The notes beneath the pieces were generated by a model. The model was not told the DNA's origin. It saw nothing but the letters and a program-made list of their open reading frames with translations, and did no database searches. The translations under genes were made by a program, and so were the position numbers. Below, piece after piece: positions 1 through 64,000 of a stretch of 64,000 bases of DNA (the first letter of the stretch is position 1; every line of letters begins with the position of its first letter). Location: contig NZ_JACESB010000007.1 of assembly GCF_013912005.1 (NCBI RefSeq), positions 1 to 64,000 on the forward strand. The letters run 5' to 3'. This DNA is from Brevundimonas sp. GTDB taxonomy: Bacteria > Pseudomonadota > Alphaproteobacteria > Caulobacterales > Caulobacteraceae.

Positions 1-417
1 GTCCGAAAAGATGACCAGCCCCGGCAGGATGCGCTGCAGCGTCGACAGGGTCGCCTCATTGGCCACATAGCCCGAGGTGAACAGCAGCGCCGCCTCCTTG
101 CGGTGCCACGCCGCCAGCTCCGCCTCCAGGTCCACCGCCGACCGCGTCGTCCCCGAGATGTTGCGCGTGCCCCCGGCCCCGGCCCCGACCGCGTCGACCT
201 CGGCCTTCATCGCCTCCAGCACCGCCGGATGCTGGCCCATGCCCAGGTAGTCGTTGGAGCACCAGACCACCACCTCCTGCTCCGAACCGTCCGCCCGCCG
301 GCGGATCGCCTTCGGGAACTGCCCGCGCACGCGCTTCAGGTCGGCGAAGACGCGATAGCGCCCCTCCCCCCTCACCTGCTCAACGGCGGTCTCGAATGCG
401 GCCCGGTAGTCGTACAA
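1..417 (-). CDS. hemA: 5-aminolevulinate synthase, 5' part (runs off left edge)
   Basis: PLP enzyme condensing glycine and succinyl-CoA, the first step of C4-pathway heme synthesis in the cytosol. Only the first 139 codons are present; the frame is still open at base 1. Reading from 417 gives YDYRAAF at residues 2-8, then CSNDYLGMGQHP, GAGAGGTRNISGTT and LFTSGYVANEATL, which are family signatures. The family N terminus is normally M-D-Y-(K/R)-A-A-F. The codon at that place is TTG (415-417), and I find no ATG or GTG in frame over the roughly 80 bases upstream, so TTG is taken as the start. No good Shine-Dalgarno sits next to it; a GGGAG lies about 25 bases upstream. hemB, the next pathway gene, is at 5570. 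Confidence 0.93.
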   Translation of the reverse strand, partial: MYDYRAAFETAVEQVRGEGRYRVFADLKRVRGQFPKAIRRRADGSEQEVVVWCSNDYLGMGQHPAVLEAMKAEVDAVGAGAGGTRNISGTTRSAVDLEAELAAWHRKEAALLFTSGYVANEATLSTLQRILPGLVIFSD

Positions 418-447
418 CGCGTCGGCTCTGCGCGGTGAAAATCTCCC

Positions 448-499
448 GCCTGATGCGCCGATCAGGCCGATTTGTCCACGCGAACGGCCCGACAAATCG
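448..499. promoter_or_regulatory. two adjacent inverted repeats upstream of hemA
   Basis: Between hemA and the next gene lie two perfect dyads: GCCTGAT (448-454) with ATCAGGC (461-467), and CGATTTGTC (468-476) with GACAAATCG (491-499). They sit 30 to 80 bases upstream of the hemA TTG. They could be operators or leader hairpins for hemA. The repeats are read directly; a regulatory role is inference. Confidence 0.4.
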
Positions 500-542
500 C
501 CGCAAGGCCTTAATTGATAACGGTTCGCAATATTTTCTCCGG

Positions 543-1448
543 TCAGCCCCGCGGCAGCTCGTCCAGCCGGCCGCGCAGCATCTGCAGGATGGCCGAGAAG
601 TCGCGGTCGCCGTAGCCGAGGCCGTTGAACATCTGGAACAGGGCCTCGGTCTGGGCCCCCAGAGGGGTCGAGGCGCCGGCCTTCGCCGCCGCGTCCTGGG
701 CCAGCTTCAGGTCCTTGAGCATCATCGCCGCCGCGAAGCCGCCCTCGTAGTTGCGGTTCGAGGGCGCCGTCGGCACCGGACCGGGCCACGGGTAGTAGGT
801 GGTCACGCTCCAGCTCTGGCCCGACGACTTGGCGACGATGTCGAACATCTTCACCGGATCGAGACCCAGCTTCTCGGCCAGGCCGATCGCCTCGCAGGTG
901 CCCAGCATGGTGACGCCGAGGATCATGTTGTTGCAGATCTTGGCCGCCTGCCCCGCCCCGTGGTCGCCGGCGCGGAACGCGGCGCGGCTCATCGGCTCCA
1001 GCGCCGCCTCGATGCGGGCGAAGTCGGGCTCGTCGCAGCCGACCATGAAGGCCAGGGTCCCGGCGTCGGCCGCCATGGTCCCGCCGGAGACCGGGGCGTC
1101 GGCGAAGGCGTAGCCGGCGTCCTTCGCCAGCGCCGCCACCTTGCGGGCGGTGTCGACGTCGATGGTCGAGCAGTCGAGCAGCAGGGCCGAGGTCGGCGCG
1201 GCCCCGATGATCTGCTCGCTGTAGACCTTCAGCACGTGCGGGCCGGCCGGGAGCATGGTGATGACGACGTCGGCGTCCTTCACCGCCTCGGCCACGGAGG
1301 CGGCCGGGGTGCAGCCGGCGGCGGCGGCGCGGTCGAGCGCCGCCTGCGACAGGTCGAAGGCCATGACCGCGCGGCCGGCCTTCGCCTGGTTCGCGGCCAT
1401 GCCGCCGCCCATGTTGCCGAGGCCGATGAAGGCGATGCGTTGGGTCAT
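543..1448 (-). CDS. mmsB: 3-hydroxyisobutyrate dehydrogenase
   Basis: NAD-dependent oxidation of 3-hydroxyisobutyrate to methylmalonate semialdehyde in valine catabolism. The protein has 301 residues, normal for the family. Residues 9-14 (GLGNMG) form the Rossmann dinucleotide motif, DAPVSGG (117-123) is the substrate-site signature, and Lys170 in GHGAGQAAKICNN is the expected catalytic lysine. The ATG at 1448 is preceded by GGGAGAG. The hydrolase that makes its substrate (3169-4233) and the matching acyl-CoA dehydrogenase (4230-5369) are on the same strand just upstream, which favours this assignment over tartronate semialdehyde reductase, a close relative. Confidence 0.9.
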   Translation of the reverse strand: MTQRIAFIGLGNMGGGMAANQAKAGRAVMAFDLSQAALDRAAAAGCTPAASVAEAVKDADVVITMLPAGPHVLKVYSEQIIGAAPTSALLLDCSTIDVDTARKVAALAKDAGYAFADAPVSGGTMAADAGTLAFMVGCDEPDFARIEAALEPMSRAAFRAGDHGAGQAAKICNNMILGVTMLGTCEAIGLAEKLGLDPVKMFDIVAKSSGQSWSVTTYYPWPGPVPTAPSNRNYEGGFAAAMMLKDLKLAQDAAAKAGASTPLGAQTEALFQMFNGLGYGDRDFSAILQMLRGRLDELPRG

Positions 1449-1517
1449 GGCGTCTCTCCCGTCTGATTGCGGGAGGGGTTAGCGCGGGCGGCGGCGATGC
1501 GCCAGCGCCGCCGCGGC

Positions 1518-2308
1518 CTACTCCTGCTCCGGCTTGCGGAAGGCGATCATGAACTGGCTGGTGCGGCCGCGGATCGACCCGTCGAAGACGTTGGCGGTGC
1601 GCGGGTCGTCGTCGTTCCACAGGGCCGCCGCCTCGGAGCTGAGCTCCAATCCCGCCGCCTCCACCTCGCGGACCACGGTGGCGCGGTCGATCCGGTGCAG
1701 GGTGTCGGCGACCGACAGGTCCGAACCGTCGACGGCGTGATGGTCGATGATCACGTACCAGCCGCCCGGCCGCAGGGCCTCGAAGACGGCGGCGTTGACC
1801 TTCGCCGCCGTGTCCGTCGCGAACGGCTCGAGGTGCAGGTCGTGGTAGTTCTGGGCGGTGAAGACGAGATCGAGCCCGGCAGGGCCTCCGGGGCGCCGAT
1901 CGGCGAGCGGATCACGTCGACATTGGCCAGGCGGTCGGCGGCGTCGGCGGCCTCGCCGTAGGAGGCCTGAAAGGCGATGAACTCGGCCGGCTGCCAGGCG
2001 ACGACCTGCCCGCCCGGCCCGACCGCGGCGGAGAAGGCGCGGGTGAAGTAGCCGCCGCCCATGATCATGTCGCCGACCTTCCAGCCGGGCTGGACGCCGG
2101 TGAAGCGCAGGGTCTGCTCCGTCATGCGGGCGGCGTCGCGGGCGCGATCCTCGTCGGTGCGGACCGGCGAGGCGAGGACGGCGGCGTAGTCGGTCCCGCC
2201 GGGCAGGGTCTGCACCGGCTCGGGGACGGTCAGCGGCGGCGGGGTCTGGGCGGCCGCGGAGCCGGCGAGGGTCAGGCCGGCGGCGGCGGCGGCGAGAAGG
2301 CGGTTCAT
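1518..2308 (-). pseudogene. exported methyltransferase-like protein, frameshifted
   Basis: A methyltransferase-like gene broken by one frameshift. Frame 1 runs from the ATG at 2308 (well-placed GGGAGGAG) through a signal peptide (cleavage after AAAQ near residue 21) to about 1880. The conserved sequence then continues in another frame as GLDLVFTAQNYHDLHLEP and PGGWYVIIDHH to the TAG at 1518. Adding one base near 1875-1885 gives a 263-residue protein that matches the intact 261-residue neighbour (2321-3106) to the end, including the shared GSIRGRTSQF / ESIRGRTDRF motif and the FRKP tail. Either the gene is recently inactivated or this is a base-calling error in a G/C run. The fold resembles the class I SAM methyltransferase-like proteins often called predicted methyltransferases; no substrate is known. 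Confidence 0.8.
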
Positions 2309-2320
2309 GCGGGCTCCTCC

Positions 2321-3106
2321 CTAGGCGGGCTTGCGGAAGCGGAACACGAAGCGGTCGGTGCGGCCGCGGATGGACTCGTCGAAGACGCTGCGGCTGCGGT
2401 CGTCATCCGGGTTGCGCACCACTTCGGTCGCGCCGTCGAAGACGAAGCCGGCGGCCTCGACCTGCCGGCGCAGCTCGGCCGAGTCGATGCGATGCAGGGT
2501 CCCGGCGACGGAGATCCCGGTCCCCGGCGCCGCCTCGTGGTCGAGGATGACATAGAGGCCGCCCGGCTTCAGGGCGCGGAAGACGGCGGCGTTCATCGCC
2601 GGGACGTCGACGCCGAAGCGGGGGATGACGAAGTCGTGGTACTCCTCGCCCATGAAGACGACGTCCAGCGGACGGTCGAAGCTCATCGTCTCGAGCGCCC
2701 CCGTGACCCGGCTGACGTTGCCGTAGGTGGCCGCCAGGCTGTCGGCGTAGGCGTTCTCGCGGGCCGAGGTCTGGTTGGGCACGAAGGCGTAGACGTGGCC
2801 GGTCGGGCCGACCACCGGCGCGAACAGGTGGGAGAAGAACCCCTCCTCCGGCCGGATGTCGGCGATCACGTCGCCCGGTCCGAGCCGCATGAAGGCCAGC
2901 ATGTCCGCGGACCGGCGCAGGGAATCGCGGGCGCGGTCCGCCTCGGGCCGGTTGGGACCGGCCAGGGCTGCGGCGTAGGCGTCGGGCGCGGGCGGCGCGG
3001 CCTGGTGGACGACGGTGCGTTCGCCGCCCTCGCTGGCGATCACCACGCACCCCGAGAGGGCGACCGCGGCGGCGAGCGGCAGGACGAAGGTCGAGATACG
3101 GCGCAT
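2321..3106 (-). CDS. lipoprotein with methyltransferase-like domain
   Basis: Protein of 261 residues, the intact paralogue of the frameshifted gene directly downstream. The N terminus has a lipoprotein signal ending in LSGC (Cys20), so it is probably anchored in the envelope. The rest resembles a Rossmann methyltransferase: a glycine-poor motif I region (GDVIADIRPEEGFFS), LDVVFMGEEYHD, and the post-core LKPGGLYVILDHEA. A lipid-anchored SAM-type methyltransferase is odd because SAM is cytosolic, so it may bind another ligand. The ATG at 3106 is chosen because it begins the signal sequence; the open frame extends further upstream but there overlaps the hydrolase gene. Function unknown. Confidence 0.85.
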   Translation of the reverse strand: MRRISTFVLPLAAAVALSGCVVIASEGGERTVVHQAAPPAPDAYAAALAGPNRPEADRARDSLRRSADMLAFMRLGPGDVIADIRPEEGFFSHLFAPVVGPTGHVYAFVPNQTSARENAYADSLAATYGNVSRVTGALETMSFDRPLDVVFMGEEYHDFVIPRFGVDVPAMNAAVFRALKPGGLYVILDHEAAPGTGISVAGTLHRIDSAELRRQVEAAGFVFDGATEVVRNPDDDRSRSVFDESIRGRTDRFVFRFRKPA

Positions 3107-3168
3107 GGCGGGCCCCCGGAGGTCTGAGACCGGAGATACGCCCCCGCTTTCGCGCCGGATGCAAGTCC

Positions 3169-4233
3169 TCAGGCCAGCGGCGTCCATTCCTCCCCGGCCG
3201 GCAGCGGGGCGAACAGGGCCTCGACGTCGGCGTCGGACACGCCGTCCACCGTCGCCGGCGACCAGCGCGGAGCGTTGTCCTTGTCGACGATCACCGCCCG
3301 CACGCCCTCCTGGAAGTCGTGGGTGCGCACCACCCGCCCGCCGAGGCGGTACTCCATGGCCATGTTGTCGGCGAAGCGGTCGAGGCCCCGACCGATGCGC
3401 AGCTGGCGCAGGGTGACCTTCAGCGATTGCGGCGACTTGGTCTTCAGCGTCGCCAGCTGGGCCAGCGCCCATTCGGAGCCGTCGGCCTCGAGGGCGACGA
3501 GGATGTCCTCCACCCGGTCGTGGGCGAACAGCCGGTCGATGGCCGGCAGGTGCGGCTCGACCGGCGCCTCGCCGGGGTCGGCCTCCAGCCCGTCGGCGAC
3601 GTCGACCGGGTGGGCCGGGTCGGCGGCGAGGATGGCGCGGAAGGCCTCGAGGGCGTCGGTCGGCAGATAGTGGCTGTGGATGCCGAGGAAGACGGTGTCC
3701 GCCGCCTTGAGCCGCGCCCCGGTCAGGGCCAGCCAGGTTCCGACCTCGCCCGGCAGGCGCGGCAGGAACCAGCCGCCGCCCACGTCGGGGAACAGGCCGA
3801 TCCCGGTCTCCGGCATGGCGTAGGTGGTCCGCTCGGTGGCGATGCGCACGTCGGCCGGCTCGGAAATGCCGACACCGCCGCCCATGACGATTCCGTCGAC
3901 CAGCGCCGTCACCGGCTTGGGATAGTCGAACAGCAGGTGGTTGAGCCTGTACTCGGTATCGAAGAAGGCCTTCGCCTCCGAGGCGTCGCCCTTGCCGCTC
4001 TCGGCGATCATCCGGATGTCGCCGCCGGCGCAGAAGCCGCGCTCGCCGGCGTGGTCGATCAGGACGGATTTGACCGCGTCGTCGGTCCGCCAGGCCAGCA
4101 GGGCCTCGATCATCGCCCCGCACATGGCGCGGTTCAGCGCATGCAGGGCCTTCGGGCGGTTCAGGGTCAGACGGCCGACGCCGGATTCGACGCGGGCGAG
4201 GACTTCAGGTTCGAGGGTCATGTCGTCGCTCAC
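3169..4233 (-). CDS. 3-hydroxyisobutyryl-CoA hydrolase (crotonase fold)
   Basis: Hydrolyses 3-hydroxyisobutyryl-CoA to free 3-hydroxyisobutyrate in valine degradation. It has 354 residues, longer than simple enoyl-CoA hydratases and right for this subfamily. The oxyanion hole motif MGGG is at 117-120, and MPETGIGLFPDVGGGWFL carries the catalytic Glu142 and Asp150 that mark hydrolases of this type. The start taken is the GTG at 4233, which overlaps the upstream stop as GTGA and has GGGAG about 11 bases before it; an ATG at 4221 is an alternative. The gene is coupled to the acyl-CoA dehydrogenase upstream and functions one step before the dehydrogenase at 543. Confidence 0.92.
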   Translation of the reverse strand: MSDDMTLEPEVLARVESGVGRLTLNRPKALHALNRAMCGAMIEALLAWRTDDAVKSVLIDHAGERGFCAGGDIRMIAESGKGDASEAKAFFDTEYRLNHLLFDYPKPVTALVDGIVMGGGVGISEPADVRIATERTTYAMPETGIGLFPDVGGGWFLPRLPGEVGTWLALTGARLKAADTVFLGIHSHYLPTDALEAFRAILAADPAHPVDVADGLEADPGEAPVEPHLPAIDRLFAHDRVEDILVALEADGSEWALAQLATLKTKSPQSLKVTLRQLRIGRGLDRFADNMAMEYRLGGRVVRTHDFQEGVRAVIVDKDNAPRWSPATVDGVSDADVEALFAPLPAGEEWTPLA

Positions 4234-5369
4234 TGCCGCATCATCTCCCGCGCCGTGATCACGCGCATGATCTCGTTGGTGCCCTCGAGGATCCGATGCA
4301 CCCGCAGGTCGCGGACGATGCGCTCCAGCGGATAGTCCTTCAGATAGCCGTAGCCGCCGTGCAGCTGCAGGGCCTCGTCGGCGATCTGGAAGCAGGCGTC
4401 GGTGGCCAGCCGCTTGGCCATGGCGCACCACTTGGTCTTCTCCGGATGGCCGGTGTCGATGGCCCAGGCGCCGCGCAGCACCATCAGCCGCGCCGCCTCC
4501 AGCTGGGTGGCCATGTCGGCCAGCTTGAACTGGGTGTTCTGGAAGTCGGCGATCGGGCGGCCGAACTGCTTGCGGGTGGCGACGTACTCTTGCGCCGTCT
4601 CCAGCGCGAGGCGGGCGCCGCCCAGGGAGCAGGCGGCGATGTTCAGCCGGCCGCCGTCCAGCCCCATCATGGCGTAGCGGAAGCCGTCGCCCTCCTTGCC
4701 CAGCAGGTTCTCCGCCGGGATGCGGCAGTCGTCGAAGCTGACGATGGCGGTGGGCTGGCTGTTCCAGCCCATCTTCTTCTCCTGCGCGCCGAAGGACAGA
4801 CCCGGGGCGTCCTTGTCGACCACGAAGGTCGAGACGCCCTTCGGGCCGTCGGCGCCGGTGCGGGCCATGACGACGTAGACGTCGGACGTTCCGGCGCCGG
4901 AGATGAAGGCCTTGGAGCCGTTCAGCACCCAGTGGTCGCCGTCCAGCCGCGCCGAGGTGCGCAGGGCGGCCGCGTCGGAGCCGGAGCCGGGCTCGGTCAG
5001 ACAGTAGGAGGCGATCTTCTCCATCGACACCAGCGACGGGACATAGCGGGCGCGCAGGTCGTCGGAGCCGAAGCTGTCGATCATCCACGTCGCCATGTTG
5101 TGGATCGAGATGAAGGCGGCGGTGGAGACGTCGCCCCGCGACAGCTCCTCGAAGATCACCGCCGCCTCGACCCGGCCCAAGGCCATGCCGCCGTGCTGCT
5201 CGCCCGTGTAGATGCCGCAGAAGCCCATTTCGGCGGCGTGGCGCATGACCTCGACCGGGAAATGCTTGCGCTCGTCCCACTCCGCCGAATGCGGCGCCAG
5301 CTCGGCCTCGGCGAAGGCGCGGGCGGCGTCCTGGATGGCGCGCTGGTCGTCGGTGAGGGCGAAGTCCAT
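4230..5369 (-). CDS. acyl-CoA dehydrogenase, probably isobutyryl-CoA dehydrogenase
   Basis: FAD-dependent alpha,beta-dehydrogenation of a short branched acyl-CoA, most likely isobutyryl-CoA. It has 379 residues with the standard three-domain layout. Residues around 130 read CLTEPGSGSDAAAL (flavin and substrate site) and the C-terminal EGTNEIMR places the catalytic base at Glu362. SIHNMATWMI in the N-terminal domain resembles isobutyryl-CoA dehydrogenases. The specificity call rests mainly on linkage to the 3-hydroxyisobutyryl-CoA hydrolase and the 3-hydroxyisobutyrate dehydrogenase. It is the first gene of this minus-strand run. Confidence 0.9.
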   Translation of the reverse strand: MDFALTDDQRAIQDAARAFAEAELAPHSAEWDERKHFPVEVMRHAAEMGFCGIYTGEQHGGMALGRVEAAVIFEELSRGDVSTAAFISIHNMATWMIDSFGSDDLRARYVPSLVSMEKIASYCLTEPGSGSDAAALRTSARLDGDHWVLNGSKAFISGAGTSDVYVVMARTGADGPKGVSTFVVDKDAPGLSFGAQEKKMGWNSQPTAIVSFDDCRIPAENLLGKEGDGFRYAMMGLDGGRLNIAACSLGGARLALETAQEYVATRKQFGRPIADFQNTQFKLADMATQLEAARLMVLRGAWAIDTGHPEKTKWCAMAKRLATDACFQIADEALQLHGGYGYLKDYPLERIVRDLRVHRILEGTNEIMRVITAREMMRQ

Positions 5370-5433
5370 GGGGCGAGTCCTTGAGTCTGGCCGGGCGTTC
5401 TAACGCCTACAAGGACGCATCGGGAGGCCCCCC

Positions 5434-5521
5434 GGTGAATAGTGGCAGTGAGCAAGAGGTGAGCCGGACCGTGCGTGGGGCGGACGGCGGCTCACTCCTC
5501 CGCTCACTAGCACTCTTCACC
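5434..5521. repeat. long imperfect inverted repeat upstream of hemB
   Basis: Arms of 33 and 34 bases (5434-5466 and 5488-5521) are near reverse complements with about 27 matches and a 21-base loop. Shared blocks are GGTGAA, AGTG, AGTGAGC and GTGAGCCG. It fills the gap between the divergent acyl-CoA dehydrogenase and hemB genes and ends 48 bases before the hemB start. It could be a dispersed palindromic element, a leader hairpin or a regulatory site. Confidence 0.7.
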
Positions 5522-5569
5522 CGCTCAACGCAGTCGGCAGTCGCCTTCTCCCCGTTCGAGAAGGGCGGT

Positions 5570-6589
5570 ATGAGCCGTGCCATGACCCAGCCCTTCGCCC
5601 CCGCCGCCTTCCCCTACGCCCGTCCGCGCCGCCTGCGGGCCAGCCCCTGGGTGCGCCGGCTGGTGGCGGAGACGACGCTGACCCCGGCCGACCTGGTCTG
5701 GCCGCTGATCGTCCACGATGGCGCGGAGGACCGCGTGCCGGTGGCGTCCATGCCCGGCGTGTTCCGGCTGTCGCCGAAGGCGGCGGCGGCGGCGGCCGTC
5801 GAAGCCCGCGACCTCGGCATCCCGATGGTGGCGCTGTTCCCCAACGTCGACGCGGCGATCAAGGACGGGGTCGGCACGGGCGCCACGGATCCGGACGGCC
5901 TGATCCCGGACTGCATCAAGGCGATCAAGGACGCGGCGCCGGAGATCGGGGTCATGACCGACGTGGCGCTGGACTGCTACACCGACCACGGCCACGACGG
6001 GGTGCTGGAGGACGGGCGGATCGTCAACGACGCCACCCTCGAGCGGCTGGCCGAGCAGGCCTTCATCCACGCCCACGCGGGCGCCGACGTGGTCGCGCCC
6101 TCGGACATGATGGACGGTCGGGTGCAGGCGATCCGCGAGGCGCTGGAGGCCAACGGCCTGCAGGACGTGCTGATCCTGTCCTACGCCGCCAAGTACGCCT
6201 CGGCCTTCTACGGCCCCTACCGCGACGCCGTCGGTTCGGCGAAGGCGCTGAGCGGGGACAAGAAGACCTACCAGATGGACTACGCCAATACCGATGAGGC
6301 CCTGCGCGAGGTGGCCATGGACATCGCCGAGGGCGCCGACGCGGTGATGGTCAAGCCGGGCATGCTGTATCTGGATATCGTGCGGCGGGTGTCGGAAACC
6401 TTCCGCGTCCCGACCTTCGCCTACCAGGTGTCGGGCGAGTACGCGATGATGCGGGCGGCCATGGCCAACGGCTGGCTGGACGAGGAGCGGGCCGTCCTCG
6501 AGAGCCTGCACGCCTTCAAGCGGGCCGGCAGCGCCGGGGTGCTGAGCTATTTCGCCCCGCAGGCGGCGCGGCTGATGCAGCGGGGCTGA
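5570..6589 (+). CDS. hemB: delta-aminolevulinic acid dehydratase (porphobilinogen synthase)
   Basis: Condenses two 5-aminolevulinate molecules to porphobilinogen in heme synthesis. It has 339 residues from the ATG at 5570, preceded by GAAGGGCGGT; a second ATG at 5582 has no ribosome site. Lys208 (SYAAKYASAFYGP) and Lys262 (MVKPGMLYLDI) are the two active-site lysines. The metal region reads DVALDCYTDHGHDG (131-144), with aspartates instead of the cysteine cluster of zinc enzymes, so this is the non-zinc, magnesium-type class found in many alphaproteobacteria. Confidence 0.97.
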   Translation: MSRAMTQPFAPAAFPYARPRRLRASPWVRRLVAETTLTPADLVWPLIVHDGAEDRVPVASMPGVFRLSPKAAAAAAVEARDLGIPMVALFPNVDAAIKDGVGTGATDPDGLIPDCIKAIKDAAPEIGVMTDVALDCYTDHGHDGVLEDGRIVNDATLERLAEQAFIHAHAGADVVAPSDMMDGRVQAIREALEANGLQDVLILSYAAKYASAFYGPYRDAVGSAKALSGDKKTYQMDYANTDEALREVAMDIAEGADAVMVKPGMLYLDIVRRVSETFRVPTFAYQVSGEYAMMRAAMANGWLDEERAVLESLHAFKRAGSAGVLSYFAPQAARLMQRG

Positions 6590-6642
6590 CCTGCGCCGCA
6601 CGCCCGGCTGAAACCCGGAGGCGAGCTGCGCGGTTTAGGGGG

Positions 6643-7704
6643 ATGGCCACTTCCTCCCGAGACGCCGGCGTGGAGGCGGGATTCGCCCGGCGGACGCTGT
6701 TCGTCTTCGCACTCGCCGCCGCCCTCTTCCTCGTCTGGCAACTGAGCGCCGTGCTCCTGCTGGTGTTCTCGGCCGTGATCGTCGCGGTGCTGTTGCGCAG
6801 CATCGCCGACCCGATCGCGGCGCGCACCCCTCTGCCGGCCGGGGTCGCCGTCGCCCTCGCCGGGCTGACGGTGGTGGCGGTGATCGCCGGGGCCCTGTGG
6901 CTGTTCGGGGCGGTGCTGGCGGAGCAGACGCGGCAGCTGGTGACGCACATCCCGACGTCGGCGGCCGAGCTGCGCACGATGGTCTCCGGCCTGCCGTTCA
7001 GCGAGCAGATCACCCGCATCGACGGCTCCGGGCTCATGGGCGGGGCGAGCGGCGTCGTCGGCCGGGTCGGGGGCTACGCCATGTCCACCGTCAGCGTGGC
7101 CACCAGCCTGGTGCTGGTGATCATCGCCGGGGTCTTCCTGGCGGTCAGCCCCCGGGTCTACCGCGACGGCCTGGTGGTCCTGTTTCCGCCCGAACGCCGC
7201 GCCAGCCTGCGCGAGGCGGCCGACACCACGGGACGCGCGCTGAAGGCCTGGCTCGTCGGCCAGCTCACGGACATGGCGGTGGTCGGGGTGATGACCGGCG
7301 TCGGTCTGGCCCTGATCGGCCTGCCCTCGCCGCTGGCGCTGGGCCTGATCGCGGGTCTGCTCGCCTTCGTGCCGATCGTCGGCTCCATCGCCGGGGCCAT
7401 CCCGGCCCTGCTCGTCGCCGCCCAGGGCGGCTGGGAGCTGATGGCCTGGACCCTGCTCGTCTACGTCGTGGTGCAGCAGGTCGAGGGCAATCTGATCTAC
7501 CCCTTCATCCAGAAGCGGGCGGTGAAGCTGCCGCCGGTGCTCACCCTGTTCGGCATCCTCGGCTTCGGCACGCTGTTCGGCTTCCTCGGCGTGTTCGTGG
7601 CGACGCCGCTGATGGTGGTGCTGTTCGTCAACGTCCGCCTGCTCTACCTGCGCCGGACCCTGGACGAGGACATCGCCGTGCCCGGCGAGGTCACGCCAGG
7701 CTGA
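6643..7704 (+). CDS. AI-2E family transporter (permease)
   Basis: Inner-membrane protein of 353 residues in the AI-2E/PerM family. Two hydrophobic helices at the start (about 18-60), one near 66-90, then a soluble stretch, then four or five helices from about 150 to 335. The family's typical motif appears as LAFVPIVGSIAGAIPA (about 242-257), followed by VEGNLIYPFIQKRAVKLPP. Members export small molecules or ions; the substrate here cannot be told from sequence. It lies 54 bases after hemB on the same strand, and its last 14 bases overlap the convergent hydrolase gene. Confidence 0.9.
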   Translation: MATSSRDAGVEAGFARRTLFVFALAAALFLVWQLSAVLLLVFSAVIVAVLLRSIADPIAARTPLPAGVAVALAGLTVVAVIAGALWLFGAVLAEQTRQLVTHIPTSAAELRTMVSGLPFSEQITRIDGSGLMGGASGVVGRVGGYAMSTVSVATSLVLVIIAGVFLAVSPRVYRDGLVVLFPPERRASLREAADTTGRALKAWLVGQLTDMAVVGVMTGVGLALIGLPSPLALGLIAGLLAFVPIVGSIAGAIPALLVAAQGGWELMAWTLLVYVVVQQVEGNLIYPFIQKRAVKLPPVLTLFGILGFGTLFGFLGVFVATPLMVVLFVNVRLLYLRRTLDEDIAVPGEVTPG

Positions 7705-8506
7705 GCCGGGTGGTCCAGCCGTCGAAGCCGACCTCAACATTCGCCGGAACAATGGCTGACAACTCATTGTAATCCATGTCGAGATGGAGGTTCGTCAGCA
7801 CGGCGCGACGGACGCCGGCGCGGGCGATCCAGTCCAAGGCGCGGTCGAGGTGGGCATGGGTCGGATGCGGCGCATAGCGCAGGGCGTCGACGATCCACAG
7901 GTCGCAGCCCCGCACCGCCTCGAGCGCCGCCTCGTCGAGATCGGACACGTCGGGCGAATAGGCGACGCCGGCCAGTCGGTAGCCGACCGAGCGGATCGGG
8001 CCATGCCCCTGGTCGAAGGTGACGACCGGCACGGAGCCGCCGGGGCCGTCGACCGCCCATGGCTCGCCGTGCGGGGGCAGGCGCCGCGCCTCCAGGATGG
8101 CCGGATAGCCGTTCACGCTCTCGAAGATGTAGCCGAAGCGGCCGGTCAGGGCGGCGCGGGTGGCCCCGTCCATCCACGCCGGAATGCGCCGCCGCGCGCG
8201 CAGGGCGAAGACGCGCAGGTCGTCGATGCCGTGGGTCTGGTCGGCGTGGTCGTGGGTGTAGAGGACGGCGTCGACCGCCTCGACCCGGGCGTCCAGCATC
8301 TGCTGCCGCAGGTCGGGAGAGGTGTCGACCAGCACGGTGGTGACGCCGTCGGGGCCGTGGCGACGCATCAGCAGCGAGCAGCGCAGGCGGCGGTTCCTCG
8401 GCTCGGCGGGATCGCACGCGCCCCAGTCGCCGTCGCCGCGCGGCACGCCGCCGGACGAGCCGCTGCCGAGGATCACCACCTCCAGATCGCCCGCCGGCCC
8501 GCTCAT
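7691..8506 (-). CDS. MBL-fold metallo-hydrolase (PhnP-like)
   Basis: Protein of 271 residues with a beta-lactamase fold of the PhnP / phosphodiesterase type. GSGSSGGVPR opens the fold near residue 14, and YTHDHADQTHGIDDLR carries the HxHxDH metal motif. A last His lies in NLHLDMDY. The start ATG at 8506 overlaps the tatD stop (ATGA), so it is translationally coupled to tatD; this tatD-MBL pairing is common in alphaproteobacteria. The likely substrate is a cyclic phosphodiester or nucleotide, unproven. Its 3' end overlaps the permease by 14 bases. Confidence 0.9.
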   Translation of the reverse strand: MSGPAGDLEVVILGSGSSGGVPRGDGDWGACDPAEPRNRRLRCSLLMRRHGPDGVTTVLVDTSPDLRQQMLDARVEAVDAVLYTHDHADQTHGIDDLRVFALRARRRIPAWMDGATRAALTGRFGYIFESVNGYPAILEARRLPPHGEPWAVDGPGGSVPVVTFDQGHGPIRSVGYRLAGVAYSPDVSDLDEAALEAVRGCDLWIVDALRYAPHPTHAHLDRALDWIARAGVRRAVLTNLHLDMDYNELSAIVPANVEVGFDGWTTRLSLA

Positions 8507-9291
8507 GCGTCGGCCGGTCGGGGAATGCAGTCGAACAGGCGGAAAAAGGCGTCGGTGGTGCGCGCCTCGGCCTCCTCCCGGGTCCAGCCGCGGATCTCCG
8601 CCAGCTTGTCGAGCACATGGCCGACGAAGGCCGGCTCGTTCCTTCGTCCGCGGTGCGGGACCGGGGCGAGGTAGGGGCAGTCGGTCTCGACGATGATGCG
8701 GTCGGCGGGCATGGCGCGGATCACCTCGCGCACCTCTTCGGCGGCCTTGAAGGTGGCGATGCCGGAAACGGAGAACCACGCGCCGAGTTCCGCCGCCCTT
8801 TCAGCCAGTTCCGGACCGGAGGTGTAGCAGTGCATCAGGAAGCGGAAGCCGCCGCGGGCCTGTTCCTCGGCGAGGATGTCGGCCATGACCGCGTCCGCCT
8901 CGCGGGTGTGGACGACCAGCGGCAGGCCGGTGCGGCGGGCGGCCTCGACGTGCTGGCGGAACACCTGCGCCTGCACCTCGCGCGGGCTGAGGTCGTAGTG
9001 GAAGTCGAGGCCGCACTCGCCGATCCCGACGACCTTCGGCCGGGCGGCGAGTTCGACCAGGCGGTCATCGTCGAGGTCGGCGTAGTGGCGCGCCTCGTGC
9101 GGATGCACCCCGACGGTGCACCAGATGTCCGCGTGGGCCATGGCCAGGCCGTGGGTCGCCTCGAAGGTCGCCAGCCGGTCCGAGATCTCGACCATCAGGC
9201 CGACGCCCGCCTGCCGCGCCCGGGCGATCACCGCGTCGCGATCCTCGTCGAACTGGGGCGCGTGCAGGTTGACGTGGCTGTCGATGATCAT
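8503..9291 (-). CDS. tatD: TatD family metal-dependent hydrolase
   Basis: TIM-barrel metal hydrolase of 262 residues; relatives are DNases/exonucleases in repair and quality control. The metal ligands expected for the family are visible in GIGECGLDFHYD (Glu), VVHTREAD (His), FLMHCYTS (His) and IVETDCPYLAP (Asp). The N-terminal motif, normally D-S/T-H-C-H-L, reads DSHVNLH, so the second His of HxH is Asn8. The ATG at 9291 overlaps the holB stop as ATGA. It belongs to the tmk-holB-tatD-MBL run, where the four genes overlap at every junction. Confidence 0.93.
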   Translation of the reverse strand: MIIDSHVNLHAPQFDEDRDAVIARARQAGVGLMVEISDRLATFEATHGLAMAHADIWCTVGVHPHEARHYADLDDDRLVELAARPKVVGIGECGLDFHYDLSPREVQAQVFRQHVEAARRTGLPLVVHTREADAVMADILAEEQARGGFRFLMHCYTSGPELAERAAELGAWFSVSGIATFKAAEEVREVIRAMPADRIIVETDCPYLAPVPHRGRRNEPAFVGHVLDKLAEIRGWTREEAEARTTDAFFRLFDCIPRPADA

Positions 9292-10268
9292 CCGCGGGCA
9301 GCCTTGGTGCGCTGGAGGTCGGCGAGGGCGCCGGCGAGCACGTCGCCGCGGTCCAGGTTGATGGCGGCGGCGCGGTCCGGCAGCTCCGACAACCGGCTCC
9401 ACAGCTCGGCCCAGCGGGCGCCGGCGGCCCCCTCCTCCAGCGCGCGCACCTTCACCGCCGCGATCAGCCGGTCCATCAGGGTCTCGAAGCGGGCCTGGCC
9501 CTCGGCGCCGCGGAAGCGGTCGGCGACGGCGAGCGCCTCGGCCCGGTCGATGTCGGCGGCGGCGACCCACTGCTGCGCAAGCTGGTCGGCCTCCAGGGTC
9601 GCCCCCGAGGCGAGGGCGAGGGCCTGCCCCGGCGAACCGGCGGCCATGGCGGCGATGCGCGCGGCCTCGGCCGGCGGGACGCCGGTGCGGTTGCGGACCA
9701 GCTCCTCGAGCGCGTGGACCGGCCAGACCGGAAGGGCCAGCCGGCGACAGCGGGAACGGATGGTGGGCAGCAGCCGCCCCGGCGCATGGGTGACGAGGAA
9801 CAGCACACCCCTCTCCGGCGGTTCCTCAAGAACCTTGAGCAAGGCGTTGGCGGCGTTGAGATTCAGGTCGTCGGCGGCGTCGATGATCGCGACCCGGGCC
9901 GGGGCCCGGGACGGGCTCTTGGAGAAGAACTCCGGCAGCTCGCGCGCCTGGTCGACCGAGATCGCCTTCTTTGTCTTGCCGCCTTCGACCGCCCGCTCCA
10001 GCACCAGCAGGTCGGGGTGGGACTGGGCCGAGACGAGACGGGCCACCGGATCGGCGGGGTCGGTCCCGAGCAGGCCGCGCGACGGGTCGGGCGCGGCCCC
10101 GAGCAGGCGCCGGGCGGCGCGGTAGGCGAAGGTGGCCTTGCCCGCGCCCTCGACCCCGCACAGCAGCCAGGCGTGATGCAGCCGGCCCTTGCGCTGCGCG
10201 TCGAGGAAGGCCGCCTCGGCGGCGGCGTCCGGGACGAGATCGAAACGGTCGCGGGGATGGTCGCTCAC
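9288..10268 (-). CDS. holB: DNA polymerase III subunit delta'
   Basis: Clamp-loader subunit that helps open the beta sliding clamp. It has 326 residues from a GTG at 10268 that overlaps the tmk stop (GTGA). The Walker A-like loop is GVEGAGKAT, LNAANALLKVLEEPP is the clamp-loader signature, and RSRC is the SRC motif. The four-cysteine zinc module of the E. coli protein is absent: no cysteines occur between the P-loop and the LLKVLEEPP motif. It follows tmk, the usual arrangement. Confidence 0.95.
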   Translation of the reverse strand: MSDHPRDRFDLVPDAAAEAAFLDAQRKGRLHHAWLLCGVEGAGKATFAYRAARRLLGAAPDPSRGLLGTDPADPVARLVSAQSHPDLLVLERAVEGGKTKKAISVDQARELPEFFSKSPSRAPARVAIIDAADDLNLNAANALLKVLEEPPERGVLFLVTHAPGRLLPTIRSRCRRLALPVWPVHALEELVRNRTGVPPAEAARIAAMAAGSPGQALALASGATLEADQLAQQWVAAADIDRAEALAVADRFRGAEGQARFETLMDRLIAAVKVRALEEGAAGARWAELWSRLSELPDRAAAINLDRGDVLAGALADLQRTKAARG

Positions 10269-10891
10269 AGCAGCCGGTCCTCGACCGCGGCCCACACCCG
10301 GGCGGCCACCGTCGCCTCGTCGCCGACCGCGTCGATGATCACGCAACGATCGGCGTTTTCCTGTGCGATTTCAAGAAATCGCCGCCGCAGCCTTTCGTGA
10401 AAGGCGAGCCCCTTGGATTCGAAACGGGTCTCGAACAGGCCCCTGCCGAAGGCGCGCCGGAGTCCCTCCTCTACCGGCAGGTCGAAGATCAGGGTCAGAT
10501 CCGGCTGGGTCGCGCCCACCACCGCCGCGTCGAGGCTCTCGATGAAGTCCGCGGGGACGCCGCCGCCCGCGCCCTGGTAGGCCCGGCTGGAGTCGGCGAA
10601 GCGGTCGCAGACCACCCAGCGGCCCGCCTCCAGCGCCGGGCGGATGGTGCGCTCGATATGGTCAGAGCGCGCAGCGAACATGAGCAGGGTCTCGGTCATC
10701 GGCGACCAGCGCCCGGCGTCGCCATTCAGGGCGATGGCGCGGATCTCCTCGGCGCCCGGCGACCCGCCGGGCTCGCGGGTCTTGACCACCTCGATGTCGC
10801 GCAGCCGCAGCCGCTCGACCAGGGTGGCGACCTGGGTCGACTTGCCGGCCCCCTCGCCGCCTTCGAAGGTGATGAATCTGCCCTGGCTCAC
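10265..10891 (-). CDS. tmk: thymidylate kinase
   Basis: Phosphorylates dTMP to dTDP. It has 208 residues from the GTG at 10891, the usual length. The P-loop GGEGAGKST is at 11-19 and DRFADSSRAYQG is the DR(Y/F) signature. A GTG nine bases upstream (10900) is an alternative start; neither has a clear Shine-Dalgarno. First gene of an overlapping run ending with the MBL hydrolase. Confidence 0.95.
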   Translation of the reverse strand: MSQGRFITFEGGEGAGKSTQVATLVERLRLRDIEVVKTREPGGSPGAEEIRAIALNGDAGRWSPMTETLLMFAARSDHIERTIRPALEAGRWVVCDRFADSSRAYQGAGGGVPADFIESLDAAVVGATQPDLTLIFDLPVEEGLRRAFGRGLFETRFESKGLAFHERLRRRFLEIAQENADRCVIIDAVGDEATVAARVWAAVEDRLL

Positions 10892-10929
10892 CCGGCGCAC
10901 AATGGCGACGCCGGGCGTCGAGGCAAGGT

Positions 10930-11709
10930 CTAGGGCCGCGATATCAACAGGGCGTCGGCGTAGCCCCGCGCGACCACCGCCTGGCGCGCGGTTTCGGCGG
11001 CGTTGGGATCGGGCCACGGACCCACCAGCACCCGGTACGGGGTCGCGCCGCCGCGATCCGCCGCGTCGACCGTGGCGCGGTCCCCGAGCCGATCCGCCAC
11101 CTGCCTCGCCGCCCGACGATCGGAGAAGGCCCCGGCCTGGACCCAGTAACCCGCGGGCGCGGCCGTCGGGACCTGCGCCGGCGCCGCCCGGGCGTACTGC
11201 ACCGGCGCGCCCAGCCGCGGCGCCCGCCCGAGATAGCGAACGCGCACCTCCCCCACCCCGGCCTGGCGCAGGCCGAGGGCGTCGGCGGCGCCCCGCGACA
11301 GGTCGATGATCCGGCCGTCGACGAAGGGGCCGCGGTCGTTGACCCGCACCACCACCTGGCGGCCGTTGGCGAGGTTGGTCACCTCCACCAGCCCCGGCAG
11401 CGGGAGGGTCTTGTGGGCGGCGGTCAGGGCGTTCATGTCGAACGGCTCGCCGGTGGCGGTCGGCCGGCCGTGGTGGGCGTCGCCGTACCAGGAGGCCAGG
11501 CCGGTCTCGTCGTAGCCCGGCTGCTCGGCCGGCCGGTACCAGCGGCCGCGGATCTGGTAGGGGCGCATGGTCCCGGAGACGATCGGGGCGGGATCCGTCA
11601 CCACCGGCGCTCCGCCGCGACCGGCCACGCCCGCGGGGCCGCCCGCGCAGGCGGCGACCAGCGACAGAAGGCCGGCGGCGAACAACATCCTGACGAGTCT
11701 GGCGATCAT
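10930..11709 (-). CDS. rlpA: septal ring lytic transglycosylase, RlpA family lipoprotein
   Basis: Envelope protein of 259 residues. The signal peptide ends in a lipobox VAAC (Cys21), so it is probably lipid-anchored. The double-psi beta-barrel domain (about 70-150) contains GLASWYGDAHHGRPTATGE and VRVNDRGPFVDGRIIDLS, with the catalytic-type Asp. The C-terminal part (about 185-259, YWVQAGAFSDRRAARQV) is a SPOR domain that binds denuded peptidoglycan at the septum. A GGAGCGGGAG lies just before the ATG. About 270 bases upstream, up to the tRNA, hold no gene I can support. Confidence 0.93.
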   Translation of the reverse strand: MIARLVRMLFAAGLLSLVAACAGGPAGVAGRGGAPVVTDPAPIVSGTMRPYQIRGRWYRPAEQPGYDETGLASWYGDAHHGRPTATGEPFDMNALTAAHKTLPLPGLVEVTNLANGRQVVVRVNDRGPFVDGRIIDLSRGAADALGLRQAGVGEVRVRYLGRAPRLGAPVQYARAAPAQVPTAAPAGYWVQAGAFSDRRAARQVADRLGDRATVDAADRGGATPYRVLVGPWPDPNAAETARQAVVARGYADALLISRP

Positions 11710-11980
11710 GCTCCCGCTCCGTTTGCGGAAAGCATGCCCGGCAGGATTTCCGCTTTGGTTAACGGACCGCTCTTGCGCTATGCGGCCGGTCCGCGCGGCG
11801 CGGCAGGCTGGCCGCCTGGTTCAGGGCCGCGGCCGTGAGGGCTGCAGGGGTTTCGCCCTTGAAGACGACGGCCCCGGCCAATAGGAGCCTGTTGCAGCCG
11901 GTTCGCCTGACAACATTGCGGCCGGTGCGGGGCCTGAACCACCCCGCAGGCCTGTCCGGGCGACAGGCGAGACCGGGTGA

Positions 11981-12067
<87 letters not shown>

Positions 12068-12150
12068 CCGGTCTCCGACATTCTCCGCATCCGCCGTCGG
12101 ACAACGGTCGAGGCGGCGCCGGCGGATGGCCGCGACCGCCTCATCGACCC

Positions 12151-12609
12151 TCAGGCCCCGAGCGCCCTCCCCCCCGGCCGGTCGGCGGATGTGGGGTCCT
12201 GGCCGGCGGGGCCGGCGCCTTCGATCAGCCTGTCCCGAACCTCGGCGGGGGCCGCCTCCGCCCAGGTGAGCAGCCTGTCGAGAACGGGACAGAGCGCCTG
12301 CCCCCATTCCGTCAGGCGGTACTCGACCTTGGGCGGAACCTGCGGGTGGACGATCCGGGCCACCACCCCGTCGAGTTCGAGCTGACGCAGCTGCTGGATC
12401 AGCATCTTCTGCGAAACGCCGGGAATGGCCCGTTCGAGCTCCGAGAACCGCCGCACGTTCGAGCCGAACAGCTGGAACAGGATGACCAGCTTCCACCGCC
12501 CCTCAAGAATCCTGATGACGTTCTGCGCGCTCGAGGCCGCAGTCTGCGGCGTGTAGCCGACGCGCTCACTGTCAGGTGAGTACCTTACTTTTTCGTCTGT
12601 ACTTGCCAT
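12151..12609 (-). CDS. HxlR family transcriptional regulator
   Basis: Winged-helix regulator of 152 residues. The HxlR core runs from [15 protein letters not shown] through [29 protein letters not shown] to [16 protein letters not shown]. Many HxlR proteins have a redox-sensing Cys just before the first helix (CP motif); here that region reads [11 protein letters not shown], with no Cys, and the only Cys is in ALCPVLDRL. It is divergent from the SnoaL-like gene and the short-chain dehydrogenase, so it probably controls them and itself through the 55-base gap 12610-12664. Confidence 0.9.
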
Positions 12610-12664
12610 ACCTGCAGCCTAGTTCCAGCTTCGACCGGACGCAACCGCCGAACCGGAGACGCAG

Positions 12665-12991
12665 ATGACGCCCGTCCTGCCCAAGCCCATCGCCGACTAT
12701 GTCGCGGCCAACGCCCGGCTCGATCCGGACGGGATGCTGCAGCCCTTCGCCCCCGACGCAGTGGTGCGGGACGACGGCGGAGAACACCGGGGCCACGCCG
12801 AACTGCGGACCTGGATCCAGGACGCAAGCCTCGCCGCCCGCGCCGTCTTCACCCCCGACGCCTGCCGCGAGGAAGACGGCCAGGTGATCGTCGACGGCCT
12901 GACCGCCGGCGACTTCAAGGGCAGCCCGCTGCGCTTCACCTTCCGCTTCACCCTGGCCGGCGACGCCATCCGCGCGCTGGAGATCGGATGA
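12665..12991 (+). CDS. SnoaL / NTF2-like small protein
   Basis: A 108-residue NTF2-like fold protein: an N-terminal helix pair ([26 protein letters not shown]), then [12 protein letters not shown] and the beta strands [22 protein letters not shown] typical of nuclear-transport-factor-2 or SnoaL-like domains. GGAGACGCAG precedes the ATG. The next gene's ATG overlaps its stop (ATGA). Linkage to a dehydrogenase and an HxlR regulator suggests a small-molecule modification or detoxification role; substrate unknown. Confidence 0.85.
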
Positions 12992-13779
12992 CCATGGCCC
13001 GTCCCGATCCCGCCGAGTTCGAAGGCCGCCGCGTTCTGGTCACCGCGGGGACCAAGGGGGCCGGCCGCGCCACGGTCGAGCGCTTCCTGGCCGGCGGGGC
13101 CCGCGTCATCACCGCGGCGCGCGCGGCGCCGGACAGCCCCGGCGGCGCGGCCTTCGTCCAGGCCGATCTCACCACCCCGGAGGGCTGCGAGACGCTGGCG
13201 GCGGCGGCGCTGGATCGGCTGGGCGGCGTCGACGTGCTGGTGCATGTGGTCGGCGGCTCGTCCTCGCCGGCCGGCGGTTTCGCGGCCCTGACCGACGATC
13301 ACTGGCGCGCGGAGCTGGACATCAACCTGATGCCGGCCGTTCGCCTCGACCGGCTGCTGCTTCCGCAGATGCTCGAACGCGGCTCGGGCGCCGTGGTGCA
13401 CGTCTCGTCGATCCAGGGGCGGCTGCCGCTGCCGGAGTCCACCACCGCCTACGCCGCGGCCAAGGCGGCCCTGAGCACCTACAGCAAGGCGCTGTCCAAG
13501 GAGGTCGGTCCCCGCGGCGTGCGGGTCAATGTGGTGTCGCCCGGCTGGATCATGACCGAGGCTTCAGGCCGGCTGCTCGAGCGGATCGCCGAAGGCGCCG
13601 GCGGCACGATCGAGGAGGCGCGGCAGACCGTGCTGGCGGGTCTGGGCGGGATCCCCCTGGGTCGGCCGGCCGAGCCGGACGAGGTCGCCGAACTGATCGC
13701 CTTTCTGGCCTCGGACCGGGCCGCCGCCGTCCACGGAGGCGACTTCGTCATCGACGGAGGCACGATACCGACCGTCTAG
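12988..13779 (+). CDS. SDR family oxidoreductase
   Basis: Short-chain dehydrogenase/reductase of 263 residues. The cofactor loop reads [13 protein letters not shown] (about 19-31), in place of the canonical TGxxxGx[11 protein letters not shown] gives the catalytic Ser, and [19 protein letters not shown] gives the YxxxK pair. The tail [16 protein letters not shown] is typical of classical SDRs. It is coupled to the SnoaL-like gene and convergent with the ATP-grasp gene. A short GTCCC-GGC-GGGAC hairpin (13780-13792) between the two stops is the only terminator-like element. Confidence 0.92.
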
Positions 13780-13799
13780 GTCCCGGCGGGACACGGTCG

Positions 13800-14963
13800 T
13801 CAGCTGCGAATGAAGTGGGGCACGAAGCGCGAGGTGTTGCGGGTGATCCGGCCGGCGTCCTCCCTCAAGGCGATGCCCGCGGGCTCGTCGCCCACGACCC
13901 AGGAGCCCACGATGACGTGCTGGCCGTCAAACCGCGGCGGGGCGTGGACCGCCTGACGGATGTGGCTGCCGCCGCCGTAGCCCGCGTCCTCGCCCTCTTC
14001 CGTGGCGTCGCCCTCGCGGATCGAGATGTTCGCCCCCTCGCGGGAGAACAGCGGCTTGCGCACATAGTCGGCGCCCAGGGCGGCATGCCCGGGGTCGCTC
14101 TCGAACCAGGACTCCAGCAGGTTGGGGTGGCCCGCGTGCCGCTCCCAGAGCAGGGGCAGGACGCCCTTGTTCGACAGCAGCGCCTTCCAGGCCGGCTCCA
14201 TAACAGTGACCTGGGCGTTCGGCAGCGGCTCGGCGTAGTCGTCGCGCAGCATCTGCTCCCAAGGATAGAGCTTGAACATGGCCTGGATCAGCCAGTTCTC
14301 GTCGTCGACGAACCGGCCGTCGGCGTTCAGGCCGATCTGGTCGATGGCGACGAACTTCGGGTCCAGCCCGGCCTGGCGGGCCAGATCCTCGAGGAACCGC
14401 ACCGTCTGGCGATCCTCGACGAAATCGGCGTCGGAGCTGAAATGCACGAAGCCGCCGTCCGGGAAGATGGCGCGGAAGCGGTCGACCAGCTTTTCGTGCA
14501 GGCTGTTGAACTGGTCCGCATCGGCCGGCAGCGTCCCGTCGGCCATCCGGTCTTCCAGCCACAGCCACTGGAACACCGCCGTCTCGAAGATGCTGGTGGG
14601 GGTGTCGGCGTTGTACTCGTACAACTTCGCCGGGCCGCGCCCGTCGTAGGCGAAGTCGAACCGGCCGTAGAGGGACGGGTCGCCCCGGCTCCAGCTTTCG
14701 GCGACATAGTCGCGCGACGCCTCGGGGATCTCCAGCAGGGCCATCAGCCGCTCGGACTTCACCGCATCGGCGACGAGGTCCAGGCACATCTGGTGCAGCT
14801 CGGCCGTCGGCGCCTCCAGCCCGTCCTCGATCTCCTCGAGCGTGAAGGCGTAGGCGGCGCTTTCGTCCCAGTAGCGTTCGCCGGAGTCGTGGTGCCAGGT
14901 GAAGCCCACGGCCTCCGCGCGCGCCTGCCAGTCGGGCCGGGGGTCGAGCTTCAACCTTTCCAT
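13800..14963 (-). CDS. yjfC: glutathionylspermidine synthase-like ATP-grasp protein (YjfC/YgiC family)
   Basis: A 387-residue protein with the ATP-grasp domain of glutathionylspermidine synthase, without the amidase half. Recognisable blocks are YGRFDFAYDG, KLYEYNADTPTSIFETA, HFSSDADFVEDRQT, MEPAWKALLSNKGVLPLLW, VRKPLFSREGANI and VGSWVVGDEPAGI near the C terminus. Such stand-alone homologues are thought to ligate a peptide or polyamine in an ATP-dependent reaction; E. coli YjfC and YgiC have no firm activity. Last gene of the minus-strand arm, four bases after the PspA homologue. In E. coli the same family closes the yjfIJKLMC cluster. Confidence 0.93.
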   Translation of the reverse strand: MERLKLDPRPDWQARAEAVGFTWHHDSGERYWDESAAYAFTLEEIEDGLEAPTAELHQMCLDLVADAVKSERLMALLEIPEASRDYVAESWSRGDPSLYGRFDFAYDGRGPAKLYEYNADTPTSIFETAVFQWLWLEDRMADGTLPADADQFNSLHEKLVDRFRAIFPDGGFVHFSSDADFVEDRQTVRFLEDLARQAGLDPKFVAIDQIGLNADGRFVDDENWLIQAMFKLYPWEQMLRDDYAEPLPNAQVTVMEPAWKALLSNKGVLPLLWERHAGHPNLLESWFESDPGHAALGADYVRKPLFSREGANISIREGDATEEGEDAGYGGGSHIRQAVHAPPRFDGQHVIVGSWVVGDEPAGIALREDAGRITRNTSRFVPHFIRS

Positions 14964-14967
14964 GCGT

Positions 14968-15711
14968 CTAGGCCGGGTCCTTCGAGGCCGGGACCGAGGT
15001 CCCGATCTGCGGCGTCACCACCCGGACCTCCTGCGCCGTCAGACGCGCCAGCACGTCGTCGGCCGAGGCGTGGCCCGGCAGGATGCCGGCTTCCTTCAGC
15101 TTGGCGTCCAGATCGGCCCCGGTGCGCTTGTCCTCAAGCTCCTGGCCGGCGCGCAGCCGCTCCTCCTGAACCGCCTGGCGCTGCTTGATGCGCTGCAGGC
15201 TGTCGGCGGCCGAGCCGATGCGCGAATGCGCGCCGGCCGACTGCAGGGCCACGGAGGTCTGGGCCTTCTGCACCGAGTCATTGACCTTCACGATGTCGAT
15301 CTCGCGCCGCAGCGTCTCGATCTTCTGGTCGGTGGCGGCGATGGCGGTGCGCAGGCGGGCCTCGGCCTCCTTCATGCTCTCGATCAGGGGACCCCGCGTG
15401 CCGATCTCGGTCTCCAGCTCGGCGATCCGCTGCGCCACCTCCCGGGCCAGGTCGGTCTTGCCCTGGGCCAGGGCGGTGCGGGCGGAGCTCTCGTACTTGG
15501 CGATCTGGTCGCCGAAGCTCTTGATCTCGTTCTCGGCCATGCGCCGGCGGGCCACCAGGCCGGCGAGGTCGTCGCGCGCCTTGCCCTGGGCGTTGTCGGC
15601 GTCGCGGATCTCCTGGTCGAGGATCTTCAGCGCATTGGCGTCGACCACCGCCTGACCGGCCTCGTGGGCCGTGCCGCGAAACAAGGCCGAGAGCTTTGCG
15701 AGCATGGACAT
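14968..15711 (-). CDS. yjfJ: PspA/IM30 family protein (YjfJ-like)
   Basis: A 247-residue ESCRT-III-related membrane-remodelling protein. It is almost all helical: a short N-terminal amphipathic segment (LAKLSALFRGTAHEA), then coiled-coil from about 25 to 190, then a flexible tail. Unlike classic PspA it carries extra sequence after residue 200 (LKEAGILPGHASADDVLARL). No pspF or pspB/C is nearby. Its partners here are the DUF2170 gene upstream and the ATP-grasp gene downstream, exactly the yjfI-yjfJ-yjfC partners of E. coli. Probable role: binding stressed inner membrane. Confidence 0.93.
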   Translation of the reverse strand: MSMLAKLSALFRGTAHEAGQAVVDANALKILDQEIRDADNAQGKARDDLAGLVARRRMAENEIKSFGDQIAKYESSARTALAQGKTDLAREVAQRIAELETEIGTRGPLIESMKEAEARLRTAIAATDQKIETLRREIDIVKVNDSVQKAQTSVALQSAGAHSRIGSAADSLQRIKQRQAVQEERLRAGQELEDKRTGADLDAKLKEAGILPGHASADDVLARLTAQEVRVVTPQIGTSVPASKDPA

Positions 15712-15728
15712 GGTTCGTCTCCGTCGGA

Positions 15729-16409
15729 TCAGGCGGCTTCGGCGCCGAAGGTTTCACGCAGGCTGCTGGCGTCGATGGCGTTCTCCGCCAGGGTGCGCAG
15801 CTCGATCAATATGGTCTGCAGCGTCGTCTTGCACGACAGCTCGCCCATCAGTTCATAGACGTCCTCGCCGGAGACGGTGGTGATGGCGAAGTTCGACAGC
15901 GGCACCACCCGCTGGGCCTTCAGCAGGAACTCGTTGAAGCGCGCTGCGTCCTTCTGCTCCGCCACGGGCCAGAGCAGGACCGAGGCCACGATCTGGGAGC
16001 CGCCGACGCTCAGATAGATCGGCAGGTCGCCGTATTCGTGCATGGTCGCCAGCAGGACAGGGTCGGCCCCCTCGAGCACGCGCAGGGTCATTTCGCCCTC
16101 GCGGACGAGTTCCGACGCCTCAAGCGCGGCCTTGATGGCGGGCACGGTCCAGGCGGTTTCGATCACGGCGTCCATGGGATGTCTCACTCCAGAAGGATCG
16201 TTCAGGGGGTTGCGGCGCCCCCGCCGGGCAGGGACGGGACCGCGGGTGGACTCGGTGACGATGGCGTGGACCGCCGCCCTCACATCGTCCCGCGTCGAGT
16301 GGGGGATCCAGAATTCCACCTTGATCATGCCGGCGTCGCGCCGGGCTTGCCGCCAAGCACGTATACGATCGTTCGCCGACGGCAAGGGATTTGAGGCGGG
16401 GTTACGCAT
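15729..16409 (-). CDS. yjfI: YjfI family protein (DUF2170) with N-terminal extension
   Basis: The C-terminal about 148 residues (from the Met codon at 16175) are a DUF2170/YjfI domain, with MTLRVLEGADPVLLATMHEYGDLPIYLS and GEDVYELMGELS. The frame stays open upstream to the ATG at 16409, giving 226 residues. The added N terminus (RIRAWRQARRDAGMIK, then VEFWIPHSTRDDVRAAV) resembles short basic helix-turn or ribbon-helix-helix antitoxin-like peptides. I chose the long form because a dyad and the divergent promoter space sit right at 16401-16428, which would leave a 230-base leader for the short form. E. coli YjfI corresponds to the short form. First gene of the minus arm. Confidence 0.7.
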   Translation of the reverse strand: MRNPASNPLPSANDRIRAWRQARRDAGMIKVEFWIPHSTRDDVRAAVHAIVTESTRGPVPARRGRRNPLNDPSGVRHPMDAVIETAWTVPAIKAALEASELVREGEMTLRVLEGADPVLLATMHEYGDLPIYLSVGGSQIVASVLLWPVAEQKDAARFNEFLLKAQRVVPLSNFAITTVSGEDVYELMGELSCKTTLQTILIELRTLAENAIDASSLRETFGAEAA

Positions 16410-16428
16410 GTTTCATGTAACGCGTAAC
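16401..16428. promoter_or_regulatory. dyad at the yjf divergent promoter
   Basis: The sequence holds GTTAC-GC-ATG-TTT-CAT-GTAAC, an interrupted dyad, followed by CG and another GTAAC, so GTTACGC (16401-16407) also pairs with GCGTAAC (16422-16428). It overlaps the long-form yjfI start and lies about 80 bases upstream of the K+ channel gene. A 10-base piece, GCATGTTTCA (16406-16415), recurs at 21353-21362 upstream of the TrpR-like gene. An operator role is inference. Confidence 0.45.
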
Positions 16429-16506
16429 AGGAACGGTTGACATCGGCTAGGTGTCTGCGATGTCTGGTCGCCGCCCCGGGGCTGGCCCGGGTCCTTGCGA
16501 GACGAC

Positions 16507-17550
16507 ATGCTGCTGCCGCGAATGAAGCTCGCGCGCCTGTTCGACCGGGCGTTCCACGCCATGGCGGACCTGCACTGGACCCTGCTGTTCGCCCTGATCC
16601 TTGTCCACGCCCTTCTGACCTGGGGCCTGATGGGGCTGGCCGGCGAGGCGGGCCTGACGCCGCCGGCCACCTTCTTCTACTGGTACGCCACCACCGCCTA
16701 CACCGTGGGCTATGGCGACCTCAGCCCGCAGACTGACGCGGGGCGGCTGATCACGGCCTTGTGGGTCTTCCCCGGGGCCATCGCCGCCTTCACCACCATC
16801 GTCGCCAAGGTCCTGGCCGCCATCGGCGAGGTCTGGCGCGTGCGCCGCTCCGGCAAGGGAGACTATTCCAGCATGACCGCCTCGATCGTCCTGATCGGCT
16901 ACCACCCCGCCCGCACCGCCAAGATGGTGGACGAACTGTGCGCCGACCTCGCCCGGGACCAGACGCTGGTGCTGCTCACCCGGCAGACGATCGCGGATCC
17001 GGATCCGCGCATCCGCTATGTGCAGTCCGAGACCCTGACCTCCACCGCGGCCCTGACCCGGGCGGGCGTGCCCGAGGCCAGCCGCGTGCTGATCTTCACC
17101 GATTCCGACGCCGACACCCTGGCCGCCACCCTGGCCGCCGCCGCCCTCGCGCCGCCCGACGCGCACCTGGTCTGCTATTTCGAGGACCAGGACCACGCCC
17201 GGCTGATCGACCAGCACTGTCCGGAGGTCGAGGTCATCCTGTCGGCGGGGCCGGAGCTCGTCGCCCGGGCCTGCAAGGATCCGGGCGCCAGCCAGGTCAT
17301 CAGCACCCTGACCAGCCACCTGGACGATCACGCGACCCTGTTCAGCCTGACCTGGCCCGACCGCCCCCCGCGGGACTTCGGCGATCTCGCCCGCGACCTG
17401 CGCGAGCGCGGCGCGACCCTGCTGGCGATCCAGCCGGCGCGGGAGACGGCGCCGAGGTTCAATCCGGCCATGGACCGCCCGGTCGGCCGCGGCGACCGCC
17501 TGTTCTACGTCGCGGCGTCCCGACTCGATGCCGCCGCGCTGGCGGGGTAG
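16507..17550 (+). CDS. potassium channel family protein with RCK-like C-terminal domain
   Basis: A 347-residue two-helix K+ channel. TM1 is about 24-46, the pore loop ends in the selectivity filter TVGYGD (66-71), and TM2 is about 82-106. From residue 124 (SIVLIGYHPARTAKMVDEL) a TrkA-N/RCK-like Rossmann domain follows, with a degenerate nucleotide loop (GYHPAR instead of GxGxxG), then ESRV-type and LISAGPELVAR-type repeats. The ATG at 16507 is preferred; a TTG at 16495 and an ATG at 16522 are also in frame. It starts the plus arm of the yjf-like module, ten bases before the DUF2491 gene, so it is probably co-transcribed with it. Confidence 0.9.
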   Translation: MLLPRMKLARLFDRAFHAMADLHWTLLFALILVHALLTWGLMGLAGEAGLTPPATFFYWYATTAYTVGYGDLSPQTDAGRLITALWVFPGAIAAFTTIVAKVLAAIGEVWRVRRSGKGDYSSMTASIVLIGYHPARTAKMVDELCADLARDQTLVLLTRQTIADPDPRIRYVQSETLTSTAALTRAGVPEASRVLIFTDSDADTLAATLAAAALAPPDAHLVCYFEDQDHARLIDQHCPEVEVILSAGPELVARACKDPGASQVISTLTSHLDDHATLFSLTWPDRPPRDFGDLARDLRERGATLLAIQPARETAPRFNPAMDRPVGRGDRLFYVAASRLDAAALAG

Positions 17551-17559
17551 GCTCGCGGC

Positions 17560-18207
17560 ATGTTCAAACGCCTGTTCGGCTCCGGCGATAAGCCCGCCCC
17601 CGCCCCGGGTCTGGCGGAGGTGCGCAACATCACCGTCGGCCGCACCGTCTCGCTGGATCCGCTGGCCTGGCGCCGGCTGGGCGACGAGACCCGCTTCACC
17701 CTCGACCGCGACGCCCTGGAGATCACGGCCCAGGGCGTGATCACCCTCGACGGCGGCCAGTTCGTGCATCGCTTCTACACCGACGACCACGTGATGCTTC
17801 AGGCCATGAGCGACGATCCCGAGGGTCGGGCCGCCTATGACTTCACCCTGTTCACCCCGTGGTCGTCCGCCTATCCGCCAGGCGAGCGCGAGCGCCGGCT
17901 GTGGGCGGACCGGCTGTCCGAGCCGGTCTTCCACGGCGCCGCCGAGGACCTGCCCGACTTCCCCCGCCTTTGGTTCGCCGAGAGCGACGCACGCCAGCCG
18001 CCGGTGACCCTGTGGGAAACGATCTATGACGACCGGGCGGCGACAACGCCCTATGCGCGCATATTCCAGACGTGCATGTTGTACGCGCGCGACCTCGCCG
18101 GCGGACGCGAGTTGATGCTGGCCCTCGAGATGCAGCCGGACGGGGGCGAGACCACGCACGAAATCATGATCGGCATTCCGCTGGAGATGGCCGAGTTCCG
18201 CGCCTAG
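17560..18207 (+). CDS. yjfK: DUF2491 family protein (YjfK-like)
   Basis: Soluble protein of 215 residues matching YjfK/DUF2491. Conserved-looking blocks are VRNITVGRTVSLDPLAW, ITAQGVITLDGGQFVHRFYTDDHVMLQ and WETIYDDRAATTPYARIF, with a C-terminal EIMIGIPLEMAEF. No signal peptide or membrane helix. It is nine bases downstream of the channel and 24 bases upstream of the DUF350 gene. No biochemical function is known; its constant partners are a PspA homologue and a DUF350 membrane protein. Confidence 0.9.
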   Translation: MFKRLFGSGDKPAPAPGLAEVRNITVGRTVSLDPLAWRRLGDETRFTLDRDALEITAQGVITLDGGQFVHRFYTDDHVMLQAMSDDPEGRAAYDFTLFTPWSSAYPPGERERRLWADRLSEPVFHGAAEDLPDFPRLWFAESDARQPPVTLWETIYDDRAATTPYARIFQTCMLYARDLAGGRELMLALEMQPDGGETTHEIMIGIPLEMAEFRA

Positions 18208-18231
18208 GCGCACACCGAGGGGAAGCTGCAC

Positions 18232-18642
18232 ATGGACTGGTTCGCGTTTCAGACCGGGGCGACGGCCTTCATCATCGCCTTCGTGGCGGCGGTGCTGTTC
18301 TTCGTCGCCTTCAAATTCATCTATCAGATGGTCACGCCCTACCATGAGCGCACCCTGATCCGGGAAGGCAACACGGCCGCCGCCGTGGCCCTCGGCGGCG
18401 CCCTGATCGGCTACGTCCTGCCGCTGGCCTCGGCCCTGTCGCACACCGTCAGCCTGCCCGAGTTCGCGGCCTGGGCGCTGCTGGCCGGCGTCATCCAGAT
18501 CGTCTCCTTCATCGTCGTCAGCCGGCTGGTCTACCGGGCGCTGGCCTCGCGGATCGAGGCGGGCGAGCTGGCGGCCGGCGTCTATATCGCCTCCATCTCC
18601 ATCGGCGTGGGCCTGCTCAACGCCGCCTGCATGACGGCGTGA
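18232..18642 (+). CDS. yjfL: DUF350 family membrane protein (YjfL-like)
   Basis: A 136-residue inner-membrane protein with four predicted helices (about 8-30, 48-70, 78-98, 113-133). The loop after helix 1 carries YHERTLIREGNTAAAVALGG, a signature of DUF350, where E-GN-A-A is conserved across the family. GGGGAAG precedes the ATG. The stop overlaps the start of the DUF1190 gene (GTGA). Role unknown; families of this size are candidates for small channels or membrane sensors partnering PspA. Confidence 0.92.
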   Translation: MDWFAFQTGATAFIIAFVAAVLFFVAFKFIYQMVTPYHERTLIREGNTAAAVALGGALIGYVLPLASALSHTVSLPEFAAWALLAGVIQIVSFIVVSRLVYRALASRIEAGELAAGVYIASISIGVGLLNAACMTA

Positions 18643-19271
18643 GCGGCATGACCCAGGACACTCCCGCCGCCCTGCCCGAGACCACCACCCTTCGCCGGCT
18701 CAAGCGATCGCGGTCGCTGCAGGTCACCAGCCTGATGGCCACGGTCGGCTTTTCGCTGTCGGCCTGCGGGTCGCCGCAATCGGTTCCCGCGCCCGAGCCG
18801 GCGGAGCCGGCCCTGGCCTACACCTCGATCGACGACTGCAAGACCGCCGACGTCGTCCCCGATGCGGAGTGCGAGACCGCCTACGCCGCGGCCCAGGCCG
18901 AGGCCGAGCAAACCGCGCCGCGCTACGCCACCCGGGCCGAGTGCGAGGGCCAGTGGGGGCCGGAGCAGTGCCGGCCGCTGAACACCGGCGGCGGCTCCTT
19001 CTTCGGCCCGCTCGCCACCGGCTTCATCATCGGCCAGATGATGAACGGCGGCTACCGCGGCGGCGGACCGCTGTACCGCGACCGCGAGGGCCAGTACTCC
19101 AACGGCTACGGCGGCGGCTACCTGTCCCGCGACTACCGGACCGGCCGGACCGTCACCAACGCGCGTGAGCACACGCCGGTGGCCCGCCAGGCGCCGACCC
19201 GGGTGCAGAGCCGCACCGCGGTGGTGTCCCGCGGCGGATTCGGAGGCGGCGGACGAGGCTACGGCGGCTGA
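18639..19271 (+). CDS. yjfM: DUF1190 family lipoprotein-like protein (YjfM-like)
   Basis: A 210-residue protein of the DUF1190 family. It opens with a basic segment (LKRSRSLQVTSLM) and a hydrophobic stretch ending LSACG, which could be a lipobox (Cys46) or a membrane anchor. Cys-rich repeats follow (SIDDCKTADVVPDAECETAYA, TRAECEGQWGPEQCRP), then a Gly-rich tail. The GTG at 18639 overlaps the DUF350 stop; an ATG at 18648 is the alternative. Last gene of the plus arm; a weak GGGGC-TTCTTCCC-GCCCC hairpin follows. Confidence 0.88.
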   Translation: MSGMTQDTPAALPETTTLRRLKRSRSLQVTSLMATVGFSLSACGSPQSVPAPEPAEPALAYTSIDDCKTADVVPDAECETAYAAAQAEAEQTAPRYATRAECEGQWGPEQCRPLNTGGGSFFGPLATGFIIGQMMNGGYRGGGPLYRDREGQYSNGYGGGYLSRDYRTGRTVTNAREHTPVARQAPTRVQSRTAVVSRGGFGGGGRGYGG

Positions 19272-19363
19272 CGGCGCGAAAGGGGCTTCTTCCCGCCCCT
19301 GACCGCCCGCGCGCGCTCCGCCGATCCGTGCTATGCCGCCCCCACGCCGTCAGGGGGAAAGGG

Positions 19364-20020
19364 ATGGCCGCTCGCAGACATCGCCGCCGGCTTCGCCCGC
19401 TCGTCTGGTGCAGCGCAGTCGCGCTCGGCCTCGCCCTGCCCGGGTCGGCCGTGCCGGAGGCGACGCTGTCCTCGGCGCCGGCCGCCGCCCGGGCCTGGTG
19501 GTCGGCGGCTCGCCGACCGCCGGCGGCCCGCCCCGAGGCGGAGCCTGCGCCGGCGGCGCGGCGCCTCACCCAGGCCGGGTTCGACGGGGCGTGGTCCGGC
19601 GTGAAGGCGGCCATGGCGGCGTGCGACCGGGCGGCGTCGGCGAGCGAACTGCGTTGGCGGGCCTCCGGAGAACCGCCGCGGGCGGAGGATCTGGAGACGG
19701 CCCGCGACCTCTGCGGCGCGGCCATCGTCGAGGTGGGCGCGACTCCCCTGCCCGATGTCGATCGTCCGGGCGTCCGGATGCTGCTGGAACAGGCGCGGGA
19801 CGCCTGCCAGCGCAGCATGGCCGAGAGGCAGCTCGGTCTCGCGGCGATCCGCACGCTGGCGGAGGCCCCGCCGGACAGCCTGGCGGCCTACGAGGCGCGG
19901 CTGCGGATCGCGGCCGGCCCCCGGAGCGGTTTGAACTGCGCGGCCAGCTTCGGCGCCGCGGCCCGCGCCGCCCGCCTGCAGTTTGCGGAACTCGAACTGG
20001 CCGCAGGCGACGGCTCCTAG
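19364..20020 (+). CDS. hypothetical secreted protein
   Basis: A 218-residue protein I do not recognise. A strong AGGGGGAAAGGG precedes the ATG at 19364, and the N terminus (RHRRRLRPLVWCSAVALGL) is a signal peptide with cleavage near residue 30. The body is helical and rich in Ala and Arg, with four cysteines (in AACDRA, ARDLCGA, ARDACQRS and LNCAASF) that could form two disulfides. It follows the yjf-like module after 92 bases and could be an extra member, but that is only position. Its stop shares the CTAG palindrome with the convergent gene. Confidence 0.65.
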   Translation: MAARRHRRRLRPLVWCSAVALGLALPGSAVPEATLSSAPAAARAWWSAARRPPAARPEAEPAPAARRLTQAGFDGAWSGVKAAMAACDRAASASELRWRASGEPPRAEDLETARDLCGAAIVEVGATPLPDVDRPGVRMLLEQARDACQRSMAERQLGLAAIRTLAEAPPDSLAAYEARLRIAAGPRSGLNCAASFGAAARAARLQFAELELAAGDGS

Positions 20021-20658
20021 GGAGCGGGAGCCTCCGGCAGGCTCTCGAGGGCCTGCGGCGGGAGGTCGCGGGTCCGTTCGGCGAGGCGCGCCCGCAGCGC
20101 CTCGACCTCCCCTGCCCAGGCCGCGCGGACCTGATCGACGAAGGCTGACATCTGCGCCAGCTCGGCGCGGGTCAACCGGTCGGGCCGCCGGGTGCGGGTG
20201 GCGACGGCGACCAGCACCGGCTGTCCCTGCACCCGCCGGAGCAGGGCCACGGCCTCTGTTTCGCCGACCGTCCGGGGATGGCAGCCGTCCAGCTGCTCGC
20301 GGAAGGCGCGGAGGTGGCGGTGGAAGGCCTCGCCGCCGGCGACGCCGGCGATCACCGCGTGGGGATCTGGCGCGCCGCCCTCGGCCGCCTCGAGCGCATC
20401 GACGAACTGGACGACGCCGTAGCGCAGCAGGGCCAGCCGGGTGAGCGCCTGCGGCGAGGTCGGGTCCGCTGCGGAAGCGCCGCTCCGGACAAGGCGGAGG
20501 GCGGCGGCCGACTGGTTGATGGCGGCCAGTACGGCCGCGGACCGGGCCAGGGTTTCGGCCTCGGGGTCGGCCAGAAGCCTGACCTCGTCGGCGCCCGCCG
20601 GCGCAGCGGGGCGCGACGACCGAAGCCGGCGCATCAGCAGGGCGGCGAGCGGAACCAT
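20017..20658 (-). CDS. hypothetical protein
   Basis: A 213-residue, helical, Ala/Arg/Leu-rich protein with no motif I can name. It has a short hydrophobic start (VPLAALLMRRL) that could be a membrane tether, and otherwise looks cytoplasmic. It overlaps the upstream secreted-protein gene by four bases at CTAG, where both stop codons (TAG) read from opposite strands. No gene with an obvious functional link is adjacent. Confidence 0.6.
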   Translation of the reverse strand: MVPLAALLMRRLRSSRPAAPAGADEVRLLADPEAETLARSAAVLAAINQSAAALRLVRSGASAADPTSPQALTRLALLRYGVVQFVDALEAAEGGAPDPHAVIAGVAGGEAFHRHLRAFREQLDGCHPRTVGETEAVALLRRVQGQPVLVAVATRTRRPDRLTRAELAQMSAFVDQVRAAWAGEVEALRARLAERTRDLPPQALESLPEAPAP

Positions 20659-20719
20659 CGGCGGACGATAGCGTCAGCGTCGCCGATTCTCGCACCCCTG
20701 TTGAGGAGCCTGGCGAAGG

Positions 20720-20747
20720 GGCGGGACGGCGCGTGGTCCGTCCCGCC
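20720..20747 (-). terminator. perfect 10-bp hairpin after the secreted protein gene
   Basis: GGCGGGACGG (20720-20729) pairs perfectly with CCGTCCCGCC (20738-20747) across an 8-base loop, beginning ten bases after the stop codon of the gene at 20757-21221. There is no T run, so it would be a GC-rich hairpin terminator or a 3'-end stabiliser. Confidence 0.5.
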
Positions 20748-20756
20748 GCCGCGCCG

Positions 20757-21221
20757 TCAGGGCGTTTCGGTGATCAGCAGGGTGGCCGAAGCGGTGCCGC
20801 CGCCGAAGGTGCCGACCCAGATGTCGTAGGTCCCGCTCTGCGGCCGGTTGAAGCGGACTTCGGCGTCGCCGTCGCCCCAGCTGTCGTCGTCGCAGTACCA
20901 GCGGCCGTCGGGGCCGTTGATGATCAGGGTGGTGTCGGTCGAGGAGCGGGTGCGGAACACCAGCGGCAGGCTGCCGGCGCTGTAGGTCACCTCGAAGTCC
21001 GGCGCGGCGCTGATGTTGCCCACGCAGGCGCCCGGCAGGTCGGTGTCGTCATAGGCGTCGATCGAACCGCCGGCGGTGATGGACACCCGGTACGGATCCG
21101 GCGTGAAGCCGGCGTTCAGGCGGATCTCGCCGAAGTTGGCGGTCAGGCCGGCGTTCTGCGCGTGGGCGACGGCGGGCGACAGGGCAGCGGCCAGAACGAG
21201 GCCGCAGACGATGGACTTCAT
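20757..21221 (-). CDS. small secreted protein, PPC-like beta fold
   Basis: A 154-residue exported protein. The signal peptide ends AVAHAQ (about residue 22) and GAGGGGGA precedes the ATG at 21221. The mature part is beta-rich with two cysteines (GACVGNI and WYCDDDSWG). The segment TTLIINGPDGRWYCDDDS, then the late PQSGTYDIWVGTF, resembles bacterial pre-peptidase C-terminal (PPC) domains, which are usually appended to proteases; here the domain stands alone. Function unknown. Confidence 0.75.
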   Translation of the reverse strand: MKSIVCGLVLAAALSPAVAHAQNAGLTANFGEIRLNAGFTPDPYRVSITAGGSIDAYDDTDLPGACVGNISAAPDFEVTYSAGSLPLVFRTRSSTDTTLIINGPDGRWYCDDDSWGDGDAEVRFNRPQSGTYDIWVGTFGGGTASATLLITETP

Positions 21222-21385
21222 GTTGGATTCCCCCTCGGCCCTCAGCGGCCGAACAGCGCTACGTCTGGCTTCCGCGGAGCCGGGCGTCAAGACGCGCACG
21301 CGGCTGGCGTCGCTGCGCATGCCGAATTCCGCCGCAGGTGCAAAAGGCGCTTGCATGTTTCACTGTTACAGCATAGTGGAACGCC

Positions 21386-21697
21386 ATGACCGACACCCTC
21401 CCCGCCGGCGCGGCGACTGCGGCGCGCAGCCGGATCGATCTCTACGACGCCCTGCTGACGCTGAAGACCCGCGAAGAGGTCGACGCCTTCCTGACCGATC
21501 TGTGCACGCCGGCGGAGCTGCGGGCCTTCGCGGAGCGCTGGCATGTGGCGCGCCTGCTCGACCGCGGCGGCCGCTCCTACCGCGAGATCGCCGCCGAGGC
21601 GCACGCCAGCCCCACCACCGTCGTCCGGGTCGCCCGGTTCCTCAAGGAAATGCCGCACCAGGGCTACCGCCTGGTGCTGGACCGTCTGAAAGCCTGA
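21386..21697 (+). CDS. YerC/YecD family TrpR-related protein
   Basis: A 103-residue DNA-binding protein of the TrpR-like YerC/YecD family. IDLYDALLTLKTREEVDAFL and CTPAELRAFAERW give the dimer helices, and SYREIAAEAHASPTTVVRVARFL is the helix-turn-helix. It sits nine bases before hisG and probably shares its promoter. Upstream, TTGCAT (21352-21357) and CATAGT (21373-21378) could be a promoter. Effector unknown; control of the his genes is an attractive inference. Confidence 0.9.
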   Translation: MTDTLPAGAATAARSRIDLYDALLTLKTREEVDAFLTDLCTPAELRAFAERWHVARLLDRGGRSYREIAAEAHASPTTVVRVARFLKEMPHQGYRLVLDRLKA

Positions 21698-21706
21698 GTT
21701 CCAATC

Positions 21707-22588
21707 ATGAGCACTGTCGAAGGGCGGCTGCGTATCGCCGTCCAGAAATCCGGCCGCCTGGCCGAGCGCAGCCTCGACCTTGTCCGCGACGCGGGCCTGC
21801 GCGTGGTCAAGGGCAACAACGACCTGCTCTACCGGGTCGAGAACTATCCGATCGACCTGCTGCGGGTGCGCGACGACGACATCCCGACCTTCGTGGCGGA
21901 CGGGGTCTGCGACCTCGGCATCGTCGGCGAGAACGTTCTGGAGGAGGGTCGCAACGGCGGGCCCAACGCGGAGGTGGTGATGCCCCTCGGCTTCGGACGC
22001 TGCACCCTGAAGATCGCGACGCCGCCGTCGCCCGACTATGCGGGCCCGGCGTCGCTGGCCGGGAAGAGGATCGCGACCTCCTACCCGCGCGTGCTGCGCC
22101 GGTGGCTGCAGTCGCAGGGCGTCGAGGCCGACATCGTGACCATGCGCGGGGCGGTCGAGGTGGCGCCGCGACTGAAGCTGGCCCACGCTATCTGCGACCT
22201 CGTGTCGACGGGCGCGACCCTCGAGGCGAACGGCCTGGTCGCCCACGACACCGTGCTCGACAGCCAGGCGGTGCTGATTCGCGCCCCGGCCGCCCCCGAG
22301 CCGGCCTTGGGCGACCTGCTGGACAGCATCGTCGAGCGGATGGCCGGGGTGGTCGCCTCCCAGGGCGCCAAGTACGTGATGCTCAATGCGCCGCGGGGCG
22401 CGCTGGACGAGATCGCCGCCATCCTGCCGGGCGCCGGGGCGCCGACGGTGATGCCGCTCTCGGGCCGCGACGACGCGGTGGCCGTGCACGCCGTCTGCCA
22501 GGAGGCGGTGTTCTGGGAGACCCTGGAGAAGCTCAAGGCGGCCGGGGCCTCGGCCATTCTGGTCCTCCCGATCGAGAAGATGATGTGA
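21707..22588 (+). CDS. hisG: ATP phosphoribosyltransferase, long form
   Basis: First enzyme of histidine synthesis: ATP plus PRPP to phosphoribosyl-ATP. It has 293 residues, the long form with its own C-terminal regulatory domain (from about 220; ALDEIAAILPGAGAPTVMPL), so no HisZ is needed. IAVQKSGRLAERSLDL opens the catalytic domain; ICDLVSTGATLEANGL is the PRPP-binding signature. Its stop overlaps the hisD ATG (TGATG). Confidence 0.97.
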   Translation: MSTVEGRLRIAVQKSGRLAERSLDLVRDAGLRVVKGNNDLLYRVENYPIDLLRVRDDDIPTFVADGVCDLGIVGENVLEEGRNGGPNAEVVMPLGFGRCTLKIATPPSPDYAGPASLAGKRIATSYPRVLRRWLQSQGVEADIVTMRGAVEVAPRLKLAHAICDLVSTGATLEANGLVAHDTVLDSQAVLIRAPAAPEPALGDLLDSIVERMAGVVASQGAKYVMLNAPRGALDEIAAILPGAGAPTVMPLSGRDDAVAVHAVCQEAVFWETLEKLKAAGASAILVLPIEKMM

Positions 22589-23910
22589 TGCGGCGGATCG
22601 ACTGGAACAGCCTCGACGCGGACGGCCGGCGGGCGGCGCTGGCGCGGCCTTCGAATCGCAGCGACGCCGCCCTGGTGGAGCGCGTCGGCGCCATCCTCGA
22701 CGACGTGCAGGCCCGCGGCGGCGCAGCCGTCGCCGACTGGAGCGTCCGGCTGGACGGCGCCCCGCCCCGCCGCATCGCGATCACGCCGGAGGCGGAGGCC
22801 GCGGCCCGCGCCGCCCTCCCCCCGGCGGCGACGCGAGCCCTGCGCATCGCGGCGGAGAACGTCAGGATCTTCCACGAGGCGACCCGACCGGAGGACTCCG
22901 CCGAGGTGGAGACCACCCCCGGGGTGCGCTCGCGCCTCGTGTGGCGGCCGATCCGGGCGGCGGGGCTCTATGTCCCGGGGGGCACGGCGCCGCTGTTCTC
23001 CTCCCTCCTCATGCTTGCCATTCCCGCCGCCGTCGCGGGCGTCGGGCGGCGGGTGGCGGTGACGCCGCCGCCGCGCGAGGGCGAGGTCCATCCGGCGATG
23101 ATCGTCGCCGCCGCCGAGGCGGGGCTCGACGCCCTGTGGCTGATCGGCGGGGCCCAGGCCATCGCCGCCCTGACCTTCGGGGCCGCGTTCGACGACGGGG
23201 AGATCGCGCCGGTCGACAAGCTGTTCGGGCCCGGCAACGCCTGGGTGGCCGAGGCCAAGAAGCAGGCGGCGGCGCGGCCCGGAGGGCCGGCGGTCGACAT
23301 GCCGGCGGGCCCCTCGGAGCTGATGGTGATCGCCGACCGCCACGCCGATCCGGTCCTCGTCGCCGCCGACCTGCTCAGCCAGGCCGAGCACGACGCCGAC
23401 GCCCAGGTGCTGCTGGTCAGCGACAGCGAGGGGCGGATCGTCGATGTGCTCGACCAGGTCGAGACCCAGCTCGCCGGCCTGCCCCGGGCGGAGATCGCCC
23501 GGGCCGCCCTCGCCGAGGCGCGGCTCATCCGGGTGCGTGATCTGGCTGAGGCCTGCGACGTCGCCAACGCCTATGGCCCGGAACACCTGTCGCTGCAGAC
23601 GGCGGCCCCCGAGGCCCTGGTGCCGCGCCTGACCGCGGCGGGCGCGGTCTTCGTCGGGCGGTACGCGGCCGAAACCCTGGGCGACTACGCCGCGGGGCCG
23701 AGCCACGTCCTGCCCACCGACGGGGGCGCCCGCACCCTCGGCGGCATCACCACCGCCAGCTTCATGACCTCGATGTCGGTGCAGCGGGTCGACGCCGGCG
23801 GCGCCCGGGCGCTGGCGCCGGCGGCGGCGGTGCTGGCGCGGCTGGAGGGGCTGGAGGCGCACGCCCGGGCCGCCGACCTGCGCGCCCTGGCGACGGAGGC
23901 GGGCCAATGA
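22588..23910 (+). CDS. hisD: histidinol dehydrogenase
   Basis: Zinc enzyme that oxidises histidinol to histidine in two NAD-dependent steps. It has 440 residues. [60 protein letters not shown] and [14 protein letters not shown] are the expected family blocks, including the His and Glu/Gln metal and acid-base residues. The ATG overlaps the hisG stop, and its own stop overlaps the next start (ATGA). Confidence 0.97.
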
Positions 23911-25337
23911 CCCTCCCGGCTCCCTTCCCGCCCCTCGTCAGCGGCGACGTCGGGCTGGATACCTACCCCGGAACGCCGGCGACGCTCGCCGCGCGCATGG
24001 CGGAGATCTACGGCGCGCCGGTCGACAGCATCCTGCCGGTGCGCGGAGCGACCCACGGGCTGGAGCTGGTGTGGCGACTCGCCGGACGCGAGGGCGCAGC
24101 CGTGCAGGCGCCGGACGAGGCCCCCTACCGGGCGCTTGCGGCCATCTACCCGGCGCCGGCCGACGCCCGCGCGGGCGCGGTCGTGATCCGCGGCGGCGGC
24201 GATCCGGCGGCGGCGGCGGCGCAGGCGGCCGCCGTGGCGCCCGCCCTGCTGGTGGTCGACGAGGGCGCCGTCGAATTCTCCGGCGCCGTCTCGGCCGCGA
24301 CGATCATCCCGGAGCGGCCCAATCTCGTGGTGCTGCGCAGCCTGTCGCTGGCCTGGGGCCTGGCCGGCGCGCGCGTGGGAGCGGTGCTCGCGCAGCCCGG
24401 GACCCTGGCCCGGCTGGCGGCCATGCTGGAGCCGCACGCCCTGCCCGCCCCGTCGATCCGGCTGGCGCTGCAGGCGCTCGATCCGTCGCGGATGGCCGAG
24501 ACGACGGCGCGGATCGCCACGGTGCGCGCCGAGCGGGCCCGGCTGGCGAAGGCGCTGGCGCTGGCGGCCCCGGCGGAGGAAGAGCCCGGCCCCGCCATCC
24601 GCCTGCGGCCGGCGGACGCCGGGGCGGCGACCGCCGCCCTCGCCCGGTACGGCGTCGCGGCGGAGCGGGACGGCGACGCGCTCCGCCTGCCGGTGTCGGC
24701 GAAGGCCGAGGTCAACGACCGACTCCTGCTGGCCCTGGGGGCGGCGGCGGCGGCGCCGGGCGCGCGCCGCACGGCGGAGGTCGTCCGCGACACCAGGGAG
24801 ACCCGCATCGTCTGCGCGGTGGACCTCGACTCCCCCGGCCCCGTGCGGATCGGCACCGGCGTCGGCTTCTTCGACCACATGCTCGAACAGGTGGCGGCGC
24901 ACGGCGGCTTCTCACTGCGGCTGGCATGCGAGGGCGACCTGCACATCGATCCGCACCACACGGTCGAGGACTGCGCCATCGCGCTGGGCCAGGCGCTGAA
25001 GCAGGCGCTGGGCGAGCGGCGCGGCATCGCCCGCTACGGCTTCGTCCTGCCCATGGACGAGGCCGAGGCGAAGGTGTCGATCGACCTGTCCGGCCGGCCC
25101 TATCCGGTGTTCGTGGGGCGTTTCGACACCGCCTTCCTCGGCGACTACCGCACCGACCTGACGGCGCACGTGTTCCGCTCGCTGGCCGAACACCTCGGCG
25201 CCGCCATCCACGTCTCCGTCACCGGCGAGGACGACCACCACAAGACCGAGGCCGTCTACAAGGCGTTCGGCCGCGCCCTCCGTCAGGCGATCCGCGTCGA
25301 GGGCGAGGCCGTGCCCTCGACCAAGGGGGTCCTGTGA
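23907..25337 (+). CDS. hisB: degenerate HisC-like domain fused to imidazoleglycerol-phosphate dehydratase
   Basis: A 476-residue fusion. The C-terminal half (about 287-476) is a complete His[50 protein letters not shown] and VPSTKGVL, so it should dehydrate imidazoleglycerol phosphate. The N-terminal half (about 1-285) resembles histidinol-phosphate aminotransferase: [25 protein letters not shown] aligns with the HisC PLP-lysine region, but the lysine is Leu148 (CTG at 24348-24350). VDEGAVEF replaces the VDEAYxEF loop, and no NPNNPTG loop is present. It is also short for HisC. So this domain is unlikely to transaminate; it may be structural or regulatory. Another hisC must exist elsewhere. 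Confidence 0.9.
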
Positions 25338-25936
25338 GCGAGGTCGCGGTCGTCAGCTACGGCGCCGGCAACATCGCCTCGGTGCAGTTCGCGCTGGAGC
25401 GGCTGGGGGCGCAGGTGCGACTGGTCGACACGCCGGAGGCGGTCGCCGATGCGCCCCGCCTGATCCTGCCGGGGGTCGGACAGGCCGGGTACGCCATGGC
25501 GCGGCTCCGGGAACTGGGGCTGGACGAGGCCATCCGCGCCTTCGACCGTCCGTTGCTCGGCGTCTGCCTCGGCCAGCAGCTGCTGTTCGAGGCCAGCGAC
25601 GAGGGCGGCGGCGTGGAGCTGCTGGGCCTGATCCCCGGCCGGGTGCGGCGGCTGGAGCCGGGCCCCGCCCTGCCGGTTCCGCACATGGGCTGGTCGCGGC
25701 TCGACCTGCGGCGGGACGACCCGCTGATGACGGGCGTGCCGGCCGGAAGCTGGGCCTACTTCGTCCACGGCTACGTCTGTCCCGACGGCCCGGCCACGGT
25801 GGCGGCGGCGGACTACGGCGGGGTTGTCCCGGCGGTGGTCCGCAGCGGCCGGCGCATGGGCTGCCAGTTTCACCCCGAGCGCTCCGCCGCTGCCGGGGCC
25901 CGCATTCTCGAGAACTTCCTGGAGCTGACCGCGTGA
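25334..25936 (+). CDS. hisH: imidazole glycerol phosphate synthase subunit HisH
   Basis: Glutaminase half of the HisFH complex, supplying ammonia to HisF. It has 200 residues from the GTG at 25334, overlapping the HisB stop. [10 protein letters not shown] opens the class I amidotransferase fold, [11 protein letters not shown] holds the nucleophile Cys78, and QFHPERS holds His180 and Glu182. Confidence 0.96.
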
Positions 25937-26658
25937 TCGTCTACCCCGCCATCGACCTGAGGGACGGCGCCTGCGTCCGCCTGCTGCACGGGCGGTTCGA
26001 CCAGGCGACCCGCTACGACGACCGTCCCGCGGCGCGGCTCGCGGCCTTCGCCGCGGCCGGGGCCGGCTGGGTCCACATCGTCGACCTCGACGGGGCCGAG
26101 GCCGGGCGCGCGGTGCAGCACCGGCTGATCGGCGAACTGGCCGGCTCGGTCGCCGTGCGCATCCAGTCCGGCGGCGGGGTGCGCTCGGAGGCGGACGTGG
26201 AGGCCCTGCTCGGGGCCGGCGTGGCCCGGGTGGTGGTCGGCTCCCTGGCGGTGAGCCGGCCGGAAACGGTGGCCGCCTGGCTGGCGCGCTTCGGACCGGA
26301 CCGGCTGACCCTCGCCCTCGACGTCAAGGCCGACGGCGACCGCTACGTGCCGGCCCTCAAGGGCTGGACCGAGGCGGCGGAGGTCGACCTGTGGGCCGCG
26401 CTCGACCGCTACCCGCCGGGCAGCGCGCGGCACCTGCTGGTCACCGACGTCGGCCGCGACGGCGCCCTGACCGGGCCGAACATCGACCTGCTCGGCGAGA
26501 TCGTGCGGCGGCGCCCCGACCTGCAGGTGCAGGCCTCGGGCGGGGTGGCCGCCCTGTCCGACCTGGCTGCGGCGCGCGACGCCGGCTGCGCCGGGACGAT
26601 CGTCGGCCGCGCCCTGTACGAGAACCGCTTCACCGTCGAACAGGCGCTCGCGGCGTGA
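25933..26658 (+). CDS. hisA: phosphoribosylformimino-5-aminoimidazole carboxamide ribotide isomerase
   Basis: Amadori-type isomerase of histidine synthesis, a 241-residue TIM barrel. [16 protein letters not shown] carries the catalytic Asp, GGGVRSEADVEALL and VGSLAVSRPE the first phosphate site, and LLVTDVGRDGALTGPN the second Asp region. The GTG start at 25933 overlaps the hisH stop. Sequence order and overlap show a coupled operon. Confidence 0.96.
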   Translation: MIVYPAIDLRDGACVRLLHGRFDQATRYDDRPAARLAAFAAAGAGWVHIVDLDGAEAGRAVQHRLIGELAGSVAVRIQSGGGVRSEADVEALLGAGVARVVVGSLAVSRPETVAAWLARFGPDRLTLALDVKADGDRYVPALKGWTEAAEVDLWAALDRYPPGSARHLLVTDVGRDGALTGPNIDLLGEIVRRRPDLQVQASGGVAALSDLAAARDAGCAGTIVGRALYENRFTVEQALAA

Positions 26659-27422
26659 CGGCGCGCCGGATCATTCCCTGCCTCGACGTCAAGGACGGCC
26701 GCGTGGTCAAGGGCGTCCGCTTCGAGGGCCATCGCGACATGGGCGATGCGGCCGAGCTGGCGGCCCGCTACCGCGACTCCGGGGCCGACGAGCTGGTCTT
26801 CTACGACATCGCCGCCAGCCCCGAGGGCCGGACCCTGGACTACGGCTGGGTGCGCGACATCGCCCGGCTGCTGGACATTCCCTTCAGCGTCGCCGGCGGC
26901 ATCCGCACGGTCGAGCAGGCCGGCCGCTGCCTCGACAACGGCGCCGACAAGGTGTCGATCAACACGCCGGCGCTGGAGCGGCCGGAACTGATCGCGGAGA
27001 TGGCGGAGCGGTTCGGCGCCCAGTGCGTGGTGGTCGGCGTCGACTCCCGCCGCGTGGGCGATGTCTGGATGGTGCACCAGTACACCGGCGACCCGAACCG
27101 CAGCCGCGGGGCCGGCCGGCGGACGCTCGACTGGATCGTCGAGGCGCAGACGCTCGGGGCCGGCGAGATCGTGCTCAACTGCATGGACGAGGACGGGGTG
27201 CGCCGCGGCTACGACATCCCGCAGCTGCAGGCCGCGCGAAGCCGGCTGACCATTCCGCTGGTGGCCTCGGGGGGCGCCGGCGAGGCCCGGCACTTCCTGG
27301 AGGCGTTCGAGCAGGCGGACGTGTCCGGGGCGCTGGCCGCGAGCGTGTTCCATTCGGGGGCCCTGCCCATCCCCGAACTCAAGGCGTTCCTCGGCTGCGC
27401 CGGCGTGGAGGTGAGACCATGA
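26655..27422 (+). CDS. hisF: imidazole glycerol phosphate synthase subunit HisF
   Basis: Cyclase half of the HisFH enzyme: 255-residue TIM barrel. IIPCLDVKDGRVVKGV has the catalytic Asp11-type residue, FSVAGGIRTVEQ and NGADKVSINTPAL are phosphate-binding loops, and NCMDEDGVRRGYD has the second catalytic Asp. GTG start overlapping the hisA stop. Confidence 0.97.
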   Translation: MTARRIIPCLDVKDGRVVKGVRFEGHRDMGDAAELAARYRDSGADELVFYDIAASPEGRTLDYGWVRDIARLLDIPFSVAGGIRTVEQAGRCLDNGADKVSINTPALERPELIAEMAERFGAQCVVVGVDSRRVGDVWMVHQYTGDPNRSRGAGRRTLDWIVEAQTLGAGEIVLNCMDEDGVRRGYDIPQLQAARSRLTIPLVASGGAGEARHFLEAFEQADVSGALAASVFHSGALPIPELKAFLGCAGVEVRP

Positions 27423-28030
27423 TCGACATCGACCGGGTGGACTTCGCCAAGGGCGGCGGCCTCGTGCCCGTGGTGGTGCAGGACGCCGCCACCCTGCAGG
27501 TGCTGACGCTCGCCTACATGGATCGGGCGGCGCTGGAGGAGACCGTCGCCTCGGGCGAGGCGACCTTCTTCTCCCGCTCGCGCGGCGGACGCTGGCGCAA
27601 GGGCGAGACCTCCGGAAACCGGCTGAAGGTCGCGGCGATCACCGCCGACTGCGACGGCGACGCCCTGGTGCTGGCGGTCCGGCCGCTCGGCCCCGCCTGC
27701 CACCTCGGGACCCCCAGCTGCTTCGGCGCGGCCGATGCGCCGGGCGTCGGAGGGCTGGCGCGGCTGGAGGCGACGATCGCCGCCCGCGCGGCCGCCGATC
27801 CGGCGCAGAGCTGGACCGCGCGGCTGCTGGCCGAGGGGCCGAAGCGGGTCGCCCAGAAGGTCGGGGAGGAAGGCGTCGAGACGGCGCTGGCCGGCGCGGC
27901 CGGGCCCGACGAGGAACTGGCGTCCGAGGCGGCCGACCTGGTCTACCACCTGCTGGTCCTCCTGCACGCCCGCGGCATGGCGCTGTCGGACGTGCTCGAC
28001 GTGCTGGCGCAGCGGGCGCGGGCGGGCTGA
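27419..28030 (+). CDS. hisIE: bifunctional phosphoribosyl-AMP cyclohydrolase / phosphoribosyl-ATP pyrophosphatase
   Basis: Fused HisI-HisE of 203 residues, catalysing steps 2 and 3 of histidine synthesis. HisI part (about 1-110): MDRAALEETVASGEATFFS, WRKGETSGNRLKV, ITADCDGDALVLAV and CHLGTPSCF with the zinc cysteines. HisE part (about 115-203): GPKRVAQKVGEEGVETALA and LASEAADLVYHLLVLL. ATG start overlapping the hisF stop. Last gene of the histidine operon. Confidence 0.96.
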   Translation: MIDIDRVDFAKGGGLVPVVVQDAATLQVLTLAYMDRAALEETVASGEATFFSRSRGGRWRKGETSGNRLKVAAITADCDGDALVLAVRPLGPACHLGTPSCFGAADAPGVGGLARLEATIAARAAADPAQSWTARLLAEGPKRVAQKVGEEGVETALAGAAGPDEELASEAADLVYHLLVLLHARGMALSDVLDVLAQRARAG

Positions 28031-28067
28031 CGCGGAACCGCGCGCCCGTCGGCTCCGTTCCCGCTCC

Positions 28068-28244
28068 ATGGACATGGAAGCCCAGATCGTCGCCGCCCTT
28101 CGCACCGAGCTGGGGCGGCAGGCCGAGGGAGACGGACGGCTGACGCTGACGCCCGGCGAATCGGGCCGCGTCGCGGTCGCGGGCGAACTGGATCTCGAGG
28201 CGCTGGCCATGGCCGTCGCCGGCAGTGTGGCCGGCGGCCCGTAA
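28068..28244 (+). CDS. small hypothetical protein
   Basis: A possible 58-residue protein starting MDMEAQIVAALRTELGR, 37 bases after hisIE. It reads as a plausible compact alpha/beta peptide (RLTLTPGESGRVAVAGEL, then DLEALAMAVAG) and its base composition by codon position resembles its neighbours. I do not recognise it. The stop (28242-28244) lies inside a perfect inverted repeat. No clear ribosome site; a second in-frame ATG is at 28074. Confidence 0.45.
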   Translation: MDMEAQIVAALRTELGRQAEGDGRLTLTPGESGRVAVAGELDLEALAMAVAGSVAGGP

Positions 28245-28255
28245 CAGCGTTACGG
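28239..28255. repeat. perfect 7-bp inverted repeat CCGTAAC-AGC-GTTACGG
   Basis: CCGTAAC (28239-28245) and GTTACGG (28249-28255) form an exact dyad with a three-base spacer. It overlaps the stop of the 58-residue ORF and lies about 60 bases upstream of the 48-residue zinc-ribbon-like gene. It could be a hairpin at the end of the his transcript or an operator for the next gene. Confidence 0.5.
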
Positions 28256-28309
28256 CAACGCTTGCCTGGAGCGTGACGAGCGCGCAGTGTGTCTCCGGGG
28301 GACCTCGCC

Positions 28310-28456
28310 ATGCAGCTCAACGCGCTTCGCTGCCTGATCAAGGGCCATGTCTTCGTGGACAGCCGCAGCACGCCCGGCACCAAGGTTTGCACCCGCTGCC
28401 GGCTGCGCGAGCCCTTCGAGGGCCTGAAGAAGCCGCCGACGGAAGCGACCCGCTGA
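28310..28456 (+). CDS. 48-residue Cys/His zinc-ribbon-like protein
   Basis: A short gene running from ATG at 28310 to TGA at 28456. GGGGGACC lies eight bases before the start. The protein begins MQLNALRCLIKGHVF and has VCTRCR near residue 27, so it has the pattern C-x4-H ... C-x2-C, typical of tiny zinc-binding proteins (DUF1660-like). The rest is short and basic. Its stop codon and the convergent pyrG stop both lie in the palindrome CTGATCGATCAG (28453-28464). Function unknown; nucleic-acid or protein binding is likely for this shape. Confidence 0.7.
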   Translation: MQLNALRCLIKGHVFVDSRSTPGTKVCTRCRLREPFEGLKKPPTEATR

Positions 28457-28460
28457 TCGA

Positions 28461-30119
<1,659 letters not shown>

Positions 30120-30127
30120 TCACCTTA

Positions 30128-30142
30128 GCGCCGATTCGGCGC
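30128..30142 (-). other. hairpin in the pyrG leader
   Basis: GCGCCG-ATT-CGGCGC is a perfect 6-bp stem with a 3-base loop, 15 bases upstream of the pyrG start. It could expose or hide the ribosome site, or be part of a pyrG leader. Seen directly; role inferred. Confidence 0.35.
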
Positions 30143-30176
30143 CGCTACTCCGGAGACATTGGGGGCGGGACAGGAA

Positions 30177-30197
30177 GGCGGGGATAAACGCCCCGCC
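30177..30197 (-). terminator. GC-rich hairpin just after secG
   Basis: GGCGGGG (30177-30183) pairs with CCCCGCC (30191-30197) around a 7-base loop, starting six bases after the secG stop. No T run follows on the minus strand, so it may be a weak terminator or attenuator before pyrG rather than a full stop. Confidence 0.4.
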
Positions 30198-30202
30198 CAC
30201 CC

Positions 30203-30616
30203 TTATTCGGCCGGCGCGGGCTGCGCCGGGGCGGGCGCGGCGGCGCCCGTCAGGCTCGACTCGAGGTCCTGCAGCGACGGCGCGGCCGGCTGGGCCGGGG
30301 CGGCCGGATCGGCGGCCGGGGCCGAGGTCGACGGCGGCGGGGCCGCCAACTCGCCCACGGCGTCCGCGTCGACGATCGAGCGGCTGGCCCGCTCCAGGTT
30401 GCCGACGATCGTCAGGCCGATGGCGCAGGCGAAGAACAGGCCGGCGAGAATCCAGGTGGTGCGGGTCAGCAGGTTGCCGGCGCCGCGCGCGGTCATGAAG
30501 CCCGACGGGCCTCCGCCCATCCCCAGCGCGCCGCCTTCCGACCGCTGCAGCAGGATCACGCCGGCGAGCGCGACCGAAATGAGGATCATGGCGACGAGGA
30601 GAATGGTCTGGAGCAT
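30203..30616 (-). CDS. secG: preprotein translocase subunit SecG
   Basis: Small inner-membrane component of the SecYEG translocon. It has 137 residues, longer than the usual 75-110. Two helices (about 3-23 and 54-74) flank the conserved loop VILLQRSEGGALGMGGG and FMTARGAGNLLTRTTW. The extra length is an Ala/Pro-rich C-terminal tail from about 92. tpiA lies directly upstream on the same strand, 78 bases away. Confidence 0.95.
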   Translation of the reverse strand: MLQTILLVAMILISVALAGVILLQRSEGGALGMGGGPSGFMTARGAGNLLTRTTWILAGLFFACAIGLTIVGNLERASRSIVDADAVGELAAPPPSTSAPAADPAAPAQPAAPSLQDLESSLTGAAAPAPAQPAPAE

Positions 30617-30623
30617 GGCGGCC

Positions 30624-30654
30624 GATATGTGTGGCGCGGACCCGCGCCGATCAA
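30624..30654 (-). promoter_or_regulatory. candidate secG promoter with palindrome in the spacer
   Basis: On the minus strand TTGATC (30654-30649) and ACATATC (30630-30624) could be -35 and -10 elements with about 18 bases between. The spacer holds an exact palindromic repeat, GGCGCGG-GT-CCGCGCC (30648-30633). Transcription would begin almost at the secG start (30616). Confidence 0.4.
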
Positions 30655-30694
30655 GCGGCGGCGTCTATCATGGCCAGGGCGCCCGGGCTAGGGG

Positions 30695-31444
30695 TCAGGC
30701 GGCGCGCACGATGGGCAGGAAATCCGCCGCCCTCAGGGATGCGCCGCCGACGAGGGCTCCGCCCACCTCCGGCACGGCCAGGATGTCGGCGGCGTTGTCC
30801 GGCTTGACCGAGCCCCCGTACAGGATCGGGGCGGCGGCGGCGCCGAGGCCGAGGCGCTCCAGGATGGCGGCGCGGACGGCGCGGTGCACCTCCTCGATCT
30901 GCTGCAGGGTCGGCGTGAGGCCGGTGCCGATCGCCCACACCGGCTCGTAGGCGACGGCGAAGTCGCGCCCGGCCAGCGCCTGCGGCAGGGAGTTCAGCAC
31001 CTGCTCGCGGACCACCTCGACCGCCCGCCCCTGCTCCCGCTCCTGCAGCGTCTCGCCGACGCAGACGATCGGGGCCAGCCCGGCCTCGAGGGCGGCGGCC
31101 GCCTTGGCGGCGACAAGGCCGTCCCGTTCGCCATAGCCCTGCCGCCGCTCGGAGTGGCCGAGGATGACGAGGGTCGCGCCCGCGTCGCGAAGCATCTCGG
31201 CCGAGACGTCGCCGGTGTAGGCGCCGGCGCGCTCGGCCCGGCAGTCCTGGCCGCCGACCTCGACCCGGCCGCCCTTCAGCAGCGAGGCCATGCGCTCGAC
31301 GAGGGTGGCGGGGGGACACAGGGCGACGCGGCAGGCCGGGACCTGCGCCTCCAGCTCCGTCTGCAGGGTCCGCGCCTCGGCCAGGCTCGCGCCGAGACCG
31401 TTCATCTTCCAGTTGCCGGCGATCAGCTTCACGGATTGTTTCAT
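30695..31444 (-). CDS. tpiA: triose-phosphate isomerase
   Basis: Interconverts dihydroxyacetone phosphate and glyceraldehyde 3-phosphate. It has 249 residues; AGNWKMNG gives the catalytic Asn/Lys, ILGHSERR the electrophilic His, VAYEPVWAIGTGLTPT the catalytic Glu and the mobile loop, and ILYGGSVKPDN the phosphate site. Divergent from ppiD. Confidence 0.97.
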   Translation of the reverse strand: MKQSVKLIAGNWKMNGLGASLAEARTLQTELEAQVPACRVALCPPATLVERMASLLKGGRVEVGGQDCRAERAGAYTGDVSAEMLRDAGATLVILGHSERRQGYGERDGLVAAKAAAALEAGLAPIVCVGETLQEREQGRAVEVVREQVLNSLPQALAGRDFAVAYEPVWAIGTGLTPTLQQIEEVHRAVRAAILERLGLGAAAAPILYGGSVKPDNAADILAVPEVGGALVGGASLRAADFLPIVRAA

Positions 31445-31499
31445 CCGGCCTGTTTAGGCGCCCGGGCGGCCGAAGCCAAGCCGCGGCGGCGCCTTCGTC

Positions 31500-31529
31500 T
31501 TGCCGTGCGGGTCGATCAACCCCTATAGG
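31500..31529 (+). promoter_or_regulatory. candidate ppiD-trpE promoter
   Basis: TTGCCG (31500-31505) and CCTATAGG (31522-31529), 16 bases apart, fit the Caulobacter housekeeping pattern TTGaCg / gCTANAwC loosely. They lie about 40 bases before the ppiD ATG. Likely promoter for the ppiD-trpE pair. Confidence 0.4.
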
Positions 31530-31571
31530 CCGGAGCGGCTTACCTTCGCCGCCCTTCCGCCAGGATCGATC

Positions 31572-33509
31572 ATGCTCAGCGTGTTCCGCAACTTCGCCAA
31601 GTCACCGTGGGCCATCGGCCTGCTCGTGCTGCTCGCGCTGGGTCTGCTCATCACCGGCGGCTCGCAGATGGACATCCTCGCCAACCTCGGCCCGCGGCAT
31701 GTGATCACCGCCGGGGACCGCAGCGTCGACGCCGCCGCCTTCCGGACCGACATGGAGCGCATCCGCGCCTCGGCCCAGCAGCAGTCGGGGCAGGCGGTCA
31801 GCTTTGAGCAGCTGGTCGGCGAAGGCGGCGAGCTGGTCCAGTACCTGGAACAGCGCTCGCAGCAGCTGGGCTTCATGGCCTGGGCCTGGAACGCCGGCGT
31901 TCGCCCGGGCAAGGAGCTGGTGCTGCGCCAGATCCGCCAGGCGCCCGGCTTCTTCGATTCGGTGACCGGCCGGTTCAGCGAGGAGCAGTACCGCTCGGTC
32001 CTGGCCGAGAACAACGCCACGCCGGAGATGTTCGAGGAGCAGCTTCGCGACGAGGTGATGACGCGGCACTTCGGGGCTGCGGTCGGCGCGGGCGCCCGCC
32101 TGCCGCGGATCTACGGGGCCGTGCTCGCCAACCAGGCGATGGAGACCCGCGACGGCCGCTGGTTCACCGTCACCCAGGCCATGGCCGGCCGCGCGCCCGC
32201 CCCCACCGACGCGCAACTCGCCGCCTTCATGCAGCAGAACGCCGAGCGCATGCGCCTGCCGGAGTTCCGGTCGGGCACCCTGGTGCTGTTCGACAACCCG
32301 GCCGATGCGCCGGCGGCGGTCTCCGAAGCGGACATCCGCGAGCGGTTCGAGTTCCGGCGGGAAGCCCTGTCGCAACCGGAGCGCCGCACCTTCACGACGC
32401 TGACCGCGCCGACGCGGGCGGCGGCGGAGCGGATCGCCGCCGCCCTGCGCGCCGGCCAGACGCCCGCGGCCGTCGGCCAGGCCAACAACCTGCAGCCGGC
32501 GGAGTACGCCGACACGCCGCGCAGCGCCGTCAGCGATCCGGCCGTGGCGGCCGCCGTGTTCGGCCTCAACGAGGGACAGGTCTCGGACCCGGTCCAGGCC
32601 CGCGTCGGCTTCGTGGTCGCCCGCGTCACGGGGGTCACCCCCGGCCAGCCCGCGACCCTCGAGGACGTGCGCGAGCAGGTGATCCAGGAACTGCGCCAGG
32701 AAGCCGCCCGCGCGGCCGTCTACGAGCGCGTCGAGGCCTACGACAAGGCCCGCCAGGAAGGGAAGTCGCTGGAGGCGGCGGTGGCCGAGGTCGGCGCCCG
32801 CACCCTGAAGATTCCGCCGGTCACCCGCGACGGCCGCAGCCTGACCCAGCCGGGCTTCACCGCCCCGCCGCAGCTGCTGGAGTCGATGTGGTCGCTGGGC
32901 GCCAACGCCGTCAGCGAGGTCGTCGAGGCCGGCGGCGGCCAGTACTTCGTGGTGCGGGTCGACGAGATCACCCCGCCGGCGCTGCCGTCCCTGTCCGATC
33001 CGCAGGTGCGCGCCCAGCTGGCGACCGCCTGGACGGCGCGCGAGAACGCCCGCCTGCTGAGCACCCGCGTCGACGCTCTCGCCGCCCGCGTGCGCCGGGG
33101 CGAGGATCTCGCCGCGGTCGCCCGTTCGGTCGGCGCCGAGGTCAACTCGGCCAGCGGCGTGAGCCGCCAGGACCAGGCGCGCGGGCAAGGCGTGCTGGCC
33201 GGCCTGTTCACCACCGCGCGCAACGAGGTGTTCTCGCAGCAGCAGGCCGCCGACAGCTTCGTGATCGGCCGCACCGACCGCATCACCCCGCCGAATCCGA
33301 CCCTGGCCGCGCCGATGGCCGAGCAGTTCCGCACCCGCATGGGCTCCGACAACCTCAACGCCCTGGGCGAAACGGCCATCCGCGTCGCCGCGGACCGGGT
33401 GGGCGCCGAGTACGACCTCGAGGAGGCGCGCCGCGCCCTCGGCCTTCCGGCGACGCCGGCCGCGGCCGACGCGGCTCCGGCCGCCGGCTCGCCCGCCCCG
33501 GCGCAATGA
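31572..33509 (+). CDS. ppiD: periplasmic peptidylprolyl isomerase, PpiD/SurA type
   Basis: A 645-residue membrane-anchored periplasmic folding factor. The single N-terminal helix (about 11-30, WAIGLLVLLALGLLITGG) is followed by a SurA-like chaperone N-domain. A parvulin-like segment lies around 265-380 (LSQPERRTFTTLTAPTR, VGFVVARVTG), and a second half follows to the Ala/Pro-rich end. AGGA six bases before the ATG at 31572 supports that start. Its stop overlaps the trpE ATG (ATGA), as in other Caulobacterales where ppiD precedes trpE. Confidence 0.9.
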   Translation: MLSVFRNFAKSPWAIGLLVLLALGLLITGGSQMDILANLGPRHVITAGDRSVDAAAFRTDMERIRASAQQQSGQAVSFEQLVGEGGELVQYLEQRSQQLGFMAWAWNAGVRPGKELVLRQIRQAPGFFDSVTGRFSEEQYRSVLAENNATPEMFEEQLRDEVMTRHFGAAVGAGARLPRIYGAVLANQAMETRDGRWFTVTQAMAGRAPAPTDAQLAAFMQQNAERMRLPEFRSGTLVLFDNPADAPAAVSEADIRERFEFRREALSQPERRTFTTLTAPTRAAAERIAAALRAGQTPAAVGQANNLQPAEYADTPRSAVSDPAVAAAVFGLNEGQVSDPVQARVGFVVARVTGVTPGQPATLEDVREQVIQELRQEAARAAVYERVEAYDKARQEGKSLEAAVAEVGARTLKIPPVTRDGRSLTQPGFTAPPQLLESMWSLGANAVSEVVEAGGGQYFVVRVDEITPPALPSLSDPQVRAQLATAWTARENARLLSTRVDALAARVRRGEDLAAVARSVGAEVNSASGVSRQDQARGQGVLAGLFTTARNEVFSQQQAADSFVIGRTDRITPPNPTLAAPMAEQFRTRMGSDNLNALGETAIRVAADRVGAEYDLEEARRALGLPATPAAADAAPAAGSPAPAQ

Positions 33510-34999
33510 CGCCGGAGACGGACGGTCCGGCCGGACCACGACGCCCGCGGGTCCTCGTCCGCCGGCTGGTCGACGATCTCGAGACGCCGGTTTCGGCCTT
33601 CCTGAAAGTCGGCTGGGGCCGGCCGCACGCCCTGCTGCTCGAGTCGGTCGAGGGCGGCGCGGTCAACGGCCGCTATTCGATCATCGCGCGCGATCCCGAC
33701 GTGGTCTGGCGCTGCCGCGACGGCCGGGCGGAGCTGGCCCGCGGCGCGGCGATCGCGGCGGAGCGGTTCGCGCCGGACGGTGACGACGCCCTCGCCTCCC
33801 TGCGGCGGCTGATGGCCGCCTCCCGGCTGGATCTGCCGGACGACCTGCCGCCGATGGCGGCCGGGCTGTTCGGCGTGTTCGGCTATGACATGGTCCGGCT
33901 GCTGGAGCCGCTGGGCGCGCCGAATCCCGACCCGCTGGACCTGCCGGACGCGGTGCTGACCCGGCCTTCGGTGGTGGCGATCTTCGACTCCGTGCAGCAC
34001 GAGATCGTGCTCGTCGCGCCGTGCTGGTTCGACGACGAGGCGGACGCGGGCGCGGTCGAGGCGGCGGCGGTCGCGCGGCTGGACGCGTTCGAGCAGGAAC
34101 TGCGGCGTCCGCTCCCGCCCCTGCCGGCGGCCGTGGAGACGCCGGCCCCGGCGTTCACGACCCCGGTCGATGCGGCGGCCTTCTCGGCCATGGTCGACCG
34201 GGCCAAGGACTACATCGCCGCCGGCGACATCTTCCAGGTGGTGCTCAGCCACCGCTTCTCGGCGCCCTGGGTCGGCGATCCGTTCGCCTTCTACCGCGCC
34301 CTGCGGCGCCAGAACCCGTCGCCCTACCTGTTCTTCCTCGACTTCGGCCGCTTCCAGCTGGCCGGCTCGAGCCCCGAGATCCTGGTCCGCCTGAAGGACG
34401 GACGGGTGACCATCCGTCCGCTGGCCGGCACCCGCCCCCGCGGCGAGACGCCGGAGGCGGACCGGGCGCTCGAGGCGGAACTGCTCGCCGATCCCAAGGA
34501 GCGCGCCGAGCACCTGATGCTGCTCGACCTCGGCCGCAACGACGTCGGCCGCGTCTCCGCCCCGGGCACGGTCGAGGTGACCGAGAGCTTCGTGGTCGAG
34601 CGCTACAGCTCGGTGATGCACATCGTCTCTGACGTGCAGGGCGTGGCCGATCCCAGGCTCGACGCCGTCGACGCCCTGCTCGCCGCCCTCCCCGCCGGCA
34701 CCCTGTCGGGCGCGCCCAAGGTGCGGGCGATGGAGATCATCGACGAACTGGAGAGCCTGAAGCGCGGCGTCGGGTACGGCGGCGGGGTCGGGTACATCTC
34801 GGCCGGGGGCGAGGCGGACATCTGCATCGTGCTGCGGACGGCCCTGTTCGCCGACGGCCGGGCCCACGTGCAGGCGGGGGCCGGCGTGGTGGCCGACAGC
34901 GACCCGGCGGCCGAATACGCCGAGACCCAGGCCAAGGCGCGCGCCCCGATGCGGGCGGCGGGCGAGGCCTGGCGCTATCCGTTCGGCGACAGGGGCTGA
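33506..34999 (+). CDS. trpE: anthranilate synthase component I
   Basis: Chorismate to anthranilate, first step of tryptophan synthesis. It has 497 residues. The C-terminal chorismate-binding half has GDIFQVVLSHRFS, RPLAGTRPRGE, LMLLDLGRNDVGRV, SVMHIVSDVQG and TLSGAPKVRAMEIIDELE. ATG at 33506 overlaps the ppiD stop. The partner subunit trpG is 270 bases downstream, separated by a small antisense ORF and its own promoter-like sequence. Confidence 0.97.
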   Translation: MTPETDGPAGPRRPRVLVRRLVDDLETPVSAFLKVGWGRPHALLLESVEGGAVNGRYSIIARDPDVVWRCRDGRAELARGAAIAAERFAPDGDDALASLRRLMAASRLDLPDDLPPMAAGLFGVFGYDMVRLLEPLGAPNPDPLDLPDAVLTRPSVVAIFDSVQHEIVLVAPCWFDDEADAGAVEAAAVARLDAFEQELRRPLPPLPAAVETPAPAFTTPVDAAAFSAMVDRAKDYIAAGDIFQVVLSHRFSAPWVGDPFAFYRALRRQNPSPYLFFLDFGRFQLAGSSPEILVRLKDGRVTIRPLAGTRPRGETPEADRALEAELLADPKERAEHLMLLDLGRNDVGRVSAPGTVEVTESFVVERYSSVMHIVSDVQGVADPRLDAVDALLAALPAGTLSGAPKVRAMEIIDELESLKRGVGYGGGVGYISAGGEADICIVLRTALFADGRAHVQAGAGVVADSDPAAEYAETQAKARAPMRAAGEAWRYPFGDRG

Positions 35000-35169
35000 G
35001 CGGTCGCCGACCTGTCGAAGCGCACGCCCGGTCCCAGAACCATGACTCCCGCCATCATCACCGCCGCTGTCGCGGCCAGGGCCGCGGCCCCGAGCGCCGG
35101 CAGCGCCGCGGACTTTCTCGACGGCGGCTCCAGCAGCCGGCGTGCGCGGGCGATTCCATCCTCGGCCAT
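34975..35169 (-). CDS. small membrane protein, antisense overlap with trpE 3' end
   Basis: A 64-residue protein on the minus strand. GGGAGGGG precedes its ATG at 35169. A charged N terminus (AEDGIARARRLLEPPSRK) is followed by one hydrophobic helix (about 22-46, ALPALGAAALAATAAVMM) and a short tail. The last 25 bases overlap the end of trpE on the other strand. I do not recognise it; the ribosome site and helix make it likely real. Confidence 0.6.
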   Translation of the reverse strand: MAEDGIARARRLLEPPSRKSAALPALGAAALAATAAVMMAGVMVLGPGVRFDRSATAQPLSPNG

Positions 35170-35233
35170 GAGCCCCTCCCTCGAGACCGCACTTCGGACG
35201 ATCATGGTTAACGAAGCCTTGCCGATCTGCGCC

Positions 35234-35262
35234 TTGGCGGCGCGCGCCTTCGCCCCTAGAAG
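35234..35262 (+). promoter_or_regulatory. candidate trpG promoter, possibly giving a leaderless mRNA
   Basis: TTGGCG (35234-35239) and CCTAGAAG (35255-35262), 15 bases apart, resemble the Caulobacter -35/-10 pair. The -10 ends only six bases before the trpG ATG (35269), so a start site seven bases later would put +1 at or next to the ATG. Confidence 0.4.
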
Positions 35263-35268
35263 CGCCGC

Positions 35269-35859
35269 ATGATCCTCGTCGTCGACAACTACGACAGCTT
35301 CACCTGGAACCTGGTCCACTACCTTGCGGAGCTGGGCGCGGAGACGCGCGTGGTGCGCAACGACGACCTGACGGCGGCGGAGGCCTGGGCGCTGAAGCCG
35401 GAGGCGGTGCTGCTGTCGCCGGGCCCCTGCTCGCCCAACGAGGCCGGGATCTGTCTCGACCTCCTCGCCACGGCCCCCGAGGCCATGCCGATCTTCGGCG
35501 TCTGCCTCGGTCACCAGGCGATGGGTCAGGCCTTCGGCGGAGAGGTGGTGCGCGCCAAGGCGCTGATGCACGGCAAGACCTCCCCCATCGAGCATGAGGG
35601 CAAGGGCGTGTTCGGCGGCCTGCCGGCGCCCTTCACGGCGACCCGCTACCATTCGCTGGCGGTCCGCCGGGAGACCCTGCCGGAGGCCTTGGAGGTCACG
35701 GCCTGGACCGCCGACGGCGAGATCATGGGCCTGTCGCACCGCACCCGGCCGATCCACGGCGTCCAGTTCCACCCGGAATCGATCGCCACCGAGCACGGCC
35801 ACGACCTGCTGGCCAACTTCCTCGACCTGGCGGCGGTGAAGCGCCGGGCGATGGTCTGA
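35269..35859 (+). CDS. trpG: anthranilate synthase component II (glutaminase)
   Basis: Glutamine amidotransferase subunit of anthranilate synthase, 196 residues. [31 protein letters not shown] (Cys79 nucleophile) and [10 protein letters not shown] (His and Glu) are the class I triad. [12 protein letters not shown] and RYHSLAV are anthranilate-type. No Shine-Dalgarno is visible before the ATG, in keeping with a leaderless transcript. It could also serve folate synthesis (PabA role). Confidence 0.96.
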
Positions 35860-35860
35860 G

Positions 35861-36895
35861 GTGGCCGACGCCTTCAAGCCCCTGCTGGCGAAACTGGTCG
35901 ACGGCCGCGTGCTGTCGGGCGGGGAGGCGCACGCCTTCTTCGCCGCCTGCCTGCGCGGCGAGCCGACCCCGGGCCAGGTGGCGGCCGCCGTCACCGCCCT
36001 GCGCATCCGCGGCGAGACGGTCGAGGAGATCGTCGCCTTCGCCACCGCCATGCGCGAGGCGGCGCTGACCCTGGACCACCCGTATGAGGTGGTGGACACC
36101 TGCGGCACCGGCGGCGACGGCCAGCACACCTGGAACATCTCCACCGCCACCGCCCTGGTCCTCGCCGGCGCGGGGCTGAAGGTGGCCAAGCATGGCAACC
36201 GGGCGATGAGTTCGAAATCCGGATCGTCGGACGTGCTGGCCATGCTGGGCGTCAACCTGGCGGCCACGCCGGCGCAGCAGCGCCGCTGCCTCGACGAGGC
36301 GGGCATCGCCTTCCTGTTCGCCCCGACCTATCACGGCGCCATGCGCCACGTCGGACCCGTCCGGGCCGAGATCGGCTTCCGCACCGTGTTCAACCTGCTG
36401 GGGCCGCTGTGCAATCCGGCCGGGGCGCGGCGGCAGGTGATGGGCGTCTACGACCCGGCCCTGCTGGAGCCGCTGGCGGAGGTGCTGGGCCGGCTCGGGG
36501 CCCGGCGGGCGTGGACGGTGCACGGCCAAGGGCTGGACGAGCTGACCACCACCGGCGCGACCGAGGTGGCGGAGTGGAAGGACGGCGGCGTGCGCCGCTT
36601 CGCCGTCACGCCGGAGGACGCCGGGCTGCCGCGCGCCGACATCGGCGCCCTGCGGGGCGGCGACCCCGAAGCGAACGCCGCCGCCCTGCGCGCCCTGCTG
36701 GAGGGGGCGACGGGCGCCTATCGCGACATCGTGCTGCTGAACGCCGCCGCCGCCCTGGTGGTCGCGGACAGGGCCGGGGACCTGCGCGAGGGCGCCGCGC
36801 TCGCCGCGACGGCGCTGGACGACGGCGCCGCCCGCCGGGCGCTGACCCGGCTCATCGAGGTGAGCCACCTGCCGGTCGAGGAGTCGCCGCAATGA
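35861..36895 (+). CDS. trpD: anthranilate phosphoribosyltransferase
   Basis: Transfers phosphoribosyl from PRPP to anthranilate. It has 344 residues from a GTG immediately after the trpG stop. [17 protein letters not shown] is the PRPP loop, [17 protein letters not shown] and [11 protein letters not shown] are further signatures. The stop overlaps the trpC ATG. Confidence 0.97.
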
Positions 36896-37683
36896 CCGAC
36901 GTGCTGGAGCGGATCGCCGCCTACAAGCGGGAGGACGTGGCGGCGCGCAAGGCGGCGCTGTCGCAGGACGCCGTCGAGGCGCGCGCCCGCGCGGCGGCGG
37001 CCCCGCGCGGCTTCCGTGCGGCGCTGGAGCGGCATGTCGAGGCCACCGGCCGGCCGGCGCTGATCGCCGAGATCAAGAAGGCCAGCCCCTCGAAGGGGCT
37101 GATCCGCGAGGACTTCGACCCGCCGGCCCTGGCGCAGGCCTATGAGCGCGGCGGCGCGACCTGCCTGTCGGTGCTGACCGACGGGCCGAGCTTCCAGGGC
37201 GACGACGCCTTCCTCGCCGCCGCCCGCGCGGCGACCGCCCTGCCCTGCCTGCGCAAGGACTTCCTCGTCGATCCCTGGCAGGTGGCCGAGAGCCGGGCGC
37301 TGGGGGCCGACTGCATCCTGATCATCCTCGCCATGATCGACGACGCCCTCGCCGCCGAACTGCTGGCCGAGGCCGAACGCCTCGGCATGGACGCCCTGGT
37401 CGAGACCCACGACGAGGCCGAGATGGAACGCGCCTGCCGTCTGGGCGGCGACCTGGTCGGGATCAACAACCGCTCCCTGCGCACCTTCGCAGTCGACCTC
37501 GAGACGACGGAGCGGCTGGCCATGCTCAGCCCGGTCCGCGCCCTGCTGGTGGCCGAAAGCGGCATCTTCACCCCGGACGACGTGGCGCGCGTCTCGGCGG
37601 CCCACGCCCAGGCCATCCTCGTCGGCGAAAGCCTGATGCGCCAGGCGGACGTGGAGGCGGCGACGCGAAGTTTGCTGGCCTGA
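36892..37683 (+). CDS. trpC: indole-3-glycerol phosphate synthase
   Basis: Closes the indole ring of CdRP; 263-residue TIM barrel. [25 protein letters not shown] and [15 protein letters not shown] are family signatures with the catalytic Lys and Glu residues. ATG overlapping the trpD stop. End of the trpGDC run. Confidence 0.97.
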
Positions 37684-37755
37684 CGCGCAACTCCAGCTTG
37701 AACAGCCGCCCCCGTTTCTGCAGTCTGCCCGACGCTGATCGCTTCAGGAGCTCCG

Positions 37756-38007
37756 GTGACCGATCTTCACCTGGCACGGGGCCCAAGGCCTGACCGGATG
37801 GCGCTGGCCTTCGCTGCGCTGGCGATTCTTCTGTTCGGCGCACGGACATTCACCGTCGGTCTCGGCGGCGCCGACTGGCTGGAGGCGGCTTTCGGGTGGG
37901 CGTCGCTGGCGGCGGCCCATCTCAGCGGCTGGCGCACGGCGCTCCACGTTCGCCGCTGGCGAAGCCGACGGCGGGAAGCCGCCTCGCAGCCGGTAACCGG
38001 ACCTTAA
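37756..38007 (+). CDS. small hypothetical membrane protein
   Basis: An 83-residue protein starting at a GTG with CAGGAGCTCC before it. One or two hydrophobic segments (MALAFAALAILLFGAR, then FGWASLAAAHLSGW) suggest a membrane protein; the C terminus is basic (RRWRSRRREAA). It lies between trpC and lexA, where other Caulobacteraceae often carry molybdenum-cofactor genes. I do not recognise it. Confidence 0.65.
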   Translation: MTDLHLARGPRPDRMALAFAALAILLFGARTFTVGLGGADWLEAAFGWASLAAAHLSGWRTALHVRRWRSRRREAASQPVTGP

Positions 38008-38047
38008 CCGGAACAGCACAGGAACACCTTGTGGACGTTTGCGGTTT

Positions 38048-38062
38048 GTTCCGTTAGCGTTC
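38048..38062 (+). promoter_or_regulatory. alphaproteobacterial SOS box (LexA operator)
   Basis: GTTC-CGTTAGC-GTTC, an exact GTTC-N7-GTTC direct repeat, is the LexA operator of alphaproteobacteria. It lies 28 bases upstream of the lexA start, so LexA should repress its own gene. Confidence 0.85.
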
Positions 38063-38090
38063 CCGGAACGGGATTCGCCTCGAGGTCTCC

Positions 38091-38783
38091 ATGCTCACGC
38101 GCAAACAGCACGAACTGCTGATGTTCATCCACGAACGGATCAAGGAGACCGGCGTCTCCCCGTCCTTCGACGAGATGAAGGAGGCGCTCGACCTGGCGTC
38201 GAAGTCGGGCATTCACCGGCTGATCACGGCCCTGGAGGAGCGCGGCTTCATCCGCCGGCTGGCCCACCGGGCGCGGGCGCTGGAGGTGGTCAAGCTGCCC
38301 GAGCAGGCGACGACCGGCGCCCCGCGCGGCCGGCCCGGCTTCACCCCGGGGGTGATCGAGGGCGGCGGCCGGCCGGCCCCGGCCGAACCGGCCAACGACA
38401 CCCGCGAACTGTCGCTGATGGGCAAGATCGCCGCAGGCACCCCGATCGACGCCATCGAGCACGAGCGGGCCCGCTACCCGGTGCCGGAGGCCATGCTCGG
38501 CGCCGGCGAGCACTACCTGCTCGAGATTGAGGGCGATTCGATGATCGAGGCCGGCATCCTCGACGGCGACATGGTGATCATCAAATCGACCGACCACGCC
38601 AACTCGGGCGAGATCGTCGTCGCCCTGGTCGAGGGCGAGCAGGCGACGCTGAAGCGGCTGCGCAAGAAGGGCGCGTCGATCGCGCTCGAGCCCGCCAACC
38701 GCAACTACGAGACCAAGATCTTCGGCGCCGACCAGGTGGCGGTGCAGGGCAAGCTGGTCGGACTCATCCGCCGCTACCACTGA
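38091..38783 (+). CDS. lexA: LexA repressor
   Basis: SOS regulator and self-cleaving protease of 230 residues. The N-terminal winged helix (about 1-65, [36 protein letters not shown]) binds DNA; a long Pro-rich linker typical of alphaproteobacterial LexA follows. The cleavage bond is Ala115-Gly116 (IAAGTPID), with Ser150 (GDSMIEAGI) and Lys188 (QATLKRL) as the catalytic pair. The SOS box upstream fits autoregulation. Confidence 0.97.
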
Positions 38784-38800
38784 TCGCGCTGCGGCCCCGT

Positions 38801-38878
38801 CCCGGCTCTCCGCTGCGCTTCGGCCGGGATGACAGGGACGGCGCTTCCCTTCGAGCGGGAGGCCCCTTGTCATCCCGG
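38801..38878. repeat. palindromic intergenic repeat between lexA and comEC
   Basis: CCCGGC (38801-38806) and GCCGGG (38823-38828) form one stem. The following CCGGGATGACA (38824-38834) is matched by TGTCATCCCGG (38869-38879), an 11-bp exact inverted repeat. The phrase CGGCCGGGATGAC is a familiar dispersed repeat in this group of bacteria. The right half contains the comEC stop codon (38870-38872). It could act as a two-way terminator for the convergent genes. Confidence 0.6.
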
Positions 38879-41047
38879 AGACGGCGCGGCCGTCATCCGG
38901 GACCACGGGCGGTCGCCCCGGGCGTCCGCCGTCCACGACGCCCGCCACCGGCCCGCCGCCGGCGGCCCGTCCCGCCACAGCTCCACGGCCCCGCCGCGCG
39001 CCAAGTCGACGCCGTCCAGCACCAGCCTGCCGTCGCAGACCGCCGGCAGGGCGGCGACCTCGGCGCGGACGGCGACGACCGCGGCGGACCGGCACATCCC
39101 GGCGATCTCCGCCGGCTGCGGCGGCCGGCGCCCCCACCACAGGGCCACCGGTCCGGCTTCGAGGGCGGTCGGCGCGCAGGCGAGGCGTGAGCAGGCCCAT
39201 CCTTCCGCCGGCCGCGCCGCCGCCGTCAGGCCCCGCCGTCGCGACCAGACGTCGACCGCGAACTCACGGACGCCGGGGCGGACAACCACCGCCTCGCGGC
39301 CCCTCACATAGGCGGCCTGGGTCCCGCCGTCCCCGATCCACAGGTCCGGGGCCGGGGGGCGCGGCCACAGCAGGACGGCGCAGGCGAACGGCAGCCCGAG
39401 CCAGCGCAGCGGTCCGCGCCACAGGCAGATGAACAGCACGCCCAGGAAGGCGACCGGCAGGGCGGCGTCCGGCGCGCTGGCGACGGTGCGCACCGCGCCG
39501 GGAAGCCCCGCCGCCTGGCGGCCGACGGCGAGGGTCGCGTCGATCCCCTGCCCCGCCAGCCACAGGAAAGGCCCGCCCAGCCCCGCGGGCTCCAGCAGGG
39601 CGCCGAGGGCCAGGGCGGGCATGACCAGGAAGTCCGAAAGCGGCGCCACCGTCAGATTCGCCGCCAGGCCGTACATGGCCACCCGGTTGAAGTGCTGCAT
39701 GGCGAACGGTCCGGTCGCCGCGCCCGCGACGAGGCTGGCCAGCACCGCCGCCCCCAGCCAGGCGCCCATGCGTTGCACCGCCAGGATCGGCCACGGGGCC
39801 GAGATCTCCTTCGGCCGCCGCGGCCACGCCTCGACCAGGGCGACCAGGGCGGCGGTGGCCGCGAAGGACATCTGGAAGCCGGGCGTGACGATGGCCTCCG
39901 GCTGCAGCGCCAGCACGACGAGGGCGGCGACGGCGAGGGCGTGCATGGTGATCGCCTGCCGGTCCAGCAGCACGGCGACGAAGGCGATGCCCGCGGTGAT
40001 CGCCGCCCGTTCGGCCGGGGGCGGAGCGCCGGAGACCACCAGATAGACGCTCACCGCCAGCAGGCCGGCGACCGCCGCCACCTTCTTGCCGGGCGCGCGC
40101 AGCGCCAACCACGGCCAGGCCGCGACGAGCAGCCGCACGAGAAAGAAGGCGAAGCCGCCGACCACCGCCATGTGCAGGCCGGAGATCGACAGGATGTGGG
40201 CGATGCCGGAGTCGCGCATCGCCTCGACCTCGTCCGGGTCGAGCCAGGCCTCGTGACCCGTGGTCATGGCCGCCGCGACGCCGCCTGTCCGGGGGCCGAG
40301 GCGCGCCACGATCCGCCGGGCGAGATCGTAGCGGACGGCGTTCACCGCCATCACCTGCCGCAGCCGCCACGGCGGCTCCGGCAGCAGGGCCGGCCGGGTC
40401 TCGCCGACGGCGAGGGCGACGCCGCCGATGCGCTGGAAGAAGGCGGCCCGCCCGAAGTCGTGGGCCCCGGGGCTGGCGGGGGCCGGCGGCGGATTGAGGA
40501 TGGCGTAGAGACGCACCGGCGTCCCCGGCGGCGGCGCCTCGCCGCGGAGGGTGGCGCGCAGGCGGACGGGGGTGGCCTCCGGCGCCAGGCCGCGGATCCG
40601 CACCGGCGCCAGCACGACGCGGGGTCCGGCAGCCCCGGGGCTGTCGACGTCCACCACCCAGCCCTCGATGACCGTCGGGCCGTCGCTGGCGGGGGCGACG
40701 GGGGCGGCGACGGATTCGGTGCGCAGCCGCGCCGTCGCCAGACCGAGGGCCAGGCAGGCCAGCAGCATCAGCGGCAGGGTCCACGCCCGTCCGGCCCCGC
40801 GCCGCCGGACCGCCTGCCAGACGCCGGCCGCCGCCGCCGCCACGATCACGAGCGGCGCGACCGGCGGCTCGGACGGCAGGCCGAAGTAGACGGCGCAGCC
40901 GCCGCCGAACGCCACCGGGGCCCACAGCCGCCAGCGCAGGGCCTGGGCGGCGATCTGGTCCCGCAGGAAGCGCCGCGCCCGCGCCGCCGGGGTGGGCTTC
41001 GCCGCGTCGGGCGCTATAAGGGCCGCCCGAACGGACCGACCCGCCAT
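38870..41047 (-). CDS. ComEC/Rec2 family competence membrane protein
   Basis: DNA-uptake channel homologue of about 725 residues. The N-terminal half holds several helices and the soluble OB-like domain (VIEGWVVDVDSPG, APVRIRGLAPE). The competence domain shows DSGIAHILSISGLHMAVVGG and further helices to about residue 590. The C-terminal metallo-hydrolase domain is degenerate (WIGDGGTQAAYVRG, no HxHxDH). The start is uncertain: an ATG at 41047 overlaps the gltX ATG within CATG, an ATG at 41080 is inside gltX, and no good start lies just downstream. Confidence 0.85.
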   Translation of the reverse strand: MAGRSVRAALIAPDAAKPTPAARARRFLRDQIAAQALRWRLWAPVAFGGGCAVYFGLPSEPPVAPLVIVAAAAAGVWQAVRRRGAGRAWTLPLMLLACLALGLATARLRTESVAAPVAPASDGPTVIEGWVVDVDSPGAAGPRVVLAPVRIRGLAPEATPVRLRATLRGEAPPPGTPVRLYAILNPPPAPASPGAHDFGRAAFFQRIGGVALAVGETRPALLPEPPWRLRQVMAVNAVRYDLARRIVARLGPRTGGVAAAMTTGHEAWLDPDEVEAMRDSGIAHILSISGLHMAVVGGFAFFLVRLLVAAWPWLALRAPGKKVAAVAGLLAVSVYLVVSGAPPPAERAAITAGIAFVAVLLDRQAITMHALAVAALVVLALQPEAIVTPGFQMSFAATAALVALVEAWPRRPKEISAPWPILAVQRMGAWLGAAVLASLVAGAATGPFAMQHFNRVAMYGLAANLTVAPLSDFLVMPALALGALLEPAGLGGPFLWLAGQGIDATLAVGRQAAGLPGAVRTVASAPDAALPVAFLGVLFICLWRGPLRWLGLPFACAVLLWPRPPAPDLWIGDGGTQAAYVRGREAVVVRPGVREFAVDVWSRRRGLTAAARPAEGWACSRLACAPTALEAGPVALWWGRRPPQPAEIAGMCRSAAVVAVRAEVAALPAVCDGRLVLDGVDLARGGAVELWRDGPPAAGRWRASWTADARGDRPWSRMTAAPSPG
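41013..41020 (+). promoter_or_regulatory. candidate gltX -10 element
   Basis: GCTATAAG matches the Caulobacter housekeeping -10 (gCTANAwC) well and lies 25 bases upstream of the gltX ATG, inside the 5' end of the divergent comEC frame. No clear -35 is visible (GC-rich CTTCGC nearby). Confidence 0.4.
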
Positions 41048-42467
41048 GACCTCACCTGACCCGAAGCCCGAAGTGGTCACCCGCTTCGCCCCCTCGCCGA
41101 CCGGCTATCTTCACATAGGCGGCGCCAGAACGGCGTTATTCAACTACCTGTACGCGCGCGGGCGCAACGGAAAGTTTCTCGTCCGCATCGAGGACACCGA
41201 CCGCGAGCGCTCCACCGACGCGGCGGTGAAGGCGATCTTCGACGGTCTGGCCTGGCTGGAGCTGTTCGCCGACGAGGAACCGGTCTTCCAGGCTTCCCGC
41301 GCCGACCGGCACCGCCAAGTCGTCGACCTGCTGCTGGAAAGCGGCTGCGCCTACCGCGACTTCCTGACCGCCGAGGAGACCGGCGCCCTGCGGGACGCCG
41401 CCAAGGCGGAGGGCCGGCCCTTCGAGTCGCCCTGGCGCGACCGCGAGCCGACCGTCGACGACCTCGCCCGCCCGCACACCGTCCGCTTCCGCCGGCCGCT
41501 CGACAGCGCCGTGGTCGTCGAGGACGCCGTGCAGGGACAGGTGCGCTGGGACTCCGCGGCCCTGGACGATCTGGTGATCCTGCGCTCCGACGGGGCGCCG
41601 ACCTACAACCTCGCCGTGGTGGTCGACGACCACGACATGGGCGTGACCCACGTCATCCGCGGCGACGACCACCTCAACAACGCCGCTCGTCAATCGTTGA
41701 TCTACGACGCCCTCGGCTGGCCGCGGCCGGTGTTCGCCCATATCCCGCTGATCCACGGCCCCGACGGCGCCAAGCTCTCCAAGCGCCACGGCGCGCAGGC
41801 GGTGCACGAATACGCCGAGATGGGCTACCTGCCCGAGGCCATGCGCAACTATCTCGCCCGGCTCGGCTGGAGCCACGGCGACGACGAGCTGTTCTCGGAC
41901 GAGCAGGCCCGGGCGTGGTTCGACCTGTCCGGCGTGGGCAAGGCCCCCGCCCGGCTGGACTTCGACAAGCTGGCCCACGTCAACGCCCACTGGATCCGCA
42001 TGGCCGAGGACGATCGCCTGGCCAAGCTCACGCTGGACGTCCACCTCGCGCGCGGCCACGCCCTCGGCGAGAACGACGAAGCCCGGCTGCTGCAGGCCAT
42101 GCCCTTCGTGAAGGACCGGGCGAAGACCACCCTCGAACTCGCCGACCAGACCGCCTTCGTGCTGAAGTCCCGCCCGCTCGCCCTCGACGACAAGGGCCGC
42201 GCCCTGCTGTCCGGCGAGTCCGGCGAGCGGATCGGGCGACTGCGCGATCGGCTGGCGCTGTTCGCGAGCTGGGACGTCTTCGCTCTCGAGGCGGAGCTGA
42301 AGGCCTTCGCCGGGGAGGAGGCCGTGGGCTTCGGCAAGATCGGCCCGGCCGTCCGCGCCGCCCTTGCCGGCGGGTCCCCGTCGCCGGATATCGCGAAAAC
42401 GTTGGCGGCTTTGGGGCGGGAAGAAGCCCTCGGGCGCTTGGACGATGCGCTGCAACAGACTAAGTGA
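41046..42467 (+). CDS. gltX: glutamyl-tRNA synthetase
   Basis: Charges tRNA-Glu (and possibly tRNA-Gln). It has 473 residues. The HIGH-type motif is [24 protein letters not shown] and the KMSKS-type KLSKRHG are present, and [14 protein letters not shown] is the class-Ib signature. The C-terminal helical part binds the anticodon. Divergent from comEC and upstream of gltA. Confidence 0.97.
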
Positions 42468-42535
42468 CGTTCACAATCGAAACGCGGCCGGCGCCTCCCC
42501 GCGCCGGGCCGCCGCAGAATCGCGAAGGGGCGCAT

Positions 42536-43837
42536 ATGACCGAACAAGCCAAGGCCGCCGGCACGGCGAAGCTCACCTACGGCGACAAGTCCGTCGATCT
42601 GCCGGTGCTCTCGGGCTCCACCGGTCCCGACGTCATCGACATCCGCAAGCTGTACGGCGCCACCGACGCCTTCACCTATGACCCGGGCTTCACCTCGACC
42701 GCCAGCTGCGAGTCGGCCCTGACCTTCATCGACGGCGACAAGGGCGTGCTGCTGCACCGCGGCTACCCGATCGACCAGCTGGCCTCGAAGTCGAACTTCG
42801 TCGAGGTCTGCCACCTCCTGCTGCACGGCGAGCTGCCGACGGCGGCGGAGTACGAGTCGTTCGAGAACAGCATCACCATGCACACGATGCTGCACTCGCA
42901 GTTCGACCGCTTCTTCGAGGGCTTCCGCCGCGATGCCCACCCGATGGCGATCATGGTCGGCACGGTCGGCGCCCTGTCGGCCTTCTACCACGACAGCCTG
43001 GACATCCACGATCCGGTCCAGCGCAACATCTCGGCCATCCGCCTGATCGCCAAGATGCCGACCATCGCCGCCCGGGCCTACAAGTACTCGGTCGGGCAGC
43101 CGTTCGTGTCGCCGCGCAACGACCTGAACTACGCCGAGAATTTCCTGCGCATGTGCTTCGCCGTGCCGGCCGAGGACTATGTGGTCAATCCGGTGCTGGC
43201 GCGGGCCATGGACCGCATCTTCATCCTCCACGCCGACCACGAGCAGAACGCCTCCACCTCGACCGTCCGCCTGGCGGGCTCGTCGGGCGCCAATCCGTTC
43301 GCCTGCATCGCCGCCGGCATCGCCTGCCTGTGGGGCCCGTCGCACGGCGGCGCCAACGAGGAGGCGCTGAACATGCTCAAGGAGATCGGCACGCCGGACC
43401 GGATCCCCGAGTTCATCGAGGGCGTGAAGGCCAAGAAATACAAGCTGATGGGCTTCGGCCACCGGGTCTACAAGAACTACGACCCGCGCGCGAAGGTGAT
43501 GCAGCAGAGCGCCCACGAGGTGCTGGAGGCCGTCGGCGATCCGAACGACCCGCTGCTGCAGGTCGCCCGCGAGCTCGAGAAGGTCGCGCTGAACGACGAG
43601 TACTTCATCGAGCGCAAGCTGTTCCCGAACGTCGACTTCTACTCGGGCATCACCCTGTCGGCGATGGGCTTCCCGACCTCGATGTTCACCGTCCTGTTCG
43701 CCCTGGCGCGCACCGTCGGCTGGATCGCCCAGTGGCAGGAGATGATGGAGGACCCGTCGCAGAAGATCGGCCGCCCGCGTCAGCTGTACACCGGCCCGAC
43801 GGAGCGGGACTACGTGCCGATCCAGAACCGCGGCTGA
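42536..43837 (+). CDS. gltA: citrate synthase
   Basis: Type II citrate synthase of 433 residues (oxaloacetate plus acetyl-CoA to citrate). [19 protein letters not shown] and [13 protein letters not shown] hold the catalytic His residues, and NVDFYSGI gives the catalytic Asp. ATG at 42536 is chosen over an earlier in-frame codon because AAGGGG lies seven bases before it. Confidence 0.98.
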
Positions 43838-43853
43838 TCGCCTGCGGCCAGGC

Positions 43854-44354
43854 TCAGAACGAGGGCGTCGGAGCGGGAGCTCCGGCGCCTTCGTCGTTCC
43901 GGACGTCCCGGCGGTGCGGCAGGGGCAGATCCTGCGGCGGAAGCGGCCCCAGCTCGACGCCGATGTCGCGCGTTCGCCAGCGGAGCAGGCGGACCTGAAG
44001 GCGCGTCGCCTCCCGGTCGAGCGGCGTCTCGAGCGCCAGTCCGGCCCCGGGGGCCAGATGCGCCGCACGCGCCTCCAGCCCGCCGACGCGGCGGCCGCAC
44101 CGGTCGAGAAGGCGGATCTCCACCGCCACATGGTGGCAGACGTCCCGCGCGCGGCTCCTGAGGTCGCCGCACCAGACGAGGGATCCGGACGCCGCGCGGC
44201 GCACGGGCCCGGGGACCAGTATGAGGTCGTCCCGCTCGGTTCCGACCGGGTCGACCTGGATCGAAAGCCCCCGCAGCCCCGCGCCGCCCTCGGCGCTGGC
44301 GATGGTCCACCGCCGTCCCTCTCTCAATCCGCCGATTTCCGCCTGATCAAGCAT
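43854..44354 (-). CDS. hypothetical protein
   Basis: A 166-residue protein with a very good ribosome site (GGAGG, seven bases before the ATG). The composition is beta-rich: WTIASAEGGAGLRGLSIQVD, LVWCGDLRSRARDVCHHVAVEIRL and TRDIGVELGPLP, suggesting a small beta-barrel, perhaps PilZ- or CBM-like, but I cannot name the fold. The tail is Pro/Ala-rich. It is divergent from the winged-helix/membrane gene, 86 bases away, so the two may be co-regulated. Confidence 0.7.
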   Translation of the reverse strand: MLDQAEIGGLREGRRWTIASAEGGAGLRGLSIQVDPVGTERDDLILVPGPVRRAASGSLVWCGDLRSRARDVCHHVAVEIRLLDRCGRRVGGLEARAAHLAPGAGLALETPLDREATRLQVRLLRWRTRDIGVELGPLPPQDLPLPHRRDVRNDEGAGAPAPTPSF

Positions 44355-44440
44355 TGCCTTGCCTCCGTCGCTGGGGGAGGTTCGAGCCTGCCTTCGCGCC
44401 CGCTGAGCGGCATGAGCAAGTGATGAGGTTGTGCTGAAAC

Positions 44441-45577
44441 ATGGCGCCGGGCCGGTTCCGCTTCGAGGGCTTTCTGCTCGACCCGCACGACCGCCAGCTG
44501 CGTCGGCACGATGAATCCGTCGAGCTGAACGCCCGCTATCTCGACGCCCTCGCCCTGCTGGTGCGCGAGCACGGCCGTCTGGTCTCCAAGGATCGTTTCC
44601 TGGAGGAGGTCTGGCGCGGCGTCCCGGTCACCGACGAGGCGCTGACGCAGTGCATCCGCACCCTGCGCCGGCAGCTCGGCGACGACGCCGGCCGGCCGCG
44701 CTTCATCGAGACCGTGCCCAAGCACGGCTACCGCTTCATCGCTGCGGTGGAGCGGGTTGACGAGGCCCCCGCCCCGGTCCCGTCGACCACAGCGTCGCCG
44801 CCCGCCGGACCGCCGGCCGCGGAGCGGATCGCCCCCGCGCCGCTGATCGCCCTGCTCGCGGCCGCGGGCATGGCCGGCGGCGGCGGCGCCGGGGTGCTGG
44901 GCGGGCTGCTCTACGGCTTCATCGGGGCCTCCCAGCCGCTGCAGGCGGGCATGGGGGCGGTGTCGATCCTGCTGGTGCTGATCTGCCTGACCGTCTTCGT
45001 GGGCCTGATCGGCGGTCTCGGCGTCGGGCTCGGCATCGCCTGGTCGGGCTTCGCCGCCGGCCGCCCGGGGCCGTGGAGCATCCTCGGCGGCGCCCTCGGC
45101 GGACTGGTGGTCGGCGCCGCGGTCAAGCTGGTGGCCGGCGACGCCTTCAGCCTGCTGTTCGGGCAGACGCCGGGGAACATCACCGGCGCGCCCGAGGGGG
45201 CCCTGCTGGGCGCGGCGGTGGGCGTGGGGGCTTGGCTGGCGAACCGCGGCCCGGACGCCCTGCGCCTGCGTCGCAGCGTGACCGCGGCGGCCCTCGCGGG
45301 GGGCGCGGCGGGAGCCGTCATCCCGCTGACGGGCGGGGCCCTGATGGGCGGCAGTCTGGCGCAGCTGGCCGGCCGCTTCCCCGGATCGCGCCTGCGCCTC
45401 GACCAGATCGGCGCGCTGGTCGGGGAGACGGGCTACGGCCCGGTCAGCCAGAGCCTGACCGGCGCCCTGGAAGGCGCCCTGTTCAGCGCCTGCCTCGTGG
45501 CGGCGATGATCCTCGCCCGGCGCGCCCTGCACGGCGACGGCTGGCGCGCCCTGCTGCGCCCCACCCCGGTCGACTAG
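44441..45577 (+). CDS. ToxR/CadC-type winged helix fused to a multi-span membrane domain
   Basis: A 378-residue protein. Residues 1 to about 105 are an OmpR/PhoB-type winged helix (LNARYLDALALLVREHGRLV, VPVTDEALTQCIRTLRRQL, FIETVPKHGYRFIA), as in CadC and ToxR. A Pro-rich linker (about 108-130) leads to a glycine-rich, very hydrophobic domain of six or more helices (about 130-370, with GGGLGGLLYGFIG-like and GGALGGLVVGAAVKLVAG-like repeats). CadC-type proteins normally have one helix and a periplasmic sensor; here the sensor would be a polytopic membrane domain. Its stop shares CTAG with lpxB. Confidence 0.8.
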   Translation: MAPGRFRFEGFLLDPHDRQLRRHDESVELNARYLDALALLVREHGRLVSKDRFLEEVWRGVPVTDEALTQCIRTLRRQLGDDAGRPRFIETVPKHGYRFIAAVERVDEAPAPVPSTTASPPAGPPAAERIAPAPLIALLAAAGMAGGGGAGVLGGLLYGFIGASQPLQAGMGAVSILLVLICLTVFVGLIGGLGVGLGIAWSGFAAGRPGPWSILGGALGGLVVGAAVKLVAGDAFSLLFGQTPGNITGAPEGALLGAAVGVGAWLANRGPDALRLRRSVTAAALAGGAAGAVIPLTGGALMGGSLAQLAGRFPGSRLRLDQIGALVGETGYGPVSQSLTGALEGALFSACLVAAMILARRALHGDGWRALLRPTPVD

Positions 45578-46749
45578 AGGGTCCGGCCGGACTTCTGGCG
45601 GATCACCGCGAGCACCGCATCGGCGGCGATCTCCGACGGATGGCGGCCCTCGCGCCCCATCAGGTCGAGGGCCCGGGTCTGGCGGATCGCCTGCGCCCGC
45701 CGCGCCTCCGGATCGCCGAGCAGCCGGGCGGCCTCCGCGGCCAGCTTCTCCGGCGTCGCATCCTTCTGGATCAGCTCCCGGGCGATCTCCTCGTCCGCCG
45801 CGTGGTTGAACAGCGTCGCGTACTTGCCCGTGAAGAACGGCTTCATGATCGCGTAGCTGAGCGGCTGGAAGCGGTAGCTGATGACCATGGGCGCGCCGGC
45901 CAGCGCCAGTTCGGAGGAGACCGTGCCGCTGGTGGCGAGCGCGACCGTGGCCGCCAGCATGGCGTCGTACTTCTCCGCCTCCTGCACCAGGTGGACCCGA
46001 AACGGCCAGGAGGCCACGCGGCCGGCGACCTCCCCGACCACCGGGCCCGCCGCCACCACGGCGATCTCCAGCGCCGGATCGCCCTGGCGCAGCCGCGCCA
46101 CCGCGCCCTCGTACACCGGCGTCATCAGCCGGATCTCCGACGGCCGGCTGCCGGGCAGGACCAGCAGCAGATCGGCGTCCGCATCGATCCCCCGCTCGGC
46201 CCGGAAGCGGGCCGGATCCGCGGCGCTCATGTCCACGTGCAGGGCCTGGGAGCCGACCACGGTCGTCGGCAGCCCCTCGCGCTCGAACCAGGGCGCGTCG
46301 AAGGCGTAGAGGGCCAGCAGGTGGTCGACGCTGTCGGCGAGGGTCTTCGCCCGCCCCGGCCGGGACGCCCAGACCTGGGGGCCGACGTACTTGATCAGCG
46401 GCACGTCAGGCAGGGCGGCGCGGATCGCCCGGGCGACCCGGATGGTGAAGCCCCAGCTGTCGATCAGCACGACCGCATCGGGCGCCTCGGAAACGGCGAG
46501 GGCGGCGGTGTCGGCGACCCGCCGCTTCACCGCGCCGTACGCCTTCAGCCCCTCCAGCCAGCCGAGGACGGAGAGCTCGCGGATGTCGAACGGGCTGGCC
46601 ACGCCCTCGGCCGCCATCTTGGCCCCGCCCACGCCGACAAAGGCGATGTCGTCCCCCAGCCGGGCCTTCAGCGCACGGGCCAGGCCGGCCCCGAGGTCGT
46701 CCCCCGAGGCCTCGGCGGCGACCAGCATGATCTTCAGCGGCCGGCTCAC
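45574..46749 (-). CDS. lpxB: lipid-A-disaccharide synthase
   Basis: Joins UDP-2,3-diacylglucosamine and lipid X in lipid A synthesis. It has 391 residues: VAAEASGDDLGAGLARAL, IKYVGPQVWASRPGRAKTL, LPGSRPSEI and SGTVSSELALAGAPMVISY are family blocks. GTG start at 46749 overlaps the lpxI stop; the next block begins with lpxI. Confidence 0.96.
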   Translation of the reverse strand: MSRPLKIMLVAAEASGDDLGAGLARALKARLGDDIAFVGVGGAKMAAEGVASPFDIRELSVLGWLEGLKAYGAVKRRVADTAALAVSEAPDAVVLIDSWGFTIRVARAIRAALPDVPLIKYVGPQVWASRPGRAKTLADSVDHLLALYAFDAPWFEREGLPTTVVGSQALHVDMSAADPARFRAERGIDADADLLLVLPGSRPSEIRLMTPVYEGAVARLRQGDPALEIAVVAAGPVVGEVAGRVASWPFRVHLVQEAEKYDAMLAATVALATSGTVSSELALAGAPMVISYRFQPLSYAIMKPFFTGKYATLFNHAADEEIARELIQKDATPEKLAAEAARLLGDPEARRAQAIRQTRALDLMGREGRHPSEIAADAVLAVIRQKSGRTL

Positions 46750-47579
46750 CGGGTCTCGCCCCAGACGTAGAGGCCCAGCCGGTCGGCCGCCGCAATGATC
46801 GCGGGCCGGTCGATGACGATCAGCTTGCCGGCGATCCCGGCGACCCCGGCCAGACCCGCCGCCGCCGCCAGCTCGACCGTGCGGGCCCCGATGACCGGCA
46901 TGTCGACCCGCAGGTCCTGGATCGGCTTCGGCGCCTTGGCGAGGGCGCCCTTCGGCGCGCCCGGCGCGCCGCGCAGGTCCGCCGGCAGGCCGGCCACGCG
47001 CATCAGCATCGCGTCCGTGCCCTCCTGCGCCTCGACCGCCAGCACCAGGCCTTCGCACACGACGGCCCCCTGGCCGATGTCCAGTTCGCCTGACTTTTCC
47101 GCTACATGCAGCGCCTTCCTGAGATCGGAAAGCTGCTCCGCCGTCGGCTGCAGGGCGCCGAGCGCGCCGGCGGGGAGGGTTTCGCCGCCGAGGATGTCGT
47201 CCGCCCCTTCGACCGCGAAGCCTTCCGCCTCGAACACCGACAGGATCTTGCGCAGCAGGGCGTCGTCCCCCTGGCTGGCCGCCTTGATGATGCCGGGGAG
47301 CAGGGTCGCGCCCTTGAAGTCGGGCTTCAGGGTGCGGAAGTCCGGCCGGTTGACCATGCCGGCGAGGCAGACCGCCCGGCAGTCGGCCTTCTTCATCGCC
47401 GAGAGAATGCGGCCGATCTCCGCCATGCCGGCGTCGATGCCCGGATAATGGGCGAGATGCGGGTCGGCGAAGCCGGCGAGCCGGACCACGAACACGGGCC
47501 GTCCCTCGGCCTCGCAGCGGGCGGCGACGGACAGCGGCAGGGCGCCGCCGCCGGCGATCAGGCCCAGCTTGCCGCTCAT
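46746..47579 (-). CDS. lpxI: UDP-2,3-diacylglucosamine pyrophosphatase LpxI (DUF1009)
   Basis: Hydrolyses UDP-2,3-diacylglucosamine to lipid X. This is LpxI, the alphaproteobacterial replacement of LpxH: 277 residues, LGLIAGGGALPLSVA at the N terminus, GRILSAMKKADCRAVCLAG and QEGTDAMLMRV in the C-terminal domain. It is coupled to lpxA and lpxB by ATGA and GTGA overlaps. Confidence 0.95.
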   Translation of the reverse strand: MSGKLGLIAGGGALPLSVAARCEAEGRPVFVVRLAGFADPHLAHYPGIDAGMAEIGRILSAMKKADCRAVCLAGMVNRPDFRTLKPDFKGATLLPGIIKAASQGDDALLRKILSVFEAEGFAVEGADDILGGETLPAGALGALQPTAEQLSDLRKALHVAEKSGELDIGQGAVVCEGLVLAVEAQEGTDAMLMRVAGLPADLRGAPGAPKGALAKAPKPIQDLRVDMPVIGARTVELAAAAGLAGVAGIAGKLIVIDRPAIIAAADRLGLYVWGETR

Positions 47580-48364
47580 TGTTCCGGCAGACACAGCGGC
47601 CGCCGGCCGCCGTCGCGGATGAAGGCGACGATGTCCATGATCTCCGGCAGATCGGCGTAGCCCGCCTCGACGGCGTCCAGCCGCTCGGCGAAGGGCGCGT
47701 CGTCGCGCTCGAACAGGTCGCGATAGGCGGCCAGCAGGCGGCGGATGGCGTCCTTGCCGTAGCCCTTGCGCTTCAGCCCGACCAGGTTGAGCCCGTGCAG
47801 GCTGGCGTGATTGCCCCAGGCCGAGCCGTAGGGGATGACGTCGCGGGTCACCGCCGCCAGACCGCCGACGATCGCCCCCTGCCCCACCCGGCCGAACTGG
47901 TGCACCGCGCACAGGCCGCCGAGGAAGACCCGGCTGCCGACGCGCGAATGGCCGCCAAGCGTGGCGTGGTTGGCCATGGTCACGTGGTCGCCGACGATGG
48001 CGTCGTGGCCCACGTGGGCGCCCGTCATGAACAGGCCGTTCGAGCCGATCGTCGTCAGCTTGCGGTCGCCGGGCGTGCCGCGGTTGAAGGTGCAATGCTC
48101 GCGCACGACGTTGTCGGCGCCGATCTCCAGCCGCACCGGCTCGCCCTTGTAGCCGCCGTGCTGCGGGTCGCCGCCGATGACGCTGAAGGGGTGGATGACG
48201 GTGCGCGGCCCGACAGTGGTGTCCTGCTGAACCACCACATGGCTGACCAGCCGCACGCCCTCCGACAGGATCACGCCCGGCCCGACCGTGCACCAGGGGC
48301 CGATCTCGACGCCGTCGGCGAGCTCCGCCTTCGCGTCGACGGTGGCGGTGGGATGGATGCTCAC
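47576..48364 (-). CDS. lpxA: UDP-N-acetylglucosamine O-acyltransferase
   Basis: First acylation of lipid A synthesis. It has 262 residues from the GTG at 48364: a left-handed beta-helix of hexapeptide repeats (IGPWCTVGPGVILSEGV, VIGGDPQHGGYKGEPVR) with GLFMTGAHVGHDAIVG and VFLGGLCAVHQFGRVGQG, then a helical C-terminal end. Confidence 0.97.
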   Translation of the reverse strand: MSIHPTATVDAKAELADGVEIGPWCTVGPGVILSEGVRLVSHVVVQQDTTVGPRTVIHPFSVIGGDPQHGGYKGEPVRLEIGADNVVREHCTFNRGTPGDRKLTTIGSNGLFMTGAHVGHDAIVGDHVTMANHATLGGHSRVGSRVFLGGLCAVHQFGRVGQGAIVGGLAAVTRDVIPYGSAWGNHASLHGLNLVGLKRKGYGKDAIRRLLAAYRDLFERDDAPFAERLDAVEAGYADLPEIMDIVAFIRDGGRRPLCLPEQ

Positions 48365-48825
48365 GCCGCCGGCTCCGCCACTGTGACCACCATGGCCATG
48401 AACTCGGCCTCGGCCGCCAGCTTGCCGTCGATGAAGGTCTCGCCCCGGAACTTGAAGGCGTCGCCCCGCGCCTTGGTCACCTTCACCTCCATGCGCAGCT
48501 GGTCGCCCGGCCGCGCCGGCTTGCGGAAGCGCACGCCGTCGATGGACATGAACATGATCACCTTGCCCTCGACCGACACGTCCAGCGTCTTGGACATCAG
48601 CAGGGCCCCGGTCTGGGCCATGGCCTCGACGATCAGCACGCCCGGCATCACCGGATCGATCGGGAAGTGGCCGGGGAAGAAGGGCTCGTTGTGGCTGACG
48701 TTCTTGATGCCGACGATGGAGGTGTTGGCGACGAAATCCTCGGCCTTGTCGATGAGCAGGAAGGGATACCGGTGCGGCAGCCGCCGCATCACCTCGGCGT
48801 AGTCGATCTTTCCGTCGTCGCTCAT
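48361..48825 (-). CDS. fabZ: 3-hydroxyacyl-[acyl-carrier-protein] dehydratase
   Basis: Hot-dog-fold dehydratase of fatty acid synthesis, 154 residues. LPHRYPFLLIDKAED (catalytic His) and NEPFFPGHFPIDPVMPGVLIVEAMAQ (catalytic Glu) are present. It sits between lpxD and lpxA, sharing the hydroxyacyl-ACP pool. Confidence 0.97.
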   Translation of the reverse strand: MSDDGKIDYAEVMRRLPHRYPFLLIDKAEDFVANTSIVGIKNVSHNEPFFPGHFPIDPVMPGVLIVEAMAQTGALLMSKTLDVSVEGKVIMFMSIDGVRFRKPARPGDQLRMEVKVTKARGDAFKFRGETFIDGKLAAEAEFMAMVVTVAEPAA

Positions 48826-49838
48826 TCGTCCGTCTTTCCCGCGCGGGCCTTTGCGGACGCCTGTTTGGACACCCAGACGGTCTCGCGCAAGAACTGACGC
48901 AGGGGCCGGGCCGGATAGCCGGACCAGGTTTCGCCCGGCGGGATGTCGGACAGCACGCCTGCGCCGGCCGCCACGCGGGCCCCCGCGCCGATGGCGATGT
49001 GGTCGCCGACGCCGGCCTTGCCGCCGAAGACGGCGCCATCCCCGACCTTGACCGACCCCGCGATGCCGGTGTGCCCCGCCAGCAGGCAGTTCCGGCCGAT
49101 GACGCAGTTGTGGCCGATCATCACCAGGTTATCGATCTTGGTGTTCTCGCCGATCACGGTGTCGTCGTAGGCCCCGCGATCGATGCAGCTGTTGGCGCCG
49201 ACGGTCACGCCGTCCTGCAGGATCACCCGGCCGAGCTGGGGGATGTCGATCGGCCCCCCGGCCGATCCCGCCGCGCCGAAGCCGGGTTCGCCGATCCGGG
49301 CCCCGGCGTACAGTTTCACCCGGTCGCCGACCAGGGCGCAGGCGATGCTGACGTTGGGGCCGATGCGGCAGTCGCGGCCGATCTGCACGCCGGGCCCGAT
49401 GACCGTGTTCGCGCCGATGCGCGTGCCGCGGCCGATGCGGGCGCCCCGCCCGATCACCACGCCGGGATCGGCGACGACGCTGTCGTCCTCGGCCGCTTCC
49501 GCCAGCGGAATGGCCGTCATTTCGAGAGGCTGGTGCAGGAGGGCCGAGGCGCGCGCCCAGGCGGCCTGCGGCTCACGGGACACCACCACCGCAGCGGCCG
49601 CCGGGGCCGCCTCGACGGCGGCGGCCGGCAGGATCAGGCAGCCGGCGGCGGTCGCCCCCACCTGGTCGAGGAAGCGCCGGTCGGCCAGGAAGGCGACGTC
49701 GGCCGGGCCGGCGACCGCCAGCGGCGCCACGGCGGAGACGATCCGGTCTCCGCCGCGCGCGACCTCCGCCCCGATCCGCTCCGCGAGCTCGTCGACGCGC
49801 CGCGCCGGCAGGCTTTCGAAGAAACGCGGATCGGGCAC
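48822..49838 (-). CDS. lpxD: UDP-3-O-(3-hydroxymyristoyl)glucosamine N-acyltransferase
   Basis: N-acylates the lipid A precursor. It has 338 residues: an N-terminal uridine-binding domain (1 to about 110, VAPLAVAGPADVAFLADRRF) and a long hexapeptide beta-helix (IGRGTRIGANTVIGPGVQIG, IGHNCVIGRNCLLAGHTGIA), ending in a helix. Eleven bases downstream of the ompH gene. Confidence 0.96.
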   Translation of the reverse strand: MPDPRFFESLPARRVDELAERIGAEVARGGDRIVSAVAPLAVAGPADVAFLADRRFLDQVGATAAGCLILPAAAVEAAPAAAAVVVSREPQAAWARASALLHQPLEMTAIPLAEAAEDDSVVADPGVVIGRGARIGRGTRIGANTVIGPGVQIGRDCRIGPNVSIACALVGDRVKLYAGARIGEPGFGAAGSAGGPIDIPQLGRVILQDGVTVGANSCIDRGAYDDTVIGENTKIDNLVMIGHNCVIGRNCLLAGHTGIAGSVKVGDGAVFGGKAGVGDHIAIGAGARVAAGAGVLSDIPPGETWSGYPARPLRQFLRETVWVSKQASAKARAGKTDE

Positions 49839-49848
49839 GGTGCGTCGA

Positions 49849-50436
49849 TTACTGCTGCTGCTGAACCGGGACCGGCATGCGGTTGAACGCCGGCAGGCTC
49901 GGGACCTGGCTGTTCAGGCGCTGGAGGACGAGTTCGCTGATGTCCATCTCGGGGTTCAGCTGGAACACCTCGGCGCGGTTCAGGAGGATGCTGCAGCCGC
50001 GCTCCTGGTAGACCGCCGCAACGATCGGATCGGCGGCGGCGGCGAGGGCCCGGCGCTGCACGAACTCCGTGTACTCGAGCTCCTGCACGCGCGTCTGGCG
50101 CAGTTGCTGGTATTCGGTATAGCGCTGCTGAAGCGCGCCGGCGCGCTGCTGGCGCTCGGCCTCGGACAGGCTGGCGCCGCTGGTCTCCAGCGCCTGGCCT
50201 TCGGTTTCGATCGCCTGCTGGTACGGCGCCAGTTCGCCGGCCACTTCCTGCTGCAGCTGCTGCAGGCGGGAGGCCAGACCCTGGCCGGCCGTCGAACGGC
50301 CGAAGACGCCCTGCAGGTTGAGGACGCACAGGCCCGGAATGGGCGCGCCGTGACGGAGCTGCTGCGCTTCCTGGGCCTGGGCGGTTCCGGCCAGGGCCAT
50401 GGCGGCGAGGGCCGCGCCGATGGTGAGGATTTTCAT
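49849..50436 (-). CDS. OmpH/Skp family periplasmic chaperone
   Basis: Small periplasmic chaperone for outer-membrane proteins, 195 residues. The signal peptide ends ALAGTAQAQ (about 22). The rest is the Skp tentacle fold: LCVLNLQGVFGRSTAGQGL and a long helical hairpin (LASRLQQLQQEVAGEL, QQRYTEYQQLRQTRVQE), then GCSILLNRAEVFQL. Between bamA and lpxD, the usual place. Confidence 0.93.
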   Translation of the reverse strand: MKILTIGAALAAMALAGTAQAQEAQQLRHGAPIPGLCVLNLQGVFGRSTAGQGLASRLQQLQQEVAGELAPYQQAIETEGQALETSGASLSEAERQQRAGALQQRYTEYQQLRQTRVQELEYTEFVQRRALAAAADPIVAAVYQERGCSILLNRAEVFQLNPEMDISELVLQRLNSQVPSLPAFNRMPVPVQQQQ

Positions 50437-50476
50437 GGGTAGTCTGCCTGTTTGACGGACCCTGCGGGCCGCGTGC

Positions 50477-52915
50477 CTAGAACTGGGTGGAAGTCGAGAA
50501 GCGGAAGGTCTCGGTCTTGTCGTAGTCTTCCTTGCCGAGAATGTGGCTGAGGTCGAAGCGGATCGGCCCCATCGGGGAGCGCCAGTGGATGCTGACGCCT
50601 GCGGAGGCGCGAAGCGCCAGTTCGTCGACGATGTTGGAGTCCGGCAGCCCCTGCGAGTTGACCGTGTAGCGATCGTCAAGCAGGCCCAGCGTCCCGACGT
50701 CGGCGAACAGGGAGGTGCGGATGCCGTACTCTTCCGGGAGACCGTTGGGGACGGTGAGCTCCAGGGTGCCGATGGCGTAGAAGTTGCCGCCGAGGGCGTC
50801 CGTCGTGGTCAGATCCCGCGGTCCCATGCCGGCGGTCTCGAAGCCGCGGAAGCTGTTGCCGCCCTTGAAGAAGCGGTCGTTGATCCGGATCGGATCGCCG
50901 CCCCAGCCGGTGACGTAGCCGGTCGAGGCGCTGGCGCTGACCACCCACTCCGGCGAAATCCCCCAGTAGGCCGACACGTCCGCCTCGGTGCGCACATAGT
51001 TCACGTCGCCGCCGATGCCGGCGAAGTCCTGGCGCAGGGAGCCGGTCCATCCCCGCGTCGGGCGAACGGGATCGTTCCGCCGGTCGACGAACAGGGTGTA
51101 GCCGGCCGAGGAATTGAGGAAGGACCCGACCTGGTCGCACAGGGCGTTGGAGCCCGAGCCGCTGGCGCCGCAGTAGTTCGTGGGAACGATGATCTCGTCG
51201 CTCTTCAGGAAGTAGCGCGTGCTGAGCAGGGTGTAGCCGTTCAGCGGGTACGAGAGACGCAGGCCGCCGCCAGTCGAGCGGTAGTCGTACGACGAGTACT
51301 CGCTGAGGTCGTAGCGCGAGTGGAAGGCGTCGAAGCCCGCGCGCAGATCGCGGCCGAGGAATCTCGGCTCGGTGAAGCGGAAGTCGATCTGTTGGCGCAG
51401 CGAGCCCCATTCCAGCCGCGCCACCACGTTCTGGCCGCGCCCGCGGAAGTTCCGCTCGGTCACGCCGAGGTTGACGACGAAGGAGTCGACGGAGCTGAAG
51501 CCGGCGCCCACGGAGAGCTCGCCGGTCGGCTGCTCGGTCACGGTGACGTTGACGACCGAGCGATCAGGGGCGGAGCCGCGCGCCTCCTCCACGGTGACGT
51601 CCTTGAAGAAGCCCAGGCCGCGCAGGTTGTTGCGCGAGCGCTCCAGCAGGGTCCGGTTGAAGGCGTCGCCCTCGCTGAGCATCATCTCCCGGCGGATCAC
51701 GTGGTCGAGGGTGCGGGTGTTGCCGACGACGTTGATGCGATCGACGTAGACCCGCTGGCCCTCACGGATGTTGAAGGTCACGTCGACCGTGTCGGTCTCC
51801 GGATTGGCCCGGTAGTTCGGCTCGATCTCGACGAAGGCGTAACCGGCCGAACCGGCCGCGAAGGTCAGGGCGTCGACGGCCGACTCGATCTTGTCGCTCT
51901 CGTAGAGGTCGCCCTCGCGGATCGGCAGCAGGAGACGCAGGAAGTCGGCGTTGAGCCGGTCGTTTTCGGTGACCACCTCGACCTTGCCGAAGTTGTAGCG
52001 GTCGCCTTCGTCCAGCGTCAGGGTGATGGCGAACGAGCCGTCGTCCGGCGCCAGTTCGCTGATCGCCGACACGACCCGGAAGTCATAGTAGCCGCGGTTG
52101 GTGTAGAATTTCCGCAGCTGCTCGCGGTCGTAGTCCAGCCGGTTCGGGTCGTAGTTGTCGTTGCTGGTGAACAGCCGCCACCACTGCGACTGCTTGGTGA
52201 CCATCACCTCGCGCAGGTCGTTGTCCGGGAAGGCCTCGTTGCCGAGGAAGGTGATGGCGCGAACGCCGGTCTCCGGCCCCTCGTCGATCTCGAACACCAC
52301 GTCGACGCGGTTCTGCTCCAGCTGGACGATCTTCGGCGTCACGGTCGCCGAAATGCGGCCCGAGAGCCGGTACAGCTCGACGATCTTGCCGACGTCCTCC
52401 TGCACCCGGGCCCGGGTGTAGATCCCGCGGGGACGGAGGGTGACCTCCTCCTCCAGCTTGTCGTCCCCGACGGCGCTGTTCCCCTCGAACACGACCTGGT
52501 TGATGATCGGGTTCTCGACGATCTCGACCACCAGGTCGCCGTTGGGCTGCACGCCCAGTTGCACGTCGGCGAACAGCTGCGTCCGGGTCAGGGTGCGGAC
52601 CGCCACGTCCAGCACGGCCGGATCGACCGCGTCCCCGGGCTGGATCGGGAGGTAGGACAGGACCGTCGTCTGGTCGATGCGCTGGTTGCCCCGCACCAGG
52701 ATGCGGTTGACACGGAGCTGCTCGGGGGCCGCCGGGGCGGTCTGGACGGGCTCGGCCGCCGCCGGATCGGGCGGGGTCTGCGCCAGCGCAGGGCCGGCCA
52801 GACCGGCGGCGACAGCCAGGGCCAGCAGGCTGGGGCTCGCGGCGCGGGCGAAACGAAGGGCGGACGCGTCTTTTCGGATCATGCGGGGAACCATCGGGGG
52901 CTGGCGTCGGCTCAT
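50477..52915 (-). CDS. bamA: outer membrane protein assembly factor BamA
   Basis: Central beta-barrel of the BAM complex, 812 residues. After a long signal segment (about 1-45), five POTRA domains run to about 440 (ILVRGNQRIDQTTVLSYL, VVFEGNSAVGDDKLEEEV, INVVGNTRTLDHVIRREMM), then the barrel with FKGGNSFRGFETAGMGPRD (the VRGF-type motif) and the C-terminal aromatic F in FSTSTQF. Start: ATG at 52915 overlaps the rseP stop; two ATGs 21 and 33 bases later are alternatives. Confidence 0.96.
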   Translation of the reverse strand: MSRRQPPMVPRMIRKDASALRFARAASPSLLALAVAAGLAGPALAQTPPDPAAAEPVQTAPAAPEQLRVNRILVRGNQRIDQTTVLSYLPIQPGDAVDPAVLDVAVRTLTRTQLFADVQLGVQPNGDLVVEIVENPIINQVVFEGNSAVGDDKLEEEVTLRPRGIYTRARVQEDVGKIVELYRLSGRISATVTPKIVQLEQNRVDVVFEIDEGPETGVRAITFLGNEAFPDNDLREVMVTKQSQWWRLFTSNDNYDPNRLDYDREQLRKFYTNRGYYDFRVVSAISELAPDDGSFAITLTLDEGDRYNFGKVEVVTENDRLNADFLRLLLPIREGDLYESDKIESAVDALTFAAGSAGYAFVEIEPNYRANPETDTVDVTFNIREGQRVYVDRINVVGNTRTLDHVIRREMMLSEGDAFNRTLLERSRNNLRGLGFFKDVTVEEARGSAPDRSVVNVTVTEQPTGELSVGAGFSSVDSFVVNLGVTERNFRGRGQNVVARLEWGSLRQQIDFRFTEPRFLGRDLRAGFDAFHSRYDLSEYSSYDYRSTGGGLRLSYPLNGYTLLSTRYFLKSDEIIVPTNYCGASGSGSNALCDQVGSFLNSSAGYTLFVDRRNDPVRPTRGWTGSLRQDFAGIGGDVNYVRTEADVSAYWGISPEWVVSASASTGYVTGWGGDPIRINDRFFKGGNSFRGFETAGMGPRDLTTTDALGGNFYAIGTLELTVPNGLPEEYGIRTSLFADVGTLGLLDDRYTVNSQGLPDSNIVDELALRASAGVSIHWRSPMGPIRFDLSHILGKEDYDKTETFRFSTSTQF

Positions 52916-54129
52916 CAGGCGAGCCCGCCGAGGAATTTGAACAGACTCAGCTTCTGCAGGTCGTTCCAGGTTGCGAACAACATCAATCCCGCCAGCAAAG
53001 CAAGACCGACGCGATAGCCGACCTCCTGCACGCGGGCGGGCACGGGACGGCGCGCCACGGCTTCGTAGCCGTAGAACATCAGATGCCCTCCATCGAGAAC
53101 CGGAATCGGCAGGAGATTAACAATCCCCATTCCGACCGAAACTATGGCGGCGAACTGGACCAGGGTGAGCGCGAGGTAGGCGGCGACGAGGGGCGGCGCC
53201 GCCTCGACCGACACCGCCTGCTGGGTCACCCCGCCGGCGGCCTTCGCGATGCCCAGCGGCCCGTTGAGCAGATCGCCGGATTCCTTCCCGACGAAGATCC
53301 GCCCGAGGTACCGGAACGTCGAGCCCACGACCCGGCCGATCGTCTCGACGCCCTTCCCGGCCGCCTCGATCGGATTGAGGCGACGGAAGCTGTAGTCCTG
53401 CGGCAGCGGGTACATGCCCAGGCCGATGCGGGCGATGCGCACCCGGCCGGCGATCTCGTCCTGCTCCAGCCGCCGCTCGGGGGTCGCGGTGAGGGTCAGG
53501 GTCTCGCCGCCGCGGTCGACGGTGAAGGTCAACGGATCGCCGGCGCTGAGAATGACGATGTTGGTGACCTCGTCGCCGCCGCGCACCGGGCGCCCGTTGA
53601 CGGCCGTGATCAGATCCCGCGGCTGGAATCCGGCCGCTGCGGCCGGCGAGCCCGGCTGCACCTGGGCGACGCGGGGGGCGACGATCTGCTCGCCCACCAC
53701 GCTGAACAGGATCGTCAGCAGCGCGATGGCCAGCAGGAAGTTGGCCGCCGGCCCGGCGAAGACGATCAGCGCCCGCTGCCAGACCGGCTTGAAATGGAAG
53801 TAGTCGCGCTCCGCCCCGGGCCCCTGCTCCGCGACGATGCGTCCCTTCAGCTCGGCCAGGCCGGCCTGATCGGGCACGCTGGAGGCGTCGAGATCGCCGG
53901 CGAACTTCACATAGCCGCCGAGGGGAATCCAGGCGAGCCGCCACTCGACCCCCCGGCGGTCGACGCGGCTGAACAGCGCCTTACCGAAGCCGAGGGAGAA
54001 GCGGTCGATCTTCACGCCGAAGGCGCGCGCGACGAGAAAGTGGCCCAGCTCGTGGATGGTGACGATGAACGTCAGCACCAGCAGGAAGGGCACGATGTAG
54101 AGCAGAGCCTGACCGAGAAAGCCCGTCAT
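52915..54129 (-). CDS. rseP: RIP metalloprotease RseP (site-2 protease)
   Basis: Intramembrane zinc protease of 404 residues. HELGH (26-30) gives the metal ligands in helix 1, the LDGGH motif (PIPVLDGGHLMFYGYE) the third. The PDZ domain (about 145-220, VAQVQPGSPAAAAGFQPRD) filters substrates. Four helices as in the family. Directly upstream of bamA, whose stress response it may help control. Confidence 0.95.
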   Translation of the reverse strand: MTGFLGQALLYIVPFLLVLTFIVTIHELGHFLVARAFGVKIDRFSLGFGKALFSRVDRRGVEWRLAWIPLGGYVKFAGDLDASSVPDQAGLAELKGRIVAEQGPGAERDYFHFKPVWQRALIVFAGPAANFLLAIALLTILFSVVGEQIVAPRVAQVQPGSPAAAAGFQPRDLITAVNGRPVRGGDEVTNIVILSAGDPLTFTVDRGGETLTLTATPERRLEQDEIAGRVRIARIGLGMYPLPQDYSFRRLNPIEAAGKGVETIGRVVGSTFRYLGRIFVGKESGDLLNGPLGIAKAAGGVTQQAVSVEAAPPLVAAYLALTLVQFAAIVSVGMGIVNLLPIPVLDGGHLMFYGYEAVARRPVPARVQEVGYRVGLALLAGLMLFATWNDLQKLSLFKFLGGLA

Positions 54130-54152
54130 GCCGATATGGGTTCCTCCGCCGT

Positions 54153-55349
54153 TCAGGCCGCCGCCGCGAGACCCCGGACGATCGATTCCGCAACCCGTCG
54201 CGCCTCGGCGTCCACGGCGAGAGCCGCGTCGCAGGCGCTGTCGGAACCGGAAACCACCCCCGAAGCCGTCATGCGCGACAAGGTGTCGGCGACGACTGCG
54301 GCAATATTGAGAAAGCCCAGCCGGCGGTCAAGGAAGCCCACGGCCGCAACCTCGTTGGCGGCGTTGAACACGATCGGCGCCGCGCCGCCCGCCTCCAGCG
54401 CCCGCCGGGCCAGGGCCAGCAGCGGGAACCGCGTCTCGTCGGGCGCCTCGAAGGTCAGCCGGCCGAGCGCGGCGAGGTCCAGTCGCGGGGCCGGCCAGGC
54501 GATCCGGTCGGGCCAGGCGAGGGCGCAGGCGATCGGCGTCTTCATGTCCGGCGGGCCCATCTGGGCCAGTGTGGAGCCGTCCACGTACTCGACCATGCTG
54601 TGAATGATCGATTCGGGGTGGACCACCACGTCGATGCGGTCGGCCCCCATGCCGAACAGGTAGGCGGCCTCGATCATCTCGAGACCCTTGTTGGCCATGG
54701 TGGCGCTGTCGACCGAAATCTTGGCTCCCATGCTCCAGTTCGGGTGGGCCACGGCCTGCTCGGGCGTCACGGCGGCCATCATCTCCGCCGGCGCGGTGCG
54801 GAACGGCCCGCCGGAGGCGGTCAGGGTCAGCCTCGCCACCTGCTCGGGCGCCTCGTGCGGGAAGACCTGGAAGATGGCGGAGTGCTCCGAGTCCACCGGG
54901 ATCAGCCGGCCGCCCGACGCGGCCACGCGCTCGATCAGGCTGGGACCGCAGCAGACGAGGCTCTCCTTGTTGGCCAGGGCCAGGGTCGCGCCGGTCGCCG
55001 CGGCGGCCCAGGCGGAGCGCAGCCCGGCGGCGCCGACGATGGCGGCCATCACCCAGTCCGCCGGCCGCGCCGCGGCCTCGGCGATGGCGGCTTCGCCGGC
55101 CGCCGCCTCGACGCCGGTTCCGGCCAGCGCGTCGCGCAGCTCCTCGAGGCGGCCGGCGTCGGCCGTCACCGCGAGCTTCGGCCGCCAGCGCCGGGCCTGT
55201 TCGGCCAGCCGGGCGATGTTGGCGCCGCCGGTCAGGGCCTCGACCTCGAAGGCGCCGGAGCCCTGCGCCTCGGCCTGCGCCATCAGGTCCAGGGTCGAGC
55301 AACCCACCGAACCGGTGGATCCGAGCACGGTCACGCGGCGACGGATCAT
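54153..55349 (-). CDS. dxr: 1-deoxy-D-xylulose 5-phosphate reductoisomerase
   Basis: Second enzyme of the MEP isoprenoid pathway, NADPH-dependent. It has 398 residues: [15 protein letters not shown] (nucleotide loop), [43 protein letters not shown] and [16 protein letters not shown]. The ATG at 55349 overlaps the cdsA stop. Substrate pool feeds uppS two genes away. Confidence 0.97.
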
Positions 55350-56161
55350 CCGCCCCGCTCCGCCAGCACGACCAGCAGACGGCCGCAGGCCACCACCACG
55401 GCGGCGAACATCAGCCCGTCGACCCGGTCCAGCAGCCCGCCGTGGCCGGGGATGAGGTTGCCGGCGTCCTTGACGCCGTACCGGCGCTTCAGGGCCGACT
55501 CCCACAGGTCTCCGGCCATGGTGGCGCCGGCCGCCGCGAGGCCCAGCACCGCCCCCCAGAACGGTCCGATCCCCATGTCGAGGAAGCTCGCCAGCAGGCC
55601 GCCGGCGAGGCAGCCGGCCGCGAGGCCGCCGATGAAGCCGGACCAGGTCTTGTTGGGCGAGAACCGCGGCCACAGCTTGGGACCGCCGAAGGTCGAACCG
55701 GCGAGATAGGCCATGATGTCCGAGGCCCAAGCCACGGCGAAGGCGAACACCGTCCACGCCAGGCCGACGGCGGTCGAGCCGTCGCGCAGCCAGATCAGCA
55801 GCACCGCCGGCCAGCCGAGGTAGAGCACCCCGTAGGCGGCGTCGAGCGCTTCCTGCCCCCGGCTGCGCGCGAACAGCCCGGCGGCGACGGCGCAGAACAC
55901 CAGCATCACCAGGGCCAGCGACAGCTGTTCGACGTGGGCCGAGATCACCGCCGCGAACAGGCCGAATGCCACCGCCCCGGTCATCAGCCGCCAGGCGCGG
56001 GGCGCGCTCATCATCGCCCATTCGACGGACAGCAGGGCGCAGGCGGCCAGCATGATGCCCAGGAACCACGGGCCGCCGGCCCAGATGGCCAGCACGGCGG
56101 CCGGGGCCAGCACCACGGCCGACGCGGCCCGCAGGCCGATCTCGCGAACCTTCACCGCCAT
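55346..56161 (-). CDS. cdsA: phosphatidate cytidylyltransferase
   Basis: Makes CDP-diacylglycerol for phospholipids. It has 271 residues and about eight helices, with the C-terminal signature [19 protein letters not shown] (catalytic Asp residues). The ATG at 56161 overlaps the uppS stop; upstream in-frame sequence belongs to uppS. Confidence 0.96.
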
Positions 56162-56898
56162 CAGGAGACCGCCGCCGGGCGTCCGCCGAAGCGCCGGTCG
56201 CGGGCGCGGAACTGGGCGACCACGTCGGCGAGCGCCTCGGCGCCGTAGTCGGGCCACAGGATGTCCTGGTAGACCAGCTCGGCGTAGGCCGCCTCCCAGA
56301 GCAGGAAGTTCGACAGGCGCCGCTCGCCCGAGGTGCGCACGATGACGTCGACCGGCGGACCGTCCGCGGTCGACAGGCCGCCTTCCAGCGCCGCCTCGGT
56401 CAGGGGGCCGGCCGCCTCGCCCGCGGCGACCCGGTCATAGTGGCGGCGGGCCGCGTCGACGATGTCCGCGCGGCCGCCGTAGTTGAACGCGACCTGCAGC
56501 AGGAAGCGGTCGTTGGCGGCGGTGGTCGCCTCGGTGCGGGCGACGATCTCGGCGATGTCGGCGGGCAGTCCCTCGCGCCGGCCGAGGATGCGGACCCGCA
56601 CGCCGTTGCGGTCGAGCTTGCGCAGATCGGCGGCGACATAGGCCCGGACCAGGCCCATCAGGTCGGACACCTCGTCGGCGGGGCGGCTCCAGTTCTCGGT
56701 CGAGAAGCCGAACACCGTCAGGCAGCGGATCCCCAGGTCGGGCGCGGCGCGGATGGTGCGCTTCAGCGCCTCCACGCCCTCACGATGACCGACCGCCCGC
56801 GGCAGGCCCCGGGCTGCGGCCCATCGGCCGTTGCCGTCCATGATCAGCGCGACATGGCGCGGACCGTCGGCGGCGGGACTGGGGGGATCGGCGGCCAT
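56161..56898 (-). CDS. uppS: (di-trans,poly-cis)-undecaprenyl diphosphate synthase
   Basis: Makes the C55 carrier lipid for cell wall and LPS. It has 245 residues: [28 protein letters not shown] and [35 protein letters not shown] is the C-terminal IPP-binding signature. Confidence 0.96.
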
Positions 56899-56927
56899 GC
56901 GCGTCTATCCTACGGCAGAACGCGCCG

Positions 56928-57485
56928 TCAGACCTGCATGATCTCGACTTCCTTGGCCTTCAAGGCCTCGTCGATGCGCTTGATCGCCGCGTCCGTATCC
57001 TTCTGGACCTCGGCTTCCATCTTCTTCTGCTCGTCCTGGCTGATATCCGAGGCCTTTTCGGCCTTCTTCAGATCGTCGTTGGCGTCGCGGCGGACGTTGC
57101 GGACGGCGATCTTCTGCTGCTCGGCGTACTTGCCGGCCAGCTTGACCAGGTCGCGGCGGCGCTCCTCGGTGAGCGGCGGGATCGGGATGCGCAGGGTCTG
57201 GCCGTCCACGATCGGGTTCAGGCCGAGGCCGGCGGCGCGGATGGCCTTCTCGACCGAGACCACCATGCCCCGGTCCCAGACGTTGACGGAGATCATCCGC
57301 GGCTCCGGCACGCTGATCGCCGCCACCGCGTTCAGCGGCGAGGTGGAGCCGTAGGCCTCGACCTGCACGGGATCCAGCAGGCCGGCGTTGGCGCGGCCCG
57401 TGCGCAGGCCGGAGAACTCCTCCTTCAGCGCCTGCACCGCCTTGTCCATGCGGTCGCGGTAGGTCTTGAGATCAGGCTTGGCCAT
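56928..57485 (-). CDS. frr: ribosome recycling factor
   Basis: Splits post-termination ribosomes together with EF-G. It has 185 residues, the standard length: [41 protein letters not shown] and [20 protein letters not shown]. Follows pyrH, the usual pairing. Confidence 0.97.
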
Positions 57486-57515
57486 GGTCGTTTCTCTCGC
57501 GTTATTCTGGTCTTG

Positions 57516-58259
57516 TCAGGCGGACTTGCCGTCACCGCTGATCACGGTGAAGGCGCCCTCGCCCCGCATGGTGCGCCGGAAGGAGCCGTCCTCGCGGATC
57601 GAGAAGACCACGATCGGAATGCCCGAGTCCCGCATCAGGGCGACGGCCGAGGCGTCCATCACCCGCAGGTCCTTCGCCAGCACCTCCTGGTAGCTGAGCG
57701 TGTCGTAGCGGGTGGCGTTCGGGTCCTTCTTGGGGTCGGCGGTGTAGACGCCGTCGACGCTGGTGCCCTTCAGCAGGGCGTCGCAGCCCATCTCGGCGGC
57801 GCGCAGGGCGGCCCCCGAATCGGTGGTGAAGAAGGGCGCGCCGACGCCGGCGGCGAAGATCACCACCCTCCCCTTCTCGAGGTGCCGCAGGGCGCGGCGG
57901 CGCACATAGGGCTCGGCCACGGCGTTCATGACGAGCGCGCTCTGCACCCGCGTCTGCACGCCGATCTTCTCCAGCGCCGCCTGCATGGCCAGGGCGTTCA
58001 TCACCGTGGCCAGCATGCCCATGTAGTCGGCCGAGGCGCGGTCCATGTCGCCGGCGGCCTTGGACAGGCCGCGAAAGATGTTGCCGCCGCCGATGACGAG
58101 GCAGATCTCGACGCCCTCGCGCGCCACCTCCGCGATCGCCTTCGCCACGTCGGCCACGGTCTTCATGTCGATGCCGTAGCCCTGGTCGCCCATCAGGACC
58201 TCGCCCGAGACCTTCAGCAGGACGCGCTTGTAGCGGAACTCGGACGGAACGTCGGGCAT
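57516..58259 (-). CDS. pyrH: uridylate kinase
   Basis: Hexameric UMP kinase, 247 residues of the amino-acid-kinase fold. [39 protein letters not shown] and [19 protein letters not shown] are signatures. In many relatives rpsB-tsf precede pyrH; here RNase J does, 56 bases upstream. Confidence 0.97.
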
Positions 58260-58291
58260 CGGGCAACCTTGGGGGACGGCGGAATCGGCCC

Positions 58292-58319
58292 CTTATAGGT
58301 AGGCCCGCCCGCGCTTCAA
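58292..58319 (-). promoter_or_regulatory. candidate pyrH promoter
   Basis: On the minus strand TTGAAG (58319-58314) and CCTATAAG (58299-58292) are 14 bases apart, a good match to the Caulobacter housekeeping form. It overlaps the rnj stop codon (58316-58318), so pyrH-frr and the genes after them can be transcribed independently of rnj. Confidence 0.55.
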
Positions 58320-59989
58320 AGCCTCAGGATGATGGTCTCGACGATCGGCCGCCGGTCCCAGATCTGGATGCTGGCCTTCTTCAGCGCCCGCGCCACCGCC
58401 TGCTCGACGACCAGCTCGTCCTGCAGGGCCTCGCCCTTCAGCCCACGGACGACCTGTTCGACCCGCTCGGCGAGATCGTCCAGCAGGTCGCCCAGCGGGC
58501 TCTCCTCGTCGCCCGGCAGGCCGAGGCCGCGGACGTCGATGTCGGAGACGATCTTGCCGCGCCGGTCCATGGCGAAGCTGACGATCAGCACGCCGTTCGA
58601 CGCCGCGTGGCGACGCTCGCGCAGGGCCGCGCCGGCCTCTTCCACCAGCATGCCGCCGTCGACGAACAGCCGCCCCGAGGGCACCTCGTCGATGATCCGG
58701 GCCGGTCCGGGCGCGAGCAGCACCATGTCGCCGTTGCGCGGCGTGACCGTCTCGGGGACCTGCATCTCCTTCGCCAGCATCGCGTGCTCGGCGATGTGCC
58801 GGCGCATGCCGTGGGTCGGCACCGCCACCTGCGGGCGCACCCATCGGTACATCTGGCGCAGCTCGTCGCGGCAGGGGTGGCCGGACACGTGGATGCCCGG
58901 GTGGTCCTTCTCCGTGTAGAGCCGCACCCCGCGTTCGGCGAGGGTGTCCTGCAGCCGGCCGATGGCCAGCTCGTTGCCGGGGATGACCCGCGACGAGAAG
59001 ATGCAGTGGTCGCCGCGTCCCAGCTTGACGAAGGGGTGGGTGCCCTCGGCCACCCGCGACAGGGCGGCGCGCGCCTCGCCCTGGCTGCCCGTGCAGAGGT
59101 AGAGGATCTCGTCCGCCGGCCACTGCCGGGCCTGCTCCTCCGAGAGGAAGGGCTGGATGTCGGACAGCATGCCGACCGACTTGGCGGCGGCGGTGATGCG
59201 GTGCATCGAGCGGCCGGCCAGCGCCACCCGGCGGCCGGCGGCCTCGGCGGCGCGGATCACGCTGTCCATGCGCGCGACGTTCGAGGCGAAGCAGCCGACG
59301 GCGACCCGGCCCTTCAGCCCGGAGATCAGCTCGGCCAGGGCGACCTTCACGTCCCCCTCGGAGCCGGCCACGCCCTCCTGGAAGACGTTGGTCGAGTCGC
59401 AGATCATCGCCAGCACGCCCTCGTCGCCGAGGCGGCGGATGGTGTCGACGTCGGTGCGCTCGCCCACGACCGGATCGTTGTCGATCTTCCAGTCGCCGGT
59501 GTGCAGCACCGTGCCCAGCGGCGTCTTGATGGCCAGTCCGTTCGGCTCGGCGATGGAGTGGGTGATGGTCACGAAGGTGACCTCGAACGGCCCCAGCTCC
59601 AGCGTGGAGCCCAGCGGCGCCTCGTGCAGCGTCACCCGGTCGAGGATGCCGGCGTCGCGCAGCTTCTCGCGGATCAGGAAGGCGGTGAACGGCGTGGCGT
59701 ACAGCGGGGCCTTGATGCGCGGCCACAGCCAGCCCAGGGCGCCGATGTGGTCCTCGTGCGCGTGGGTCAGGACGATGCCGATGATGTCCTCGCCCTCGAG
59801 GAAGCTCGGATCGGGGACGATCACATCGACCCCCGGGGTGGAGTTGTCGCCGAAGGTCACGCCGACGTCGACGATGATCCACTGGCGATTGTCGGCAGGC
59901 CCGAAGCCGTAGGCGTTCAGGTTCATGCCGATCTCGTTGGACCCGCCCAGCGGCAGGAAGACGAGTTCGTTCGATTGTTCTTTGGTCAT
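58316..59989 (-). CDS. rnj: ribonuclease J
   Basis: Metallo-beta-lactamase/beta-CASP ribonuclease of 557 residues for 5'-end processing and mRNA decay. [14 protein letters not shown] (HxHxDH) and [13 protein letters not shown] hold the metal ligands, [10 protein letters not shown] and [10 protein letters not shown] the beta-CASP region, and [11 protein letters not shown] a late motif. The ATG at 59989 overlaps the coaX stop (ATGA). Confidence 0.95.
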
Positions 59990-60765
59990 TCGCCCTTCAG
60001 ATGGGTGTTCCGCCGCCAGATTTCCAGCAGGCCGCGGATGGTCAGGTCGGGATCGAAGGCGTCGATGCTGTCGGTCGCCCCCTCGAACAGGGAGGCGACG
60101 CCGCCGGTTCCGATCACGGTCATGGGCTTGCCCCACTCCGCCTTGATGCGCGCCACCAGCCCCTCGATCAGGGCGATATAGCCCCAGAAGACGCCGGACT
60201 GCATGTTCGACACGGTGTCCTTGCCGATCACCTTCTCCGGCTTCTGGATGGCGATGCGCGGCAGCATGGCGGCGGCCTCGTGCAGGGCCTGCAGCGACAG
60301 GTTGATGCCCGGCGCGATCACCCCGCCCTCGAAGGCGCCGTCGGCGGCGATGACGTCGAAGGTGGTGGCCGTGCCGCTGTCGATGACGATCAGGTCGCCG
60401 GGATACTTCAGATGCGCGCCCAGGGCGTTGACCAGCCGGTCGGCCCCCGCCTCCTTCGGCTTCAGGATGCGCACCGGCATCCCCAGGTCGACGTTCTCGC
60501 CGATCACCAGCGGCTCGACCTCAAGATAGCGGCGCGACAGGTTGCGCAGGTTGAAGATCGACTGCGGCACCACGCTGGAGATGATGCAGCCGTCCAGGTC
60601 GCCCAGCGTCAGGCCGCGCATGGCCAGCAGCTGGGTCAGCCACACGGCGTACTCGTCGGCCGTGCGGCTCGCCTCGGTGGCGGTGCGCCACTGGGCGATC
60701 CACTCCGCCCCGTCATGGACCGCGAACAGCGTATTGGTGTTGCCCTGCTCGATCGCCAGCAGCAT
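59986..60765 (-). CDS. coaX: type III pantothenate kinase
   Basis: First step of coenzyme A synthesis. It has 259 residues. The ASKHA phosphate-1 motif, normally D-x-G-N-T, reads EQGNTNT with Glu6 in place of Asp. [12 protein letters not shown] and [13 protein letters not shown] are further signatures. The stop overlaps rnj, and the start overlaps the birA stop. Confidence 0.95.
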
Positions 60766-61514
60766 CAGCCGCCCTCCCCGAAGAACACGTCGCCCGCCGA
60801 GACCAGGCGCAGGCCGCCGTCAGCCAGCCTGAGCCGCAGCGCGCCGTCCGGGGCCACGCCCTCGGCCCGCCCCGTGATGGTCTCATGTCCCAGCCGCGCC
60901 GTCGCCGGCCCGTCCAGCCCCGGCGTGCGGGCGCGCCAGGCGTCCAGCACCGGCTCGAAGCCGAGCCTCTCCCAGCGGTCAGACCAGATGGCGAAGGCTT
61001 CGGCAAGTTCGCGCGCGGCCGTCTCCACCGTCGGCGGAGCGGCGATCGCCGCGGCGAGGTGCTGCGCCAGCGCCGTCGCCGGCCGCTCCGTCCCGGCGGG
61101 CGCATGCGCCAGGTTCACCCCGATCCCGACCGCCAGCCACAGCCCCCCGGCCGGATAGGCGCCGGACTCCACCAGCACGCCGGCGGCCTTCCCGCCGGCG
61201 AGCATCACGTCATTGGGCCATTTGATCGTGACCAGCGACGGCGGCGCGTGACGGTCCAGCAGGTCCGCCACGGCGAGCGCGGCGAGGAAGGTGACCTGCG
61301 CCGCCTCCGCGGGCGGCTTCCGCGTCGTGGTCAGCAGGGTGGCGAACAGGTTGCCGGGGTCGCCTTCCCACGCCCGTCCGCGCCGGCCGCGCCCGGCCGT
61401 CTGGCGGCGCGCGACGATCCACAGCGGCCCTGTCTCGCCGGACTCGGCCCTGCGGCGGGCCTCCGCATTGGTGGAATCGGTCTCGTCGAGCAGCAGGACC
61501 GGCGCCGGCCCCAC
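60765..61514 (-). CDS. birA: biotin--[acetyl-CoA-carboxylase] ligase
   Basis: Attaches biotin to acyl-CoA carboxylase. It has 249 residues, without the N-terminal DNA-binding domain of E. coli BirA, so it is a ligase only. [11 protein letters not shown] is the biotinyl-AMP loop and [20 protein letters not shown] the substrate site. The GTG at 61514 immediately follows the nuoN stop. Confidence 0.93.
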
Positions 61515-62960
61515 TCAGCCGACCCCGTAGCCCACGGCGGCGGCGGCGGCCCAGGGCTCCAGCCAGGTCAGGCCGACGATGACCAGCGGAAAGCTGAAGG
61601 CCGCGCAGGCCCAGGCGATGGTCTTCGCCTCCACCGGCGCCCGGTCGGTCGGCGCCTGTTCCGGCGCCGGGTCGAACCACATCACCTTGATGATGCGCAG
61701 GTAGTAGAAGCCCGCCACGACCGAGGCCACCAGGCCGGCGGCGCCGACCATCCAGTAACCCGCCTCCGCGGCCGCGCCGAACACCGCCCACTTGCCCCAG
61801 AAGCCGGACAGCGGCGGCATGCCGAGCACCGACAGCGACAGGATGGTCAGGGCGATGGTCGTCACCGGCCGTTCCTTGCGCAGGCCGGCGAGGTCCTGGA
61901 TCGAGCGGATCGGCCGCCCGTTCCGGCTCAGCGACAGCAGCAGGCCGAAGAAGCCGAACTGGTCGATGACGTACAGGGTCATGAACAGCAGCATGGCCTG
62001 GACGCCGAGGGTGGTGCCCGCGGCGATGCCCAGCAGGGCGTAGCCGATGTTGGCGATCGAGGAATAGGCCAGCAGGCGCTGGATGTCCTTCTGCACCAGA
62101 CCGCCGAACGCCCCGACCGCGAAGCTGATCAGCGAGATCAGGATCAGCACCTGGGACCACTGGTCGTGCGAGCCGGCGAAGCCGCCCTCGAGGGTGCGGG
62201 CGATCAGCACCATGGCCGCCACCTTGGGGGCGGTCGAGAACAGGGCCACGACCGGCGTCGGCGCGCCTTCATAGACGTCCGGCGTCCACATGTGGAACGG
62301 CGCCGCCGAGACCTTGAAGGCGAGGCCGCAGATCAGGAACACCAGACCGAAGATCAGCCCGGGCGACGGATTGGTCGCGGCGTAGGCGGCGATGTCCTCG
62401 AAGCGCATGGAGCCGGCGAAGCCGTAGATCAGGCTGGCGCCGTACAGCAGCAGGCCCGAGGACAGCGCCCCCAGCACGAAGTATTTCAGCCCGGCCTCCG
62501 AGGCGCGCAGGTCGTCGCGGTGGAAGGCGGCCAGCACATAGAGGGCGAGAGAGTGCAGCTCGATGCCGATGTAGAGGGAGATCAGGTCGCCCGAGGACGC
62601 CATCATGCCCATGCCGGCCGAGGCCAGCACGATCAGGATCGGGTATTCGAAGCGGGCGATGCGCTGGCGCTTCATCCAGCCGTCGCCGAGCACGATGGCC
62701 ACGGCGCTGGACAGGAAGATCACCGCCTTGCCGTACACGGCGAGCGGGTCGGCGACATAGGCGCCGTTGAAGGCGCGGCCCAGCGGACCGGTGACGGCCA
62801 CCGCCGTGGCGGCGACCAGCAGCAGCACCGACAGGGCCGAGACGAGGCGCGCGCTCTTCTCGCCGGCGAAGGCGCCGACCATGAGGAGCACGAGGCCGCC
62901 GACCGCGAGGGTCGCCTCGGGGGCGGAGAGCTGCAGGGCTTGGATCAGGTCAGGCATCAT
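61515..62960 (-). CDS. nuoN: NADH-quinone oxidoreductase subunit N
   Basis: Antiporter-like membrane subunit of complex I, 481 residues and about 14 helices. GIELHSLALYVLAAFHRDD (functional Glu), FKVSAAPFHMWTPDVYEGAP (Lys of the proton path) and YSSIANIGYALLGIA are family blocks. Two ATGs at 62960 and 62957; first chosen. It begins four bases after the nuoM stop. Confidence 0.96.
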   Translation of the reverse strand: MMPDLIQALQLSAPEATLAVGGLVLLMVGAFAGEKSARLVSALSVLLLVAATAVAVTGPLGRAFNGAYVADPLAVYGKAVIFLSSAVAIVLGDGWMKRQRIARFEYPILIVLASAGMGMMASSGDLISLYIGIELHSLALYVLAAFHRDDLRASEAGLKYFVLGALSSGLLLYGASLIYGFAGSMRFEDIAAYAATNPSPGLIFGLVFLICGLAFKVSAAPFHMWTPDVYEGAPTPVVALFSTAPKVAAMVLIARTLEGGFAGSHDQWSQVLILISLISFAVGAFGGLVQKDIQRLLAYSSIANIGYALLGIAAGTTLGVQAMLLFMTLYVIDQFGFFGLLLSLSRNGRPIRSIQDLAGLRKERPVTTIALTILSLSVLGMPPLSGFWGKWAVFGAAAEAGYWMVGAAGLVASVVAGFYYLRIIKVMWFDPAPEQAPTDRAPVEAKTIAWACAAFSFPLVIVGLTWLEPWAAAAAVGYGVG

Positions 62961-62964
62961 CGTC

Positions 62965-64000
62965 TCACCCGCCGATCGCGAGCTGATAGGCGGTGGTTAC
63001 GGCGCTCACCGAGGCCTCGGTGTAGTCCAGCACGAGACCGGGCTGCACGCCGAGGATCAGGGTGCCGAGGATCAGCGGCGCGAAGATCAGCAGCTCGCGC
63101 CGGTCGACGTCGGTGATCGCCTTCATGGCGGGGTTGGTGATCTCGCCGAACATGACGTTGCGGTACAGGGTCAGGGCGTAGACGGCGGAGAAGATCACCC
63201 CCGACGCGGCCACGAACGCCGTCCACGTCGACACCTGGTAGATGCCGGTCATGGTCAGGATCTCGCCGATGAAGCCGGAGGTGCCCGGCAGGCCGACGTT
63301 GGCCATGGTGAAGAGCAGGAAGATGGCCGCGAACCACGGCATGCGCGCCGTCAGGCCGCCGTACAGGGCGATCTCGCGGGTGTGCATGCGGTCGTAGACC
63401 ACGCCGACGCAGAGGAAGAGCGCGCCCGAGATCAGGCCGTGGCTCAGCATCTGGAACACCGCGCCCTGCACCCCCTGGTCGTTGCCGGCGAAGATGCCCA
63501 TGGTCACGAAGCCCATGTGGGCCACCGACGAATAGGCGATCAGCTTCTTCATGTCGGTCTGCCGGAAGGCGACCAGCGAGGTGTAGACGATGGCGATCGC
63601 CGAGAGGGCGAAGACCAGCGGCGCGAACATCTCGGACGCCTGCGGGAACATCGGCAGGTTGAACAGGATGAAGCCGTAGCCGCCGAGCTTCAGCAGGATG
63701 CCGGCCAGGATGACCGAGCCCGCCGTCGGCGCCTGCACGTGGGCGTCCGGAAGCCAGGTGTGGACCGGCCACATCGGCATCTTCACCGCGAAGCTGGCGA
63801 AGAAGGCGAGCCACAGCAGCGGCTGGGCCTGTTCGGAGAAGGCGAAGGTCTTGAGCTCGGGGATGCTGGTGGTGCCGGCGGTGGAGGCCATCCACAGCAT
63901 GGCCAGCAGCATCAGCACCGAGCCGAGCAGGGTGTAGAGGAAAAACTTGTAGGCGGCGTAGATCCGGTTCGCCCCGCCCCACACCCCGATGATGATGAAC
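62965..64000 (-). CDS. nuoM: NADH-quinone oxidoreductase subunit M, 3' part (runs off right edge)
   Basis: Antiporter-like subunit of complex I; the C-terminal 345 or so residues are in the window, and the frame is open at base 64000 (FIIIGVWGG). [37 protein letters not shown] and [17 protein letters not shown] are family blocks. Followed by nuoN. Confidence 0.95.

Follow-up and report, generated by a model that had tools for sequence, protein, structure and literature searches.

The window, the whole stretch of 64,000 nucleotides analysed here, carries a complete yjf-type cluster, all seven reading frames of which were found at their predicted positions. The minus-strand arm consists of yjfC (13800..14963), encoding an ATP-grasp protein of 387 amino acids of the YgiC/YjfC type of peptide-polyamine ligases (GSP_synth, 486.6 bits, residues 12-385), yjfJ (14968..15711), encoding a PspA/IM30 family member (PspA_IM30, 166.5 bits), and yjfI (15729..16409), whose product joins DUF2170 (156.3 bits at residues 86-217; T3SS-chaperone fold, BacA-like) to an extra N-terminal domain of about 55 amino acids and a flexible linker. 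The plus-strand arm begins with a potassium channel gene (16507..17550, the frame being open from a TTG at 16495) and continues, nine bases after the channel stop, with yjfK (17560..18207; DUF2491, 188 bits), yjfL (18232..18642) for a DUF350 membrane protein (123.1 bits), and yjfM (18639..19271) for a lipoprotein-like DUF1190 protein of 210 amino acids with the lipobox cysteine Cys43 (125.8 bits). An operator-like block of 28 bases (16414..16441), containing GTAAC repeats spaced by seven bases and TTGAC at its end, lies between the arms. In a Pfam profile search, the six non-channel proteins scored well over the curated cut-offs, and these matches and the frame positions bear out the gene identities given in the original prediction. 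In its own genome, yjfK had one match only.

The two-arm layout was common to 54/54 complete clusters of the genus. All six non-channel genes recurred in 54 of the 56 DUF2491 loci of the genus, the remaining two being truncated by contig ends, and occurred together in 23 of the 35 DUF2491 loci beyond it; the predicted co-occurrence thus holds, and a chance grouping is excluded by this recurrence. The comparison with E. coli, for which one operon of six yjf genes had been claimed, was likewise correct, as E. coli K-12 carries yjfI-J-K-L-M-C all in one direction with no channel among them.

The potassium channel is an optional part of the module

The channel matched Ion_trans_2 at 38.7 bits (cut-off 22.5) and, as in RCK-gated potassium channels, has a two-helix pore with the TVGYGD filter, which was kept in 33 of 36 homologues, while its degenerate RCK-like domain matched TrkA_N at 23.7 bits, marginally below the cut-off of 23.8. 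Its solved relatives include MthK and KcsA. Complete clusters beyond the genus carried the channel in 19 of 23 cases, so that it is a genuine associate of the cluster, as had been proposed, and is far from missing in nearly all other clusters. Within the genus, however, it was present in only 17 of the 54 complete clusters, which were collected via DUF2491, so that whole-cluster loss lies outside these counts. On a core-gene tree of 59 rows, the channel state changed 14 times, at least 11 of them on supported branches, and the other six genes remained constant. The channel is therefore an optional, dispensable part of the yjf module, and its role as an obligate part is ruled out. The original view of the channel as a functional part stands as to association but not as to necessity, and a model requiring it cannot be general.

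yjfI and the block between the arms

The 28-base block was found beside yjfI in 51 of the 56 genus loci (at most 7 mismatches in 28), with one match elsewhere in those loci, and this shared block supports a putative co-regulation of both arms. The predicted model of the yjfI protein matched BacA (8q8o, E 7e-12), but the solved BacA chain, of 146 amino acids, covers only residues 86-216. The remaining N-terminus is weakly similar to MazE-like antitoxins. When the N-termini of six yjfI proteins were scanned with PF11455 (cut-off 22), that of locus L058 alone exceeded the cut-off (25.2 bits), the window protein reached 15.4 bits, and two had no match; in the predicted model, this region forms a helix-extended-helix arrangement, with blocks at pLDDT 77-85 over residues 11-50. 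Because of this additional antitoxin-like domain, the yjfI protein may regulate both arms. In the accessible text on the bac operon of Pseudomonas aeruginosa, loss of the DUF2170 regulator BacA, a yjfI homologue, raises its operon partners (PMC10948618). The two proteins share the fold and, probably, a negative control of their own operon, whereas the text proposes a sigma-54 site rather than a BacA operator (PMC10948618).

The YjfC ligase and its likely donor

The best solved relatives of the window YjfC were E. coli YjfC (7uk6) and YgiC (7uk8), aligned over nearly the full length. Eight residues, which we take to form the catalytic site of glutathionylspermidine synthetase (Gss), were identical in 47 of 47 aligned ligases, and the catalytic residues of YgiC are the same. 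YjfC thus shares the ATP-grasp family and these residues with Gss; it differs in the absence of the N-terminal amidase domain and in the glutathione pocket, presumably S335, S337 and C338 of Gss, which are T, T and S in the window protein. The pocket residues make glutathione an unlikely substrate.

The E. coli homologues YjfC and YgiC are annotated as 'peptide--spermidine ligase', and both are reported, according to citations of Pederick et al. (2023), to be peptide-spermidine ligases. The original prediction, that the ligase joins a polyamine or a peptide, agrees with this annotation but missed the likely substrate, the YjfM tail described below. As the genome of the window gave no match to spermidine synthase (PF01564) and encodes a deoxyhypusine-synthase-like enzyme, its gene content makes homospermidine or a relative a more likely donor than spermidine, in which the window would differ from E. 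coli. PF03435 gave two weak matches in this genome, one exceeding the cut-off.

A conserved tail accompanies the ligase

The YjfM protein ends in RGGFG(n)GG, within the tail RGGFGGGGRGYGG (19230..19268, plus strand), which we propose as the substrate of YjfC. Cys43 and four further cysteines were invariant across 28 aligned YjfM sequences. Where a ligase was present in the same locus, 104 of 116 DUF1190 proteins ended in GG, and in E. coli the tail with its final GG occurs on both YjfM and YgiB, which neighbour the ligases. In the genome of the window, RGG[FY]G or SGG[FY]G matched the DNA 19 times, versus 43 for a control pattern; apart from yjfM itself, the sole long frame with a stop within 40 residues runs antisense to a longer gene-like open frame, and was rejected as a second tailed protein.

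The final GG was lacking in 12 of the 116 DUF1190 tails and in 19 of the 80 tails of the mostly actinobacterial set below, most of these ending in Ser, which counts against the tail as substrate. The tail might instead serve for docking or allosteric control, bringing in or regulating the ligase, with YjfM as a partner and a small peptide, as used in vitro, as the true substrate. In line with this, the RGGFG-like motifs vary less than the final position, where Ser, Thr or Ala can also stand, and the annotated activity is that on peptides. This reading, however, does not account for a GG at the very C-terminus in 24 of the 30 DUF1190 cluster representatives (50% identity), where 2000 shuffles gave 1.97 on average and never more than 7, despite a widely varying spacer between RGGFG and the end, and we consider it unlikely.

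The tails tracked the ligase rather than the Pfam family. Among 80 mostly actinobacterial ligase loci, profile search found DUF1190, PspA, DUF2170, DUF2491 and the channel in none, and DUF350 in 15. The first motif matched 68 of them, all 12 misses had tail variants, and the motif, widened after these were inspected and then fixed, matched in its strict form an upstream frame in 74. These counts are not independent, because 78 of the 80 tailed proteins form one related group (single linkage) and may, by profile comparison, be remotely homologous to DUF1190; we have withdrawn the view that they are unrelated to it, as HHalign without the tails gave 78.5% over 47 columns. The strict motif occurred in 5 of 6502 other open frames, which run stop to stop over at least 50 codons and are mostly not genes.

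For 25 proteobacterial ligases without a DUF1190 match nearby among the matches listed, a loose regular expression hit a frame beside 20 and, in 12 loci of bifunctional Gss-type synthetases, beside 2; reading removed unrelated frames (L290 and L301 of the 25, L310 and L316 of the 12), leaving an adjoining tail in 18 and a real tail in none (0/12), respectively. The former count rises to 22 with four variants accepted by eye after the data had been seen, and to 23 with a tail 2.3 kb away; no tail was seen within the 7 kb examined around the other two, L287 and L303. The narrower motif R[GS]GF[GT] occurred anywhere in the locus for 19 of the 25 versus 1 of the 12, this one (L306) in a 66-residue frame, 38 residues before its end. 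By reading, the remote GSP_synth homologues L168, L172 and L173 had no tail beside them, nor did L304 (277 bits) have an adjoining one.

The closest described system is the PspA-CesT-polyamine operon, the third group of Ravi et al. (2024), which in the accessible text contains an ATP-grasp enzyme, a potassium channel, DUF350, DUF1190 and DUF2491 (PMC11237479). The gene set, the channel included, is hence already published there: the window has the same seven families, with the DUF2170-PspA dyad, the GSP_synth-type ATP-grasp enzyme, DUF350, DUF1190 and DUF2491 over curated cut-offs, and the channel, which is optional elsewhere. The window locus differs in its two divergent arms, the shared block, and the extra N-terminal domain on DUF2170, while the operon description, in that text, mentions no tail and names no substrate. 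One could accordingly see in the locus only this operon with a channel sensing membrane potential or envelope damage, and in the tail a low-complexity Gly/Ser-rich end with no special partner. The gene set is indeed the same and the tails are rich in Gly and Ser, but the channel is often absent, matches among background frames are rare, Gss-type loci lack the tail, and the tail follows the ligase subfamily rather than the rest of the operon: in YgiB-YgiC pairs (L108-L121), RGGFG and the terminal GG were present in 14/14, and the profiles found no PspA, DUF2170, DUF350, DUF2491 or channel there. We regard this account as unlikely, slightly more so than docking.

An origin of the terminal GG at the nucleotide level, its codons providing a Shine-Dalgarno site for the next gene, is very improbable and was discarded, since despite the frequent adjacency or overlap of tail and ligase genes the GG (codons mostly GGCGGC) was kept in 62 of the 65 tailed proteins with no ligase gene directly downstream, that of the window included.

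Discussion

We consider it probable that the core of the module is the YjfC ligase with YjfM as its substrate, a polyamine being joined to the C-terminal glycine of YjfM, and that a yjfI repressor cycle controls it. The locus would be a PspA/CesT-type envelope-stress module in which ligase and substrate form the constant biochemical core. YjfC would recognise YjfM, a small envelope protein, by its RGGFG(n)GG tail, activate the C-terminal glycine carboxylate of YjfM and attach the polyamine before or during export. It counts against this model that the lipobox of YjfM should put the mature tail outside the cytoplasm and that no export signal was visible by eye in YjfC, so that ligation would have to precede export. 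YjfJ (PspA) and YjfL (DUF350), at the inner membrane, would mark the working place of the polyamine-tailed lipoprotein, and the channel would be an optional attachment. YjfI, which combines a DNA-binding-like N-terminus with a chaperone-fold C-terminus, probably acts at the shared block to keep both arms repressed, and may be released once YjfJ is engaged.

More broadly, we lean slightly towards a widespread bacterial modification, in which a portable RGGFG(n)GG tail directs dedicated ATP-grasp ligases to small envelope proteins, whose C-terminal glycine they would amidate with a polyamine. On a similarly narrow balance, this would parallel the coupling of spermidine to SUMO and occur in Proteobacteria, Actinomycetota, Deinococcota and others, E. 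coli yjfMC and ygiBC being two instances. In the accessible account, spermidine becomes attached to the LGG-COOH end of SUMO, with a mass gain of 127.15 Da given for spermidine (PMC12270671), as proposed here for the C-terminal Gly-Gly of YjfM, although by eukaryotic E1/E2 chemistry unrelated to ATP-grasp. In the open-access literature searched, we found no paper with RGGFG and none naming YgiB or YjfM as a ligase substrate in its accessible passages.

A conserved neighbour tail tied to a ligase subfamily across phyla names a candidate substrate and residue for YgiC/YjfC, and the yjf module is better seen as a core of ligase and tailed protein, with the potassium channel as an option. If true, the proposal would bring polyamine modification of protein C-termini into bacterial envelope biology and assign a function to the DUF1190 family.

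Gene content and distribution of the cluster

Across 13800-19271 the minus strand carries yjfI (DUF2170), yjfJ (PspA) and yjfC (GSP_synth ATP-grasp ligase), and the plus strand a K+ channel, yjfK (DUF2491), yjfL (DUF350) and yjfM (DUF1190); a tRNA-Ser (TGA) gene lies upstream of the yjf region, at 11981-12069. The original prediction, which read six yjf genes and a channel in two arms against an E. coli operon without the channel, was borne out as an observation; in E. coli K-12, yjfIJKLMC all run in one direction, with no channel among them. The gene set, channel included, is already known, because Ravi et al. 2024 (PMC11237479) describes an operon in which DUF2170 (CesT/Tir-like) and PspA are accompanied by a potassium channel, DUF350, DUF1190, DUF2491 and an ATP-grasp enzyme resembling glutathionylspermidine synthetase. 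A passage of PMC12492005 reports yjfIJKL as strongly raised in heat-evolved E. coli.

DUF2491 was detected in 56 of 121 Brevundimonas genomes, 12 of 385 in the class sample and 29 of 398 in the phylum sample, own genome included. We compared 80 loci around DUF2491 matches and ten further genus loci, clusters being located via DUF2491, so that whole-cluster loss falls outside these counts. All six non-channel genes were present in 54 of the 56 genus loci (window counted), the two incomplete ones (L156 and L159) being cut by contig ends, and the window's divergent layout was common to all 54. Complete clusters made up 23 of the 35 loci from outside the genus, with DUF2170-PspA divergent from DUF2491 in eight of the 23 and collinear in the remainder. 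Six loci from other alphaproteobacterial families (L048, L051 and L053-L056) carry a DUF2491-like domain (67-85 bits) inside long open frames (538 to 849 codons) that precede DUF350, and are a different system.

The channel occurs in 17 of the 54 complete genus clusters and in 19 of the 23 outside the genus. Mapped onto a quick 59-row tree built from the other six proteins, the channel switches state 14 times, at least 11 of them on supported branches; with shuffled labels the mean was 17.0 changes, and between 36 and 42 of 500 shuffles were as low as observed, so channel presence is barely clustered on the tree. Channel and core distances within the genus correlate moderately (rho 0.56, 17 loci), and the selectivity filter TVGYGD is kept in 33 of 36 channel homologues. 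The channel frame of the genus member L074 (9642-10715) has one stop codon before the filter, and this channel is perhaps being lost.

An operator-like block beside yjfI

Between the arms lies a 28-base operator-like block (16414-16441; two mismatches to the consensus used), whose GTAAC units are spaced seven bases apart, a spacing also known from some ribbon-helix-helix repressors. The block stands beside yjfI in 51 of the 56 genus loci, in channel-bearing and channel-less clusters alike, with one match elsewhere in those loci; the five without it are L067, L076 and L099 plus the two loci truncated by contig ends. Beyond the genus it was found in one of three loci of the same family, none of five other loci of the class and none of 15 loci of other classes. 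In the window's yjfI, 85 residues precede DUF2170, and the predicted structure (mean pLDDT 79.7) shows a pair of helices flanking an extended stretch, plus a linker (58-81) under pLDDT 50. Of six N-termini scanned, one passed the cut-off for MazE-like antitoxins, the window's domain falling under it, and the rest of yjfI matches BacA. This Pseudomonas aeruginosa DUF2170 protein adopts the fold of type III chaperones, and its mutant accumulates other Bac proteins, according to a passage of PMC10948618. We infer that yjfI represses both arms. The yjfI frame of L067 (8404-8856) has, as called, no N-terminal domain, and no block match lies within 160 bases of it.

A Gly-Gly tail beside the ligase

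The window's yjfM ends in RGGFGGGGRGYGG (19230-19268), and this RGGFG(n)GG tail is the proposed substrate of yjfC. Among DUF1190 proteins whose locus includes a ligase, counting YjfM and YgiB of E. coli, 104 of 116 end in GG; with one representative kept per 50% identity cluster it is 24 of 30. The proteins counted in this section are related to one another. Shuffling the last 25 residues (2000 trials) gave a mean of 1.97 and a maximum of 7 GG ends versus the 24 observed, with every other position at 7 or below. The spacing from RGGFG to the C-terminus varies, and Ser is the final residue in a minority of cases. Nine further DUF1190 proteins, without a ligase in the stretch examined, stand outside the 116: three belong to loci that contig ends truncate or that lack the rest of the cluster (GG ends in L156 and L159, AS in L049), and six (L145-L150) are remote matches in which both RGGFG and terminal GG are absent.

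The divergent genus layout places yjfM and yjfC on opposite arms, which allows a test of whether terminal GG is an artefact of a downstream ligase gene. GG was present in 62 of 65 proteins with the ligase gene not directly downstream versus 40 of 49 with it directly downstream, with similar GG codons; the GG end is not an artefact. In six loci the ligase gene precedes the tailed-protein gene (L123, L124, L126, L128, L129 and L170), RGGFG being kept in five (TGGFG in L126) and terminal GG in five (L128 ends GT).

Since the tail was part of the profile used to sample DUF1190, we also searched from the ligase, taking the best 80 of 586 relatives, nearly all actinobacterial judging by record titles. 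Among these best 80 loci, 68 have, upstream of the ligase, a frame whose end matches the first motif, and the 12 loci missed have RGGLG, RGGIG, RGGAG or RNGFG; a strict motif matched 74 of the 80 versus 5 of 6502 other open frames, the majority of them not genes. The last residues were GG in 61, GS in 15, SS in two, AS in one and AA in one. None of ten of these tailed proteins exceeded a Pfam cut-off, one scoring 12.9 bits for DUF1190 (cut-off 22). With our own profiles, DUF350 was found in 15 of the 80 loci and no other cluster family in any of them.

GSP_synth occurs in 91 of the 398 phylum-sample genomes. A controlled test comprised all 25 places of at least 430 bits without a listed DUF1190 match nearby, additionally one place at 277 bits, and as controls all 12 bifunctional enzymes, which are long and score lower. 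G344:C160 is covered in another set as L129, and two matches that were partial or under the cut-off are not included. A loose regular expression matched a frame beside 20 of 25 ligases and 2 of 12 bifunctional enzymes, of which 18 of 25 versus 0 of 12 were real tails on reading (Fisher p = 4e-5). Four variants added by eye (L288, L290, L301 and L302) and a tail 2.3 kb from its ligase (L282) bring the total to 23 of 25, with no tail in the stretch examined of L287 and L303. A tighter motif, R[GS]GF[GT], searched for across the whole locus, matched 19 of 25 versus 1 of 12. Three of the 25 (L292, L300 and L301) score 14 to 21 bits with our own DUF1190 profile.

Plasmids yielded 12 ligases, hand-picked from 60 listed of 156 records: all nine of at least 33% identity have a tailed neighbour, and none was found beside the three remote ones. 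Variants include R-Q-G-F-G, Y-G-G-F-G, S-G-G-F-G and R-G-G-F-T; seven of the nine tails end GG, L162 ends GS and L166 CG. In Nonomuraea, Arthrobacter, Deinococcus, Tistrella and Acinetobacter (L162-L165 and L167) the ligase has a small tailed envelope protein upstream, and of the four scanned (all except Nonomuraea) only the Tistrella protein matched a Pfam family.

Ligase chemistry and the polyamine donor

The closest solved relatives of the window's ligase are YjfC and YgiC, called characterised peptidylpolyamine synthetases in a passage of PMC12568646 (2025), citing Pederick et al. 2023; yeast SUMO ending LGG-COOH is conjugated to spermidine, as a passage of PMC12270671 states. We aligned 47 ligases: the window's, YgiC, 27 from the 80 ligase-first loci, 12 from cluster loci and six from plasmid loci. 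Eight residues that we take to form the catalytic site of the bifunctional glutathionylspermidine synthetase/amidase Gss (R316, D318, E330, N332, K498, K533, R538 and R598) are identical in all 47; where Gss has S335, S337 and C338, these ligases show T, T (46 of 47) and in most cases S (33 of 47). Because the carboxylate that Gss activates belongs to the glycine of glutathione, a protein with a Gly-Gly end is, by analogy, a plausible substitute for glutathione as ligase substrate. Owing to the lipobox of YjfM, the tail ends up outside the cell membrane unless the proposed ligation comes before export. A profile search of the own genome gave no match for spermidine synthase, and a deoxyhypusine-synthase-like enzyme over the NF002699 cut-off (L256, G000:C11; a match to 1,9-bis(guanidino)-5-aza-nonane synthase, of the deoxyhypusine-synthase family) adjoins a PLP decarboxylase there; on these grounds, the donor in this organism may be homospermidine or a relative.
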